A stretch of 54,232 nucleotides of DNA from an uncultured Flavobacteriales bacterium (lineage in GTDB: Bacteria > Bacteroidota > Bacteroidia > Flavobacteriales_E > Vicingaceae): positions 1 to 54,232 of the forward strand of contig CAJWVX010000004.1 of assembly GCA_913048175.1 (NCBI GenBank), read 5' to 3'. A program made the position numbers and the translations under genes. Positions 1 through 54,232 of the stretch are shown in pieces (the first letter of the stretch is position 1; each line of letters begins with the position of its first letter). A model generated the notes under the pieces. It was not told where the DNA came from and ran no database searches. It saw only the letters and a program-made list of their open reading frames with translations.

Positions 1-44
1 GAAGAGGTTAAACATTAGACAAATAAGAATTCAATAATAACACG

Positions 45-82
45 AATAAGCCCGAAATTTTAATAATTTCGGGCTTATTTTT
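45..82 (+). terminator. Intrinsic terminator of a gene upstream of the window
   Basis: A perfect 15-bp stem (45-59 with 65-79), a 5-nt loop and a T-rich tail on the + strand. The short stretch before it (1-44) probably holds the last codons of a + strand gene, but two frames end there (stops near 18 and 37), so I do not call that gene. Confidence 0.85.
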
Positions 83-114
83 GTTCAATCATTTTATTAA
101 AACAATCAAACTCA

Positions 115-1785
115 ATGAGATTAAAAGGATTTAAGCTGTTTACAATTGTTGCTGCATTAATACTATATAACAATCTATCAGCACAAAAAGTAGATGATAT
201 TCTAAGTAGAGGTGAGGTACATGGTAATTTTGGAATGGACATGCAATACTATCAAGTTGATAGTTTAATTGGTGCAAACGAAACACCTGATGAAGATGTT
301 TTAATGAATGCTTTTGCCAATTTCACTTATACTAACGGAAACTTTACTGCTGGTTTTAGATATGAAAGTTATATGAATGCCTTACAGGGTTTTCCATCAC
401 AATACAAAGGTAATGGTGTCGGTTATCGTTTTGCATCATATACTAATGATGATTTGACTGTAACCGTTGGTAATTATTATGAACAATTTGGGAATGGGCT
501 AATATTTAGAACCTATGAAGCAAGAGGTTTAGGGTACGATAATGTAATGGATGGAGTTAGAATTAACTATAAATTAAGAGAAGGACTCTATGTTAAAGGG
601 ATTATTGGAACTCAGCGCTTGTACTTTGAACAAGGAGAAGGAGTGCTAAGAGGTGTTGATGGAGAGTTAATGGTGAATGATTTTATTGGAGGTAAAATTA
701 AAAAGAGTAAAACTAAGTTAACTTTAGGTGGTAGTTTCTTAAGTAAATACCAAGCAGATCAAAGTTCACAATACAACTTGCCAGAGAATGTTGGTGCATA
801 CTCAGGAAGATTCTTATTAAGAAGAGGGAAAGTCAGTTTTAATGGAGAGTATGCTGAAAAGATTAATGATCCATCTGCAGACAATAACTTTATCTATAAA
901 AAAGGACAAGCCTTTTTTGCTCAAACAACCTACTCTACTAAAGGTTTCGGACTAACTCTTTCTGCTAAGGGCAATGATAATATGAGTTTTAGATCTGATA
1001 GAGGTGCTGCTCTTCAAGATCTTCAAATAAATTATTTACCTGCATTAACGAGACAACATACTTATAATTTATTGGCAACTCTTTACCCTTATGCAACTCA
1101 ACCAAATGGAGAGTGGGCATTTCAAGGAGAATTGGTTTATAAACTAAAAAAGAAATCTTTATTAGGTGGCAAATATGGAACAGGAATATTATTGAATTAT
1201 TCTACTATTCACAACATAGATTCTACAGCATTATCTTCATCCGATACTACACAAATGGGATATACTACCAATATATTTTCTGTTGGTGATGAAAGATATT
1301 ATGATGAAGTTAATGTAGAAATAACAAAGAAATTCAGCAAAAAATTTAAAGCAATATTTACTTATTCTAATTTGATGTTTAACCAAGCGGTGGTTCAAGG
1401 AAAAGCGCCATCAAAATATCCAAATGTATATGCTAATATTGGGGTTATTGACATAACCTATAAGTTAAATAAAAAGAATGCCATTAGAGCTGAAATACAA
1501 GGCTTAATTACTGAACAAGATCAACAAGATTGGGCAACTGTATTAATAGAATATTCTTATTCTCCACATTGGTTTGTTGCAATTATGGATCAATACAATT
1601 ATGGAAATGAAATTGACGCAGATAAAATTCATTATTATTTTGCTTCAGCGGGCTATGTAAAAGGAGCTAATCGTTTTCAGTTAGGGTATGGTAGACAACG
1701 TGCCGGAATATTTTGTGTTGGAGGGGTTTGTAGAACAGTACCAGCAGCAAATGGATTAACTCTAAGTATTACAAGTAGCTTTTAA
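115..1785 (+). CDS. DUF6029 family outer-membrane beta-barrel protein
   Basis: A 556-residue protein with a Sec signal peptide (about residues 1-23, ending NNLSAQ), followed by many alternating amphipathic strands rich in Tyr, Gly and Asn and ending in Phe, as outer-membrane barrels do. The overall look (early motif GEVHGNFGMDMQYY, then NYYEQFGNGL) fits the Bacteroidota family DUF6029, whose function is not known. It starts about 30 nt after the upstream terminator, so it probably opens a new transcription unit. The Omp28-like lipoprotein gene follows after 28 nt on the same strand, which suggests co-transcription. Assignment to the family is from memory of its pattern; location in the outer membrane is inferred. 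Confidence 0.8.
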   Translation: MRLKGFKLFTIVAALILYNNLSAQKVDDILSRGEVHGNFGMDMQYYQVDSLIGANETPDEDVLMNAFANFTYTNGNFTAGFRYESYMNALQGFPSQYKGNGVGYRFASYTNDDLTVTVGNYYEQFGNGLIFRTYEARGLGYDNVMDGVRINYKLREGLYVKGIIGTQRLYFEQGEGVLRGVDGELMVNDFIGGKIKKSKTKLTLGGSFLSKYQADQSSQYNLPENVGAYSGRFLLRRGKVSFNGEYAEKINDPSADNNFIYKKGQAFFAQTTYSTKGFGLTLSAKGNDNMSFRSDRGAALQDLQINYLPALTRQHTYNLLATLYPYATQPNGEWAFQGELVYKLKKKSLLGGKYGTGILLNYSTIHNIDSTALSSSDTTQMGYTTNIFSVGDERYYDEVNVEITKKFSKKFKAIFTYSNLMFNQAVVQGKAPSKYPNVYANIGVIDITYKLNKKNAIRAEIQGLITEQDQQDWATVLIEYSYSPHWFVAIMDQYNYGNEIDADKIHYYFASAGYVKGANRFQLGYGRQRAGIFCVGGVCRTVPAANGLTLSITSSF

Positions 1786-1813
1786 AAGCTTATTGACTAA
1801 TAAATCATACATT

Positions 1814-2677
1814 ATGAAAAAAATTATATTCAACACATTCTTACTAATTACAATTGTTACATTTAATAGTTGTGATAAAGTTGATCAACCATTTAAAACT
1901 ATAGAAGTTGAACCTGGTGGAAGAAAAATTTTAATAGAAGAATTTACCGGACACACCTGTACAGCTTGCCCTGCAGCAGCAGTTGAACTACAAAGATTAG
2001 TTGATGTTTATGGAGATCAAATAATACCTCTAGCAATACACGCAGGTGATCCAACCTTTAATGCCCCTAGACTACTTCCTGACGGAAGCCCAGCTCAACT
2101 TATTAATGGAGTGGCTGCTTATACTACAGACTTTAGAACGTCTGATGGTAGTAATTATGCATCAACATTTGGCATAACTGGAAATGGGCTACCTAAAGGA
2201 ATCGTATCTAGACAGAATGGAGCTGCGGGAACTTCTCCTGCACAATGGGAATCGGAAATATTAGCAATAAAGGATATTCCGCAAATCGCTGATATTGAAA
2301 TTACAACTGTTTATGATTCAACTTCTAGATCTGTAACAGCAGATATTGCAATTAATTGGTTATCAAACAGTATTAGTGGAAACAACTATAAATTACAGGT
2401 TTACATTATTGAAGATCACATAATAGATTGGCAATTAAATAATGGTGTTGATGTTCTAGACTATGACCATAGACATGTTTTTAGAGGAACTGTTAATTCA
2501 ACCTGGGGAGAAACTATTAACGCAACTGCTCAAGGAACAAGTACTAACAAAACTTATTCTTATACGTTAGATTCAAGTTGGAATCAAGACAATTGTGAAG
2601 TTGTTGCATTTATATATAAAGAGTCACCTGACTACGAAATAATGCAAGCGAATATAGAGCATGTTACTACTCACTAA
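1814..2677 (+). CDS. Omp28-related lipoprotein with thioredoxin-like CxxC
   Basis: Encodes 287 residues. I chose the ATG at 1814 over an upstream TTG (1793) because it gives a clean lipoprotein signal (MKKIIFNTFL... with lipobox TFNSC, Cys20). After a short linker comes the Omp28-type start RKILIEEFTGHTCTACP, with a CTACP motif (Cys49, Cys52) at the place of a thioredoxin active site. Omp28-family proteins are Bacteroidota surface lipoproteins of unclear function; the CxxC hints at thiol chemistry, though this is not proven. The C-terminal half is beta-rich. It lies 28 nt after the DUF6029 gene and is followed by an intrinsic terminator, so the two genes probably form an operon. Confidence 0.85.
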   Translation: MKKIIFNTFLLITIVTFNSCDKVDQPFKTIEVEPGGRKILIEEFTGHTCTACPAAAVELQRLVDVYGDQIIPLAIHAGDPTFNAPRLLPDGSPAQLINGVAAYTTDFRTSDGSNYASTFGITGNGLPKGIVSRQNGAAGTSPAQWESEILAIKDIPQIADIEITTVYDSTSRSVTADIAINWLSNSISGNNYKLQVYIIEDHIIDWQLNNGVDVLDYDHRHVFRGTVNSTWGETINATAQGTSTNKTYSYTLDSSWNQDNCEVVAFIYKESPDYEIMQANIEHVTTH

Positions 2678-2696
2678 GTACAAATAAAAATTCATT

Positions 2697-2732
2697 AAAG
2701 CTCTTATAAATAATTTATCAGAGCTTTTTTAT
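2697..2732 (+). terminator. Intrinsic terminator after the Omp28-like gene
   Basis: An 8-bp stem (2697-2704 with 2720-2727) is extended inwards, after one mismatch, by ATAAAT/ATTTAT, and is followed by a T run. It separates the DUF6029-Omp28 unit from the next gene, which starts only about 13 nt later. Confidence 0.8.
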
Positions 2733-2744
2733 TACTTTTGAAAT

Positions 2745-3389
2745 GTGAGAATATTTGTAATTATATTTTTAATTCTAGTTGGAACAAATGCTTCTGCCCA
2801 GGTATTTAATACTGGTTTAATTGCAGGTCTAAGTGGATCACAAATTGAAGGTGATGGCTATGGAGGTTACAGAAAAATAGGTTTGATTGGAGGAGGTTTT
2901 GTTGGGTTTAATATTTCAGAAAAAGTAGCTACACAATTCGAAATCTATTTTATCAATAAAGGAAGTTTTGATGCAGCCCATCCAGATAAGGGTGATTATG
3001 ATAAGTTTAGTGTAAATCTTAATTACATTGAGGTTCCATTAATCATCAATTACAAAATATCAAGAAAAAAAATAAAAATTGAAGCAGGTTTATATTTGGC
3101 AAAATTAGTGGGAACTCCCAAATTAGAAAACGAATTTGGATCTATTTTTGTAACCCAATTTCCTTTTAAAAGTTTTGATTTTGGAGGGTTAATTGGAGCT
3201 TCTTATAAAATTAACAAGCATTTTAGTTGTAACCTAAGATCTAAAAACTCTATTATCCCTATTCGAGATTTTCAAAATTTCGATCAAAACGTTGGCCTAC
3301 TAAACAAACTATTTAATAGAGGTTGGTATAACGTTGATTTAAATTTTACAGTCAGGTTTCACTTCATAAACAAAAAAAATGTCGGATAG
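2745..3389 (+). CDS. Small outer-membrane beta-barrel protein (porin/PorT-like family)
   Basis: Encodes 214 residues with a signal peptide (about 1-18, ending NASA before Gln19) and an eight-stranded-barrel look: GLIAGLSGSQIEGDGYGG, GLIGGGFVGFNIS, then the YIEVPLIINYKI strand typical of the 'outer membrane protein beta-barrel' (PF13568-like) family. No ATG fits the frame; a GTG at 2745 is the likely start. The stop overlaps the first 11 nt of ubiX, so the two are translationally linked although their jobs appear unrelated. No specific substrate can be inferred. Confidence 0.75.
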   Translation: MRIFVIIFLILVGTNASAQVFNTGLIAGLSGSQIEGDGYGGYRKIGLIGGGFVGFNISEKVATQFEIYFINKGSFDAAHPDKGDYDKFSVNLNYIEVPLIINYKISRKKIKIEAGLYLAKLVGTPKLENEFGSIFVTQFPFKSFDFGGLIGASYKINKHFSCNLRSKNSIIPIRDFQNFDQNVGLLNKLFNRGWYNVDLNFTVRFHFINKKNVG

Positions 3390-3942
3390 AAAAAGAAAAA
3401 TAGTAATCGCTATTACTGGAGCTTCAGGAAGTATTTATGCCAAACTATTGTTAGATACATTAGCTTCTATTGAGAATATTGAAGTTGGAGTCCTTTTATC
3501 CGATAATGCTAAAACTGTTTGGAAAACAGAATTAGAAAACGAATATTTCAAAAATTATCAGTTTACATTTTACGACAAAACTGATTTTAATGCTCCATTT
3601 GCTTCAGGTTCTGCAAAATACGATACTATGGTAGTAATACCTTGTTCTATGGGGACATTAGGTCGAATAGCAAATGGAACATCTAACGATCTTTTAACGC
3701 GAGCAGCTGATGTTATATTAAAGGAGAGACGAAAGTTAATTTTAGTTGCTAGAGAAACTCCTTACAGCTTAATTCATCTCAACAATATGAAAACTGTAAC
3801 AGAGGCCGGAGGAATAATTTGCCCAGCAACACCTTCTTTTTACAGCCTACCAAAAACGATTGAGGAAGTTGCAAAAACTGTAGTTGATCGTGTTTTAGAT
3901 TTAATGAATCTTGAAAATGAGAGTTACCGTTGGGGATATTAG
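3379..3942 (+). CDS. ubiX: UbiX family flavin prenyltransferase
   Basis: A 187-residue cytosolic flavoprotein of normal family length. It shows the FMN-binding start IAITGASGSIYAKLL (residues about 10-24), the central CSMGTLGRIANG loop and the RETPYSLIHLNNM segment that contacts dimethylallyl phosphate in UbiX/Pad1 enzymes. UbiX makes prenylated FMN, the cofactor of UbiD-type decarboxylases. No ubiD is visible here. In Bacteroidota, which use menaquinone, the product may serve MqnP/UbiD-type or aromatic-acid decarboxylation; that is inference. It overlaps the preceding barrel gene by 11 nt and is followed by the decayed insertion sequence. Confidence 0.92.
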   Translation: MSDRKRKIVIAITGASGSIYAKLLLDTLASIENIEVGVLLSDNAKTVWKTELENEYFKNYQFTFYDKTDFNAPFASGSAKYDTMVVIPCSMGTLGRIANGTSNDLLTRAADVILKERRKLILVARETPYSLIHLNNMKTVTEAGGIICPATPSFYSLPKTIEEVAKTVVDRVLDLMNLENESYRWGY

Positions 3943-4026
3943 TTGATAATAGACAAAGAAACTTATTCCTGACCACTTCTCAATATAGAATTTCCAGATT
4001 GATTCCAGAAAAAATTTAACTTAGTT

Positions 4027-5135
4027 GAGGCTGTCTTTATGACGAACCGAAATTTAAAAATGACCTTCCAAATTTCTAGAGACGGCTACATCTCTAATTT
4101 AGATTCTAGTTATATCCATTTAAAAGATGTTGTTTATTACACTCAATCTAATTTCTGGCTTAATCTAGAAAAATAGACTAATAATATCTGTAAAGCCTAT
4201 TTTTATTAGATTTAAAGTAAATGAAAGCTTTTAAATAAAAAAATATATAAATTTCACCAGTACTTTCACTAAATAAATGAGGTCAGAAATGGGAAACAGA
4301 ATTATAAATGTTCCAATTTTACAAAACGATTTCTAGATGGAGAAAGAATAAATCCTACTAAATTGAAAGAAGAATAATTAAGAGGTAAGTTCACTTATTT
4401 ACGAAGTATAATTGATCTAAACGAACCATTCAACATAAATTTGATTGGCCTAAACTTCCTGTTAACCCTAAATTAGCTAGCGAAGTTGTTTTCTTAATGG
4501 ATAATTCAAATTGGATGAAGCTATTGTTTAAAGATCTTTAAAGGCCATATAACCAAAATATATCTACTAAAGTATTACACAAGAAATGAAACTAATTTTC
4601 TTTTTAAAAAAGAGATTGAAGAACTAGTGTTAAAAGGCTATACAACAACTAAAACTGTAAATGAGTAAAGAAAAGGATTAGCCCAATATTTTATCTAGAT
4701 ACCTATAAAGATGTGTCAATTTCATCAAGTGACTATTTTAGAAGATATAACAAAAAAACTAAAACACGAGCATAAATTGATTTAAAGAGCTAGAAGATAC
4801 ATTAAAGATAACGATAAAAATTATTTTGAAAGGGTATTAAATCATTGGTTTAAAAATGGAAAGGATTTATAAATTAACGAAGTACAAATATTGAAACAGG
4901 AAAAGTTATCAATCAAAAAATAAATCAAGAGTGCTAACAGAATACTGAAAAGATATTTATCGATTTTCTTGGTATGATGGTATCGAATTAAACATCCCAA
5001 AGACAACCAATGCAATTGATTGTCAATTTGCAGATTTAAAGCATAAAATTAGAAATCATAATTTATCTAAGGAAAGAAAAATAAAGTTTATTAATACTTT
5101 TTTGAAGCTGTATATTCAATGTATTTTACAGACTC
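4027..5135 (+). mobile_element. Decayed IS256-like insertion sequence (tentative ends)
   Basis: The stretch between ubiX and the T9SS gene has no intact gene but holds a broken transposase. A possible left end, GAGGCTGTCTTTATGAC (4027-4043), is weakly mirrored by GTATTTTACAGACTC (5121-5135), whose reverse complement starts GAGTCTGT. That match covers only 7 of the first 8 bases, and no target-site duplication was found, so the ends are tentative. The about 1.1-kb length fits a single-gene element. Bases 3943-4026 hold nothing recognisable. Confidence 0.45.
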
Positions 5136-5170
5136 ATTTTTTGACTATTAAGACTAATTTTATTCCCTAA
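4310..5170 (+). pseudogene. Remnant of an IS256-like DDE transposase
   Basis: Conserved transposase blocks appear in order but in different frames, broken by several in-frame stops. VVFLMDNSNW near 4470-4530 fits the first catalytic Asp block (Asp codon at 4500). KGYTTTKT then RKGL near 4640-4680 fits the second block (DGRRGL in intact relatives); the catalytic Asp is lost. PIKMCQFHQ starts at 4702. ETGKVINQKINQE lies near 4895. WYDGIELNIPKTTNAID starts at 4970 and runs on to RNHNLSKERKIKFINTF, the typical C-terminal signature. At least five stops and several frameshifts make it a non-functional fossil. The family name comes from recalled patterns (IS256 family, variant zinc-binding type). 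Confidence 0.75.
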
Positions 5171-5213
5171 AACAAAACAACCCTTCAAAACTATAAAAGT
5201 CTTGAAGGGTTGT
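5169..5213 (-). terminator. Intrinsic terminator of the T9SS type A gene
   Basis: A perfect 12-bp stem (5177-5188 with 5202-5213) with a 13-nt loop. Read on the minus strand it is followed by a T-rich tail, 25 nt after the stop codon of the secreted protein. Confidence 0.85.
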
Positions 5214-5237
5214 AATAATTACTTAAAAATCTATTTA

Positions 5238-7826
5238 CTATTTAGTAAGAACGATTTTTTGAGTAGAAACTTCATTGTTGTTAATTACCTTAACAAGGTA
5301 GTTCCCTGTATTTAAAGAAGATAAATCGATAGTTGTGTTAGTCGAAGTACTTACTTCATTATAAACAACAGTACCTAATATATCATATACTGTAACATTA
5401 GCACCTTTAACACCTTCAAGATTGATTAAACCAGTTGTTGGGTTAGGGTACATGCTAAAGTTAGAATTGCTAAATGTATTGATACCAACAGCAACGTTTA
5501 AATCAACGTGAGTAGCATTAACAATTTGACCTGTTGAATTATCTATAACAAGAGCAACAAATTCTGTTTCATTTTCATTATGTGTAGCAGGAATTGTTCC
5601 GTTATAACTAAATGCATTTTGAGTGTTAAAAACAATATTTGCAGGTACACTTCCTACAGAACCAGCCCATCCATCAACTAATTGACGAGCAACATGGTTA
5701 TATACCATAGTTGCAGCAGGTACAGGATCTCCAGCAGTAGTAAAGTCAAATCCATCATAATCAGTCATTGGTCCAGAACCACCACCATCATAATAGTTAG
5801 CTTGTTGAAAACCATTACCACCAGTAACACCATTTTCAACAACAATAAGTGCTGTGTTGTAATCAGCACCAGTCATATCCAATGCAAAAGTGGTAGCAAC
5901 ATCAACAGTAAATGATCGAGAACCTGCATTCCATGTTTGACCTGTAACTTCAATCTTTGCAACAGGGTTCATAGCAACGTGTGTGTTGTAAGCTGTTGTT
6001 AATGTTCCTAATCCTGGATCTACTTCAGTAGAAAATCTATCCATGATCCCTGATGGGTAACCACCAATAAATCCTCCAATAGCAGCATCATAGTCAGTTA
6101 CAACCATTGGATCTCCATTATGAACACCAATACCAATCCATGTACCATCACCTGCATGTGTATCAGCCATTGTGTTAAGACCTACAAGACCTCTAGTACA
6201 CCATCCACACCATGTTCCAGTTCCTTCCTCATAAACAACAGTTTTAGGGAAAACAGCACCAAGAACATCAATGTTTTTATTTAACATAATAGCAGCACTT
6301 CCATTCCCATTAACATTAGAAACAGTTACTTCAACATTATAAGTTCCAGTAGCTAAAGAGTTCCAAGGCACATTGTGTGTAAAGTTGTAAGTATTACCTG
6401 TAGTAACGTTACATGTAGCACTAAATACTGCTGAACTTGCTCCACCATCAATTGAATAAGTGACATCAAAAGAAGCTAAGTTAGCCGTCCCAATATTCAT
6501 TACTGTACCTTTAATATCGTTGTTTCCTAAACCAACCACATTGGCAGTTGTAATTGCTGTAAAATCAGCTCCATCTGCAGCACATCCATTACCAAAGTTA
6601 AACACTTGGTAATCTCCTGTAGCAGTTCTTGTATCAACAACGTTTCCTCCTTGAAAAAGAACAACATCATTAGATATTCCTCCAACCCATGAAAAATTAT
6701 AACAATCTGCATTGTTTAAACATACAGTAGTAATGTCATTTATTAAGTTCCATTGGTAAGCTCCATGTTGAGCAATAGTATCACCAGAAACAGTATTAGT
6801 TACGTACCAAGCTTGACCACCTTGACTATCAGTTGAAACATCAACAGTCATAAAATCATCACCATTAGCAATATTCTCAATACTCCATGTATCGTTAGCT
6901 GCATTTGCATCAGAAGCAATTGTAACTGAACAATCGAAATTATAATACCCTAAAACAGATAAATCAGCTGTTTGAGTAAATGTATAATCAATAGAAGATG
7001 CAGCAGGAATAGAAGCAGAAACCGTTTCAGTTACCATGGCTCCACCATTAATAGAATAAGAAACATCAAATCCAGTTAAAGCACCACCACCAAAGTTAAA
7101 TACAGTTACAGTAACATTTTCTGTAGCAGTTTTAGCACAAGAAGCATTGTTAGGAGCTACAAATGCAGTAATACCACCATCAATAACAGTACTTTCGTAA
7201 ACATCGATATCATCTAGACCTAATCTAAACATATCAGTACAATCGTGATGACGAAATGCAATGTAAACTATACCACCAGTATGAGCAGCTAAAGATACTG
7301 ATCTTTTTTGCCATCCATCAGCAATTACAGTCTCTTGTGCTTGGATTACAGTTCCATTTGCACCTGTAAAATCTGCAACCGTACTTCCTGAAGTAGAAAG
7401 GTAAACAGTGTATTTTTCTGAAGGCCATGATTGATCTTGTGCATTTCTCCAGAAATCTAAAATAGTAGATGCTCCAGCAGTAGATAAATCAATAGAAGGG
7501 GAAATTAGCCAGTTATCTGGAGTATAAGCTCCTCCATTCCATGATTCTGAAGAAGCTCCTGTAGAGGCACCATTTCCTTGTCCTACAACAGCAGTCCAGT
7601 CATTTCCATCTCCATCAGCATCATTAGTTGTCCATGCACCTATACCAGCAGCTTCAAAATCTTCAACAAAAATACTTGCCTTAAAGCTAATGTTTTGTTC
7701 AGTCACCTGAGAAGGTGCTGTTGAAATTCCTTTAACAGCATTCTGCTTACTAGCATAATGTTGTCCGTAACTTACAGAACCGGAAAGCAGCCCTGCAAGA
7801 ATAAATAGTTTAGTTTTTAATTTCAT
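5238..7826 (-). CDS. T9SS type A secreted protein with choice-of-anchor J and Omp28-like CxxC domain
   Basis: An 862-residue exported protein. I chose the ATG at 7826 (MKLKTKLFILAGLL, signal peptide to about residue 22) over one at 7883, which would put 19 extra residues before the signal. Order: a MAM/choice-of-anchor J-like domain (about 45-210, with DFEAAGIGAWTT and DNWLISPSIDL), two CARDB-like beta domains, an Omp28-like thioredoxin domain starting EGTGTWCGWC (Cys about 538 and 541), and a C-terminal T9SS type A sorting domain (YPNPTTGLINLEG to the end). The protein should pass the outer membrane by the Por system and lose or anchor its tail at the surface. The combination of a secreted CxxC domain with adhesive-type domains is notable; its role is unknown. 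A promoter and a terminator frame it as a single-gene unit. Confidence 0.85.
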   Translation of the reverse strand: MKLKTKLFILAGLLSGSVSYGQHYASKQNAVKGISTAPSQVTEQNISFKASIFVEDFEAAGIGAWTTNDADGDGNDWTAVVGQGNGASTGASSESWNGGAYTPDNWLISPSIDLSTAGASTILDFWRNAQDQSWPSEKYTVYLSTSGSTVADFTGANGTVIQAQETVIADGWQKRSVSLAAHTGGIVYIAFRHHDCTDMFRLGLDDIDVYESTVIDGGITAFVAPNNASCAKTATENVTVTVFNFGGGALTGFDVSYSINGGAMVTETVSASIPAASSIDYTFTQTADLSVLGYYNFDCSVTIASDANAANDTWSIENIANGDDFMTVDVSTDSQGGQAWYVTNTVSGDTIAQHGAYQWNLINDITTVCLNNADCYNFSWVGGISNDVVLFQGGNVVDTRTATGDYQVFNFGNGCAADGADFTAITTANVVGLGNNDIKGTVMNIGTANLASFDVTYSIDGGASSAVFSATCNVTTGNTYNFTHNVPWNSLATGTYNVEVTVSNVNGNGSAAIMLNKNIDVLGAVFPKTVVYEEGTGTWCGWCTRGLVGLNTMADTHAGDGTWIGIGVHNGDPMVVTDYDAAIGGFIGGYPSGIMDRFSTEVDPGLGTLTTAYNTHVAMNPVAKIEVTGQTWNAGSRSFTVDVATTFALDMTGADYNTALIVVENGVTGGNGFQQANYYDGGGSGPMTDYDGFDFTTAGDPVPAATMVYNHVARQLVDGWAGSVGSVPANIVFNTQNAFSYNGTIPATHNENETEFVALVIDNSTGQIVNATHVDLNVAVGINTFSNSNFSMYPNPTTGLINLEGVKGANVTVYDILGTVVYNEVSTSTNTTIDLSSLNTGNYLVKVINNNEVSTQKIVLTK

Positions 7827-7907
7827 AATTATAAGTTTATTTACTGGCCCGAAAAAAGGATTACACAACAGACAATGAGCCATTTCTTATCAATTGCTCT
7901 GCGAATA

Positions 7908-7938
7908 TAAACATAACCTTAAGTTTTTGAAAGACAAA
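7908..7938 (-). promoter_or_regulatory. Bacteroidota-type promoter for the T9SS type A gene
   Basis: On the minus strand TTTG (7938-7935), a 19-nt spacer and TATGTTTA (7915-7908) fit the TTTG-N19-TAnnTTTG consensus with one mismatch. The transcript would start near 7900, leaving a leader of about 75 nt before the ATG at 7826. The rest of the gene-free stretch, 7939-8290, shows no recognisable feature. Confidence 0.5.
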
Positions 7939-8290
7939 ACCTATAAAAAAAACGATTAAAATTGTATTGTTTTCTTTGTATAGAAACATCTTTTCTTGTT
8001 AAAATTGAGTGATAATTATTTCATTCATAATTTATATGATCAGTCAAAACTATAAAAACTAAGGAATGATAGGCCTTTATTGCATTTATATCATCGGTTG
8101 TAATAGTTAGAAGTTTCATTTGATTATAAAGTTTTATTAAATAATTATTGGAATGCTAGTACTGGAAGATTCAATTTAGAATTTAAAAATATTTTATACA
8201 TTAAAACAATTTCTGAGTCAATTATAAACCTAAGAATAAACACTCATCCCAAAACACCTACTTTATTTCAATAGATTTTCAGTATAATAA

Positions 8291-9220
8291 TTATTTTGTA
8301 CTGATAAAATTAATATTCCTTTTTAACCCTTTAAATTTGGTCCGTTTTACTGGAGACTTTTTAAATACTTCTTGAAATATATCTTCTGTTAGTTCTTCCC
8401 ACTCCCCTTTAGAATAATTGATAAGCTTATCATTTGGCATAAACTTTGGTTCATTATGAGCTAATGAAAAACGGTTCCAAGGACAAACATCTTGGCAAAT
8501 ATCACAACCAAAAGTCCAATCATTAAATTTACCTTTTACTTCATTCGGAAGAATTTCATCCTTTAACTCTATTGTAAAGTAAGAGATACATTTACTTCCA
8601 TCAACCACTTTATTGGGTAAAATAGCTTCAGTTGGACAAGCATCTAAACATGCTGTACAAGTTCCGCAATGATCCGTTACTGGGTTGTCATAATCTAATT
8701 CTAAATCTATAATTATCTCTGCTAAAAAGAAAAAAGATCCCTGCTGCTTATTAATTAGCATCCCATTTTTACCAATCCAACCTAGCCCACTTTTCTTAGC
8801 CCATGCCCTATCTAAAACAGGTGCAGAGTCAACAAAAACACGACCACTAACCTCTCCTATTTCATCATTTATAAAATGAACGATATCTTTTAACTTATCT
8901 TTTATTACAAAATGATAGTCTTCTCCATAGGCATACTTAGAAATCTTAAAGGTATCTTCTCTTTGTTTTTCTTCGGGATAATAATTGAATAAAAGAGAAA
9001 TAACGGATTTAGATCCTTCTACTAAAAGGGTAGGGTCTAATCTTTTATCAAAATTATTTTCCATGTAATGCATTTCTCCATGCATTTTTTGATTTAACCA
9101 ACTTTCTAACCTTGGAGCTTCCTCTTCTAAAAACCCAGCTTTAGAAACACCACAAAAAGAAAAACCCAAACGTTGTGCTTCGGTTTTAATTTGTTGAGTG
9201 TATTTGGTTTTAAGGTTCAT
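8291..9220 (-). CDS. queG: Epoxyqueuosine reductase QueG
   Basis: A 309-residue cytosolic enzyme that reduces epoxyqueuosine to queuosine in tRNA wobble position 34, using cobalamin and two [4Fe-4S] clusters. The sequence shows the central [15 protein letters not shown] block, the first cluster motif [13 protein letters not shown] and the second, [11 protein letters not shown], in the usual order and spacing, with a family-normal length. It lies 11 nt after the frameshifted ferritin-like gene and downstream of ruvB on the same strand, a neighbourhood common in Bacteroidota. The ATG at 9220 ([12 protein letters not shown]) gives the expected N-terminus. The enzyme needs a cobalamin supply, and no cobalamin genes lie here. 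Confidence 0.95.
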
Positions 9221-9231
9221 TAAAATCTTAG

Positions 9232-9790
9232 TTATTTATTTCTACAATAATTTGTAGAATCTTTTACCGATTCTATATTAGAATAATCAATATCGTTAAA
9301 ACTTGTTTCGTCTTCCCAGCCAAACATCTTAAAAAAAGGTAACAGTTTAGAATCTTTTATTTGATTTAAAAAATAAACCTCATGCTCTTTCTCTTTAACA
9401 CCCATTTCAAATAAGACCTTGTCATGTTCATTAATCCCAATAGATTGAAAATAATGCATTATTATAAAATATTCGCAAACATTCCCACTTTCTAATCTAC
9501 CTGCAAAAAAATGAGGCATAAATCAAGACAAAACAAAATCCAGAAATTACTCTTCCAATAATATGAAACTGAAATTCATAAAGCTTAGAAATTGGAATAT
9601 CATATTTCTCCATAATAAGAAGTACCTCGCTTCTATGTTCCCATTCATCCTCCTCAATCTGTTTAATTGCAATTTTCTCTAAATTTGTTTTAACAGATCT
9701 TGCGTGACCAATATAAGCAAAGGCAGCAGCTTTTTCAGCTGAGTATGCCTTTTGAAGTAATTTAACAAGTTTTGGATGGTTTAACTTCAT
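9232..9790 (-). pseudogene. Ferritin-like (COQ7-type) diiron protein gene with one frameshift
   Basis: Two overlapping reading frames together make one protein. The first (9790 to 9497) starts MKLNHPKLVKLLQKAY and carries AEKAAAFAY and EEDEWEHRSEV, with an ExxH iron-ligand motif. The second (to 9232) continues FFAGRLESGNVCEYF and carries a second ExxH in KEKEHEVYF. Paired Glu/ExxH repeats are typical of four-helix ferritin-like diiron folds such as COQ7; the exact substrate is unknown. The frames join either by removing one base near 9520 (giving VL-FMPHFFAGRLES) or one T from the run at 9505-9511. Both halves are well conserved, so this is either a very recent mutation or a sequencing error rather than an old pseudogene. 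It is followed by queG after 11 nt. Confidence 0.75.
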
Positions 9791-9808
9791 AATCGTAATT
9801 AAAAAAGA

Positions 9809-10831
9809 TTAAAACAGCTGACCTTGGTCAGGTCCTTTAACCCTACCTAAATGCTTGTAAGCTTTTTCTGTAGCTTCTCTACCTCTAGGTGTCCGCATTA
9901 AAAACCCTTCTTTAATTAAAAAAGGTTCATATACTTCCTCTATAGTTCCTGCTTGTTCGGATACTGCTGTTGAAATTGTAGTTAAACCAACTGGTCCACC
10001 TTTAAACTTATCTATAATTGCTAAAAGAATACGGTTATCCATATCATCTAACCCATTTTGATCTACATTTAAGGCGTCTAAACCAAAAAGGGCAATATCT
10101 ATATCAATTCTCCCATCTCCCTTAACCTGAGCAAAATCTCTTACTCTGCGTAGCAATGAGTTTGTTATACGAGGCGTACCTCTACTTCTTCTAGAAATTT
10201 CATCAGCAGCACTAGAATCTATACCAACATTTAAGATGTTAGCAGAGCGTTTAATAATTGTGGCTAATAACTTCGCATCATAATACTCTAATCTAGAAGT
10301 TATTCCGAAACGAGCTCTAAGTGGTGAAGTCAATAACCCTGTTCTAGTTGTTGCACCAATTAAGGTAAATGGATTTAATTCAATCTCTACACTTCTTGCA
10401 TTTGGACCAGAATCGATTAAAATATCTATTTTATAATCTTCCATTGCAGAATATAAATACTCTTCAATAACAGGCGTTAATCGATGAATTTCATCAATAA
10501 ATAATACATCTCCCTGTTCTAAGTTCGTAAGAAGTCCTGCCAAATCACCTGGCTTTTCTAAAACTGGACCTGAAGTAACTTTAAAACCAACATTAAGCTC
10601 ATTCGCAATAATATGTGCTAATGTAGTTTTACCTAATCCAGGAGGTCCATGAAGCAATACATGATCTAAAGCCTCACCTCTTTGTTCAGCTGCTTTAACA
10701 AACACCTTTAAATTTTCAATAACTTTAAATTGACCAGTAAAATCATCAAACGAAAGTGGTCTTAACACCTTCTCTATTTCTCTTTCAGTAGAATTTACAT
10801 TCTCGTTATCTGCATCAAGGTATTCATTCAT
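9809..10831 (-). CDS. ruvB: Holliday junction branch migration helicase RuvB
   Basis: A 340-residue AAA+ ATPase that drives branch migration of Holliday junctions with RuvA and hands them to RuvC. Walker A is [13 protein letters not shown] (about residues 64-76), Walker B is DEIH, and sensor I is in [12 protein letters not shown]. The C-terminal winged helix ends [17 protein letters not shown], which binds DNA. The length is normal. Neither ruvA nor ruvC is adjacent, as often in Bacteroidota. It lies 18 nt upstream of the ferritin-like gene and about 57 nt after the beta-barrel gene. The candidate promoter box ends only 4 nt before the ATG, which raises the possibility of a leaderless message. 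Confidence 0.97.
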
Positions 10832-10835
10832 AAAT

Positions 10836-10843
10836 CAAAGGTA
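10836..10843 (-). promoter_or_regulatory. Candidate -7 box of ruvB, very close to the start codon
   Basis: TACCTTTG on the minus strand matches TAnnTTTG exactly and ends 4 nt before the ruvB ATG. No good -33 TTTG was seen at 19-21 nt. If used, transcription would start at or next to the start codon. Confidence 0.3.
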
Positions 10844-10888
10844 GCTTTTTTTGGCTTTACAACGTTAAACTCTAAATGTCAAAAATCA

Positions 10889-11551
10889 TTAATCAATCTT
10901 GAATTCTTTCCCAGTAATAGTTCTTACAATTTCACCTAAATAGACTTTAAGCTTAATTACATATTCTGGTGATGAAAATTGCTCTTTTATCACCGACTCT
11001 TTGTAATAAACCAATCTATATCCAACCCCTGTTCCTATACCAACCCATCGAACTATCTTATAATCAATTAACATTGCTGGTTCATAAGATAGAACTGTAC
11101 TTTTTTGAAGCTGAATCTTTTTCCCTTCAAAATTTGTAAACCGATAGTTTGCTGATCCAAAGCCTAATTGAGTTGATAAACTAAATTCCCAACGTTTTGA
11201 ATTATGAAAAACATATTCAAGGTATGGTGAAAAATAAAAGTATTCCAAATCAACAGGAACTTCCTCACCACTTATATTAGTAGTTGTTGTTTCTATAGGA
11301 ACCAACATCTGATTAATTCCTAAACCAACTTTAAATTTCCTTCGAAAATTTAATCCAACTTTTACTCCAACCGTTTTAAGAGTGTTATCACGAATAAATG
11401 AAAATCGATTATCAAATTTGACATCTAATTTTGGTTTAGAGTTAAAACTTTTACTAAATTCTTGTTCAAATAACAAATCCTTTTTTTGTAGTTCTTGACA
11501 AATAAAAGGGTTGAAATAAAAAAAAAGAAAACCAAAACATAGAAATCTCAT
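10889..11551 (-). CDS. Predicted outer-membrane beta-barrel protein, unknown function
   Basis: A 220-residue protein that I do not recognise beyond its fold class. A hydrophobic signal segment (MRFLCFGFLFFYFNPFIC) is followed by repeated short amphipathic strands such as KVGLNFRRKFKVGLGINQML and EYFYFSPYLEYVFHN, with a late GIGTGVGYRLVYY strand. This looks like a small 8-10-stranded barrel. It begins 5 nt after the stop of the small CxxC membrane protein gene, so it probably shares that transcript, which also follows the SCO gene. There is no evidence that it takes part in respiration. Confidence 0.65.
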   Translation of the reverse strand: MRFLCFGFLFFYFNPFICQELQKKDLLFEQEFSKSFNSKPKLDVKFDNRFSFIRDNTLKTVGVKVGLNFRRKFKVGLGINQMLVPIETTTTNISGEEVPVDLEYFYFSPYLEYVFHNSKRWEFSLSTQLGFGSANYRFTNFEGKKIQLQKSTVLSYEPAMLIDYKIVRWVGIGTGVGYRLVYYKESVIKEQFSSPEYVIKLKVYLGEIVRTITGKEFKID

Positions 11552-11556
11552 GCAAA

Positions 11557-11799
11557 TTAAACTTCCTCAGGTTTTTGATTGCTTTTATAGTGTTTATAAA
11601 TAAAATATCCTACTGTACCAATAAGAATATAAGGAATAAACATTAAATAAATAATACCATTATTAATTCCTGCACCAGCGGTTCCACCATTTTGCATGTT
11701 GGATTCTAAAACAGCTTTACACATTGCGCATTGCCCAAATAAAGAAAGTTTAATAAAAACTAATAAGAAGAATAATGTTATTTTATGGAAAGAAATCAT
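11557..11799 (-). CDS. Small membrane protein with CAMC motif next to SCO
   Basis: An 80-residue protein (an 87-residue form from 11820 is possible). After a signal-like hydrophobic segment (ISFHKITLFFLLVFIKLSLFG) comes QCAMCKAVLESN, a CxxC placed right at the exported side, then a Gly/Asn-rich linker and one transmembrane helix (IIYLMFIPYILIGTVGYFIY) with a basic cytosolic tail. It is in line with the SCO gene, 38 nt downstream from its stop when counted to 11799. Similar short CxMC proteins occur beside oxidase genes in Bacteroidota as I recall. A copper- or thiol-handling role in oxidase assembly is inference only. Confidence 0.7.
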   Translation of the reverse strand: MISFHKITLFFLLVFIKLSLFGQCAMCKAVLESNMQNGGTAGAGINNGIIYLMFIPYILIGTVGYFIYKHYKSNQKPEEV

Positions 11800-11837
11800 A
11801 GAGTTAAAATTACGAATCAAATTAATAAGAATTACAT

Positions 11838-12545
11838 CTATTTACGCTGCTCTACTTTATTTTTGTATTGTCCTTTTAAAGGAACAATTTCTTCTTTATA
11901 AAGTATATCAATAGCATCAGTTAATTTCTCTTTAATTTCTTTGTGTATGGTTCCATCAAAAATACCTCGAATATGTGCATTCTTATCAATCAACAAAAAG
12001 TATTGAGAATGTAAAAATCCACCAGGGGCAATTTCATCTTTATCTGCATTTACAAAGAACCCTTTAAAAGCAATGTCATAGATGTCCTCTTTTTTTCCTG
12101 TTAAGAAATCCCAATTACTATTATCTGCATGAACCATTTCTGAATAAGCTTTTAAAACCTCTACAGTATCATGTTCAGGATTTACTGTGATTGATATAAA
12201 TCTTAAGTTTTTCCTATCATCAAATTTCTTTTGAACGTAAACCATGTTAGTTGTCATTTTAGGACAAATAGTAGGGCATGTGGTAAAGAAAAAATCAGCA
12301 ATATAAACACTACCTAATAAATCATCACGAGATACTTTAATGCCATCTTGGTTTGTAAATTCAAAATAAGGAATCTGGTGATATAGTGTATCAAAACCTC
12401 CTGAGTCATTTGCTACAGGCTCTTTAGGACCAATATAAGGTAATTTAGAATAATTATGATCACCTGTATACAACATCAAATAAAAAAATGATGGTAATAA
12501 TAAAATTGCAACTAGAAATAATATTTTTTTAATCTTTGATGACAT
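11838..12545 (-). CDS. SCO1/SenC family copper chaperone
   Basis: A 235-residue membrane-anchored thioredoxin-fold protein that delivers copper to, or reduces, the CuA site of cytochrome oxidase subunit II. An N-terminal membrane helix (IKKILFLVAILLLPSFFYLML) is followed by the exported domain with the metal-binding CPTICPKM (CxxxC) and the distal His of FLHSQYFLLIDKN. I chose the ATG at 12545, because an upstream start at 12572 would lie inside the terminator hairpin. The gene follows the cox operon after that hairpin, so it is either read through or separately started. Its position right behind the oxidase genes supports the assembly role. Confidence 0.92.
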   Translation of the reverse strand: MSSKIKKILFLVAILLLPSFFYLMLYTGDHNYSKLPYIGPKEPVANDSGGFDTLYHQIPYFEFTNQDGIKVSRDDLLGSVYIADFFFTTCPTICPKMTTNMVYVQKKFDDRKNLRFISITVNPEHDTVEVLKAYSEMVHADNSNWDFLTGKKEDIYDIAFKGFFVNADKDEIAPGGFLHSQYFLLIDKNAHIRGIFDGTIHKEIKEKLTDAIDILYKEEIVPLKGQYKNKVEQRK

Positions 12546-12560
12546 AATATACAAGATATA

Positions 12561-12587
12561 AAAAAAGACCACATGCTATGTGGTCTT
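12561..12587 (-). terminator. Intrinsic terminator at the end of the act-cox operon
   Basis: A perfect 10-bp stem (12565-12574 with 12578-12587), a 3-nt loop and, on the minus strand, a run of seven T. It lies 18 nt after the stop of the subunit IV gene and 16 nt before the SCO start codon, so SCO expression needs read-through or a promoter within the hairpin region. Confidence 0.85.
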
Positions 12588-12605
12588 CAAATGAATTAAA
12601 CAACT

Positions 12606-12965
12606 CTAAAATAATTTATCCATAAATTCCGAGTAGGTAGCTTCTGTAACTATCATATAAATAAGGTAAACACCTAAAAATATGTAAGGAACAATAATAG
12701 TATTTTGTAACGATGTTTTTTCATGTTTAAGGTGCATATAATAAGCTACAATGAAATAAGCTTTAGCTAAAGTTAAAATAATAAAAGTCATTTTAACTGA
12801 CAACCAAGCAATACCGATTTCTTTCCATATTAAACCTAAAGTAACCTCTACAGCAGTAATAGCAAGAAGTACCCAAAACATATTCCAAATCATTTTACGG
12901 ATTTTTATACCTTCTTCTTTGGAATGATGTGCTGCGTACTTATACGGTTCGTTTGAATGTTCCAT
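12606..12965 (-). CDS. Cytochrome c oxidase subunit IV (prokaryotic type)
   Basis: A 119-residue inner-membrane protein with three predicted helices: MIWNMFWVLLAITAVEVTLG, SVKMTFIILTLAKAYFIVAYYM and IIVPYIFLGVYLIYMIVTEA. The YFIVAYYMHLKHE segment is typical of the COX4_pro/CyoD-like small subunit that stabilises the oxidase. It is the last gene of the act-cox operon, 24 nt after subunit III, with a strong terminator behind it. The N-terminal part is soluble and rich in His and Lys. Confidence 0.9.
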   Translation of the reverse strand: MEHSNEPYKYAAHHSKEEGIKIRKMIWNMFWVLLAITAVEVTLGLIWKEIGIAWLSVKMTFIILTLAKAYFIVAYYMHLKHEKTSLQNTIIVPYIFLGVYLIYMIVTEATYSEFMDKLF

Positions 12966-12989
12966 AATAATTTTTTAAAATATTAATAA

Positions 12990-13865
12990 TTATACTAAGT
13001 AGAAGAAAGTGAATACAAATACCCATACTAAATCAACAAAATGCCAATATAACCCGACTTTTTCTACCATTTCATAATGGCCTCTTTTTTCATAAGTTCC
13101 CATTAATACATTAACGAAAACAATAAAATTTAAAATCACTCCACTAAATACGTGAGTTCCATGAAACCCAGTTATAAAAAAGAAGAAATCTGCAAACAAA
13201 GGATGACCATATTCATTGTGAGTTAAATTAGCCCCATATACAGCTTCCCCATTAGCTAAAACATTTTTTAATTCATCACCTGTTAGCGTTAAATATTCCG
13301 AAGTAATATCACCAGCTACAGATCTCCAAGGTAACATTAAGACATCTTTAGAATCATTAACCCATCGGCCAATAATACCTTGAGTTTGTTCTACAGAACC
13401 ATTAGGTAAAGTGTAAGTTCCTATTCCTAATTCAAATGCACCTAATTCAGTTCCATGAATAAAATGGTACCATTCCCAAGCTTGAGAGCCAACAAATATT
13501 AAACCACCGATAACCGTCCAGAACATCCATTTAACAACTGCATTTTTATCCATTCTTTGGCCAGCTTCTACAGCTAATACCATAGTTACTGAACTCATAA
13601 TTAAAATAAAAGTCATCATTGCTACGTAAAGCAATGGTTGATGACTATGGATAAAAGGAAAGTGTGTAAACACATTTTCAGCTGTTGGCCATATTGCATT
13701 ATAATCATGACGATAAAAACCGTAGGCTGCTAAAAATCCAGTAAAAGATAAAGCATCCGACATGAGGAAAAACCACATCATTAATTTTCCATAACCGGCA
13801 CCAAAGGGAGAATTATTATCTCCTGCCCAGGTTGTTTTACTATCTACTACTTCTGTCTGAGACAT
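12990..13865 (-). CDS. Cytochrome c oxidase subunit III
   Basis: A 291-residue integral membrane protein of the heme-copper oxidase subunit III family, the non-catalytic core subunit that stabilises proton uptake. Helices include YGKLMMWFFLMSDALSFTGF, LYVAMMTFILIMSSVTMVLA and the characteristic FFFITGFHGTHVFSGVILN, then VEKVGLYWHFVDLVWVFVF near the C-terminus, all hallmarks of the family. An insertion of about 60 residues between helices (GTELGAFELG to GAN) is longer than in mitochondrial forms. It lies 12 nt after the shorter subunit III-like gene; the operon therefore has two members of this family. Confidence 0.93.
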   Translation of the reverse strand: MSQTEVVDSKTTWAGDNNSPFGAGYGKLMMWFFLMSDALSFTGFLAAYGFYRHDYNAIWPTAENVFTHFPFIHSHQPLLYVAMMTFILIMSSVTMVLAVEAGQRMDKNAVVKWMFWTVIGGLIFVGSQAWEWYHFIHGTELGAFELGIGTYTLPNGSVEQTQGIIGRWVNDSKDVLMLPWRSVAGDITSEYLTLTGDELKNVLANGEAVYGANLTHNEYGHPLFADFFFFITGFHGTHVFSGVILNFIVFVNVLMGTYEKRGHYEMVEKVGLYWHFVDLVWVFVFTFFYLV

Positions 13866-13877
13866 ATTTATTAAATT

Positions 13878-14471
13878 TTATGCTATTGAATATCTTAAAA
13901 AAAAGAACAAGTAAACCCAAAGTCCACCTAAGAAATGCCAGTAAGTTAGACTTACTTGATACCCCACAGAATCATCTGAATTATATCTTTTTTTAACTGT
14001 TTTAACTAATACAACTATTAAACTTATTAATCCACCTATTAAGTGCGCAATATGTAATCCTGTTATTAAATATAAAAATGAACTCTCTTGAGTACTCTCT
14101 TTACCTGTTAAATAAAAACCATTATCATGCAAGGTTACCCATCCCATATATTGTGTGAAAACAAATGATAATCCTAAAATTAATGTTAAGACAACACTAA
14201 TTTTAGCCAAACCATAATTTTCCTTTTTAATAGCTATTAAACCAAAGTGAAAAACAAAACTACTTACTATAATTATATACGTACTTATAGTAAAGCCAAT
14301 TGGCATTGGGATAGGTATAAAACTACCTCCACCTTGACTTACAATAACTGCGCTAGTCATTCCTCCAAAAAACATAACGATACTAACCAAAGCAATCCAT
14401 AGCAATGGTTTAGAGTTTTTTCTCTTTAGTTCATCTTTGTAATGTGAATTATTTGAAACTATTGTTGCCAT
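13878..14471 (-). CDS. Second, shorter oxidase subunit III-like protein
   Basis: A 197-residue membrane protein with five predicted helices. GLHIAHLIGGLISLIVVLV and SLTYWHFLGGLWVYLFFFLRYS match the His-containing helices of heme-copper oxidase subunit III, but the protein has only five helices, like CyoC/CtaE short forms. The N-terminal 20 residues are basic and cytosolic. It lies between subunit I (61 nt upstream) and the longer subunit III (12 nt downstream). Tandem subunit III genes are usual in Bacteroidota operons of this kind; whether both sit in one enzyme is not shown by the sequence. Confidence 0.88.
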   Translation of the reverse strand: MATIVSNNSHYKDELKRKNSKPLLWIALVSIVMFFGGMTSAVIVSQGGGSFIPIPMPIGFTISTYIIIVSSFVFHFGLIAIKKENYGLAKISVVLTLILGLSFVFTQYMGWVTLHDNGFYLTGKESTQESSFLYLITGLHIAHLIGGLISLIVVLVKTVKKRYNSDDSVGYQVSLTYWHFLGGLWVYLFFFLRYSIA

Positions 14472-14532
14472 TTATTCTATTAAATCATTTAATAACACTT
14501 AAAATATCTCACTGAGACACATGTTTTTTTGA

Positions 14533-16308
14533 TTAATGTTCTCCTCCGTCTTTTTCATTATCTCCTAAAGGAGTTGTTTGAGGAATAAAATCTTCTCCAT
14601 AAACAAATTCACCATTAGCATCAACTTTGCTATAATCATAAGGCCATCTGTGTACTGTTGGAATGTCACCATACCAGTTTCCATGAAAATGCTCGACAGG
14701 TGTAGTCCATTCTAATGTATTTGATTTCCATGGATTCATTGGTGCTTTTGGCCCTCTAAATGCACTATAAACAAAATTAAAGAAGAAAACCAATTGACCA
14801 ATCATTGCCGCAATTGCAAAGACACTAATCAATTCATTAATATCTACCATATTCTCAAACATTGGAAATTCAGAGAAAGTATAATACCTTCTAGGAACGC
14901 CAGCAAGCCCTAAGAAATGCATAGGAAAAAATACTCCATAAGATGAAACAATTGTGATCCAAAAATGGAGAGATCCTAATTTATTGTTAATCATTCTTCC
15001 AAACAATTTAGGAAACCAGTGATAAACACCGGCAAACATTCCAAATATTGCGGATAATCCCATTACAATATGGAAGTGACCAATTACAAAATAGGTATCA
15101 TGAACATTAATATCTAAAGCGCTATTTCCAAGAACTAATCCGGTAACACCACCAGTAATAAAAGTAGAAACCAAACCAATACTAAACAATGTAGCAGGCG
15201 TAAACTTGATATTACCCTTCCAAAGGGTTGTTAAATAATTAAATACTTTTACTGCAGAAGGAATAGCAATTAATAGGGTTGTAAAAGTAAATACAGAACC
15301 TAAAAAAGGATTCATTCCTGTTAAGAACATGTGATGTCCCCATACAATAAAAGATAGAAAGGAAATAGCCATCATAGAACCTATCATTGCTCTATATCCA
15401 AAAATAGGCTTTCTTGTCATTGTAGAAATTACCTCTGATGTAATACCTAAAGCAGGTAACAAAACAATGTATACTTCAGGGTGTCCTAAAAACCAAAATA
15501 AGTGCTCAAATAAAATTGGACTACCACCAGTATGATCTAATACTTGACCTCCAATATAAATATCAGATAAGAAAAAACTTGTACCAAAGCTTCTATCAAA
15601 TGTTAGAAGTAAAGCTGCAGATAAAAGAACAGGAAAAGATAAAACACCTAAAATAGCCGTTAAGAAGAATGCCCAAATAGTTAAAGGTAATCTAGTCATA
15701 GACATCCCCTTAGTTCGCATATTTAAAACTGTAACAATATAATTTAAACTTCCTATTAGAGAGGATACAATAAATATAGACATTGCAATTAACCACAAAG
15801 TCATCCCTGCACCTGAACCAGGTATTGCTTGTGGTAAAGCACTTAATGGCGGATAAATTGTCCAGCCAGCTGAAGCTGCTCCACCCTCTACAAATAAAGA
15901 ACATAACATTATAACTGAAGAGATAAAAAAGAACCAATAAGACAACATATTCATGAAACCAGAAGCCATATCTCTTGCCCCAATTTGTAGTGGTATTAAT
16001 AGGTTACTAAATGTCCCACTTAATCCTGCAGTTAGTAAGAAAAAAACCATTATAGTACCATGCATAGTTACCAATGATAAATATTTATCAGGAGCCATAA
16101 CACCATCTTCTTGCCAGCTACCCATAAGTAACTCTACCACTTCAAAACTTTCTCCAGGCCAACCTAACTGAAGTCTAAATAAAGTAGACATAATTAACCC
16201 AACAAATCCCATTAAAAAACCAGTTATTAAAAACTGTTTAGAGATCATTTTATGATCTGTGGAAAATATGTACGTAAATAAAAAATCTTTTGTATGATGT
16301 GTGCTCAT
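14533..16308 (-). CDS. Cytochrome c oxidase subunit I
   Basis: A 591-residue catalytic subunit holding heme a, heme a3 and CuB, where O2 is reduced to water with proton pumping. Visible ligands and motifs: LVTMHGTIMVFFL (heme a His), HPEVYIVLLPALG (CuB His with the cross-linked Tyr), WGHHMFLTG (two CuB His) and HDTYFVIGHFHIVMG (the His pair for both hemes). Twelve helices are expected and the hydrophobic pattern agrees. HPEVYIVLLP with the conserved Tyr points to an A-type oxidase with a K-channel, not a cbb3 type. It is 39 nt after subunit II and 61 nt before the short subunit III gene. The C-terminal tail of about 60 residues is hydrophilic. Confidence 0.97.
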   Translation of the reverse strand: MSTHHTKDFLFTYIFSTDHKMISKQFLITGFLMGFVGLIMSTLFRLQLGWPGESFEVVELLMGSWQEDGVMAPDKYLSLVTMHGTIMVFFLLTAGLSGTFSNLLIPLQIGARDMASGFMNMLSYWFFFISSVIMLCSLFVEGGAASAGWTIYPPLSALPQAIPGSGAGMTLWLIAMSIFIVSSLIGSLNYIVTVLNMRTKGMSMTRLPLTIWAFFLTAILGVLSFPVLLSAALLLTFDRSFGTSFFLSDIYIGGQVLDHTGGSPILFEHLFWFLGHPEVYIVLLPALGITSEVISTMTRKPIFGYRAMIGSMMAISFLSFIVWGHHMFLTGMNPFLGSVFTFTTLLIAIPSAVKVFNYLTTLWKGNIKFTPATLFSIGLVSTFITGGVTGLVLGNSALDINVHDTYFVIGHFHIVMGLSAIFGMFAGVYHWFPKLFGRMINNKLGSLHFWITIVSSYGVFFPMHFLGLAGVPRRYYTFSEFPMFENMVDINELISVFAIAAMIGQLVFFFNFVYSAFRGPKAPMNPWKSNTLEWTTPVEHFHGNWYGDIPTVHRWPYDYSKVDANGEFVYGEDFIPQTTPLGDNEKDGGEH

Positions 16309-16347
16309 TCTTATCTTATTAAGTAATGTTCTTAATTCTTTTAGTTT

Positions 16348-17313
16348 CTAAATTCCTTTTTGTTCTGCTAACCAATTATCATAATCTTGTTGGCTTTCAA
16401 CAATAATATCCATTTGCATATTATAATGTGCTGCTCCACAAATTTTATTACATAATAAAATATAATTAAAATCTTCATTATTAGTTAGTGCTTTCATCTC
16501 TTTTGTAGTTTTAGTAGGTACAAAATTAAATTGAGTAACCACACCAGGAACACAATTCATTTGAGATCTAAAATGAGGAAAATAAGCACTATGAATAACA
16601 TCTAATGATCTAAACACAAATTGAACTGGAACTCCTACTGGCAAATGAAATTCTCCTTTAGCTAACTTATCATCTTTAGAATTAACGTCATTCGTGTCAA
16701 CTCCTGTACCGTTTACACCTCCAATAAGAGTGACATGAGATCTACCTAATTTTTTATCAGCCCCTGCATACCTTGCTGTCCAGTTAAATTGTTGACCAGT
16801 TAATTCTATCAACACATGTTCCGCTTCTTCAGCAATAGGTGTAGTAATTTGATTCCAACTACTTAATCCCATCAATATTAATACTGTTAATACTAAAGAA
16901 GGAGCAATTGTCCAAATCATCTCAAGTTTGTTACTGTGTGAAAAGAATAATGCTTTTCTTTTCGGATCATAAGAATACTTGTAAGAAAAAAAGAATAATA
17001 AACCATTAGTTAATATAAATACAGGAGTGATAACCCAAAAAGTTAACGCCATTAGAAAATCAGTTGCGACTCCATGTTCAGAAGCTGAAACAGGCAATAA
17101 ACGATCTCCCCAAGCAAAGATTTGCCAAGCGAAAAACCCCATAAAAACAAAGAAAAACAATAATAACATAGCACCTTGTGCTTTATTTTCTTCCTGAGTT
17201 AATTCATAGATTAACTCCCCTTTACTCTTAGCTCTTAGCTCAGCCAACTTCAGTAATTGTGATGCTGTTATCACCACTAATATTGCTGCTATTACTACTA
17301 TTATAGTCATCAT
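16348..17313 (-). CDS. Cytochrome c oxidase subunit II with CuA site
   Basis: A 321-residue subunit that takes electrons from cytochrome c or directly from alternative complex III through the binuclear CuA centre. An extra N-terminal helix (MMTIIVVIAAILVVITASQLL) precedes the two standard subunit II helices (LLLFFFVFMGFFAWQIFAW and FWVITPVFILTNGLLFFF). The periplasmic cupredoxin domain shows the first CuA His in SAYFPHFRSQMN and the loop CNKICGAAHYNM (Cys288, Cys292, His296, Met299). No C-terminal heme domain is fused, so this is not a caa3-type subunit II; the electron donor may be the monoheme domains of ActA or ActE. It lies 38 nt after actF in the same operon. Confidence 0.95.
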   Translation of the reverse strand: MMTIIVVIAAILVVITASQLLKLAELRAKSKGELIYELTQEENKAQGAMLLLFFFVFMGFFAWQIFAWGDRLLPVSASEHGVATDFLMALTFWVITPVFILTNGLLFFFSYKYSYDPKRKALFFSHSNKLEMIWTIAPSLVLTVLILMGLSSWNQITTPIAEEAEHVLIELTGQQFNWTARYAGADKKLGRSHVTLIGGVNGTGVDTNDVNSKDDKLAKGEFHLPVGVPVQFVFRSLDVIHSAYFPHFRSQMNCVPGVVTQFNFVPTKTTKEMKALTNNEDFNYILLCNKICGAAHYNMQMDIIVESQQDYDNWLAEQKGI

Positions 17314-17351
17314 AATTATAAGACTTACTTTATTATTATTCTATTTTTTTA

Positions 17352-18563
17352 TTAATGATGTAAGTGTAAACTTTCATCATACATTGGGTGATTCTTAGTC
17401 TGTAATGGGGCTTTAGATAATGAGTTTAAAACAACATAAATAAATACACCTGAAAACATTAAGAACATTCCTATTTCAACTAAACCTAAAGTTCCTTCTT
17501 CAAATAATGTGCCCGGTAAAACCATAATCAATACATCTAACCAGTGTCCAACAAAAATTACTAAAGCTACAGGAATTAAGAATATTCCATTTCTTTTAGC
17601 ATCTCTAGACATCAATATAAAAAAGGGCATTAAGAAATTTATAAAGAAAGTTCCAAGGTATAAGCCTCTATAATCATTAAAACGCTGTACGTAATAAGTT
17701 ACCTCTTCAGGAATGTTAGAATACCATATTAACATAAACTGACAAAACCATAGATAAGACCACAAACAACTAATTGCAAAAGTCCATTTTCCAATATCAT
17801 GTACATGACTAGAATTTACTTCTTTTAAATATCCATTCTTTTTTAAATATTGAACAATTACAACAGCAACTACCATCATCGAAATCCACATTCCAGAGAA
17901 ACAATACCATCCAAACATAGTACTAAACCAGTGAACATCAATTGCCATTAACCAATCCCATGCAGAAGATGAAGATGTATATGCAAAGAAGGCAATAAAT
18001 AATACAGATTTAACAATCGCCTTTTTATAGATAGGAGATACTGATCCGTCTAAATTTAATTTATCTTCTTTAATTGAGTTTTTTCTAAACCAATTTGCAA
18101 AGTAAAACCATACAGCCATATAAACTAGAGTTCTACCCCAAAAAAATGTTTGATTTAGATAACCAGACTTACCAGCAATAATTTTATCATAATTTTCATG
18201 TCCTTCTTCCATAACCCCTTCAGCCATCCAGTGGTATAAATGGTTCCAATGCATTGAACTTGCAAAAAAGACAATCAAAAGCACTACAGCTCCTACAGGT
18301 AGGAAAGCCATAATTGCTTGAAATACTCTTTGAGTAGTTACTCCCCAAGCCATCTCTGCAACATATTGTAATGCTAAAAAGAAAATAGCAGCTATGGACA
18401 TACTAAAAAAGAAATAACCATCAGCTAACAGGTTCGCCCAAATTCTTCCAGATACACCATGATGACTATGATCTAAGGCTATACCTGCGAACAGAGACAA
18501 TAGACCTACAACGACTAGTGTTATCGCTGTTAATTTCGCTTGTTTTGATACTTTATATTCCAT
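17352..18563 (-). CDS. actF: Alternative complex III subunit ActF (membrane)
   Basis: A 403-residue integral membrane protein with about ten helices, related to NrfD/ActC. In alternative complex III, ActC and ActF form the membrane core that takes quinol and is thought to conduct protons. Typical stretches are GISFFSMSIAAIFF-like helix YFFFSMSIAAIFFLALQYVA, SSAWDWLMAIDVHWFSTMFGWYCFSG-type segment around residues 205-230, and the late FVGHWLDVLIMVLPG. The order in this operon is actA-B-C-D-E-F, then the oxidase genes, as in other Bacteroidota. Gene spacing is 29 nt from actE. The family is often annotated 'quinol:cytochrome c oxidoreductase'. Confidence 0.92.
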   Translation of the reverse strand: MEYKVSKQAKLTAITLVVVGLLSLFAGIALDHSHHGVSGRIWANLLADGYFFFSMSIAAIFFLALQYVAEMAWGVTTQRVFQAIMAFLPVGAVVLLIVFFASSMHWNHLYHWMAEGVMEEGHENYDKIIAGKSGYLNQTFFWGRTLVYMAVWFYFANWFRKNSIKEDKLNLDGSVSPIYKKAIVKSVLFIAFFAYTSSSSAWDWLMAIDVHWFSTMFGWYCFSGMWISMMVVAVVIVQYLKKNGYLKEVNSSHVHDIGKWTFAISCLWSYLWFCQFMLIWYSNIPEEVTYYVQRFNDYRGLYLGTFFINFLMPFFILMSRDAKRNGIFLIPVALVIFVGHWLDVLIMVLPGTLFEEGTLGLVEIGMFLMFSGVFIYVVLNSLSKAPLQTKNHPMYDESLHLHH

Positions 18564-18592
18564 TTTATAAGAATGTTTAATTTCCTTTAAAT

Positions 18593-19288
18593 TTAATGTC
18601 CGTTTGCTTCGGTTTGAATTACTTCTTCAACAGTCTCTACTGTTTCTACTATCGCTTCTTCAACAACTGCAACTTCAACAGAAGCAGTAATAGCAGGTAC
18701 TTTTTCCATGAATTTAGCTCGTATAAAATGAACTAGCTTCCATCTTTCTTCTTTGTTTAACTGTGGAGAATGTGACCCCATCAAACCTTTACCATAAGTA
18801 ATCGTATGAAACATCTTTCCTTCAGCTAAATCTAATGTTGGTAAAAATTTAACTGGTATTGGTGGAAACTTTCCTCTTTGAACAATAGTTCCATCACCTT
18901 GTCCTGTTTTACCGTGACAATGAACACAAAACATTCCATATAATTTTTTCCCATCGTCTAAAATATCATCAGAAAAAACAATAGGATTTTTCAAGTTTTC
19001 ACCTGCAGCGGCATAACCTTCAGGAGTGTTTTCATATCCGTATGGTAAAAACCCTCTATGAATTGTACCTTTTACAGGTTGGCGTGCAGACATCTTATTT
19101 GTATAGTTGGTATCACTATAATTCCCTCTTAATTCTCCATAATCAACATATGTTTCAATGGATGGAGAACGATACATATCTGGCATATATTCTGGTGCTA
19201 GTCCACCCTCTTCTTTACATGAAGTAAAGGAGAAAACAACAGCAACAATAGCCAGTTTCGATAATCTATTTAGATACTTTTTGCTCAT
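18593..19288 (-). CDS. actE: Alternative complex III subunit ActE, monoheme cytochrome c lipoprotein
   Basis: A 231-residue periplasmic lipoprotein. The ATG at 19288 (MSKKYLNRLSKLAIVAVV) leads to lipobox FTSC; a longer form from 19312 would overlap the end of actD. One heme site, CVHCHG, and a distal Met in GKGLMGSHSPQL mark a class I cytochrome c. In alternative complex III, ActE is a monoheme subunit that carries electrons from the ActB/ActA side towards the oxidase. The C-terminal about 35 residues are an acidic Val/Glu-rich tail, probably disordered. It starts 10 nt after the actD stop. Confidence 0.93.
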   Translation of the reverse strand: MSKKYLNRLSKLAIVAVVFSFTSCKEEGGLAPEYMPDMYRSPSIETYVDYGELRGNYSDTNYTNKMSARQPVKGTIHRGFLPYGYENTPEGYAAAGENLKNPIVFSDDILDDGKKLYGMFCVHCHGKTGQGDGTIVQRGKFPPIPVKFLPTLDLAEGKMFHTITYGKGLMGSHSPQLNKEERWKLVHFIRAKFMEKVPAITASVEVAVVEEAIVETVETVEEVIQTEANGH

Positions 19289-19298
19289 CTGTATTAAA

Positions 19299-19823
19299 TT
19301 ATTTTTCGTCAATTTCTAAAACGCAAGTTTCATCAATAAATGCTACTATTTCTTCGGCACTTAACTTAGAATCTTCAGCATGAATTTCCATTACAAACCT
19401 ATCGTCTGTAGTTCTTGGATAAGGATTTCTTCCTTTAAATCCTGGTAAAGTCCAATTCCTTAAAAAATAAGTAAGAGCCATACCGTGACCAGCACATAAA
19501 ACACCAAATTCAAAAGTTATAGGAACAAATGAAGGAATGTTATCAATCAATGAAAAGTTAGGCTTTCCACCAACATTTAAAGGCCAATCATAAATCATAA
19601 AATACCACATTCCTGTAAGTGCAATAGCAACACCACACATTCCGTAAATAAATGCAGTCATTGCAATTCTTGTTCTAGCTAATCCAATTACAGGGTCTAG
19701 TCCGTGTATTGGAAAAGGAGAGAATACGTCTCTAATATGAATCCCTTTCCCTACTAAATGCTTAGCACTTTCTAGAAGCACATAATCATCATCGTATATT
19801 GCGTATATCGTTTTATCTGACAT
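19299..19823 (-). CDS. actD: Alternative complex III subunit ActD (DUF3341)
   Basis: A 174-residue protein with two membrane helices (IAMTAFIYGMCGVAIALTGM and SFVPITFEFGVLCAGHGMAL) between a short N-terminal soluble part (KTIYAIYDDDYVLLESAKHL) and a C-terminal domain with NPYPRTTDDRFVMEI. This layout is the DUF3341 family, the ActD subunit that packs beside ActC. It has no cofactor site. It lies 19 nt after actC and 10 nt before actE. Confidence 0.93.
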   Translation of the reverse strand: MSDKTIYAIYDDDYVLLESAKHLVGKGIHIRDVFSPFPIHGLDPVIGLARTRIAMTAFIYGMCGVAIALTGMWYFMIYDWPLNVGGKPNFSLIDNIPSFVPITFEFGVLCAGHGMALTYFLRNWTLPGFKGRNPYPRTTDDRFVMEIHAEDSKLSAEEIVAFIDETCVLEIDEK

Positions 19824-19842
19824 AATTAGAATATATAAATTA

Positions 19843-21261
19843 TTATTTTATATCTTTTTTAAATACTGGATGAAGTGTTTTAAACTCCTCATCTGTCATG
19901 TTCTTATATTGTTCTCCTGAAGATTTTAAAATAGATTTAACTTCATTAAAAGCTAAAACAGGGAAATACTTTAGGAATAATAAATAGAAAACACTAAACA
20001 ACCCAATTGTCCCAACAAATACACCTATATCAACCCATGTTGGATAAAACATAGACCAACTTGATGGCAAGTAATCTCTATGAACTGAAGTTACAATAAT
20101 TACAAAACGTTCAAACCACATCCCTATGTTTACAATGATAGACATCACAAAAGTAAATGCTAAATTGGTTCTTAATTTGTTCGACCAAAATAGGTGTGGT
20201 GAAACAACATTACAAGTCATCATAGCCCAATAAGACCACCAGTACGGTCCGGATAATCGGTTAATAAATGCATATGATTCATACTCAACACCAGAATAAT
20301 AAGCAATGAATAATTCGGTTAAATAAGCAACACCAACAATAGAACCTGTAACGATAATTACAATATTCATATACTCAATGTGTTTGATCGTAACATAATG
20401 TTCCAACCTCATTGCTTTTCTTACAATTAACATTAAAGTTTGAACCATTGCAAATCCAGAGAATACTGCTCCTGCAACAAAATAGGGTGGAAAAATTGTT
20501 GTATGCCATCCAGGTATCACTGATGTAGCAAAATCCATAGATACAATCGAATGAACAGAAAACACTAATGGCGTAGCTAAACCGGCAAGTACTAAAGAAA
20601 CTTCTTCAAAACGTTGCCATGCTTTTGCATTACCTGTCCATCCAAAGCTTAATAAACCATACATTAACTTTTGAACTGGACGAGTAGCTCTATCTCTGAT
20701 AGTACCAAAATCAGGAATCAAACCTATATACCAGAAAACTAATGATACGGATAGATAGGTACTAATTGCAAATACATCCCATAATAATGGAGAATTAAAG
20801 TTTACCCATAAAGATCCAAATTGATTCGGTAATGGTAATACCCAGTAAGCCATCCATATTCTACCCATATGAATCAATGGAAATAATCCTGCCATAAAAA
20901 CAGCAAATATTGTCATAGCTTCTGCAGGTCTATTAATTGCCATCCTCCATTTTTGACGAAATAAAAGAAGTACCGCAGAAATTAAAGTTCCTGCATGGCC
21001 AATTCCTACCCACCAAACAAAGTTAGTAATATCCCAAGCCCATCCAACTGTATTGTTCAATCCCCAAGTTCCAATTCCAACTCCTAATAAGTAAGTGATA
21101 CAACCAATACCCCATAGGGCTGCGATTGAAGCAATGACCATAAGAACCTTCCACAACTTGGTAGGTTTATTTTCTATTGCGAATAGTACATCATTAGAAA
21201 TATCACTGTACGTAGGACTTCCTAAAATTAATGGTTCTCTTATTGCGGCTTCTTTATGCAT
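19843..21261 (-). CDS. actC: Alternative complex III subunit ActC (NrfD/PsrC family)
   Basis: A 472-residue polytopic membrane protein of the NrfD/PsrC type with about ten helices. In alternative complex III it forms the quinol-binding membrane subunit next to the iron-sulfur domain of ActB. Family stretches seen: GIGTWGLNNTVGWAWDITNFVWW, GIGHAGTLISAVLLLFRQKWR, FAGLFPLIHMGR-like AGLFPLIHMGRIWMAYW, and GMWFERFVIIVTSVHRDYLPSSW near residue 400. The His in GIGHAGT and Glu/Arg residues near the quinol site are present. It is the third gene of the operon, 25 nt after actB. Confidence 0.94.
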   Translation of the reverse strand: MHKEAAIREPLILGSPTYSDISNDVLFAIENKPTKLWKVLMVIASIAALWGIGCITYLLGVGIGTWGLNNTVGWAWDITNFVWWVGIGHAGTLISAVLLLFRQKWRMAINRPAEAMTIFAVFMAGLFPLIHMGRIWMAYWVLPLPNQFGSLWVNFNSPLLWDVFAISTYLSVSLVFWYIGLIPDFGTIRDRATRPVQKLMYGLLSFGWTGNAKAWQRFEEVSLVLAGLATPLVFSVHSIVSMDFATSVIPGWHTTIFPPYFVAGAVFSGFAMVQTLMLIVRKAMRLEHYVTIKHIEYMNIVIIVTGSIVGVAYLTELFIAYYSGVEYESYAFINRLSGPYWWSYWAMMTCNVVSPHLFWSNKLRTNLAFTFVMSIIVNIGMWFERFVIIVTSVHRDYLPSSWSMFYPTWVDIGVFVGTIGLFSVFYLLFLKYFPVLAFNEVKSILKSSGEQYKNMTDEEFKTLHPVFKKDIK

Positions 21262-21286
21262 TTTATAATTCTTTAATATAAAACTA

Positions 21287-24200
21287 TTAAGCTTTTAAAT
21301 TCCTAACTTTTGTTTGATAATATACATTGGCATCTTGACCAACTTCTTCTATCACTCTATATGCTCTATCTTTTTCCATTCCAGCTCTTACGTCACTTCC
21401 TTTATCATTTAAATCTCCAAAAATGATTGCTTCAGAACCGCAAGCAGTTGAACAAGCACAATCAACATCTCCATCTCTTACTGGTCGACCTTCATTTTTG
21501 GCTTCTAATTTAGCAGCTTGTATTCCCTGTATACAAAAACTACATTTTTCCATTACACCTCTTGATCTAACAACAACATCAGGATTTAATACCATTCTTC
21601 CTATATCGTCTTGAGATGGATTAATATCTTCAAATTTGCTATTAGCAATATAGTTGTACCAGTTAAATCTTCTTACTTTATAAGCACAATTATTAGCACA
21701 ATACCTTGTTCCAATACACCTGTTGTAAGTCATCATGTTTAACCCTTCATTACTATGTGTAGTTGCAGCTACTGGACAAACAGTTTCACATCCTGCATGA
21801 TTACAGTGTTGACACATCATAGGCTGATGAACAACACTTGGATTATCTGTATCTGCACTTTCCATTGCAGTATAAGCTGAAATGCCATTTACATCTAAAG
21901 CTTCTTTGGTTTTCTCATGAGTTGAACCAATATCACCTAATGGTTGATGCTCACTTGAATAATATCGATCTATTCTTAACCAATGCATTATTCGACCTCT
22001 TCTTACTTCATCTTTACCTATAACAGCAACATTATTTTCAATATTACAAGCAGTAACACATGCTCCACATCCAGTACAAAGGTTCATATCAATTGACATA
22101 CCCCATCTGTGACCTATATTTTTTACAGGTTGATCACCCCATAAATCAAATTCTGCTAATGGCTTTGGCTTTTGATGACCATGTTCGTCTGTTTCTGAAG
22201 AAAGCAAAGTCAAAACAGGGTTATAATCATCTCTATTTCCATTTTTGAAAACGTCAATAGTTGTTTCTTTAATAATAGAACCCCTCCCCATAACTGTTTG
22301 CTGAGTTTGGGCAGCAGCAATAGGATAAGAGCCTTCTAAATCAGTAATTGTTGCATTAGCTGTATATAAAGGGCTTCCATCTTTATCACGAACTACAAAA
22401 GGGTAAGCATTTTTACCAGTTAGTTCTTTCATTTTGCCAACTGCCTTTCCATAACCTAATGCTATACCTATGGTACCTTTGGCCTGACCTGGTTGAGCAA
22501 TCACAGGCAATTCGATTGTTTTATCTCCTACAGTAACCGCAATTAAATTTGCTGGACTTTCCTGTCCAAATATAGTGTTGTAATTTTTATCCTTCATTTC
22601 TGAAGGATTCATAGTTACATAATTATCCCAAGTAATTTTAGATACTGGATCAGGTAATTCTTGCAATACAGGATTATCAGCTCCAACTCCATGGCCTATA
22701 CCTTCTTTAATATATAAAGTTAGTTCATAAGCACTTGAGTCAACCTTAATATTAGCAACCTTTGTTGCAGCCTTACTAACATTTTCAGTTAGATTAATCG
22801 TGTTAAGAGCTTTTTTCTCAATTTTTGTTTCAACAACACCATCATGTATGGATAGATTCCAAAAATCAATAAACAATAGAGCCTCTGTTTTTGGGAATAC
22901 ATTTTCCTTCCAATAAGCTTTAATATAATCGTGATATGAACCTTCAGTTCCTGTCCATTTCATTAAACTCTCTTGAACCTGTCGTGTATCAAACAATGGA
23001 GATATAGTTGGTTGACCTAAAGAATAATGACCTAAAACGGGGTTAGCATCATTCCAAGATTCTAAAAAGTGACTATCTGGACAGACATAATTACATTCTG
23101 CAGCGGTCTCGTCCATTTTAGAAGCAAAGGAAACAGTTGTTTTAACTTTTGACAAAGCTTTCTTAAAACGATCTCCAAAAGAAAGTACAGGATCGATTCC
23201 ATAAATTAATAAAGCATCTACATTACCTGACTCCATTTCATTTACTAGTGACATCATCTCTTTATCATCACCTTGCTTAGTATTAGAAATTTTATCTAAG
23301 TCTATTGTAGAGTTATAATTCCCTAACATTTCATTCAAACCATTAACCATAGTTTGAATATCTTTATCGTTAGAACTACAAACAACAATCGACTCCTCTT
23401 TATTCTTTAATAAATGCTTAGCAACCTCTTCAACCCTTTTAATATAATTTTTATTTAAAATTGAAACTTTCACTTTATTTAAACCTAAATCAGTAGCTAC
23501 CAAATTATATAAGGAAGCTATGATTACTCCATAATCAGATGGCTTTACGGGAATCCTTACATCAGCATTGGTTCCAGTTAAAGACATATTTGCTTCAAAC
23601 TGAAAATGTTTAGACATCCATTCTTTCTCTGGACTTCTGGTTTCTGCATACCCAACATTATACTGAATTGAATCTAGCCATCCTGATAAGAAATCAGCAC
23701 CAATACTTACTATTACTTTTGCTTTTTGAAAATTATATGTAGGTATACTCCTTTTGTTAAAAGATTCTTTATTAGCATCTAAAATTCCAGAATATGAAAT
23801 CATATCATATTGTATGATATTGTTTTCATTAACATTTCCATCCTCATTAGGGGAAGTACTTGCTCCAATAAATGAGTTAATAATTGACTTTGTTGATGGA
23901 CTAATAACAGTTCCAGTCAATATTTTCAGATTCTTTGCTTCTTTTAATGCTTTTCCTAATCTATTATCAATAGCTGCCCAAGTTTTACTCTCTCCATTAA
24001 TCATTGGAGATTTCAACCTATTATTATCATATAAGGACATTACTGATGCATTTACTCTTGCACTAATCTCCCCTTTAGTTAAGGGTGACAATTTATTTCC
24101 TTTAATAAAAATTGGCCTACCTTCTCTTGTTTTAATTAAGACAGGACAGTAGTCATTTCCATCAAAATAAGTGGAAGCATAATGATTTGCAACACCAGGG

Positions 24201-24463
24201 GTAACTTCTTCAGGTTTGTTTATATATGGTATAGCTTTAGTAACAGGAGTTTCACAAGCAGCTAAAGATGCAGCAGCTACACCGAATCCTAAATACTTCA
24301 AGAAATCTCTTCTTGATGTTGATGAATCTTCTAATTTCTCTTTATCGCCTAAAAAATCAGCTATAGGCAATTGTTCTGCAAATTCATTTTTATTTGAATC
24401 TAAAAAACTAGATTCATCATCTAATTGTTCTATCCCTTTCCAATATTTTTTTGTATTAGCCAT
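21287..24463 (-). CDS. actB: Alternative complex III subunit ActB (molybdopterin oxidoreductase-like, iron-sulfur)
   Basis: A 1058-residue protein with a twin-arginine-like signal near residue 50 (SRRDFLKYLGFG ... LAAC), placed after a leading 45 residues, the 'Tat-variant' seen in this family. Residues about 60-760 resemble a molybdopterin oxidoreductase but in known complexes carry no Mo cofactor. The C-terminal part, about 790-1010, has four Fe-S cluster motifs: CTGCGACVTAC, CQHCNHAGCETVC, CIGTRYCANNC and CSFCIQG with CACSTAC. It passes electrons from quinol (ActC) to the hemes of ActA. It is 28 nt downstream of actA. Length and order are normal for Bacteroidota. Confidence 0.95.
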   Translation of the reverse strand: MANTKKYWKGIEQLDDESSFLDSNKNEFAEQLPIADFLGDKEKLEDSSTSRRDFLKYLGFGVAAASLAACETPVTKAIPYINKPEEVTPGVANHYASTYFDGNDYCPVLIKTREGRPIFIKGNKLSPLTKGEISARVNASVMSLYDNNRLKSPMINGESKTWAAIDNRLGKALKEAKNLKILTGTVISPSTKSIINSFIGASTSPNEDGNVNENNIIQYDMISYSGILDANKESFNKRSIPTYNFQKAKVIVSIGADFLSGWLDSIQYNVGYAETRSPEKEWMSKHFQFEANMSLTGTNADVRIPVKPSDYGVIIASLYNLVATDLGLNKVKVSILNKNYIKRVEEVAKHLLKNKEESIVVCSSNDKDIQTMVNGLNEMLGNYNSTIDLDKISNTKQGDDKEMMSLVNEMESGNVDALLIYGIDPVLSFGDRFKKALSKVKTTVSFASKMDETAAECNYVCPDSHFLESWNDANPVLGHYSLGQPTISPLFDTRQVQESLMKWTGTEGSYHDYIKAYWKENVFPKTEALLFIDFWNLSIHDGVVETKIEKKALNTINLTENVSKAATKVANIKVDSSAYELTLYIKEGIGHGVGADNPVLQELPDPVSKITWDNYVTMNPSEMKDKNYNTIFGQESPANLIAVTVGDKTIELPVIAQPGQAKGTIGIALGYGKAVGKMKELTGKNAYPFVVRDKDGSPLYTANATITDLEGSYPIAAAQTQQTVMGRGSIIKETTIDVFKNGNRDDYNPVLTLLSSETDEHGHQKPKPLAEFDLWGDQPVKNIGHRWGMSIDMNLCTGCGACVTACNIENNVAVIGKDEVRRGRIMHWLRIDRYYSSEHQPLGDIGSTHEKTKEALDVNGISAYTAMESADTDNPSVVHQPMMCQHCNHAGCETVCPVAATTHSNEGLNMMTYNRCIGTRYCANNCAYKVRRFNWYNYIANSKFEDINPSQDDIGRMVLNPDVVVRSRGVMEKCSFCIQGIQAAKLEAKNEGRPVRDGDVDCACSTACGSEAIIFGDLNDKGSDVRAGMEKDRAYRVIEEVGQDANVYYQTKVRNLKA

Positions 24464-24491
24464 ATTCTCTTAGAGCTTTATTTAAAATATA

Positions 24492-25793
24492 TTAATAATG
24501 ACATTTTGCACATTCCCAACCACCAATTTCTTGAACGGTTAAAATTCCATCATTTAAAACCTTCTCCTTAAACTCAGGAGTCATTCTATTGTGCATTTCA
24601 TCATAATAACCATTACCTTTTGTTGCAACGGCAGTTTCTTGATGACAATCAATACACCACTTCATTGTTAAAGGCGAGTGTTGTTCTAAAACATCCATCT
24701 CTTCAACCGGTCCGTGACATGTTTGACACTTTTGTTTACCTGCAACAACGTGTTGTTGATGGCTAAAATATACGTGATCTGGCAAATTGTGAACTTTAAT
24801 CCACTTAACAGGTGTTGGGTTGTCTCCATAAACCTGAGTTTCTGTATCGTAATCTAAATGGTCATAAATCTTCTGAATTTCTTCTACCATAGAATATTGC
24901 TCACCATTATACATGAATGTCTTACCATCAGATCCATCAATATAAGTATGACAATTCATACACAAATTTAAAGATGGTATTCCTGACGATTTACTGTGAC
25001 GTGCACCTGAATGACAATAATTACAGTCTATCTGATCTTCTCCTGCATGAATTTTATGAGAAAATTTAATTGGTTGCTCTGGCTTATATCCTTGATGAAC
25101 TCCTATTTGAAAAGCTCCATCAACTAAATTCAATAAACCTCCAAAGAAAAGTACAATTACAACTGCAGCAACAATCCCTTTATTGTCGGCCATCAACTTA
25201 CTTAAATTCTGACCTAATGTTCTTGGCCCCATATAAGTCTCTCCAGCATCCTTAGCAATAACTTCTTTTACGAAAACTCCAGTCTTATTTAGTGTAATAA
25301 TTAAAATTAACAATAAAATAATAACACCAAAAAACATGAACATCAGCATTGAATTATCTTCCTCAACAACCTCCACTGGAACACCCGATACAACTGCTGG
25401 TCCCTTAGCCTTTTCAGTTCCTGGGTTAGCAATATAAGCTAATATGTTATCAATCTCTTCATCATTAACTGCCTGAGGGGGCATAATAGATTTGTTGTAC
25501 TCATTATAAATTTCATTAGCAGCATCATCACCAGTTGCAATTAAAGCTTGAGAATTTTTAATCCATTTACCTAACCACTCTCTATCGTATTTCTCATTCA
25601 CACCCTGAAGTCCGGGACCAACAACTTTTTTAGCACCAACATTGTGACAAGCCGCACAATTTGCTTTAAATAATTTTTTTCCTTTTTCTGTATCCTGTGA
25701 AAATGAATCAACATGAAAAAACAGAAAAGAAAGACAAAATAAAGACACTCTAATTAGTGTATTTGCTTTTGTTAAATTGATTATCTTGTTCAT
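24492..25793 (-). CDS. actA: Alternative complex III subunit ActA, hexaheme cytochrome c
   Basis: A 433-residue protein, the first gene of the operon. After a signal/anchor (residues about 12-33) comes a class I cytochrome domain with CAACH (46-50) and a distal Met in SIMPP, then a membrane helix (MLMFMFFGVIILLLILIITL), a second helix (GIVAAVVIVLFFGGLLNLVD) and a pentaheme domain with CNYCH, CMNCH, CQTCH, CIDCH and CAKCH. ActA of the model organism has the pentaheme part; here a monoheme domain is fused in front, so six hemes in all, a form I recall from other Bacteroidota. The fused domain could deliver electrons to the CuA of subunit II, which lacks its own heme domain (inference). Confidence 0.94.
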   Translation of the reverse strand: MNKIINLTKANTLIRVSLFCLSFLFFHVDSFSQDTEKGKKLFKANCAACHNVGAKKVVGPGLQGVNEKYDREWLGKWIKNSQALIATGDDAANEIYNEYNKSIMPPQAVNDEEIDNILAYIANPGTEKAKGPAVVSGVPVEVVEEDNSMLMFMFFGVIILLLILIITLNKTGVFVKEVIAKDAGETYMGPRTLGQNLSKLMADNKGIVAAVVIVLFFGGLLNLVDGAFQIGVHQGYKPEQPIKFSHKIHAGEDQIDCNYCHSGARHSKSSGIPSLNLCMNCHTYIDGSDGKTFMYNGEQYSMVEEIQKIYDHLDYDTETQVYGDNPTPVKWIKVHNLPDHVYFSHQQHVVAGKQKCQTCHGPVEEMDVLEQHSPLTMKWCIDCHQETAVATKGNGYYDEMHNRMTPEFKEKVLNDGILTVQEIGGWECAKCHY

Positions 25794-25853
25794 ACTAAAT
25801 AAGTTAGAATTACTTTATGATTTTTTTGAAATATACCTTCGTATAACACTCTA

Positions 25854-25885
25854 CAAATGTATAAGAATCGTACGTTTTAACTAAA
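25854..25885 (-). promoter_or_regulatory. Promoter of the act-cox operon
   Basis: On the minus strand TACATTTG (25861-25854) matches the TAnnTTTG box exactly; TTTA at 25885-25882 is a weak -33 element at 20 nt. Transcription would start near 25847, with a leader of about 55 nt before actA. No other promoter of this quality was noticed inside the short gaps of the 13-kb operon. Confidence 0.5.
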
Positions 25886-25989
25886 TCTTTGGATAAAAAA
25901 AAATTGGAAATTATCTAATTTAGAATCATTCCAAATAAGACTATTTAAGAAAATGAATCTTTGGTTCACTTCTTGTTTTAAGATTTATG

Positions 25990-25997
25990 TACATTTG
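25990..25997 (+). promoter_or_regulatory. Candidate -7 box for the SPOR gene
   Basis: TACATTTG matches the box exactly and lies 25 nt before the ATG; a -33 element at the right distance was not found. It diverges from the act promoter. Confidence 0.4.
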
Positions 25998-26022
25998 AAA
26001 TCTAAATTGAATACAAACTATA

Positions 26023-26433
26023 ATGAAGACTCTTTTAACAATAAGTTTAATACTATTTTCTAGTAAAATTACTTTCTCACAAGACGTAATTGATACTAAC
26101 TCAATCAAACCAATTTCAACAATTAAGGTTATTGAAGATGACAGAATTGACAAGCTAAACAAAGTATATACCTCGACATACAAACTAGATGGATATAGAG
26201 TTCAAATTTATTCTGGAAATAAAAGACAACCAGCAAACCAAGCAAGATCTACCTTCTTAAGAGTTCACCCAAAAACAAAAGCACACTTAGATTATAAACA
26301 ACCTCATTACAGGGTAAGAGTTGGTGACTTTAGAACTAAGCTTGAGGCCTTGAAATACAAAAATGGGATAACCAATGAGTTTCCAAATTGCTTCATCGTT
26401 AAAGATCAAGTAGATATTAACGAGCTAGACTAA
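26023..26433 (+). CDS. SPOR domain-containing secreted protein
   Basis: A 136-residue protein with a signal peptide (MKTLLTISLILFSSKITFS) and a C-terminal SPOR domain, seen as GYRVQIYSGNKRQPANQA ... HYRVRVGDFRTKLEALKY. SPOR domains bind peptidoglycan stripped of stem peptides, at division sites. The short linker of about 45 residues has no other motif. It sits alone on the + strand between the divergent act operon and convergent infB; a bidirectional terminator separates it from infB. A gene of this type between infB and actA recurs in Bacteroidota as I recall, suggesting old synteny. Confidence 0.88.
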   Translation: MKTLLTISLILFSSKITFSQDVIDTNSIKPISTIKVIEDDRIDKLNKVYTSTYKLDGYRVQIYSGNKRQPANQARSTFLRVHPKTKAHLDYKQPHYRVRVGDFRTKLEALKYKNGITNEFPNCFIVKDQVDINELD

Positions 26434-26454
26434 CTGCCACCAAATTTGACTTAT

Positions 26455-26494
26455 AAAAAAAGTCCCGATCAAATATTTGATCGGGACTTTTTTT
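26455..26494. terminator. Bidirectional terminator between the SPOR gene and infB
   Basis: A near-perfect palindrome centred between 26474 and 26475 (AGTCCCGATCAAAT with its complement), flanked by A and T runs so that it ends transcription in both directions: SPOR gene from the left, rimP-nusA-infB from the right. Confidence 0.9.
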
Positions 26495-26508
26495 ATACTA
26501 ATGATTAC

Positions 26509-29241
26509 TTATGATTTCGCTAATTTTTGTTTTACTGCAACCTCTTCGTAAGCCTCAACAATATCATCAACTTTAATATCGTTAAAATTGTTAATATTCA
26601 ATCCACATTCATAGCCCTTGCCAACATCTTTAACATCGTCTTTAAAACGCTTTAATGAACCAAGCTCTCCAGTGTAAACAACAACTCCATCTCTAATTAA
26701 ACGAATTTTACTATTTCTATTAATCTTACCATCTTGAACCATACACCCTGCAATTGTTCCTACTTTAGAAACTTTAAATATATCTCTAATCTCAACAGTT
26801 GCAACAATCTTCTCTTCAATTTTAGCCGCAAGCATACCTTCCATTGCATCTCTAATCTCATCGATAGCAGCATAAATGATAGAATATAATCTAATATCAA
26901 TTTGTTCTCTTTCTGCAACTCGTCTAGCTTCAGCTGAAGGGCGTACTTGAAAACCAACAATAATAGCTTCCGAAGCAGCTGCCAACATAACATCAGTCTC
27001 AGATATTGCACCTACAGATTTATGTATAATGTTCACTTCAATTTGATCAGTAGATAGTTTTTGTAAAGAATCAGAAAGCGCCTCTATAGAACCATCAACA
27101 TCACCTTTAATAATTACGTTTAGCTCCTTGAAATCTCCAATAGCTAATCTTCTACCAATCTCATCAAGCGTAATGTGTTTCTGTGTTCTAACACCTTGCT
27201 CTCTTTGTAATTGCAATCTTCTTTCCGCAATAGATCTTGCTTCTTTCTCATCATCCATTATATGGAATTTATCTCCAGCACTTGGAGCCCCATTTAACCC
27301 TAACAATGACACCGGAGTAGATGGACCAGCCTCAGTCATAATTCGACCTTGATCATCAAACATTGCTTTTACTTTACCAGAATAGCATCCTGCTAAAACA
27401 ACATCTCCAGTTTTTAAGTTACCTGCTTGAACTAATATTGTAGAAACATAACCCCTCCCTTTATCTAATTCAGATTCAACTACAGTTCCAACTCCGTTTT
27501 TATTAGGGTTAGCTTTTAACTCTAAAAGTTCAGCTTCAAGTAAAACTTTCTCTAATAAATCATCAATTCCTAATCCTGTTTTAGCAGAAATATCTTGATG
27601 CTGGAATTTACCTCCCCATTCTTCAACTAATATATTCATTTGAGAAAGTTCTTCTTTCAACTTGTCAGAAGTAACTCCATCTCTATCCATTTTATTAAAC
27701 GCAAAAACAATCGGAACACCTGCTGCTTGTGCATGATTAATTGCTTCTTTCGTTTGAGGCATTACATTATCATCAGCAGCAATTACTACAATTACTACAT
27801 CTGTTACTTGTGCCCCTCTTGCTCTCATTGCAGTAAACGCTTCATGACCAGGAGTATCTAAAAAGGCAATTCTTTTACCGTTCTTAACTTCCACAGAATA
27901 AGCACCAATGTGCTGTGTAATTCCACCTGCTTCACCTTTGATCACATTCGCTTTTCTAATGTAATCCAATAAAGAAGTTTTACCGTGATCAACGTGACCC
28001 ATTACAGTAACAATTGGAGCTCTATCAATTAAGTCAGCTGGATCATCTTCAACATCTAATTCAATCTCAGCATCTTCTGAAGCAGAAATAAACTCAACCA
28101 TAAAGCCATGCTCTTCTGCAATAATTGATAATGTTTCAGCATCTAAACGTTGGTTAATAGAAACAAACATACCTAGACTCATACAAGCTCCGATAATATC
28201 ATTTACTCCAATACCCATCATTATGGCTAACTCACTAACGGTTACAAATTCAGTTAGCTTTAATACTTTCTTCTCTGCAGCTTGTATTTCTGCATTAATA
28301 TCTGCCATATCACTAGCAGCCTGTCTTTTATCTTTTCTATGCCTAACACCTTTCTTCTTACCTCCACCCGTTAATCTTGCAAGGGTCTCTTTAATTTGTG
28401 CTTGAACTTGCTCTTCTGTTAATTCAGCTCTTTTCTCTACCCTTCCTCTTGGCTTACCTTTAACAAAAGGCTTTCTCTTTTCAATAGCAGCAACATCAAC
28501 CTTTCTAACAATACGCTTCCTTTTCTTTTTAGAATCAATCTCTTTTGAAGTGGATGCTACAGGTTTCTTAACTTTTTTCGGCAGTTCAATTTTACCTAAA
28601 ATTTTAGGAGCATCAAGTTTTTCGTACTTTGTCTCAATATTTTCAGGAACTCTTCTAACTTCTTCAGCTTTAACTTTTTTTACTGGAACTTCAACTTTCG
28701 TAGGAGTTTTAACCACTGCTTTTGCAGGAGACACTTTTTTAACTGGTACTACTTCCTTCTTTTCAGTTTTCTTTTTATTTGGTCTAGTTTTTAAATTTAG
28801 TTTACCTAAATCTATCTTACCTAAAACCTTAAGATCACCCTCTTCTTGTTCTACCTCTTCAATCTTAGGAGTGGCATCTACAACTTTCTCTTCGATTACT
28901 TCTTCCACCTTCTCTTCAATGACAGGCTCAACAACAGCTTCAACAATAGGTTCAACAAGAGGTTCAACATATTCTTCTACTTTTTCAGGAACAACTTCTT
29001 GAATCTGTTCTAAAGTAATTGTCTCTTTTTCTGTTCCTATAGAAACTTTATGAGACTCTTCTCGTGCACTTATTTCTGATTGAAACTCAGCTTGCAAAAT
29101 GCTAAAAGTTTCGGCATCAATTTTTGTATTAGGGTTGTTTTCAACCGCAATATCCTTTGACCCCAAAAACTCAATGATGGTTTGTATCCCAACATTAAAC
29201 TCTCTTGCTATCTTACTTAATCTTTTTATTCCTCCAGCCAT
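26509..29241 (-). CDS. infB: Translation initiation factor IF-2
   Basis: A 910-residue GTPase that brings fMet-tRNA to the 30S subunit and promotes subunit joining. I chose the ATG at 29241 ([18 protein letters not shown]), as the longer form needs a TTG. An IF2_N module at each side of a long charged linker (about 75-310; repeats of VE/PV and K-rich stretches) precedes the G domain: [11 protein letters not shown] (about 411), [12 protein letters not shown]. Domains II to IV follow, ending with the C2 domain ([20 protein letters not shown]). The extended acidic/basic N-terminal linker is usual for the phylum. It is the last gene of rimP-nusA-infB and ends 15 nt before the shared terminator. 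Confidence 0.97.
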
Positions 29242-29321
29242 TTGTTCTTTGCTCTTTTTCAATCAGTATATAAATACTAAAGTATATATTTTCTTTATAA
29301 TTAACCTTTCATTAAAGTTAA

Positions 29322-30563
29322 TTAATCCTCAAACTCTTGTTTCAAAATATTACGTACATCCTCAACAGTTTCAATTTCTAAATCAGTTCGCTTAACTAAT
29401 TCTTCAATAGGTTGTTCTAAAACACTTTTTGCAGAATCACATCCAATAGATTTCAAAGCATCAATAACCCAAGCTTCTATTTCATCTTTAAATTCATCTA
29501 AAGCAACATCATCAGAATCATCTTCTTCAACATCTCTGTAAACATCAATATCGTAACCAACTAATTTACCAGCTAATTTAATGTTAAATCCTCCCCTACC
29601 AATTGCTAAAGAAACCTGATCTGGTTTTAAGAAAACTTCTGCAGTTAACTTCTCCCTATCTAATTTAATAGCAGTAATCTTTGCAGGGCTTAATGATCTC
29701 TGAATAAACAATTCTGTATTTCCAGAATAATTAATTACATCAATATTCTCATTTCTTAATTCCCTAACAATTCCATGAATCCTTGCTCCTTTCATTCCAA
29801 CACATGCTCCAACAGGATCAATTCTATCATCATAAGATTCAACAGCAACTTTTGCTCTTTCTCCTGGTTCTCTAACAATATTCTTTATTGTAATTAAACC
29901 ATCATAAATCTCAGGAACCTCTAATTCAAATAAACGCTCTAAAAATAATGGGGATGTTCTAGATAGAATAATTAATGGTTTGTTGTTTTTCATTTCAACC
30001 TTCACCACAACCGCTCTTACCGCGTCTCCCTTCTTAAACCTATCGTTAGAAATTTGCTCTGTTTTTGGAAGAATCAACTCGTTATCTTCATCATCCAGAA
30101 TCAAAATCTCTCTTTTCCAAACTTGGTAGACTTCACCAGTAATTAAATCACCAACTCTATCTTTATAAGAAGCATATATGTTATCTTTCTCTAGTTCCAT
30201 AATCTTAGACATCAAGTTTTGTCTTAACGACAATACTATTCTTCGTCCAAAATCTTCCATTTTAACCTCTTCAGAAACCTCTTCACCGATTTCAAAATCA
30301 GGCTCAATTAAAATTGCATCAGCATAAGAAATCTCCTTATTCTCATCCTCAACTTCACCATCATAAACGATCTCTCTATTTCTCCAGATTTCTAAATCGC
30401 CTTTGTCAACATTTACAATAAAATCGAAATTATCATCATCTCCAAATTGTCTTTTAATAGTACTTCTAAAAACACTTTCTAAAATGTTCATTAACGTAGC
30501 TCTATCAATGTCTTTGAATTCTTTAAATTCCTGAAACGAATCTATTAAACTTAAACTTTCCAT
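29322..30563 (-). CDS. nusA: Transcription termination/antitermination factor NusA
   Basis: A 413-residue RNA polymerase-binding protein. It has the N-terminal RNAP-binding domain (residues 1 to about 125), an S1 domain (GDLITGEVYQVWKREILIL), two KH domains (ERAKVAVESYDDRIDPVGACVG with GMKGARIHGIVRELRNENID; SLAIGRGGFNIKLAGKLVGY) and a short C-terminal acidic helix-hairpin-like part. NusA promotes pausing and intrinsic termination and links to NusG and ribosomal antitermination. It is preceded by rimP (9-nt gap) and followed by infB (80-nt gap). The operon leader holds a terminator hairpin on which NusA itself could act. Confidence 0.96.
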   Translation of the reverse strand: MESLSLIDSFQEFKEFKDIDRATLMNILESVFRSTIKRQFGDDDNFDFIVNVDKGDLEIWRNREIVYDGEVEDENKEISYADAILIEPDFEIGEEVSEEVKMEDFGRRIVLSLRQNLMSKIMELEKDNIYASYKDRVGDLITGEVYQVWKREILILDDEDNELILPKTEQISNDRFKKGDAVRAVVVKVEMKNNKPLIILSRTSPLFLERLFELEVPEIYDGLITIKNIVREPGERAKVAVESYDDRIDPVGACVGMKGARIHGIVRELRNENIDVINYSGNTELFIQRSLSPAKITAIKLDREKLTAEVFLKPDQVSLAIGRGGFNIKLAGKLVGYDIDVYRDVEEDDSDDVALDEFKDEIEAWVIDALKSIGCDSAKSVLEQPIEELVKRTDLEIETVEDVRNILKQEFED

Positions 30564-30572
30564 CTTTTCGGT

Positions 30573-31040
30573 TTATTTAAACGATATAATTACCGTTGTT
30601 TCTTTTATATTATTAAAACTTATTCTTTCTTGTTTTACTATGGTCTCTTTTTTCTTTCGCCCTTCAATTTTTTCTTTGATGGAGTATTCAACCATAACAC
30701 CATTCTCATCAACTTCTATCAATTCACCCTTCACAACAACTCCATCAACAGGAACAACTTTTACATCTCTACCAATATTTTTTTGATATTGTTGTGCAAC
30801 TCTAAATGGCTTATCCAAGCCAGGAGAAGACACTTGCAATTCAAAATCCTCAACCTCTCTATCTAATTCACTCTCAATAGCTTTACTAAAAGCCATACAC
30901 TTCTCAACAGTAATACCGTCTAAGCTATCAATCTCTAAAGAAATAGCATTTCCTTCACCAACCTGCAATTCAACTAAAAAACAATTATGCTCTTCGAATT
31001 TATCTTGAATCAGGATTTCTATTTGTTGTTTTATTATCAT
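30573..31040 (-). CDS. rimP: Ribosome maturation factor RimP
   Basis: A 155-residue factor for 30S assembly. The ATG at 31040 (MIIKQQIEILIQDKFEEHN) is chosen: the longer frame opens with TTG inside the promoter box at 31106 and passes through the leader hairpin, so it cannot be the translated start. The sequence has the two-domain RimP pattern: LVELQVGEGNAISLEIDSLDG, then VEDFELQVSSPGLDKPFR, and a C-terminal Sm-like fold with KGELIEVDENGVMVEY. It is the first gene of the rimP-nusA-infB operon, present in this order across bacteria. Confidence 0.95.
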   Translation of the reverse strand: MIIKQQIEILIQDKFEEHNCFLVELQVGEGNAISLEIDSLDGITVEKCMAFSKAIESELDREVEDFELQVSSPGLDKPFRVAQQYQKNIGRDVKVVPVDGVVVKGELIEVDENGVMVEYSIKEKIEGRKKKETIVKQERISFNNIKETTVIISFK

Positions 31041-31051
31041 TTTTTTCAGCA

Positions 31052-31077
31052 AAGAAAAAGGGAACTTTTCGTTCCCT
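31052..31077 (-). terminator. Leader hairpin (candidate attenuator) of rimP-nusA-infB
   Basis: On the minus strand AGGGAAC, loop GAAAA, GTTCCCT is followed at once by TTTTCTTT. It begins about 20 nt after the expected transcription start and ends about 11 nt before the rimP ATG. No gene ends between it and the rplI terminator further upstream, so it is in the leader and not at the end of a gene. Confidence 0.65.
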
Positions 31078-31103
31078 CTACGTTTTCTTCTTATTTCATT
31101 GTG

Positions 31104-31134
31104 CAAATGTAATCAAATTATTGAATCATACAAG
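31104..31134 (-). promoter_or_regulatory. Promoter of rimP-nusA-infB
   Basis: On the minus strand CTTG (31134-31131), a 19-nt spacer and TACATTTG (31111-31104). The -7 box is exact, the -33 element has TTG. Start expected near 31097, giving a leader of about 57 nt that holds the hairpin. Confidence 0.65.
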
Positions 31135-31155
31135 CACATACAAAAGTTTAAATGT

Positions 31156-31189
31156 AAAAAAATCCCTTCACACAAATGTGAAGGGATTT
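31156..31189 (-). terminator. Terminator of rpsF-rpsR-rplI
   Basis: A perfect 13-bp stem (31160-31172 with 31177-31189), a 4-nt loop and, on the minus strand, a T run. It lies 21 nt after the rplI stop and upstream of the rimP promoter. Confidence 0.9.
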
Positions 31190-31209
31190 AAATGCCAACT
31201 TAAAGTGGA

Positions 31210-31659
31210 TTATTTTCCCGCTACTACTTCAAACTTAATTGTAGCAGAAACATCCTTATGCAGTCTTGCAGAAGCCTCATAAGAACCTAAAGTCTTAATT
31301 GCATCTCCTTTAATTTTAATATACTTTCGATTAATTTTATGACCTACTTTTTCAATAGCATCAGCTAATTGTATAGTATTTACAGATCCAAAAATCTTTC
31401 CTTGAGCTCCCGCCTTAGCAGTAACTTTAATTACTAATTCATTTAAAGCATCAGCTGTTTGTTGAGCCTCATCTTTAAGTTTCTTATTCTTTACAGCGCT
31501 TTGTCTTAAATTTTCTTCTAAAACTTTAATTGCTGAAGTAGTAGCTAAGTTAGCCATACCTTTAGGGATTAAGTAATTTCTTCCGAATCCGTTTTTAACG
31601 TTAACGACCTCATCTTTAAACCCTAAATGTTCTATATTTTCTTTTAATATGATTTTCAT
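31210..31659 (-). CDS. rplI: 50S ribosomal protein L9
   Basis: A 149-residue protein with the classical N-terminal domain (MKIILKENIEHLGFKDEVVNVKNGFGRNYLIPKGMA), the long central helix and the C-terminal RNA-binding domain (AGAQGKIFGSVNTIQLADAI). It binds 23S rRNA at the L1 stalk base. It is the last gene of rpsF-rpsR-rplI, 41 nt after rpsR, and a strong terminator follows. Confidence 0.97.
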   Translation of the reverse strand: MKIILKENIEHLGFKDEVVNVKNGFGRNYLIPKGMANLATTSAIKVLEENLRQSAVKNKKLKDEAQQTADALNELVIKVTAKAGAQGKIFGSVNTIQLADAIEKVGHKINRKYIKIKGDAIKTLGSYEASARLHKDVSATIKFEVVAGK

Positions 31660-31700
31660 GTCTTTATTTATTATTGAATAAATAACTTAGGCTCAGCCTA

Positions 31701-31970
31701 TTATTTTAGCATATCTGCTACGTAAGGCATTAATGCCAAATGTCTCGCTCTCTTTACAGCTTGCGAAACTTTTCTTTGATATTTTAAAGAAGTCCCAGTA
31801 ATTCTTCTAGGCAACAATTTACCTTGTTCGTTTACGAACTGTAATAAGAATTTTTCGTCTTTGTAATCAATATATTTGATTCTATTCTTTTGGAATCTAC
31901 AGTACTTCTCTCTATTTAATTCAATATTAGGAGGAGTTAAATATCTAATCTCTGATGTATTTTCAGCCAT
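31701..31970 (-). CDS. rpsR: 30S ribosomal protein S18
   Basis: An 89-residue basic protein of the 30S platform, partner of S6. It shows the family core [21 protein letters not shown] (split here by normal variation) and [20 protein letters not shown] followed by the [11 protein letters not shown] end. It sits 33 nt after rpsF and 41 nt before rplI. Confidence 0.96.
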
Positions 31971-32003
31971 GATCTTTAATTTTTGTGGGTTAAAACTTAG
32001 TTA

Positions 32004-32336
32004 TTACTTTTTTCTTTGAGGTCTTGATTCAACGAAAGCGATCGCATGTTTATCTAAAGAAACGGTTAAGAAACGCATTACTTTTTCGTCTCTTTTTAAG
32101 TTAACTTCCATATTAGCAATTTCTTCACCTTCAATCTCATACTCAAACAAATGGTAAAAACCAGTTGATTTTTTTTGAATTGGGTAAGCCAATTTTTTTA
32201 ATCCCCAATCTTCTTCATGCTTTAGTTTTGCACCAGCATCTTTCAAAGACTTTTTAAACTTTACAACTGTCTCCTTCACCTGCTCTGCAGATAAAACGGG
32301 AGTTAAGATAAAGACAGTTTCATAACGATTTGTCAT
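32004..32336 (-). CDS. rpsF: 30S ribosomal protein S6
   Basis: A 110-residue protein with the S6 fold: NRYETVFILTPVLSAEQVKE at the start, then DWGLKKLAYPIQKKSTGFYHL and the last strand EKVMRFLTVSLDKHA. The ATG at 32336 is used; an upstream TTG would add two residues. It is the first gene of the operon. A near-perfect promoter lies about 45 nt upstream. No ssb or priB gene is inserted between rpsF and rpsR, unlike in many other phyla. Confidence 0.97.
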   Translation of the reverse strand: MTNRYETVFILTPVLSAEQVKETVVKFKKSLKDAGAKLKHEEDWGLKKLAYPIQKKSTGFYHLFEYEIEGEEIANMEVNLKRDEKVMRFLTVSLDKHAIAFVESRPQRKK

Positions 32337-32380
32337 TTCCAATTTATTTTAATTAATCCTTCAATTTATTTAAAGGACGG

Positions 32381-32411
32381 CAAAAATAAACATTTTAGTT
32401 TGATTTACAAA
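32381..32411 (-). promoter_or_regulatory. Promoter of rpsF-rpsR-rplI
   Basis: On the minus strand TTTG (32411-32408), 19 nt, then TATTTTTG (32388-32381): an exact match to the Bacteroidota consensus. The start is expected near 32374, with a leader of about 38 nt. Confidence 0.75.
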
Positions 32412-32445
32412 TAGTAGAAAAAAAAATAATTAATACAGCAAGAAG

Positions 32446-32982
32446 CTACCATTTCGACAAAGGTACTCTCAAGATCAAAAATGAACTTGATATAAAAAAA
32501 GATTCATTTCCGCTTCCCATACCACTTAAACCCCCTGTCAACCTTAAACCAACTTGAGTTTTTTTGCCATAATACCAAGAAAATCCCAATAAACCTGTAC
32601 CGCTTCCAAAATAGCCACCCTTACCAAACCAGGCCAACGCTCCAATCTTTGGTTCAATTTCAAAACTCAGTTTTTCAGAATTCACATACTTAAATGTCAA
32701 TCCTAAACGAACTATCTCAGCCCCGTAAAAATTATAATTCTCATCCTCTAGCACAACCCCAACAACCTGACCAAAACCAACCCCAAAAGAAGGTCCAACC
32801 TGCCACTTTTCAAAAAATTGCCATTTCACTCCAATTGAAAATGCAAAAAACTCTAAATCCAAATCGACTTGATTTCCAATTTCAGACACTTTATCACTAA
32901 CAATATAAGCTGACTCATTCTGAGCTACAAAACTCCCCAAAATAGCAATTGAAAAGAAAAAAGATAGAATGCACTTGAACAT
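32446..32982 (-). CDS. Predicted outer-membrane beta-barrel protein, unknown function
   Basis: A 178-residue protein. The ATG at 32982 (MFKCILSFFFSIAILGSFVA before Gln) gives a proper signal peptide; an in-frame start at 33036 would put 18 residues in front of it. The rest is a set of short Gly/aromatic strands (FAFSIGVKWQFFEKWQVGPS, VGLRLTGGLSGMG, SSFLILRVPL), typical of a small outer-membrane barrel. It lies between the rpsF promoter and the divergent dnaX gene, and no terminator was seen behind it. I do not recognise a specific family. Confidence 0.65.
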   Translation of the reverse strand: MFKCILSFFFSIAILGSFVAQNESAYIVSDKVSEIGNQVDLDLEFFAFSIGVKWQFFEKWQVGPSFGVGFGQVVGVVLEDENYNFYGAEIVRLGLTFKYVNSEKLSFEIEPKIGALAWFGKGGYFGSGTGLLGFSWYYGKKTQVGLRLTGGLSGMGSGNESFFISSSFLILRVPLSKW

Positions 32983-33165
32983 AAAATTAAATATTGATTT
33001 AAAACAAATATAAATATAAGTCACCCATAAATACAATTAAATTCAACCCTTTCCATTTAACGGTTATATTCAGCAATTTATCAGCAAAACCAATACATAA
33101 CACATTTCATGAACATGTTAAAAAATAAATATCAATATTTAGAAAAACGTGATCCGAATAAAATT

Positions 33166-33173
33166 TATATTTG
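33166..33173 (+). promoter_or_regulatory. Candidate -7 box of dnaX
   Basis: TATATTTG matches the box exactly, 17 nt before the dnaX ATG at 33191. No clear -33 element was found. It argues against translation from the upstream GTG at 33149. Confidence 0.4.
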
Positions 33174-33190
33174 TTCCTTATTATAAGGTA

Positions 33191-34309
33191 ATGGAAAATT
33201 TCGTTGTTTCTGCAAGAAAATATAGACCTACAACATTTGATTCTGTTGTTGGGCAACTTTCTATTACCTCTACTTTAAAAAATGCGATAAAGAACAACCA
33301 TCTTGCACAAGCATTTTTATTTTGTGGCCCCAGAGGTGTTGGAAAAACAACTTGTGCTAGAATCTTAGCCAAAACAATTAATTGCTTTAATGTTAAAGAA
33401 AATATAGAAGCCTGTAACGAGTGTGAATCTTGTGTATCTTTTGATGAAGGTAGATCTTTAAATATTCAAGAATTAGATGGTGCTTCTAATAACGGTGTTG
33501 ATGAAATAAGAAACTTAATTGATCAAGTTCGTTTTGCACCTCAACTAGGAAGTCATAAGATTTATATCATTGATGAAGTCCATATGTTATCTCAGGCAGC
33601 TTTTAATGCTTTTCTTAAAACGTTAGAAGAACCTCCTAAGCATGCTATTTTTATTTTAGCAACTACAGAAAGACATAAAATTATTCCTACTATACTTTCT
33701 AGATGTCAGATTTTTGATTTTAATAGAATTCAGATTGATGATATCTCTAAGCATTTGACACATATTGCTGATCAAGAAAAAGTAAAAGCAGAACCAGACG
33801 GGTTACACATTATTAGTCAGAAAGCAGATGGAGCATTAAGAGATGCCCTTTCTATGTTTGATCAGATTGTTAGTTTTTCTGGAGGAACTATTACTTATGA
33901 AGATGTTATTGAGAATTTAAATATCTTAGATTACGATTACTATTTTAAGGTAACTAATTCTATTTTAACTAACAATATTGCGGATTCACTATTGTTATTT
34001 AATGAAGTGTTGAATAATGGATTTGATGGACATAACTTTATTAATGGTTTAGCCGAACATTTAAGAAACCTATTGGTTTGTCAGGATGAAAAAACTGTTC
34101 AACTGTTAGAAGTTGGAGCGACCATTAAAGAAAAGTATATTACCCAAGCAAAAGCGAGTAATACTGGACAACTCATATCATTTTTAAGTATTGCAAGCAC
34201 AGCAGACACCAAGTACAAAGCTAGCAAGAACCAACGACTGCTTGTCGAGGTTATGTTAATGCAACTTTGTTCTATAGAAGATAATACTTCTCAAAAAAAA
34301 AAGCCCTAA
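33191..34309 (+). CDS. dnaX: DNA polymerase III subunit gamma (zero-frame product of dnaX)
   Basis: A 372-residue clamp-loader ATPase. The ATG at 33191 gives MENFVVSARKYRPTTFDSVV, the standard DnaX start. Walker A is FCGPRGVGKTTCARILA (about 46-62), followed by the zinc module (Cys in INCFNV, ACNECESC), Walker B DEVHMLSQAAFNAFLKTLEE and sensor I ATTERHKIIPTILSRCQ. Domain III (collar, for pentamer assembly) runs to about residue 365. The frame reads through ten A (34293-34302) and stops two codons later, so this product lacks all tau-specific parts. The tau C-terminal part continues intact in the -1 frame. The length resembles a gamma-type product formed by stopping at the collar end. Confidence 0.93.
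   Translation: MENFVVSARKYRPTTFDSVVGQLSITSTLKNAIKNNHLAQAFLFCGPRGVGKTTCARILAKTINCFNVKENIEACNECESCVSFDEGRSLNIQELDGASNNGVDEIRNLIDQVRFAPQLGSHKIYIIDEVHMLSQAAFNAFLKTLEEPPKHAIFILATTERHKIIPTILSRCQIFDFNRIQIDDISKHLTHIADQEKVKAEPDGLHIISQKADGALRDALSMFDQIVSFSGGTITYEDVIENLNILDYDYYFKVTNSILTNNIADSLLLFNEVLNNGFDGHNFINGLAEHLRNLLVCQDEKTVQLLEVGATIKEKYITQAKASNTGQLISFLSIASTADTKYKASKNQRLLVEVMLMQLCSIEDNTSQKKKP
34293..34302 (+). other. A10 slippery run at the gamma/tau junction of dnaX
   Basis: Ten consecutive A after TCTC, at the end of DnaX domain III. One added A (or a -1 ribosomal shift on AAA AAA AAG) moves reading into the tau frame without meeting a stop. Two small hairpins follow: CCTTTT/AAAAGG (34318-34334) and GGACT/AGTCC (34336-34349). 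Known parallels are the E. coli A AAA AAG shift and polymerase slippage on the A run of Thermus dnaX. Confidence 0.6.
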
Positions 34310-34995
34310 TTAATCTACCTTTTAATCCAAAAGGCGGACTAATAAGTCCAAAAAAAGAGCAAAGTAAAAATCCAGCTTTAGATGCTGCAATAAAAAGTTC
34401 TGCAACAAACTATAAGATTCCCGCTGCTGAGCCAAGTCCAGTTAATGAACCGACATCATTAATGCCTAAATCTTTACAAAAGGTAAGTGAAGACAATAAA
34501 CCAAGTGGCCCTCCAAAACTAAAACGTAGTTCCTCTGGGTCTTTAACAGGATCAATATCTATTAATCCTACTGTAAAAACTAAAGAAGAAAAAAAGGAAG
34601 AAGAAAAGGAAGTTAGTTACAGACCTACTGAAGAGTTTACGTCTAGTAGATACATAGAAGTTATTAAAAGATTTAGACTTGATTTAAAGGAAAAAGGTAA
34701 AGATAGTTTAGCAAGTATCTTTGATTCTACGCCCGAACTAAAAGAAAAAACCATTCATATTTTAATAGAGAACAAAGCTTTAGAGGATGAATTTCTTGCA
34801 ACCAAATCTGATTTCTTAACATACATAAGAAAAGAACTCGCAAACTACACCGTTCAGGTAGAAACTGAAATAAACAAAGACAAAAAACTTAAAAAAGCTT
34901 ATACTCCTCAAGAGAAATTTGTTAAAATGACTGATAAAAATCCATATCTAAATGAACTTGCTAAAAAGTTGGATATGGATGTAGGATATGCTTAA
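34310..34995 (+). CDS. dnaX: Tau-specific C-terminal part of dnaX, in the -1 frame
   Basis: Joined to the zero frame by one extra A in the run at 34293-34302, dnaX encodes a tau of about 601 residues. This part reads ALINLPFNPKGGLISPKK right after the A run, with no stop until 34995. It has a Pro/Ser/Lys-rich linker (about 120 residues), then a folded C-terminal domain (RYIEVIKRFRLDLKEKGKDS, LATKSDFLTYIRKELANYTV, DKNPYLNELAKKLDMDVGY) as found at the end of Bacteroidota DnaX. An isolated start at an internal ATG (34462) is possible but would waste the conserved linker before it. The conserved open frame directly behind the A run is the main evidence that tau is made by slippage. Confidence 0.8.
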
Positions 34996-35124
34996 TTTGT
35001 AACTTCAAAAAATAACACTAAATAAATTCAATATGAACAGGCTATGCCTGAGATAATTATTAAAGCGATTAAGAAACTTATTAAAACGCCTACTAAATCT
35101 CAAAAAAGTCAAAATTTTAAAACT

Positions 35125-38049
35125 ATGAAGATAAAACTATTATCACTTATTACTCTTGCCCTTTTTATTGCCTCTTGTGGTGGTGATGCAAAAAAAGAAA
35201 CTGAGGCAACTCACAAATATGAATATGAAACTGTAGAAGGTGATGCCTTAAATACCTTTATATATACCCTAGATAATGGGTTAAAAGTATACATGTCGGT
35301 TAATAAGGATGAGCCGAGAATTCAAACAAACATTGCTGTTAATACTGGAAGTAAACAAGATCCTTCTGATGCAACAGGATTAGCTCATTATTTAGAGCAC
35401 ATGGTATTTAAAGGAACTTCTAAAATTGCTACCATTAACTGGGAAAAAGAAAAAGTTCTTTTAAAGCAAATTTCAGATTTATATGAAAAAAGAAGAACTA
35501 TTACTGACGAAGCGGAAAGAAAAGCGCTTTACCAACAAATTGATAGTGTTTCTGGTGAAGCTGCAAAATATGCAGTAGCTAATGAGTACGACAAAATGAT
35601 TAGCTCAATTGGAGCTAAAGGTACAAATGCATACACATCTGTTGAGCAAACTGTTTATATTAATGATATCCCATCAAACGAGATGGAGAAATGGTTGGCT
35701 ATCGAGTCTGAAAGATTTAGCGAATTAGTTTTAAGATTATTCCATACAGAACTGGAGGCTGTTTATGAAGAATATAATAGAGGTAAAGACAATGATTATC
35801 GCTTGACTTACTCTACAATGAATGAGAACTTATTTAAGAAACATACTTATGGTACTCAATCAACAATTGGTACAAGTGAGCATCTTAAAAATCCTTCAAT
35901 GGAAAAGATTCACCAATATTTTAGCGATAGGTATGTAGCTAACAATATGGCAATTGTACTTTCTGGAGATTTAGATCCAGATAATACTATTGATTTAATT
36001 AAAAAATATTTTGGAGACTATAAAAGTAAAGAAGTACCAACTTTTACTCCAGCTGTAGAAGATCAAATTACTGAACCGGTATATGTTACTGTAAAAGGAA
36101 GTAATGCTGAATGGGTAAACATTGGATATAGATTACCAGGTGTAAAAAATGAAGACATTTTTATGTTAAACCTTTTTGATGGATTATTAAATAATGGACA
36201 AGCTGGACTTATTGATTTAGATCTTATTAAAGGACAAAAAGTATTGGATGCTTATTCAAGTCCAAATACAATGAAAGATTACTCTGTTTTTCAGTTATCT
36301 GGAAATCCAAGAGAAGGACAATCTTTAGAAGAAGTTAAAGATTTATTATTAGCTCAGATTGAAAAAATTAAAGCTGGAGAATTCGAAGAATGGATGTTAC
36401 CTGCAGTAATTAAAGATTTCAAATTAAGAGAACAACAACGTAACCAATATAACTCTGCAAGGGCTGGAAAAATGACTGATGCTTTTATCATGGGTGAAGA
36501 TTGGGCAACTGTTGTAAACACAAACGATAAACTAAGTAAAGTAACTAAGACTGATATTATTGCTTTTGCAAACAAGTACTTTAACGAAAACTATGTAGTT
36601 GTTTACAAAAAAACTGGTGAAGGTGATAACCCTAAAGTAGAAAAACCAGCAATTACTCAGGTTCAATTAAACAGAGATACTACATCTGCATTTGCTGCAA
36701 AATTCGAGAACATGGAATCATCAAGAATGACTCCGGTTTTTGATAACTATAAAGAAGATATTACTGAAGATAAGCTATCTTCTGGCGTACCTCTTTATTA
36801 TGTAGAAAATACAACTAACGAAACTTTTAGCTTGAACTACATTTTAGATATGGGTTCTTATAGCGATAAAGAAATGGCTTTAGCTGTAGAGTATTTAGAG
36901 TATTTAGGCACGGATAAGTATTCAGCTAACGAATTACAGTTAGAATTATTTAAATTAGGATTAAGCTATAGCGTTTATGCTGCAGAAGAAAGAGTTTATG
37001 TAACTCTATCAGGATTAGATGAATCTTTAGAAGAAGGTATTAAATTATTTGAGCACATCTTAGCAAACGTTGAACCTAACCAAGAAGCATTTGAAAATGG
37101 TGTTGCTGATAAGTTAAAAGATAGAGCAGATACTAAACTGAACAAAGGAGCAATTCTTTATGGTGGTTTAATGAACAAGGGAATGTATGGAGAAGATTCT
37201 CCAATTAAAAATATTTTAAGTGCAGAAGAATTAAAAGCTCTTGATCCTATCAACTTAGTATCTAAGATTAAAGAGATAACTTCTTATGAGCATTACATCT
37301 ACTATTATGGAAGAAAAAACCTTGAGGCTGTAAAAACTCTTTTAAATGAAAACCACAAAACTCCAGAAACATTAAAACCTTTAGTTGCCGCAAAAGAGTT
37401 TACCGAAATGACTATGGAGAGTAACAAAGTTTATTTTGTGAACTATGAAATGGTGCAATCTGAAGTAATGATGCTTTCTAATGCCGGAGCTTATAATGAA
37501 GACTTAGCAGCTACAACAAACGTATTTAACCAATACTTTGGTGGTGGTTTATCTTCTATTATCTTTCAAGAAATTAGAGAATCTAAAGCTTTAGCTTATT
37601 CTGCATATGCAGCTTACACTACTCCAAGAAAAACTAACAAATCTCATTATGTTAGAGCTTATATCGGAACACAAGTAGATAAATTAGCAGATGCTAAAAA
37701 AGCTATCATGGAATTAATGAATGAAATGCCAGAAGTTGAAGATCAGTTTCAAGATTCTAAAATGGCAGCTTTAAAGAAGATTGAAACTTCAAGGACAAAG
37801 CGCTCAAGATTATTCTGGAATTATTTAGCTGCTAAAGAAATGGGTAGAGATTATGATTTAAACGAAAAAATATACCCTCAGATTAAAACATTAGAATTAG
37901 CTAATCTAAAAACATTTTTCAATAAAAACATTGCTGGAAAGAACTACACATATTTAGTTATTGGAAACAAGGAGCTAATTGACATGGATATTCTTAAAGA
38001 AATGGGAGAGTTTCAAGAATTAACTTTAGAAGAGATTTTCGGATACTAA
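35125..38049 (+). CDS. M16 family zinc metallopeptidase, lipoprotein
   Basis: A 974-residue periplasmic or surface lipoprotein: the ATG at 35125 gives MKIKLLSLITLALFIASC with the lipobox ending at Cys18. It holds the inverted zinc motif HYLEH (HxxEH) and the downstream Glu in EAVYEEYNR, so the first M16 half is catalytic. The second half (from about residue 560) has the M16 C-domain pattern, FGGGLSSIIFQEIRESKALAYS, without HxxEH, as in pitrilysin-type clam-shell enzymes. Such enzymes degrade short peptides held inside the chamber. The coiled insertion at about residues 105-145 between the His motif and the Glu is longer than in pitrilysin. A terminator follows; the promoter region is the 129-nt gap after dnaX. 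Confidence 0.93.
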   Translation: MKIKLLSLITLALFIASCGGDAKKETEATHKYEYETVEGDALNTFIYTLDNGLKVYMSVNKDEPRIQTNIAVNTGSKQDPSDATGLAHYLEHMVFKGTSKIATINWEKEKVLLKQISDLYEKRRTITDEAERKALYQQIDSVSGEAAKYAVANEYDKMISSIGAKGTNAYTSVEQTVYINDIPSNEMEKWLAIESERFSELVLRLFHTELEAVYEEYNRGKDNDYRLTYSTMNENLFKKHTYGTQSTIGTSEHLKNPSMEKIHQYFSDRYVANNMAIVLSGDLDPDNTIDLIKKYFGDYKSKEVPTFTPAVEDQITEPVYVTVKGSNAEWVNIGYRLPGVKNEDIFMLNLFDGLLNNGQAGLIDLDLIKGQKVLDAYSSPNTMKDYSVFQLSGNPREGQSLEEVKDLLLAQIEKIKAGEFEEWMLPAVIKDFKLREQQRNQYNSARAGKMTDAFIMGEDWATVVNTNDKLSKVTKTDIIAFANKYFNENYVVVYKKTGEGDNPKVEKPAITQVQLNRDTTSAFAAKFENMESSRMTPVFDNYKEDITEDKLSSGVPLYYVENTTNETFSLNYILDMGSYSDKEMALAVEYLEYLGTDKYSANELQLELFKLGLSYSVYAAEERVYVTLSGLDESLEEGIKLFEHILANVEPNQEAFENGVADKLKDRADTKLNKGAILYGGLMNKGMYGEDSPIKNILSAEELKALDPINLVSKIKEITSYEHYIYYYGRKNLEAVKTLLNENHKTPETLKPLVAAKEFTEMTMESNKVYFVNYEMVQSEVMMLSNAGAYNEDLAATTNVFNQYFGGGLSSIIFQEIRESKALAYSAYAAYTTPRKTNKSHYVRAYIGTQVDKLADAKKAIMELMNEMPEVEDQFQDSKMAALKKIETSRTKRSRLFWNYLAAKEMGRDYDLNEKIYPQIKTLELANLKTFFNKNIAGKNYTYLVIGNKELIDMDILKEMGEFQELTLEEIFGY

Positions 38050-38078
38050 CACTTAAATAAATTAGAAAAAAGACTATT

Positions 38079-38122
38079 AGTCCGGAGTTAGAAATTACAA
38101 CCTTCTTACTTCGGACTTTTTT
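38079..38122 (+). terminator. Terminator of the M16 peptidase gene
   Basis: A 10-bp stem with one G-T pair (38079-38088 with 38108-38117) and a run of seven T or more. The following gene-free stretch (38123-38387) holds a weak small hairpin (38235-38255), the rpsP promoter box and the leader hairpin. Confidence 0.85.
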
Positions 38123-38325
38123 TATTCGAATGTTTTAACAAGCTATTTTCTATCTCTTTTTAACCTTACATACCCCTTTAAGGTTTAAATTCTTAGTGAT
38201 TAAAAACGGGCCAGAATTTTAGTCAACGAAAAAAAAGGATGTAGCTTCTATCCTTAACGCAAAAGAGTTTTTTTAATCTAAAAAAGTTTATTTTGAGTTG
38301 AAGTGTTTTATTTCCAATTAAATCT

Positions 38326-38333
38326 TAAATTTG
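38326..38333 (+). promoter_or_regulatory. Candidate -7 box of rpsP-rimM
   Basis: TAAATTTG matches TAnnTTTG exactly, 54 nt before the rpsP start codon. The -33 element is poor. Start expected near 38340. Confidence 0.45.
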
Positions 38334-38336
38334 CAC

Positions 38337-38355
38337 CCCAATAATTTTTATTGGG
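38337..38355 (+). promoter_or_regulatory. Hairpin at the 5' end of the rpsP message
   Basis: CCCAATAA, 3-nt loop, TTATTGGG: a perfect 8-bp stem located at or next to the expected transcription start, 32 nt before the ATG. It lacks a T run, so it is not a terminator. It could stabilise the 5' end or be a binding site for a ribosomal protein (speculative). Confidence 0.45.
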
Positions 38356-38387
38356 ATTAACTATTTATTAATTAAATTCTTAAAAAA

Positions 38388-39071
38388 ATGCCTACAAAAA
38401 TTAGATTACAAAGACACGGTAAAAAACGTTACGCTTATTACCACGTAGTTGTAGCAGACGCTCGTGCCCCACGTGATGGGAAATTCATTGAAAAATTAGG
38501 TACTTACAATCCAAACGAAAATCCTGCTAGGATTGATATTGATTTTGACAGATCTCTTCACTGGGTAAAAGAAGGTGCACAGCCTACTGACACTGTTAGA
38601 GCTTTATTATCATACAAAGGAATAATGCATAAAGATCACCTTGATAGAGGTGTTATTAAAGGTGCTTTAACTCAAGATCAAGCTGACAAGAAATTTGAAG
38701 CATGGATGACAGAAAAAGAATCAAAAGTTGTTGGTAAAAAAGATGGTTTAGCTAAAGCTGCAGATGCAGATTCTAAGGCTAGATTAGCTGCTGAAACTGA
38801 AATAAAAAATAAGAGAGCTTCCGAAGTATTGGCTAAGCAATCTGAATTAGCTGCTGCTGTTGAAGCTGAAGCTGCTGAAAAAGCTGCTATTGCTGCTGAA
38901 AAAGCTGCTGAAAAAGCTGCATTAGCTAATCCTGTAAAAGAAGAAGCTCCTGCTAAAGAAGCTACTCCAGAAGCAAAAGAAGAAGCTCCTGTTGCAGAGG
39001 CAAAAGAAGAAGCTGCTCCAGAAGCGAAAGCTGAAGAAGCTCCTGCTGCTGAAGAGAAAAAAGAAAACTAA
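38388..39071 (+). CDS. rpsP: 30S ribosomal protein S16 with long charged tail
   Basis: A 227-residue protein. The first 80 or so residues are the S16 core (TKIRLQRHGKKRYAYYHVVV, DGKFIEKLGTYNPN, HWVKEGAQPTDTVRALLSYKG). From about residue 100 there is a tail made almost only of Ala, Glu, Lys and Pro, with repeats of the kind AAEKAA and EEAPA. S16 tails of this sort occur in many Bacteroidota; this one nearly triples the protein. The tail is predicted helical or disordered and probably points away from the 30S surface. rimM follows after 5 nt; rpsP-rimM is a widely conserved pair. Confidence 0.95.
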   Translation: MPTKIRLQRHGKKRYAYYHVVVADARAPRDGKFIEKLGTYNPNENPARIDIDFDRSLHWVKEGAQPTDTVRALLSYKGIMHKDHLDRGVIKGALTQDQADKKFEAWMTEKESKVVGKKDGLAKAADADSKARLAAETEIKNKRASEVLAKQSELAAAVEAEAAEKAAIAAEKAAEKAALANPVKEEAPAKEATPEAKEEAPVAEAKEEAAPEAKAEEAPAAEEKKEN

Positions 39072-39076
39072 AACAG

Positions 39077-39616
39077 ATGAACTTAGACGAGTGCCACTAT
39101 ATCGGTTACACCTCTAAAGTTCACGGAAAACAAGGGGAACTCATCATTAAGTTAGATGTAGATTTTCTTGAAGAAATACAAAAACAGGAATCAGTGCTTA
39201 TCCAAATGAATAATGGAGATAATTCGCTGATTCCTTTTTTTATATCCAAATCTCACTTTCAAAACGATGGTACTTTACGTATTAAATTTGAAGATGTAGA
39301 TGACATTGCTACAGCCAAAAATCTTTCTGGTAAAGGCATTTACATCTTAAATAAAAACTTACCTACTCAAACTGGCAATAATTTTTACCACCATGAGGTT
39401 ATAGATTTCAAAGTAATTGACACCAATTATGGAGAAGTTGGAACAGTATTTCATATTCTGAACCAAACAAAACAATCAATTTTTGAAGTTATCAATTCTG
39501 ATGACAAAGAAATTATGATCCCTGTTGTTGATCATATCATAGATAAGATTGACAGAGAAAACAAAACCATTACCGTTACCACTCCCGATGGTTTAATAGA
39601 TTTGTATTTAGAGTAA
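39077..39616 (+). CDS. rimM: Ribosome maturation factor RimM
   Basis: A 179-residue 16S rRNA processing factor acting on the 30S head (near S19 and S13). The start MNLDECHYIGYTSKVHGKQGELIIK matches the RimM_N domain, and the PRC-barrel domain is seen in VIDTNYGEVGTVFHILNQTKQSIFEV and MIPVVDHIIDKIDRENKTI. It starts 5 nt after rpsP, and is followed 33 nt later by a small membrane protein gene on the same strand. Confidence 0.95.
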   Translation: MNLDECHYIGYTSKVHGKQGELIIKLDVDFLEEIQKQESVLIQMNNGDNSLIPFFISKSHFQNDGTLRIKFEDVDDIATAKNLSGKGIYILNKNLPTQTGNNFYHHEVIDFKVIDTNYGEVGTVFHILNQTKQSIFEVINSDDKEIMIPVVDHIIDKIDRENKTITVTTPDGLIDLYLE

Positions 39617-39649
39617 AAGTCAATACGTTTTAATATTTACTCTAATTGA

Positions 39650-39847
39650 ATGCAAAGACTGATTAAATTTCTGAAAAATAGTTGGGTTCTTAAACTCGTT
39701 TTAGCAGTAATATTTATCTACTTAATCTCTTCCATTTTTAGAGATGGTGTTCGAATCTCTGAACTAATAATATTTATTATTGTAGCTCTTTTTTTCATCT
39801 GGGGATATAGTACCGATATTAAAAACTCCTTAAAAAAGAATACATAA
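39650..39847 (+). CDS. Small two-helix membrane protein, unknown function
   Basis: A 65-residue protein with two hydrophobic helices (WVLKLVLAVIFIYLISSIF and ISELIIFIIVALFFIWGYS), a basic N-terminus and a Lys-rich C-terminus. I do not recognise a family. It lies 33 nt after rimM and 14 nt before the methyltransferase gene, all on one strand, so it is probably part of that transcript. The start MQRLIKFLKNSW is the only ATG in a good position. Confidence 0.6.
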   Translation: MQRLIKFLKNSWVLKLVLAVIFIYLISSIFRDGVRISELIIFIIVALFFIWGYSTDIKNSLKKNT

Positions 39848-39861
39848 TTCGAGGTTAATTA

Positions 39862-40557
39862 ATGTTCCAATTCAAACACTTCTCAATTAAACAAGATAGT
39901 TCTGCCATGAAGGTTGGAACAGATGGCGTTTTATTAGGTGCTTGGTCAACCACTAAAGAAAATACTATTTTAGATATTGGAACAGGAACAGGTTTAATCG
40001 CAATTATGTTAGCTCAAAGATCTGGCAATGTAATTATTGATGCTATAGAACTAGAAGGAGAAGCCTACAAAGAAGCCACAGAAAATATTGCTAATTGTAA
40101 TTGGTCAGATAAAATAACTTCTCATAATTGCTCAATCCAAGATTATCAAACAGAAAAAAAATATGATTCAATAGTAAGCAATCCTCCTTTCTTTATTGAT
40201 TCTACTAAAGCTCCGAAGTCTGACAGAAGTTCAGCAAGGCATACAGATGATTTATCTTTTCGCGATTTAATTAATTCAGTAATTAGACTTTTAAAACCTG
40301 ATGGAATATTCTCTTTGATTTTACCAACAGTTGAAGCAGAACAGTTTATTGATTTGGCAAAACAAGAACAACTTTTCTTAAATCGAAAATGTATCGTAAA
40401 ACCAAATCCAACAAAACCTGCTAAACGCGTATTAATGGAATTCTCATTTTATTCCAATACAATCATAAAAGAAGAATTGACTATTGAAACTGAGACAAGA
40501 CATAAATACACAAAAGAATACATATCTTTAACCAAAGATTTTTATTTGAAGTTTTAA
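39862..40557 (+). CDS. tRNA1(Val) adenine-N6 methyltransferase-like protein
   Basis: A 231-residue class I SAM methyltransferase. It starts FQFKHFSIKQDSSAMKVGTD, the standard N-terminus of the TrmN6/YfiC family. The SAM loop is DIGTGTGLIAIMLAQ (about 38-52), and the catalytic NPPF motif lies in SNPPFFID, marking N6-adenine methylation. TrmN6 modifies A37 of tRNA1(Val); in other phyla the substrate may differ. fdhD follows after 2 nt, with no known functional link. Confidence 0.9.
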   Translation: MFQFKHFSIKQDSSAMKVGTDGVLLGAWSTTKENTILDIGTGTGLIAIMLAQRSGNVIIDAIELEGEAYKEATENIANCNWSDKITSHNCSIQDYQTEKKYDSIVSNPPFFIDSTKAPKSDRSSARHTDDLSFRDLINSVIRLLKPDGIFSLILPTVEAEQFIDLAKQEQLFLNRKCIVKPNPTKPAKRVLMEFSFYSNTIIKEELTIETETRHKYTKEYISLTKDFYLKF

Positions 40558-40559
40558 GT

Positions 40560-41354
40560 ATGGCATTTGACAATTATCAGGGAAGAAAATTTATTGATGG
40601 AAGCATCACTAATGTAAATGATAATTTAACAGTAGAACAAGCTTTACAAATAAACATTAACAGGAAACCTTTTTCAATTACCATGAGAACTCCTGGTAAC
40701 GATGAAGAATTAATTAGGGGACTACTTTACTCAGAAGATATTTACAGAAGTAGCGTGAACTTAAATATTGAGTTAGCTGAAAATAAAGAAAAATCTACTA
40801 CTGAAGCTAATATTGAAATTGATGAAAGCCTTTTAAAATCTGGTTATTTAAACAGTAGGAGTTTTTTATCCGCAGCCTCATGCGGTATTTGTGGTAAAAC
40901 TGAATTAGATGATATTGACACTTCTTGTAAAGTTGATGACAAGAATCAACTAAGCTTAACCAAATTGCTAAAGATGTTTGATGTGATGAAAGCGGCTCAA
41001 CATACATTTCATAAATCTGGAGGATCGCATGCTGCGGCTGCATTCACAAACAATGGTGAGCTACTATCCATTAGAGAGGACATAGGAAGACATAATGCTG
41101 TAGACAAAGTAATTGGGCATCTAATCAATAAGAACAGCTTAAAAAGCGCTAAATGCTTAACTGTTAGCGGAAGAATATCTTACGAAATAATATCAAAAGC
41201 ATTTGCAGCTAAAATTCCAATATTAGCTGCAGTTTCTGCTCCATCAACACTATCTGTAGATTTTGCCAAAGAACTTGGAATTACCTTATTAGGTTTTTGC
41301 AGAGAGAATAAAGCAACTTGTTATTCTCATCCGAATAGAATTTTATCTAAGTAA
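40560..41354 (+). CDS. fdhD: FdhD, formate dehydrogenase accessory sulfurtransferase
   Basis: A 264-residue cytosolic protein that passes sulfur from a cysteine desulfurase to the bis-MGD cofactor of formate dehydrogenase and related Mo/W enzymes. It shows the sulfur-carrying CGICGK (Cys108 and Cys111), the nucleotide-binding FHKSGGSHAAAAF, EDIGRHNAVDKVIG and the SGRISYEI block, all in normal order. No formate dehydrogenase or cofactor genes are within the window, so its client lies elsewhere (ActB does not hold Mo in known complexes). It starts 2 nt after the methyltransferase gene and its end overlaps the convergent T9SS gene by 12 nt. Confidence 0.95.
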   Translation: MAFDNYQGRKFIDGSITNVNDNLTVEQALQININRKPFSITMRTPGNDEELIRGLLYSEDIYRSSVNLNIELAENKEKSTTEANIEIDESLLKSGYLNSRSFLSAASCGICGKTELDDIDTSCKVDDKNQLSLTKLLKMFDVMKAAQHTFHKSGGSHAAAAFTNNGELLSIREDIGRHNAVDKVIGHLINKNSLKSAKCLTVSGRISYEIISKAFAAKIPILAAVSAPSTLSVDFAKELGITLLGFCRENKATCYSHPNRILSK

Positions 41355-42881
41355 GGTTATCTTACCTCTTTTAGAATACTTTTCTCCATCAATAGAAATA
41401 AATTCGATTAAATAGATATAAATATCTTGCGGACAATCAGAACCAGAATTATTAAAAGTTCCATTCCAAGATTGATTTATATCTTTGGTTTCAAAAATTA
41501 CCTCTCCCCATTTATTATAGATTTGAAAAAAATAAGATGCTGGATCTGTAAAAGTTAACACCGGTTTAAATTCAGGGTTATAACTACCATTAGGAGTAAA
41601 TGCATTTGGAATAAACAAAATTGGTTCATGTAACGCACACGCCTCATTAGACAAACTACTTGCAGGGATAGATCCATCTAAATGAAGCCCTGCATTTTCA
41701 TAAGCAATTACTTTATAACAAAACTCGCCATCTCCATAAAATGCTTTTGTAATATCATCTTCATAAACCAAAATTCCAGCAAAACTAGAAAAGGTTTGAA
41801 TGGAGCCTGACTCCCAAACTCCAGCAACTGCTCTAAACAACTCATATCTATCAACACCATTTTCCCAACCTTCATAAGCTGTAAAAGAAATTGTGTTTGT
41901 TGCATCTAATTGGCTTGATTCTACATTTACAAGAATCGTGCTCCCATAATTGACGGGATCCCCTTCTGCACCACAACTATCAATAGGGAATGCCTTATAA
42001 TAATATGCTGTACTATTTGCTTTTACACCATTATCATCTGTGAAAATTGGAGAAGGATTATTACTTGCACTTACTGAACCTACGGTAACATAATTTCCGT
42101 TTAAACTTGCAGATCGCTTTATCCTGTATGAACTAATATTTGCAAGAACATCAACATTAAACTGTATCGTAATTTGAGTAGAATCTACAACGGTTGTTGT
42201 ATATAAATAATTGTATGTTGGCTTAATCAACGCATTTGGCGTTGATAAAATAGTGTTTGAACTGGAGCTAAATAGTCCTGCACCAAAATTTTCAAAACCT
42301 TCAACATAAAATTCATAAAAATCACCTTCAATAACGTTCGGAAAAATGGTATCTAAAGATAAAGTAGAGGTGAATAAATTATAACCTCCATTATTAATAT
42401 TTACATAAATATTATAGAGCACATTTGTTCCAGAATTAAAATCATCATAAGCATTCCAGTTTAATAGAATAGAACCACGACAAACATCAAAAAAATCTTC
42501 TATTAAAATTGTATGATGTCGATTAGCATCAGTTAAACTAGCCTTTTCGCAACCATCAACAGCTGCGACACTCAACTCTACAGGTTCAAAACTTGAATTA
42601 TTAATTGGATGACCTGCAGGAAGCGTAAAACAACTATCTACCCCACTTACTACACCTACACTATCACTAACAAGTGGATTATTAGGATTAACACTATATA
42701 TTACATAACGAATGATTCCATCAGGGTCAGTAACATGTTGCCAACAAATAGTAACATTTCCTGCAGCATCAACAGTAATACTTTCTACCAACGGAAAACT
42801 TGTATCTAAACCATCTGCGCAATCGGCACGAACCTGGCAAAATCCAAAAAGTAATAATATGATTAACCCTAACTTTTTCAA
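41343..42881 (-). CDS. T9SS type B secreted protein (gliding motility-associated C-terminal domain)
   Basis: A 512-residue exported protein. A signal peptide (MKKLGLIILLLFGFCQVRA) leads to four or so fibronectin type III-like beta domains with VTICWQHVTDPDGIIRYVIYS and similar strands. The last about 90 residues are the type B sorting signal: LFIPNAFTPNGSYNPEFKP, YNKWGEVIFETKD, WNGTFNNSGSDCPQDIYIY. Proteins with this end are exported by the Por/gliding system and often stay at the cell surface; many are large adhesins. Its function is unknown. Its stop overlaps the convergent fdhD stop region by 12 nt, with no terminator between them. Confidence 0.88.
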   Translation of the reverse strand: MKKLGLIILLLFGFCQVRADCADGLDTSFPLVESITVDAAGNVTICWQHVTDPDGIIRYVIYSVNPNNPLVSDSVGVVSGVDSCFTLPAGHPINNSSFEPVELSVAAVDGCEKASLTDANRHHTILIEDFFDVCRGSILLNWNAYDDFNSGTNVLYNIYVNINNGGYNLFTSTLSLDTIFPNVIEGDFYEFYVEGFENFGAGLFSSSSNTILSTPNALIKPTYNYLYTTTVVDSTQITIQFNVDVLANISSYRIKRSASLNGNYVTVGSVSASNNPSPIFTDDNGVKANSTAYYYKAFPIDSCGAEGDPVNYGSTILVNVESSQLDATNTISFTAYEGWENGVDRYELFRAVAGVWESGSIQTFSSFAGILVYEDDITKAFYGDGEFCYKVIAYENAGLHLDGSIPASSLSNEACALHEPILFIPNAFTPNGSYNPEFKPVLTFTDPASYFFQIYNKWGEVIFETKDINQSWNGTFNNSGSDCPQDIYIYLIEFISIDGEKYSKRGKITLLR

Positions 42882-42899
42882 AATAAGTCTTTAAAGTAG

Positions 42900-42907
42900 C
42901 AAATATA
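42900..42907 (-). promoter_or_regulatory. Candidate -7 box of the T9SS type B gene
   Basis: TATATTTG on the minus strand, 18 nt before the ATG at 42881. The box is exact; no clear -33 element. Confidence 0.4.
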
Positions 42908-42935
42908 CTACGCTTAAGACTTTAAAATGTTGTGT

Positions 42936-43496
42936 TTAGTTGCTTTTTTCTTTCGGAAAACTTAACTCTCCTTTTTTTAACTTGTTATAACGATCAACCA
43001 AAATAGCTAATAACATACTAAATGAAGTCATCGCTTCTTTAGTAGCAGAGCTGATTTCAGCACCTTTTAACTTTAACAATAAAAACCCATAAAGACCAAT
43101 TAAACAAGTATGCACTTCATTGGTCGATTCTCCACCAGACTTTAACATAAAGTTATTTAAGTTATCTTTTGCAGCCATGTATGCTTCTTGATACTTGGCA
43201 TCTTGCATAGTGGTTAATAACGAATTATGGAGATTATTTAACTCTCCCATATATTTCAAAGTAGAACTTAAATGTCCTTTATCTGAAATACCTTCTTTCA
43301 TCATTTGCTCAATCAAATTCTGATACCACAGTTTTATCTCATACTGAACCTCTTTATCCGTATTAAACTTGCTAATAATTGTATCAGTTAGCTGAGATAA
43401 ATCAAAATGGTGAGAACGAATGATATCCTCTATCTGCCACATGTACAAAATGTACTCAGCAATGTTTGATTTTTCTTTTTCTTTTGCAATTAACAT
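42936..43496 (-). CDS. DUF4924 family protein
   Basis: A 186-residue soluble, mostly helical protein with no signal peptide. The start IAKEKEKSNIAEYILYMWQIEDIIRS and the central LIEQMMKEGISDKGHLSS are the pattern of DUF4924, a Bacteroidota family of unknown function. Its start codon overlaps the OmpH-like gene stop (shared base at 43496), so the two are co-translated. It may take part in the same envelope process, but there is no direct evidence. Confidence 0.85.
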   Translation of the reverse strand: MLIAKEKEKSNIAEYILYMWQIEDIIRSHHFDLSQLTDTIISKFNTDKEVQYEIKLWYQNLIEQMMKEGISDKGHLSSTLKYMGELNNLHNSLLTTMQDAKYQEAYMAAKDNLNNFMLKSGGESTNEVHTCLIGLYGFLLLKLKGAEISSATKEAMTSFSMLLAILVDRYNKLKKGELSFPKEKSN

Positions 43497-44137
43497 TACT
43501 TTTCTTCTTTTGGTGCGTTGTCTAAATCATACTGCTTGTTTAAACCTTCAACAATTTGATTTGTAATATTAATTCCTTCATTATAATCCAACACAACATT
43601 ACCTACCTGCGATGCTCCAATGATTAAATTATATTGCGACTCCTCATTAAATTCTTTAATAAAACCTTTAACGTTATTTTGGAACTCTTCGTTTAATTTA
43701 CCCTCTTCATTCTGAAATTTAGCAGCGAAATCATCTCTCATCTGATACAGCACTTGCTCTTCTTCTGCTAATTCTTTTTGTCTCATCTGACCTTCAAACT
43801 GAGTCATGGTTGGAGCTTTTTTCTGAAAAACCATTACTTTCTTCTCAAAAACAGCAGACTTTGATTGCAATTCTTTTTCATATTTAGCCTGTCTCCTTTT
43901 TAATTTATTAATCAATTCAGAATACAACTTGTAATTAGACTGTAAAGAATCTACATTTAGATAAGCTATCTTAGAAGAAATATTTTCTTCCTCAACAGGT
44001 TCATCCATTGTTTCGTTTTCTATTTTAGCTACTACATTTTCTTCGTGTACTTTAGGAAGGTTTGAAAAATGTAAATAAAATAAAATGGCAACAGCCAAAA
44101 CTAATAAAGCATTTAATGCTAATGAAATATTTTTCAT
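43496..44137 (-). CDS. OmpH/Skp family periplasmic chaperone-like protein
   Basis: A 213-residue protein with an N-terminal membrane helix (LALNALLVLAVAILFYLHFS) kept as anchor rather than cleaved, then an acidic linker and the OmpH core from IAYLNVDSLQSNYKLY. A long coiled coil of charged residues (about 85-165, LINKLKRRQAKYEKELQSK onwards) corresponds to the Skp tentacles. It ends YNLIIGASQVGNVVLDYNEG, the conserved strand pair. Skp holds outer-membrane proteins during transit. A DUF4924 gene follows with a 1-nt overlap. Confidence 0.85.
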   Translation of the reverse strand: MKNISLALNALLVLAVAILFYLHFSNLPKVHEENVVAKIENETMDEPVEEENISSKIAYLNVDSLQSNYKLYSELINKLKRRQAKYEKELQSKSAVFEKKVMVFQKKAPTMTQFEGQMRQKELAEEEQVLYQMRDDFAAKFQNEEGKLNEEFQNNVKGFIKEFNEESQYNLIIGASQVGNVVLDYNEGINITNQIVEGLNKQYDLDNAPKEEK

Positions 44138-44264
44138 CTAATAATTATTTAATAATATTCTATCTTTCTATTTATTGCAGCAAAAATGAGCAATATTATT
44201 AAGGTGGGTTCTAAAAAATGTAAAGAATTATAAAAGGAAAATTTTATAATATGCGCTATTTTAA

Positions 44265-44660
44265 CTAAGCGTACTCTGCATGCATTGTATTACTGATAAA
44301 CTCGAATGGAAGATTTACCATACACGCAAAATCCTCTCCAACCTCCTTCATATCATCATCTTCTAATGAAAAATGCCAAATAACCTGAACATCGACTCCA
44401 GACTTTTTAAGATCGCTCAATTTATACAATATGAACAATATCCTTTTAGAAGAATAAATATTGAAATATTCTAAATCAAACACAAAATCAATCCTTTTCG
44501 TGAATTCTTTTTCAGACTTTTCTAACCAATCAATTAATGGAGCATAAAATGTATTAGCCTCTGTAACTACGGATTTACCTATAATTGAAAAATTATTATT
44601 TTCAATATCTAAAATAACCTGTGGCGAAACATCTGTACCTTCTATTCTAATTTTTTTCAT
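44265..44660 (-). CDS. DUF1987 / SiaC-like regulatory phosphoprotein
   Basis: A 131-residue cytosolic protein. The ATG at 44660 (MKKIRIEGTDVSPQVILD) is chosen over an in-frame start at 44684. The domain follows the SiaC (DUF1987) pattern: SPQVILDIENNNFSIIGKSV, FYAPLIDWLEKSEKEFTKRI, FDLEYFNIYSSKRILFIL. In Pseudomonas, SiaC is phosphorylated on a Thr by SiaB and dephosphorylated by SiaA and then controls a diguanylate cyclase; the YFNIYSSKR segment here holds the matching hydroxyl residues. SiaA and SiaB genes are not adjacent. Next to it is an unrelated-looking LytTR system, 119 nt away, on the same strand. Confidence 0.85.
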   Translation of the reverse strand: MKKIRIEGTDVSPQVILDIENNNFSIIGKSVVTEANTFYAPLIDWLEKSEKEFTKRIDFVFDLEYFNIYSSKRILFILYKLSDLKKSGVDVQVIWHFSLEDDDMKEVGEDFACMVNLPFEFISNTMHAEYA

Positions 44661-44779
44661 ATTATTAATTGAATTGAATATCAATATCAGAATAAAAATC
44701 TGATAAACAATGAATTTTTATACATACTCCAATAATTATCAGATAGAATCCTAATAATAACAGATAAAAGAAAAAAGAA

Positions 44780-45490
44780 CTACAAACTCTTCAATTCTTT
44801 TAATTTGCTTGCTTGACGCCTTGATATTTCAACCTGTTCTCCGTTTTTCAACTTGACCATTAAACCTCCATTAAACCAATTTTCAATTGTATCAATCCAA
44901 TTTAAATTGATAATGAATTTACGGTTTGCTCTAAAAAAAACATTTTCATCTAATCTGGATGCCAAGTTATTTAAAGACTTTAAAATGAGAGGCTTATTCT
45001 TCTCAAAATAAACTCTAACATAGTTACCTTCTGATTCAAACATTGGCACATCAGATAAATTTACAAACCAACATCTATCTCCATCCTTTACGAAAACTTG
45101 ATTATTTACTCCTAACTTCTCAGAGACCTCTTCTGGAGTAATCATTTCAGCTTTTACTTTCTCAATAGCAGATTTCAATCTATCAGTCTCAATTGGCTTT
45201 AATAAATAATCTAAAGCATTTACATCAAACGCCTTAATTGCATATTCATCATAAGCCGTTACAAAAATAACATGAGGCATATAATCCAATTCCTCTAGAA
45301 CTCCGAAACCATCTTTCCCCGGCATATGAATATCTAAAAATACCACATCAGGTTTTAATTGATCTACTGCAATAATAGCAGATTCTGCGCCATCGCATTC
45401 CTCTATAATCTCTATTTCAGTATATTCTGCCAACAAACTTCTAAGTTCATTCCTTGCCAACCTCTCATCATCTACAATTATCGCTTTCAT
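44780..45490 (-). CDS. LytTR-type response regulator
   Basis: A 236-residue regulator. The receiver domain (1 to about 120) has the acidic pair in VDDERLARNELRSL, the phospho-acceptor Asp in DVVFLDIHMPGKDGFGVLEE (about 55) and the Lys in LKPIETDRL. The LytTR DNA-binding domain (about 135-236) has FVKDGDRCWFVNLSDV, FFRANRKFIINLNWIDTIEN and SRRQASKLKEL. It lies 16 nt after the histidine kinase gene, so the pair is surely functional together. LytTR regulators commonly control envelope or exopolysaccharide functions; target sites cannot be seen here. Confidence 0.95.
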   Translation of the reverse strand: MKAIIVDDERLARNELRSLLAEYTEIEIIEECDGAESAIIAVDQLKPDVVFLDIHMPGKDGFGVLEELDYMPHVIFVTAYDEYAIKAFDVNALDYLLKPIETDRLKSAIEKVKAEMITPEEVSEKLGVNNQVFVKDGDRCWFVNLSDVPMFESEGNYVRVYFEKNKPLILKSLNNLASRLDENVFFRANRKFIINLNWIDTIENWFNGGLMVKLKNGEQVEISRRQASKLKELKSL

Positions 45491-45506
45491 ATTATCTAAG
45501 ATTAAC

Positions 45507-46550
45507 TTATAAAATTGTTTCTTTTGGTATCAACACTGTTGTTTTAACTCTACCATTATCGTTTTTAATATCGAAAATTGCAGCATCTCCATATAATAGT
45601 TTTAATCGCTGTATTGTATTTGCCAATCCAAATCCTGTTTCAGGCTGATGTGTTTTATCATAGTAACCACTATTATAAATTATAACCTGTAATTCCTCAT
45701 TTTGAATAAAGGCATTCACCTCTAAAACACCACCTTCTGGCAACTTAGAAGTTCCATGTTTAATACCATTTTCAACTAAAGTTTGGATCATTAAAGGGGG
45801 CAATAAAAATACTTCTGTATTTTTCTCAATCTTCCTTACAATTGTTAATCGTTCTTCAAATCTTGTTTTTTCTAAGCCTAAATAATCATTAACCAACTTC
45901 ATTTCATCACCTAAGGGTATTAACTTTTGCTTGCCCATAAGCAAAGAGTTTCTTAAAACATTTGACAACTGAGTTATTGCCTCTTTAGCCAAAGTAGGGT
46001 TCTCATTAACTAACGCTCTAATACTATTCATAGAATTAAAAATAAAATGAGGGTTAAGTTGCGATTTCAACTTATTTAGCTCAATTTCATTCTTAGCAGC
46101 TTGCCATTTTAAGTTTTTAATTTCTTCTTTTTTATAGTTATTTACATAATGAAATAAAAAATATAATAAAGACCAAATTAAATACAGGATCATCCAACTA
46201 ATAATTGAAGGAAAAGCTTCAGCTAAATTGAACACGTAATTATTCTGAACAATTAAGCGCTCAATAATTATTGACTTTAAAAAATAAACTAATACTCCTG
46301 CGACAATAGTCCCTAATAAAATTCTTGGAATTAATCTGGCAATTGTAAATCTCATCCAATTTAACCTTACAATAGCAAATCGAAAAAAATGAGATACAGA
46401 TAATCCTATTAAAAATATTGACAATAGACTGAAAATTAGTTCAGATCCTATTTCATTTCGCATTTGAATATTAAAAATACCCACTACAAAAGCATACAAT
46501 AGCCAGCCAACTATTTGAGAGATCCAATATAATTTTGTTTTGTTAAGCAT
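45507..46550 (-). CDS. LytS-like sensor histidine kinase
   Basis: A 347-residue membrane kinase with four predicted helices in residues 1 to about 145 (YWISQIVGWLLYAFVVGIF first) and no periplasmic sensing domain, so the signal is likely sensed in the membrane. The His_kinase (PF06580) core LKSQLNPHFIFNSMNSIRAL carries the phospho-His, and the ATPase domain has TLVENGIKHG and ETGFGLANTIQRL. It lies 18 nt after the M61 peptidase gene and 16 nt before its response regulator. Confidence 0.94.
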   Translation of the reverse strand: MLNKTKLYWISQIVGWLLYAFVVGIFNIQMRNEIGSELIFSLLSIFLIGLSVSHFFRFAIVRLNWMRFTIARLIPRILLGTIVAGVLVYFLKSIIIERLIVQNNYVFNLAEAFPSIISWMILYLIWSLLYFLFHYVNNYKKEEIKNLKWQAAKNEIELNKLKSQLNPHFIFNSMNSIRALVNENPTLAKEAITQLSNVLRNSLLMGKQKLIPLGDEMKLVNDYLGLEKTRFEERLTIVRKIEKNTEVFLLPPLMIQTLVENGIKHGTSKLPEGGVLEVNAFIQNEELQVIIYNSGYYDKTHQPETGFGLANTIQRLKLLYGDAAIFDIKNDNGRVKTTVLIPKETIL

Positions 46551-46568
46551 CCAAATGGTTTTTAAGAT

Positions 46569-48404
46569 CTAACTTTGTCCTAACCAAGATTTTCTTAATT
46601 TGAGTTGTTGTTCAGAAGCATTTTCATCAAACTTAATTATGAATTTCTTTTGCTTTTCTATCGCAATAGCTTTTGCCTTCAACTTTTTGTCTTTCATTTT
46701 TCCTTTTTTATTTCGAGAAATAGTTATTTCAACTTTATCTCCTACTTTGGTAGTATTTTGATACTCATCCAACTGCTGTTGTACTTTATCAATATCAATT
46801 TTAACTCCATTAACTGCAATTATTTCATCATTTACTTTATATCCTAATACTTTTCCGAAAGCATTTATTTTAGATAAATCAGAAACAAACAAATGTTCTG
46901 TTTCTGAATTAAATCCTAAAGAAATCCCACCCATAGTAATTTCTTTAATTGTAACATCCTTTTCAAAAGAAATACCAACTTTTTTTAAAATTTGTTTTAA
47001 AGGAAGTTCTCCACCATGTTCAACATACTCTTTAAAAAATCCTCCGATCTCTTTAGAAGATAATTGCTCGATTTTACCAAATAATTTGCTATCAGCAAAG
47101 GATTGGTCTTTTCCGTATTCTGCCGAAAGCATAGCCATCATATCTTTTGTTCCAACTTTTCCGTCAGACTGTTCTCTTAACAAAATATCCAAGCATAAAC
47201 CAATTAACGCTCCTTTCTGATAAACGTTTCCATATTGATCTTCATGCTCATGCAAACACCCTAAACTTAATTCAGTAAAAGCTAAATCATCTTTAAAACG
47301 TGCAGCACCATGTAACTTTTCTTCAATTACTTTTAAATACTCTTCTGGAGTTTGCATTCCTCCATAAACCTGAACATGACCAGCAAAATACTCTGTTACA
47401 CCCTCATACATCCATAAATGTTTAGACATTTTAGGATTAATAAAATCGAAATCGCCTATCTCTTCAGAGTGAATATTTAAAGGCGTAACGATATGAAAAA
47501 ACTCATGTGCTGCAACTCTTACGACAAAACCTGACAACCTCTCTGCCGACATCTCTGGCAAATAATAAAACGATGAATATGAATGTTCTAAAGCTCCACT
47601 TCCTCCCGAGCCACTTTGCCCTTCATATAAATAAATAATAAAAGCGTACTTCTCTACTGGTAATGTTCCTCCTAAATAATCTTTTTGTAATTCTAATATT
47701 TCTTTAATATCTACAGCTAATTCTTTTGCCGTAGCAGCTTTGTTTTTAGAATAAACAGAAATCAAAATTTCAGCTCCACCAACCATAAATGAGGTGGTAT
47801 CTGGCACATTGTACATAATTGGGGCATCTACTAAATCCATATAATTGGTAGTAGTAAATTGATCTACATTTCCAACTGTTTTAATTGTAGTTAATCCAGT
47901 AGACCCATAAAAACTTTCTGGACGAGTAACATTTACTTCATACCTTTTATGTTTCATTCCATCAAAGTACCCAAAGAAACCATGGTTATTTAAAACTACA
48001 TTTTCGCCTTGAGCTATATTTGTTCCTCCTGGCTCAAAAACCAATTCATCAACCTTAGCATCCCAAGTATCCTCTACCCAATAACTAATTTTTGTTAAGG
48101 CTTTAGCATTGTCTATTTCCCATCTATTTTTATCTAATTGATTTACACTTAGAGCTCTTCCAGCACTATCAAAAGCCTCAAAATCCATTACGTATTGTCC
48201 AAAGTCATAAATCTTGTATGTTCCTGGAACAATTTTCGGCATATTATAAATTATCTTATCTGAAGCAATGGTTGGAGTAATTAAATTAATCTGTATTAAA
48301 TCACTATTAATTTGATTTAAATCCAATTCAAATTGATACTTATCATTTTGAGCAACAACAGACATCCCAAAAATCACTAACAACCCTAATAAAACAGTCT
48401 TCAT
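46569..48404 (-). CDS. M61 family metallopeptidase with PDZ domain
   Basis: A 611-residue exported protein (614 if started at 48413). The signal peptide (MKTVLLGLLVIFGMSVVA before Gln) is followed by the N-terminal beta domain, the catalytic domain with zinc motif AAHEFFHIVTPLNIHSEEI (HExxH type, about residue 305) and the second Glu region in WMYEGVTEYFAG. A PDZ domain (about 500-575; ISLGFNSETEHLFVSDLS, VLGYKVNDEIIAVNGVK) follows. M61 enzymes are glycyl aminopeptidases. It is the first gene of an operon with the LytS/LytTR pair, and could process a periplasmic signal, but that is speculation. Confidence 0.93.
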   Translation of the reverse strand: MKTVLLGLLVIFGMSVVAQNDKYQFELDLNQINSDLIQINLITPTIASDKIIYNMPKIVPGTYKIYDFGQYVMDFEAFDSAGRALSVNQLDKNRWEIDNAKALTKISYWVEDTWDAKVDELVFEPGGTNIAQGENVVLNNHGFFGYFDGMKHKRYEVNVTRPESFYGSTGLTTIKTVGNVDQFTTTNYMDLVDAPIMYNVPDTTSFMVGGAEILISVYSKNKAATAKELAVDIKEILELQKDYLGGTLPVEKYAFIIYLYEGQSGSGGSGALEHSYSSFYYLPEMSAERLSGFVVRVAAHEFFHIVTPLNIHSEEIGDFDFINPKMSKHLWMYEGVTEYFAGHVQVYGGMQTPEEYLKVIEEKLHGAARFKDDLAFTELSLGCLHEHEDQYGNVYQKGALIGLCLDILLREQSDGKVGTKDMMAMLSAEYGKDQSFADSKLFGKIEQLSSKEIGGFFKEYVEHGGELPLKQILKKVGISFEKDVTIKEITMGGISLGFNSETEHLFVSDLSKINAFGKVLGYKVNDEIIAVNGVKIDIDKVQQQLDEYQNTTKVGDKVEITISRNKKGKMKDKKLKAKAIAIEKQKKFIIKFDENASEQQLKLRKSWLGQS

Positions 48405-48427
48405 TTCTTTCATTTTTTAATTCAGAA

Positions 48428-48435
48428 CAAATATA
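48428..48435 (-). promoter_or_regulatory. Candidate -7 box of the M61-lytS-lytTR operon
   Basis: TATATTTG on the minus strand, exact, 14 nt before the ATG at 48413 and 23 nt before that at 48404. No clear -33 element. Confidence 0.4.
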
Positions 48436-48502
48436 GCGCTGATTAATGTATCTTTAATACTTTATTACATCAATGGTAAATTTAATCCACTAAAGGTTTT
48501 TT

Positions 48503-49078
48503 ATGAACTATTTAGCACATCTTCACCTTTCAAACAACGATATAAACTTAATTATCGGAAACTACATTGCAGACGATGTAAAAGGAAAGGCATATTTAAA
48601 CTTTCCAGTAGAAATTCAAAAAGGAATAATTCTCCATCGAAAAATCGATGACTTTACTGATTCACATAAAGTAGTTGGGAATAGTAAGAATATTATTCGC
48701 CATCATCAAAACAAATTTACACCTGTTGTAATGGATGTTTTTTACGACTACTTTTTGGCTAAAAATTGGGATAAATATTCAACAGTAGATTTACTCAGTT
48801 TTACTACTAATATTTACAAAGTACTTTTTAAAAACATGCTGACCCTTCCTTTAAAGAGTCAAGCTCGACTTCCCTTTATGGCAAAATCTAACTGGCTATA
48901 TAATTATCGCAAAATTGAGGGTATAAAAAAAGCCTTAACAGGAATGTCTAAAAGAACAAAATATCCTAATAATATGCATGAGGCTCACCTTATTCTTAAA
49001 GAACAAGAATTTAATCTACAAAAAGATTTTACATTGTTTTATTTGGAACTAATCAATTTTGTGGATTCAGAAATATAA
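48503..49078 (+). CDS. Acyl carrier protein phosphodiesterase-like (AcpH/DUF479) protein
   Basis: A 191-residue soluble protein. NYLAHLHLSNNDINLIIGNY at the start and ILHRKIDDFTDSHKVVGNSK in the first third match the AcpH (ACP phosphodiesterase, DUF479) family, with the conserved His and Asp residues of the HD-like metal site (HRKIDDFTD). AcpH removes 4'-phosphopantetheine from holo-ACP. In Bacteroidota the family is common and its ACP activity has not been checked widely. It stands alone on the + strand, 89 nt away from the divergent M61 gene. Confidence 0.85.
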   Translation: MNYLAHLHLSNNDINLIIGNYIADDVKGKAYLNFPVEIQKGIILHRKIDDFTDSHKVVGNSKNIIRHHQNKFTPVVMDVFYDYFLAKNWDKYSTVDLLSFTTNIYKVLFKNMLTLPLKSQARLPFMAKSNWLYNYRKIEGIKKALTGMSKRTKYPNNMHEAHLILKEQEFNLQKDFTLFYLELINFVDSEI

Positions 49079-49126
49079 AATAGGAACAGAAATTTAGTCC
49101 CTTTTATATATTTACTAAACATTAAC

Positions 49127-49253
49127 CCCAAATTCTGAGCTATTGTTTATATTCGTCTAACCCTTTTTTCTATAACTTTAAGTCACTAACAAACAAGAAA
49201 ATAAAACAACTATTCCCTTTAATTACAATTTGTAGCAGAACCCAAATTCTGAG
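49127..49253 (+). repeat. Direct repeat pair CCCAAATTCTGAG in a gene-free stretch
   Basis: Two exact 13-nt copies, 49127-49139 and 49241-49253, spaced by 101 nt, inside the 329-nt gap 49079-49407. No gene or RNA structure was recognised there apart from the candidate promoter at 49378. The function is unknown; chance cannot be excluded. Confidence 0.5.
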
Positions 49254-49377
49254 ATAGAAAAACACTGAAAAAATTATTAATCAGACAAAAGCAATTAAAT
49301 AACTTATAAATATTATACTTTATCTAATATTTAGATCTATCTATCGTTTAGTTGTAACAATAAAATGAATATTTACG

Positions 49378-49385
49378 TATATTTG
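49378..49385 (+). promoter_or_regulatory. Candidate -7 box of the 141-residue secreted protein gene
   Basis: TATATTTG, exact, 22 nt before the ATG at 49408. A TTG lies 23 nt upstream, slightly too far for a good -33 element. Confidence 0.4.
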
Positions 49386-49407
49386 AACTGTTCTAAAACC
49401 TTTAATC

Positions 49408-49833
49408 ATGAAAAAAATCGTTCTATTCTTAACCATTATTTTTCCAATGGTTTTTTTAGCTCAAAGCTCAAGAGACATTAATACTGTTATCCAAAAGACT
49501 ATTGATTTACACGCTTTAAAACAACATTTTAATGAATCTGAAAAAGCAGGCGAAACCCCATTAATCATCTTGAATGATGATAAAATACCAGATAATTTAA
49601 TCGTTTTTAAATTTAACAAAAGAGTCAAAATTATGACTCCAGCTCAGTTAGAAACATTTAAATCAATATCTAAAAAGAATTTAGATAGCTATTTTGTTTT
49701 TGAAATAATGGAGTTTACCGAGGATACTGTTCAAATTAAAGCGAACTTCAGAAAAACAGACAAAATTGCAATTAATGTAAACATGAAAAGGCAAAATGAA
49801 AATTGGATGGTTACGGAATCTTCTGCTGGGTAA
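49408..49833 (+). CDS. Small secreted protein, unknown function
   Basis: A 141-residue protein with a signal peptide (MKKIVLFLTIIFPMVFLA, then QSS) and a mixed alpha/beta domain (TPLIILNDDKIPDNLIVFKF, MTPAQLETFKSISKKNLDSY, YFVFEIMEFTEDTVQIKANF). The ending KRQNENWMVTESSAG resembles the closing strand of small NTF2- or lipocalin-like periplasmic proteins. I do not recognise a family. It has its own promoter and is followed 69 nt later by the Smr-domain gene. Confidence 0.65.
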   Translation: MKKIVLFLTIIFPMVFLAQSSRDINTVIQKTIDLHALKQHFNESEKAGETPLIILNDDKIPDNLIVFKFNKRVKIMTPAQLETFKSISKKNLDSYFVFEIMEFTEDTVQIKANFRKTDKIAINVNMKRQNENWMVTESSAG

Positions 49834-49867
49834 TTTTTAAAACCATTTAATAAAACTCCTATTGATA

Positions 49868-49887
49868 GGACAAAAAAAATTTTGTCC
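49868..49887 (+). other. Hairpin just upstream of the Smr gene start codon
   Basis: GGACAAAA, loop AAAA, TTTTGTCC: 8-bp stem ending 15 nt before the ATG at 49903. There is no T run after it, so it is not a terminator. It could hide or shape the ribosome landing site. Confidence 0.35.
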
Positions 49888-49902
49888 GTTTCAAACTATT
49901 TT

Positions 49903-50157
49903 ATGAGTAAATTAAAACTTGACCTTCACGAAATATACAATAAGTCTAATTTAATAGATGGAGCTTTAAATGACATTATAGAAGAAGCTATTGAGAAGAA
50001 AATAAAGCTTATAGAGATTATTCCGGGCAAAGGTTCTGGGCAGCTAAAAAAGAAGGTTATTCGCTTCTTACAACAATCTCATATCAAAAACAAATACCAC
50101 AGAATTGACAAAGACAGTAAGAATTTTGGTCGTATTTTTGTTCACTTCAAATTCTAA
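49903..50157 (+). CDS. Small stand-alone Smr domain protein
   Basis: An 84-residue protein that is little more than a Smr (small MutS-related) domain: KLKLDLHEIY near the start (DLH motif) and IEIIPGKGSGQLKKKVIRFL (GKGxG motif) in the middle. Smr domains are endonuclease or RNA-cleaving modules at the end of MutS2. A free domain of this size may act in RNA turnover or recombination control (inference). The ATG at 49903 is used; an upstream TTG at 49882 lies in the hairpin. It is followed 2 nt later by a small membrane protein gene. Confidence 0.8.
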   Translation: MSKLKLDLHEIYNKSNLIDGALNDIIEEAIEKKIKLIEIIPGKGSGQLKKKVIRFLQQSHIKNKYHRIDKDSKNFGRIFVHFKF

Positions 50158-50159
50158 CT

Positions 50160-50345
50160 ATGTTTTCACCTGGTCAAAAAATATTCGCTATTATTTTTAT
50201 AATTTCATTTATTGTTATAATAGCAATTCAATTTATGAAGGATAAAAAAAAGAATCCACATCTTTTTAAAAAAAGCTATTGGATCGTTTTAGGTGTAATT
50301 GCTACAATGATAGGCTTTGTGTTGTTCAATAATTTGATAAATTAA
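50160..50345 (+). CDS. Small two-helix membrane protein, unknown function
   Basis: A 61-residue protein with helices IFAIIFIISFIVIIAIQFM and SYWIVLGVIATMIGFVLFN joined by a Lys-rich loop (KDKKKNPHLFKK). It lies 2 nt after the Smr gene and ends at the terminator shared with dsbD. I see no known family. It is similar in layout to the 65-residue protein after rimM, but the sequences differ. Confidence 0.6.
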   Translation: MFSPGQKIFAIIFIISFIVIIAIQFMKDKKKNPHLFKKSYWIVLGVIATMIGFVLFNNLIN

Positions 50346-50373
50346 AAAGGGTTATCAATTAAGACAACCCTTT
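50346..50373 (-). terminator. Terminator of dsbD
   Basis: An 8-bp stem (50346-50353 with 50366-50373) and a T-rich tail on the minus strand, 18 nt after the dsbD stop. It may also serve the convergent + strand genes, with a weaker tail. Confidence 0.75.
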
Positions 50374-50391
50374 AAAGTAATTTCTAAAATT

Positions 50392-52848
50392 TTATTTCGC
50401 CTCTTTATAAAGCTTTAATCCTTCATCTAACCAAGTTTTAAAGTCATCTCTATTACCGTGATGCTCATAATCAGCAGATCCATTATCCAGATCTTCTCCA
50501 TTTGGCCCCAACATAATATAGTAAGGCTGCGTATTGGTTTTATATTTAGTTGTTTGAAGAGTACTCCATTTATTCCCTAGGGTTCTTAATATTCTAGTTT
50601 TTCCTGGGGCATACTCAACTTCGACTTGTTCTTCTGTAGGTAATTCTGCCTTTTCATCAACGTAAAGAGAAATGATAACTACATCATTTCTCATTATGTC
50701 TAGAACCCCTTCAGTTCCCCAAACATTTTCTTCCATTTTTCTACAATTGACACAAGCCCATCCTGTAAAGTCTAAAAATGCTGGCTTACCAACTTTCTTT
50801 GCATAAGCAAGCCCTTCATCTAAATCATGAAACAAATATAAACTTTGCGCTCCTAAATGTGTTCCTTCGGGTCCATGATCTAACACGGCAGATGACCCTC
50901 CACCAGCAGAGTATCCAACTCCATGCGGTGATTCGCTATACGACATTGGTGGTGGAAAACCACTAATTAATTTTAAAGGAGCTCCCCATAGTCCTGGAAT
51001 TAAATACACCACAAAAATAACAGTAGCGACTCCTAATAATACTCGTCCTACAGAAAGATTTGCTATTGGACTATCATGCGGCAATTGAATAAAGCCAAAC
51101 AAATACATTGCTAACACTCCAAACACTCCTATCCAAATCGCTAAGAACAGCTCTCTTTCTAAATAATGCCCCTGAACAACTAAATCTGCATTAGATAAGA
51201 ATTTAAATGCTAATGCCAACTCTAAAAATCCTAAAAACACCTTTACAGTTGTTAACCAACCTCCAGATTTAGGCAATGAGTTCATCCATCCTGGAAAAGC
51301 CGCAAACAGAGCAAATGGCAATGCCAAAGCTAAAGAGAAACCAAACATTCCAATTATAGGAACAATACCTCCAATTGTTGCTGACTCAACTAATAAAGTT
51401 CCAACAATAGGTCCCGTACAAGAGAACGATACTAATGCCAAAACTAAAGCCATAAAGAAAATACCTACATATCCTCCCTTATCTGAAGCCTTATCTGCAG
51501 AGTTAATCCAAGAACTGGGCAATGTAATTTCGAAAGCTCCCATAAAAGATACTGCAAATATTACTAAAAGGATAAAGAAAAAGATATTCATCCCTACACC
51601 TGTAGAAATTTCATTAATAACATCTGGCGGAACAAATCCGGTAACTACACCTCCTAATAAAACATAGATAACTATTATAGAAATACCATAAAAAATTGCA
51701 TTTCTAATACCTTGTGCTTTCGATTTACTTTGTTTCGTAAAGAAACTAACAGTCATCGGAATCATAGGGAATACACATGGTGTTAACAATGCTGCTAAAC
51801 CACTTCCAAATGCTAGAAAGAAAATTGTCCAAACTGATTTATTATCACTCTCATCATCACTACTTCCTCCTTGAGCTTCTGCATCAGCGCACCCTTCTAT
51901 TTTAATCTCAAAATCTGATTCATGTGGTGGCAAACAAAACCCTTGCTCATTACACGTAACAAAACCAAACTTCCCTTTTAGAACAAAATCATCTTTACTC
52001 GTAATTTCAATTTTTTGCTTTATAATAAAAGTCTTGGAATGTTGATAGATATCCTCATCAGCTTCCTCATCATGGAAAAATTCTGGCTTAGGCTCAACTA
52101 CTACTCCAACAGTTTTATAATTCTTAGATTCATTTGGATCAATCCATGTTGGCCCTTGCAGTGATCCTTCTGGTAAATTTGCTGCAGAAACATGCCAATG
52201 CTCATCACAAGTAATTTCAGCTACAAGCATAACATTACAACCATCTTTCTCAATACTAAACTTCCAATCCACTTTATCTTCAGGGAATTGCATGTCACTT
52301 TCTACACTTAAATTATCATCACCTAAATCAACATTTCCAATTCCAACAATACTAGTCTCAACATCAGCTAATACACCTTTTACTTTTAATTCAAAATCTG
52401 TATCAAAAGGAGGTAAACAATGACTCTCATCGCAAGTTTGAAATGAAAACCTTCCTTTTAAAGTAAAATCTTTTTCACTTGTAATTTTGATCTTACGTTT
52501 TAAAGTAAAACTCTTGGAATGCTGAAAAATATCTTCATCAGCCGCCTCATCATGATAAAACTCTGGTTTGGGTTCTATTACTTTTCCTGCAACAGTATAG
52601 TTATCAGACTTTTCAGGCTCAATTTCAGTGGGCAATAAAAAAGAACCTTCAGGTAAATTAGCCGCGTAAACATGCCAATGTTCAACACAGGTAATCTTAC
52701 CTACAATAACTGCATCAGAACCATCTTGTTCAATAGTAAACTTCCAACCTACTTTGTCTTCTGGAAACTCCATTTGTGCTGATACATTTGTAACAAACAG
52801 AAATAGTGAAGCCAATGGCAACATCATATATTTCTTAAATAATTTCAT
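50392..52848 (-). CDS. dsbD: Thiol:disulfide interchange protein DsbD with duplicated N-terminal domain
   Basis: An 818-residue inner-membrane protein that moves electrons from cytosolic thioredoxin to the periplasm. After a signal peptide (1-25) there are two copies of the DsbD alpha-type domain: from residue 26 (MEFPEDKVGWKF, EHWHVYAANLPEG, TCDESHCLPP) and from 186 (MQFPEDKVDWKF, EHWHVSAANLPEG, TCNEQGFCLPP). Then comes the eight-helix CcdA-like core with TPCVFPMIPMTVSFF and SFSCTGPIVGTLL, and a C-terminal thioredoxin domain with GWACVNCRKME. Most Bacteroidota DsbD proteins have one N-terminal domain. Both copies keep the Cys pair in the LPP motif region, so both may be active. It supplies reducing power for cytochrome c and oxidase assembly, relevant to the many c-type hemes encoded here. 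Confidence 0.94.
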   Translation of the reverse strand: MKLFKKYMMLPLASLFLFVTNVSAQMEFPEDKVGWKFTIEQDGSDAVIVGKITCVEHWHVYAANLPEGSFLLPTEIEPEKSDNYTVAGKVIEPKPEFYHDEAADEDIFQHSKSFTLKRKIKITSEKDFTLKGRFSFQTCDESHCLPPFDTDFELKVKGVLADVETSIVGIGNVDLGDDNLSVESDMQFPEDKVDWKFSIEKDGCNVMLVAEITCDEHWHVSAANLPEGSLQGPTWIDPNESKNYKTVGVVVEPKPEFFHDEEADEDIYQHSKTFIIKQKIEITSKDDFVLKGKFGFVTCNEQGFCLPPHESDFEIKIEGCADAEAQGGSSDDESDNKSVWTIFFLAFGSGLAALLTPCVFPMIPMTVSFFTKQSKSKAQGIRNAIFYGISIIVIYVLLGGVVTGFVPPDVINEISTGVGMNIFFFILLVIFAVSFMGAFEITLPSSWINSADKASDKGGYVGIFFMALVLALVSFSCTGPIVGTLLVESATIGGIVPIIGMFGFSLALALPFALFAAFPGWMNSLPKSGGWLTTVKVFLGFLELALAFKFLSNADLVVQGHYLERELFLAIWIGVFGVLAMYLFGFIQLPHDSPIANLSVGRVLLGVATVIFVVYLIPGLWGAPLKLISGFPPPMSYSESPHGVGYSAGGGSSAVLDHGPEGTHLGAQSLYLFHDLDEGLAYAKKVGKPAFLDFTGWACVNCRKMEENVWGTEGVLDIMRNDVVIISLYVDEKAELPTEEQVEVEYAPGKTRILRTLGNKWSTLQTTKYKTNTQPYYIMLGPNGEDLDNGSADYEHHGNRDDFKTWLDEGLKLYKEAK

Positions 52849-52880
52849 AACTATCTTAATATTATACGTTTTTAGGAATC

Positions 52881-52888
52881 CAAAAATA
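52881..52888 (-). promoter_or_regulatory. Candidate -7 box of dsbD
   Basis: TATTTTTG on the minus strand, exact, 32 nt before the ATG; no clear -33 element. Confidence 0.4.
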
Positions 52889-52942
52889 GGTATTTATATC
52901 CTATAGAATAGTCTATGTTAAGACCAAAATTGTATTCTTAAC

Positions 52943-52969
52943 AAAAAAACCGAAGCTTTAAGGCTTCGG
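52943..52969 (-). terminator. Terminator of the 99-residue protein gene
   Basis: CCGAAGC, 6-nt loop, GCTTCGG (52950-52969) and, on the minus strand, a run of seven T (52949-52943). It separates this gene from dsbD. Confidence 0.85.
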
Positions 52970-52994
52970 CTTTTACATTATTTATAATAGCTAA

Positions 52995-53294
52995 CTAAAA
53001 GAATTTCACTTCATGAATACATCTAATTGGTATAATCGTTGTTTTCTTAAGTATTACATTTTTATCAGTAAAACCCCAGATAGTAGTCTCTACTTTTTTT
53101 AACCCTTCAATATCTTCAAAAATAATTTTCACTTTTCTCTTCATGCTATTTCCTAAACGTGTACCCCTCAATATTCGAGCCTCTCTTTCTGTTCTCTCTT
53201 CTTCAGTTGATAAAACGTCTCCCTTTGGGAATGAAAACTCAGTAATCTCTTCTTTCTCAATAAGAACTGTAGTATCTTTTATCGCTGTGCTCAT
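52995..53294 (-). CDS. Conserved small cytosolic protein, unknown function
   Basis: A 99-residue protein with no signal peptide. The middle is Arg/Glu-rich (STEEERTEREARILRGTRLG) and the C-terminal half is a small beta fold: KVKIIFEDIEGLKKVETTIW, then KNVILKKTTIIPIRCIHEVKFF. The last strand pattern resembles small SH3-like or Hfq-like folds, but I would not assign one. Bacteroidota have similar stand-alone genes as far as I recall. It has its own terminator and begins about 120 nt after the frameshifted monooxygenase gene. Confidence 0.65.
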   Translation of the reverse strand: MSTAIKDTTVLIEKEEITEFSFPKGDVLSTEEERTEREARILRGTRLGNSMKRKVKIIFEDIEGLKKVETTIWGFTDKNVILKKTTIIPIRCIHEVKFF

Positions 53295-53412
53295 AATCTT
53301 TCGTTTTAATAATAAATATAAATAGGCTAAGTAAAGAAACGCAATAGTTTAAATAATGTTTCATTTTTAATCTAAAAAAAATCACAAACAATTGTATTTT
53401 AGATAATTAAAA

Positions 53413-53735
53413 TTATAAATCATCAAAACCATACTCTCTCTCAACCTTGGAAATTCGCACTACATAACTCTTGTACAAATCTGTTTTTCCTTTTATTTGA
53501 GCATCCAAATGACTTATATCCATTTTCCATTTCTGAATATAGTCTAAACTCTCCCAATAAGAAATGGTAATCCCTATTTCTTCTTGAGCGCTTTCAAAAC
53601 CTGAAAATCCTGATTGATTATCTACTAATTCAACCATTTTTTAGACATGTTATCATAAGTATTACTCTCCCTATTTTTAATAGATGAGAATATTACAGTA
53701 TAATAACGTGGGACTGGTGTTTTTACTAATTCCAT
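53413..53735 (-). pseudogene. Antibiotic biosynthesis monooxygenase (ABM) family gene with one frameshift
   Basis: Reading from an ATG at 53735 gives MELVKTPVPRYYTVIFSS, ending at a stop after MSKKWLN. The next frame continues MVELVDNQSGFSGFESAQEE, then GITISYWESLDYIQKWK and ISHLDAQIKGK, ending YKSYVVRISKVEREYGFDD. The two parts join if the run of six A (plus strand T, near 53634-53640) had seven. Together they would make an about 107-residue ferredoxin-like monooxygenase of the ABM type, complete with the final DYGF-like motif. So the gene is intact save for one missing base. Its substrate is unknown. Confidence 0.75.
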
Positions 53736-53865
53736 ATTCAATAATATTATCGTTATCAACGAACATTAAATTGATTATTTCATTTTACACTCTTAACAAA
53801 AAGCCACTAATTTTGATTCCAATCACCTAAGGTTCTCGGTCAAAACCAATCCCTCGTTTAAAAGA

Positions 53866-54232
53866 CTAAGCTATTGCTTTAATCATATCCTGCTGAGTAA
53901 TAATATGATGTTTATCTCCATCATAATTCACCATAACAGCTTTAGCTCCAGATTGAAATTGTTTTGAAATATCTTCAATCGAAGTATCACCTAAAACAAC
54001 AGGAAATGCACTTTCCATAATTGTTTTGACTGGTAATTCTTTCAATTCTGGATTTTCTAATAAAGCTGCAAACAAACGATTATCTGTCAATGAACCTACA
54101 AACTCTTTGTTTCCTGCAACAGGAATTTGAGAAACCCCATATTGATTCATTAATAAAATAGCTTGGGAAACTGGATCATCTTGACTAACTGTAACTAAGT
54201 GTTTACCAGCATGATCTTTAATTAAATCTAAA
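53866..54232 (-). CDS. CBS-domain C-terminus of a gene leaving the window (cystathionine beta-synthase-like)
   Basis: An open minus-strand frame runs from the window edge to a stop at 53866 (122 codons visible). It contains a pair of CBS domains: VTVSQDDPVSQAILLMNQYGVSQIPV, then VKTIMESAFPVVLGDTSIED with a final MVNYDGDKHHIITQQDMIKA. The pattern (SLTDNRLFAALLENPELKEL between the two) fits the C-terminal regulatory region of Bacteroidota cystathionine beta-synthase/PLP-dependent enzymes. CBS pairs bind adenosyl ligands. The catalytic part is outside the window, so the assignment is moderate. The 130 nt after it (53736-53865) hold nothing I recognise. Confidence 0.7.
   Translation of the reverse strand, partial: LDLIKDHAGKHLVTVSQDDPVSQAILLMNQYGVSQIPVAGNKEFVGSLTDNRLFAALLENPELKELPVKTIMESAFPVVLGDTSIEDISKQFQSGAKAVMVNYDGDKHHIITQQDMIKAIA

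Follow-up and report, generated by a model that had tools for sequence, protein, structure and literature searches.

In Thermus thermophilus both gamma and tau are obtained from one dnaX gene by transcriptional slippage on a run of nine A's (PMC1088944, PMC5009743), and in Escherichia coli a -1 ribosomal frameshift on the heptamer A_AAA_AAG of dnaX yields gamma (PMC5009743). A dnaX made of two ORFs was reported as a new structural type in the GeneTack survey of Antonov et al. (2013; PMC3711429), and in the passages of that survey drawn on here it comprises 17 genes, all with a -1 shift and nine of them with A10. Transcriptional realignment was proposed there for the two-ORF dnaX, and opposite shift directions among homologues were put forward as a mark of transcription-level events.

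Here we analyse a split dnaX in a 54,232-nt stretch of DNA, referred to as the window. Since a two-ORF dnaX with A10 was already reported in 2013, the window gene belongs to a known kind. The first-pass annotation had described its polarity as reversed from that of E. coli; this holds for the window gene, in which gamma is templated, but not as a novelty, such genes having been on record since the survey of Antonov et al. We give a probability of about 0.85 to the reading that this is a working dnaX whose A10 allows both gamma and tau to be made through transcriptional slippage (programmed transcriptional realignment).

Structure of the dnaX locus

The proposed division of the gene into a gamma and a tau part at A10 is confirmed. 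Across the junction the zero frame reads CAA AAA AAA AAG CCC TAA and stops two codons past the run, where domain III ends; upstream of this it matches PF13177, PF22608 and PF12169 of Pfam (DnaX domains I-III) and positions 1-370 of the 614 in NCBIfam NF011531. The frame said to code for the linker and the tau C-terminal domain is indeed open for 231 codons from the run to a stop at 34993-34995, and NF011531 again matches it, over positions 401-613 (E=6e-20); a Pfam search with this part gave no match. The two frames are joined by one extra A or by two fewer, and codon reading agrees with the 601-residue tau that had been given for one extra A. Coordinates are collected in Table 1. The A10 is the longest run of A or T anywhere in the window; an A9 at 11518-11526 falls within a minus-strand ORF (T9 on the coding strand). 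The neighbours of dnaX are genes for NusA, RimP and ribosomal L9 on the opposite strand, and genes for an M16 peptidase, S16 and RimM downstream.

Table 1. Features of the split dnaX gene in the window
Feature	Position	Strand	Basis
dnaX, whole split gene	33191-34995	+	zero frame and -1 frame joined at A10
dnaX zero frame, gamma-type product of 372 aa, DnaX domains I-III (AAA+ clamp-loader ATPase and collar)	33191-34309	+	reading frame, Pfam and NCBIfam matches
A10, proposed slippage run	34293-34302	+	sequence; run conserved in family
TAATTAA, compact stop module shutting the zero frame (TAA 34307-34309) and the +1 frame (TAA 34311-34313), with -1 alone open	34307-34313	+	codon counting
Linker and C-terminal domain specific to tau, open in the -1 frame over 231 codons, then a stop	34300-34995	+	open frame, NCBIfam match, purifying selection
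Two small RNA hairpins, probably outside the mechanism	34318-34349 (34318-34334; 34336-34349)	+	folding; not conserved among relatives

Distribution of the A run and of the tau frame

The family set consisted of 46 genomes, the same 46 being returned by an order-level search. A dnaX match was present in 41 of them and was cut by a contig end in one, which left 40 readable loci. Domain III is closed by a run of A9-A11 in all 40 (A10 in 37, A9 in two and A11 in one), in split and unsplit genes alike, and the most distant locus, L045, has an A9 in another codon phase. The gene is split in 10 of the 40, namely G000, G012 and G004 of the window's genus, G042, G045 and five of the six loci of genus g10, and on the family tree the split state needs five changes, of which four are forced by well-supported branches. 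Programmed slippage making gamma and tau had been suggested as a possibility in the first-pass annotation, with a conserved A9-A11 run and an out-of-frame tau in related genomes as the check; this is the pattern found in the family, and it lends support to the suggestion.

The wider survey comprised 308 distinct dnaX loci, L290 and L293 having been left out as repeats of L128 and L151. The class sample of 396 genomes gave 389 matches, and all of the best 150 of these were examined. To these were added 80 named loci, the best 80 of a longer match list, and a phylum sample of 69 loci, 11 of which repeat earlier genomes; 20 of the phylum loci were fetched for a short open frame and so picked because split (all 20 are), and 20 others were hand-chosen from other classes. 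The run was defined as the longest A run between 60 nt upstream and 250 nt downstream of the point where the DnaX I-III match ends, a choice that favours finding one. Loci without a run were set aside, whether open (40), stopped (4) or cut off (3), as were three run-bearing loci that were cut off, one partial and one odd locus.

The remaining 256 of the 308 loci have an A9-A13 at the end of domain III and a single open tau frame. The run is A10 in 202, A9 in 32, A11 in 20, and A12 and A13 in one each, and it lies in codon phase 1 in 177 loci, phase 2 in 44 and phase 0 in 35. Tau lies in the zero frame in 175 loci, in the -1 frame in 76 and in the +1 frame in five. The 81 split genes among 256 are a biased rate because some loci were chosen for being split; less biased rates are those of the family (10 of 40) and of a subset (56 of 212) drawn from 250 loci (172, being 41 from the family and 131 others among the best 150 of 389, plus the 80 named loci less two duplicates), from which 38 with no run of at least nine A's, or cut short or partial, were left out. 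Both non-tau frames are shut within eight codons in 234 of the 256 loci, as against a fraction of 0.259 in codon-shuffled tau parts and, for the 212-gene subset, 0.257 at positions elsewhere in these ORFs. No A9 or longer run occurs in the 280,866 nt of upstream dnaX parts of the 256 run-bearing loci, and ten occur in 153,344 nt of downstream parts.

A FastTree phylogeny of the 256 loci calls for 31 changes of the split label, and starred branches force 21 of them, the exact number being unsure because of long branches. All three tau frames are found in genus g54 (five zero-frame, two minus-one and one plus-one, the last seen in one genome only); two frames occur in each of eight other genera, those with names being Aquimarina and, by record title, Chitinophaga. 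In genus g71 (family f52; L318, L320-L331 and L333) all 14 sampled genomes have a split A10 gene, so that a single-frame tau gene may be missing from the genus as a whole, which is well sampled.

Production of gamma and tau

What is conserved among these genes is the homopolymer; its codon phase, the next base (G, C or T), downstream folding and the direction of the shift all vary. For a -1 ribosomal shift on A_AAA_AAG the phase, the base and the direction all matter, and for polymerase slippage only the run does. Under transcriptional slippage A's would be gained or lost as RNA polymerase copies the run, and the mRNAs would carry A9, A10, A11 or other lengths. On mRNAs of templated length, or in the +1 frame, translation would halt at once in TAATTAA and give gamma, and an mRNA one A longer (or two shorter) would let ribosomes continue into tau. 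Because slippage would fill all frames, the occurrence of the run in all three codon phases and the 31 changes of the split state both fit it. The comparisons show the anatomy of the gene, the conserved run, the shut non-tau frames, switches of frame in both directions and selection on the tau part at the protein level; slippage itself, the presence of both products in the cell and the ratio between them are what we infer from them.

Ribosomal frameshifting could also be considered. It would act by a -1 shift on A_AAA_AAG with the E. coli roles reversed, so that unshifted ribosomes make gamma and shifted ones tau, and we regard it as an unlikely explanation of the gene, though one of some weight. 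The heptamer lies in the correct frame inside the window run, but is not retained by all relatives. The only lysine tRNA genes found are two copies with the UUU anticodon (30 hits, 29 over the cut-off, with 150 of 292 candidates scored in a genome that is 90% complete); this is the E. coli situation, which is said to favour ribosomal shifting. Reversed ribosomal dnaX candidates, for example in Chlorobium, are described in the part of a 2016 review used here (PMC5009743). In minus-one genes the run is most often followed by G (52 of 76), much of the excess coming from genus g71, which was picked because split; among the 175 zero-frame genes G follows in 53, C in 72 and T in 50. Against this, T (14) or C (10) follows the run in 24 of the 76 minus-one genes, and the run occupies all codon phases. 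The five relatives with tau in the +1 frame are out of reach of a -1 shift, which therefore cannot account for them.

The two hairpins that had been described after the run are present, with a folding z of -2.1, and could act as a stimulator of ribosomal shifting. They are, however, not a family feature: in the 70 nt after the run, mean z for 40 family loci is -0.74, and only five of the 40 (the window, L022, L026, L028 and L042) fall below -2, the sister genome G012 being at -0.2. No conserved stimulatory stem-loop was found by folding in these 40 loci. Moreover the first hairpin starts 14 nt past the heptamer, and the optimal spacing for such a structure is closer. The hairpins are thus probably outside the mechanism. 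Given its heptamer, and lysine tRNA genes found with the UUU anticodon only, the window dnaX may nevertheless receive some contribution from ribosomal shifting.

It is very unlikely that the two ORFs are translated independently, the second as a tau C-terminal domain free of gamma. Such a domain might start from the ATG at 34462 in ORF2, but no ATG, GTG or TTG precedes this one in the frame, and a start there would lose 54 codons. As it is also about 150 nt beyond the gamma stop, coupling of the overlap type is not available. The A run would moreover be needless, yet it is kept by relatives.

A homopolymer error of sequencing or assembly, hiding a gene with tau in one frame, had been named as the main alternative (a true A11) and is suggested by the draft state of the genome (3.5 Mb in 252 contigs), the error-prone nature of A runs and the splits in single genomes elsewhere in the survey, which could include errors; it is very unlikely, as the sister genome G012, another species whose gamma part is 94% identical, carries the same split and the same A10, and whole sampled clades are split (12 of 12 classified f19 loci, 8 of 8 f15 loci and the 14 sampled g71 genomes). 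The nearest unsplit relative, G001, also has an identical A10, and the single base that differs falls outside the run, the sequence after it being GCCC-TAATTAA in the window and GCCCATAATTAA in G001. TAATTAA shuts two frames in both genes, and it is because of this one base that a different frame is left open for tau. The split in the window thus looks genuine, and slippage on A10 is still the reading that we prefer.

Selection on the tau part

The dN/dS ratio of the tau part was estimated for 13 pairs of loci, three of which were saturated beyond use, with dS above 1 in most of the others. It was 0.14 between G000 and G012, which are both split and for which dS is saturated (2.4), 0.18 for L033/L039 with a dS of 0.75, and 0.03 in each of two split pairs from f19 (L107/L108 and L102/L115). 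The value for L009/L013 was 0.49, and L013 has a shorter tau frame. Judged by these ratios the tau part of split genes is under constraint at the protein level. Pseudogene decay of the tau part was considered as well, and is ruled out by the low dN/dS in split pairs together with clade-wide retention.

Loci without the run

In 40 of the 308 loci there is no run of A9 or longer and tau is simply open, and four others (L118, L231, L252 and L256) have a stop but no run. Loss of the run is commoner in GC-rich genes: it is absent from 16 of 37 loci with at least 50% GC and from 31 of 266 below 50%. Six Bacteroidaceae-like loci that were examined lack it (L175, L176, L211, L223, L228 and L249). Where GC-rich relatives do have the run, codon counts indicate that it is kept against codon usage: in 21 run-bearing loci with a gamma part of at least 50% GC there are 194 AAG and 157 AAA codons, and the gamma part of L255 has 17 AAG and no AAA lysine codons, yet A10 is present.

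L118 (G212, family f19) is split, with tau in another frame and no run of at least six A's near the junction, in contrast to the 12 other classified f19 loci, all with A10 or A11. In L231 and L256, both Bacteroidales MAGs, there is no A run; an in-frame TAG stands at the gamma end with the tau side open in the same frame, and the two share a stretch of about 35 nt (three differences). It is possible that UAG readthrough leads to tau in these two genes. L175, L211, L223 and L228 have at the same place a short G run followed by CGTAGC or CATAGC, with a -1-frame TAG directly after it, and this could possibly provide an alternative route to gamma; L176 and L249 have the G stretch and lack the TAG.

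Discussion

The repeated switching of the tau frame is the interesting part of this pattern. If slippage fills all frames, the frame in which tau is written in the DNA would matter little, and lineages could switch it repeatedly by gaining or losing a few bases within or beside the run, such switches being presumably nearly neutral. We think it likely that in much of Bacteroidota dnaX is indifferent to frame: a run of A9-A11 and a two-frame stop module would be kept, all three frames would be delivered by RNA polymerase, and the tau half would have drifted among the three frames on about twenty to thirty occasions or more, also inside a single genus, with neither product lost. The relatives provide a natural experiment in this respect, with the run at the same place and tau in three frames, sometimes within one genus. 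In the literature covered (titles, abstracts and a few passages) we found no account of repeated moves of tau among three frames around a kept run.

What might have been taken for a sequencing error thus appears to be a conserved device for expressing a core replication gene. A split dnaX may be annotated by gene finders as truncated or as a pseudogene. Whether gamma is needed is an old question, on which the recurrent retention of this device has a bearing.

As in E. coli, the window dnaX has an A_AAA_AAG heptamer within its run and two products, which in the window are predicted. E. coli obtains gamma by shifting, whereas in the relatives of the window there is no conserved stem-loop, and the phase of the run and the base after it vary; the polarity itself seems nearly indifferent, since tau occurs in all three frames relative to gamma. 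The likeness to Thermus, as far as the published passages describe it, lies in the A run and in the stops that follow soon after in both non-tau frames, and the difference lies in the templated frame, which is that of tau in Thermus and that of gamma in the window. The two-ORF genes of Antonov et al. (2013) come closest. These too have adjacent ORFs, an A10 run and a -1 shift for tau, and the features by which that type is described, DnaX I-III and the tau part in adjacent frames (-1), a conserved run of about ten A's and both directions of shift, are found here (76 minus-one and five plus-one genes in 256). The genera of that survey may partly overlap with ours. Unlike the set described there, in which all shifts are -1, the genes surveyed here also include tau in the +1 frame, close zero-frame and split relatives share the run, and the switching between them has been counted on a tree.
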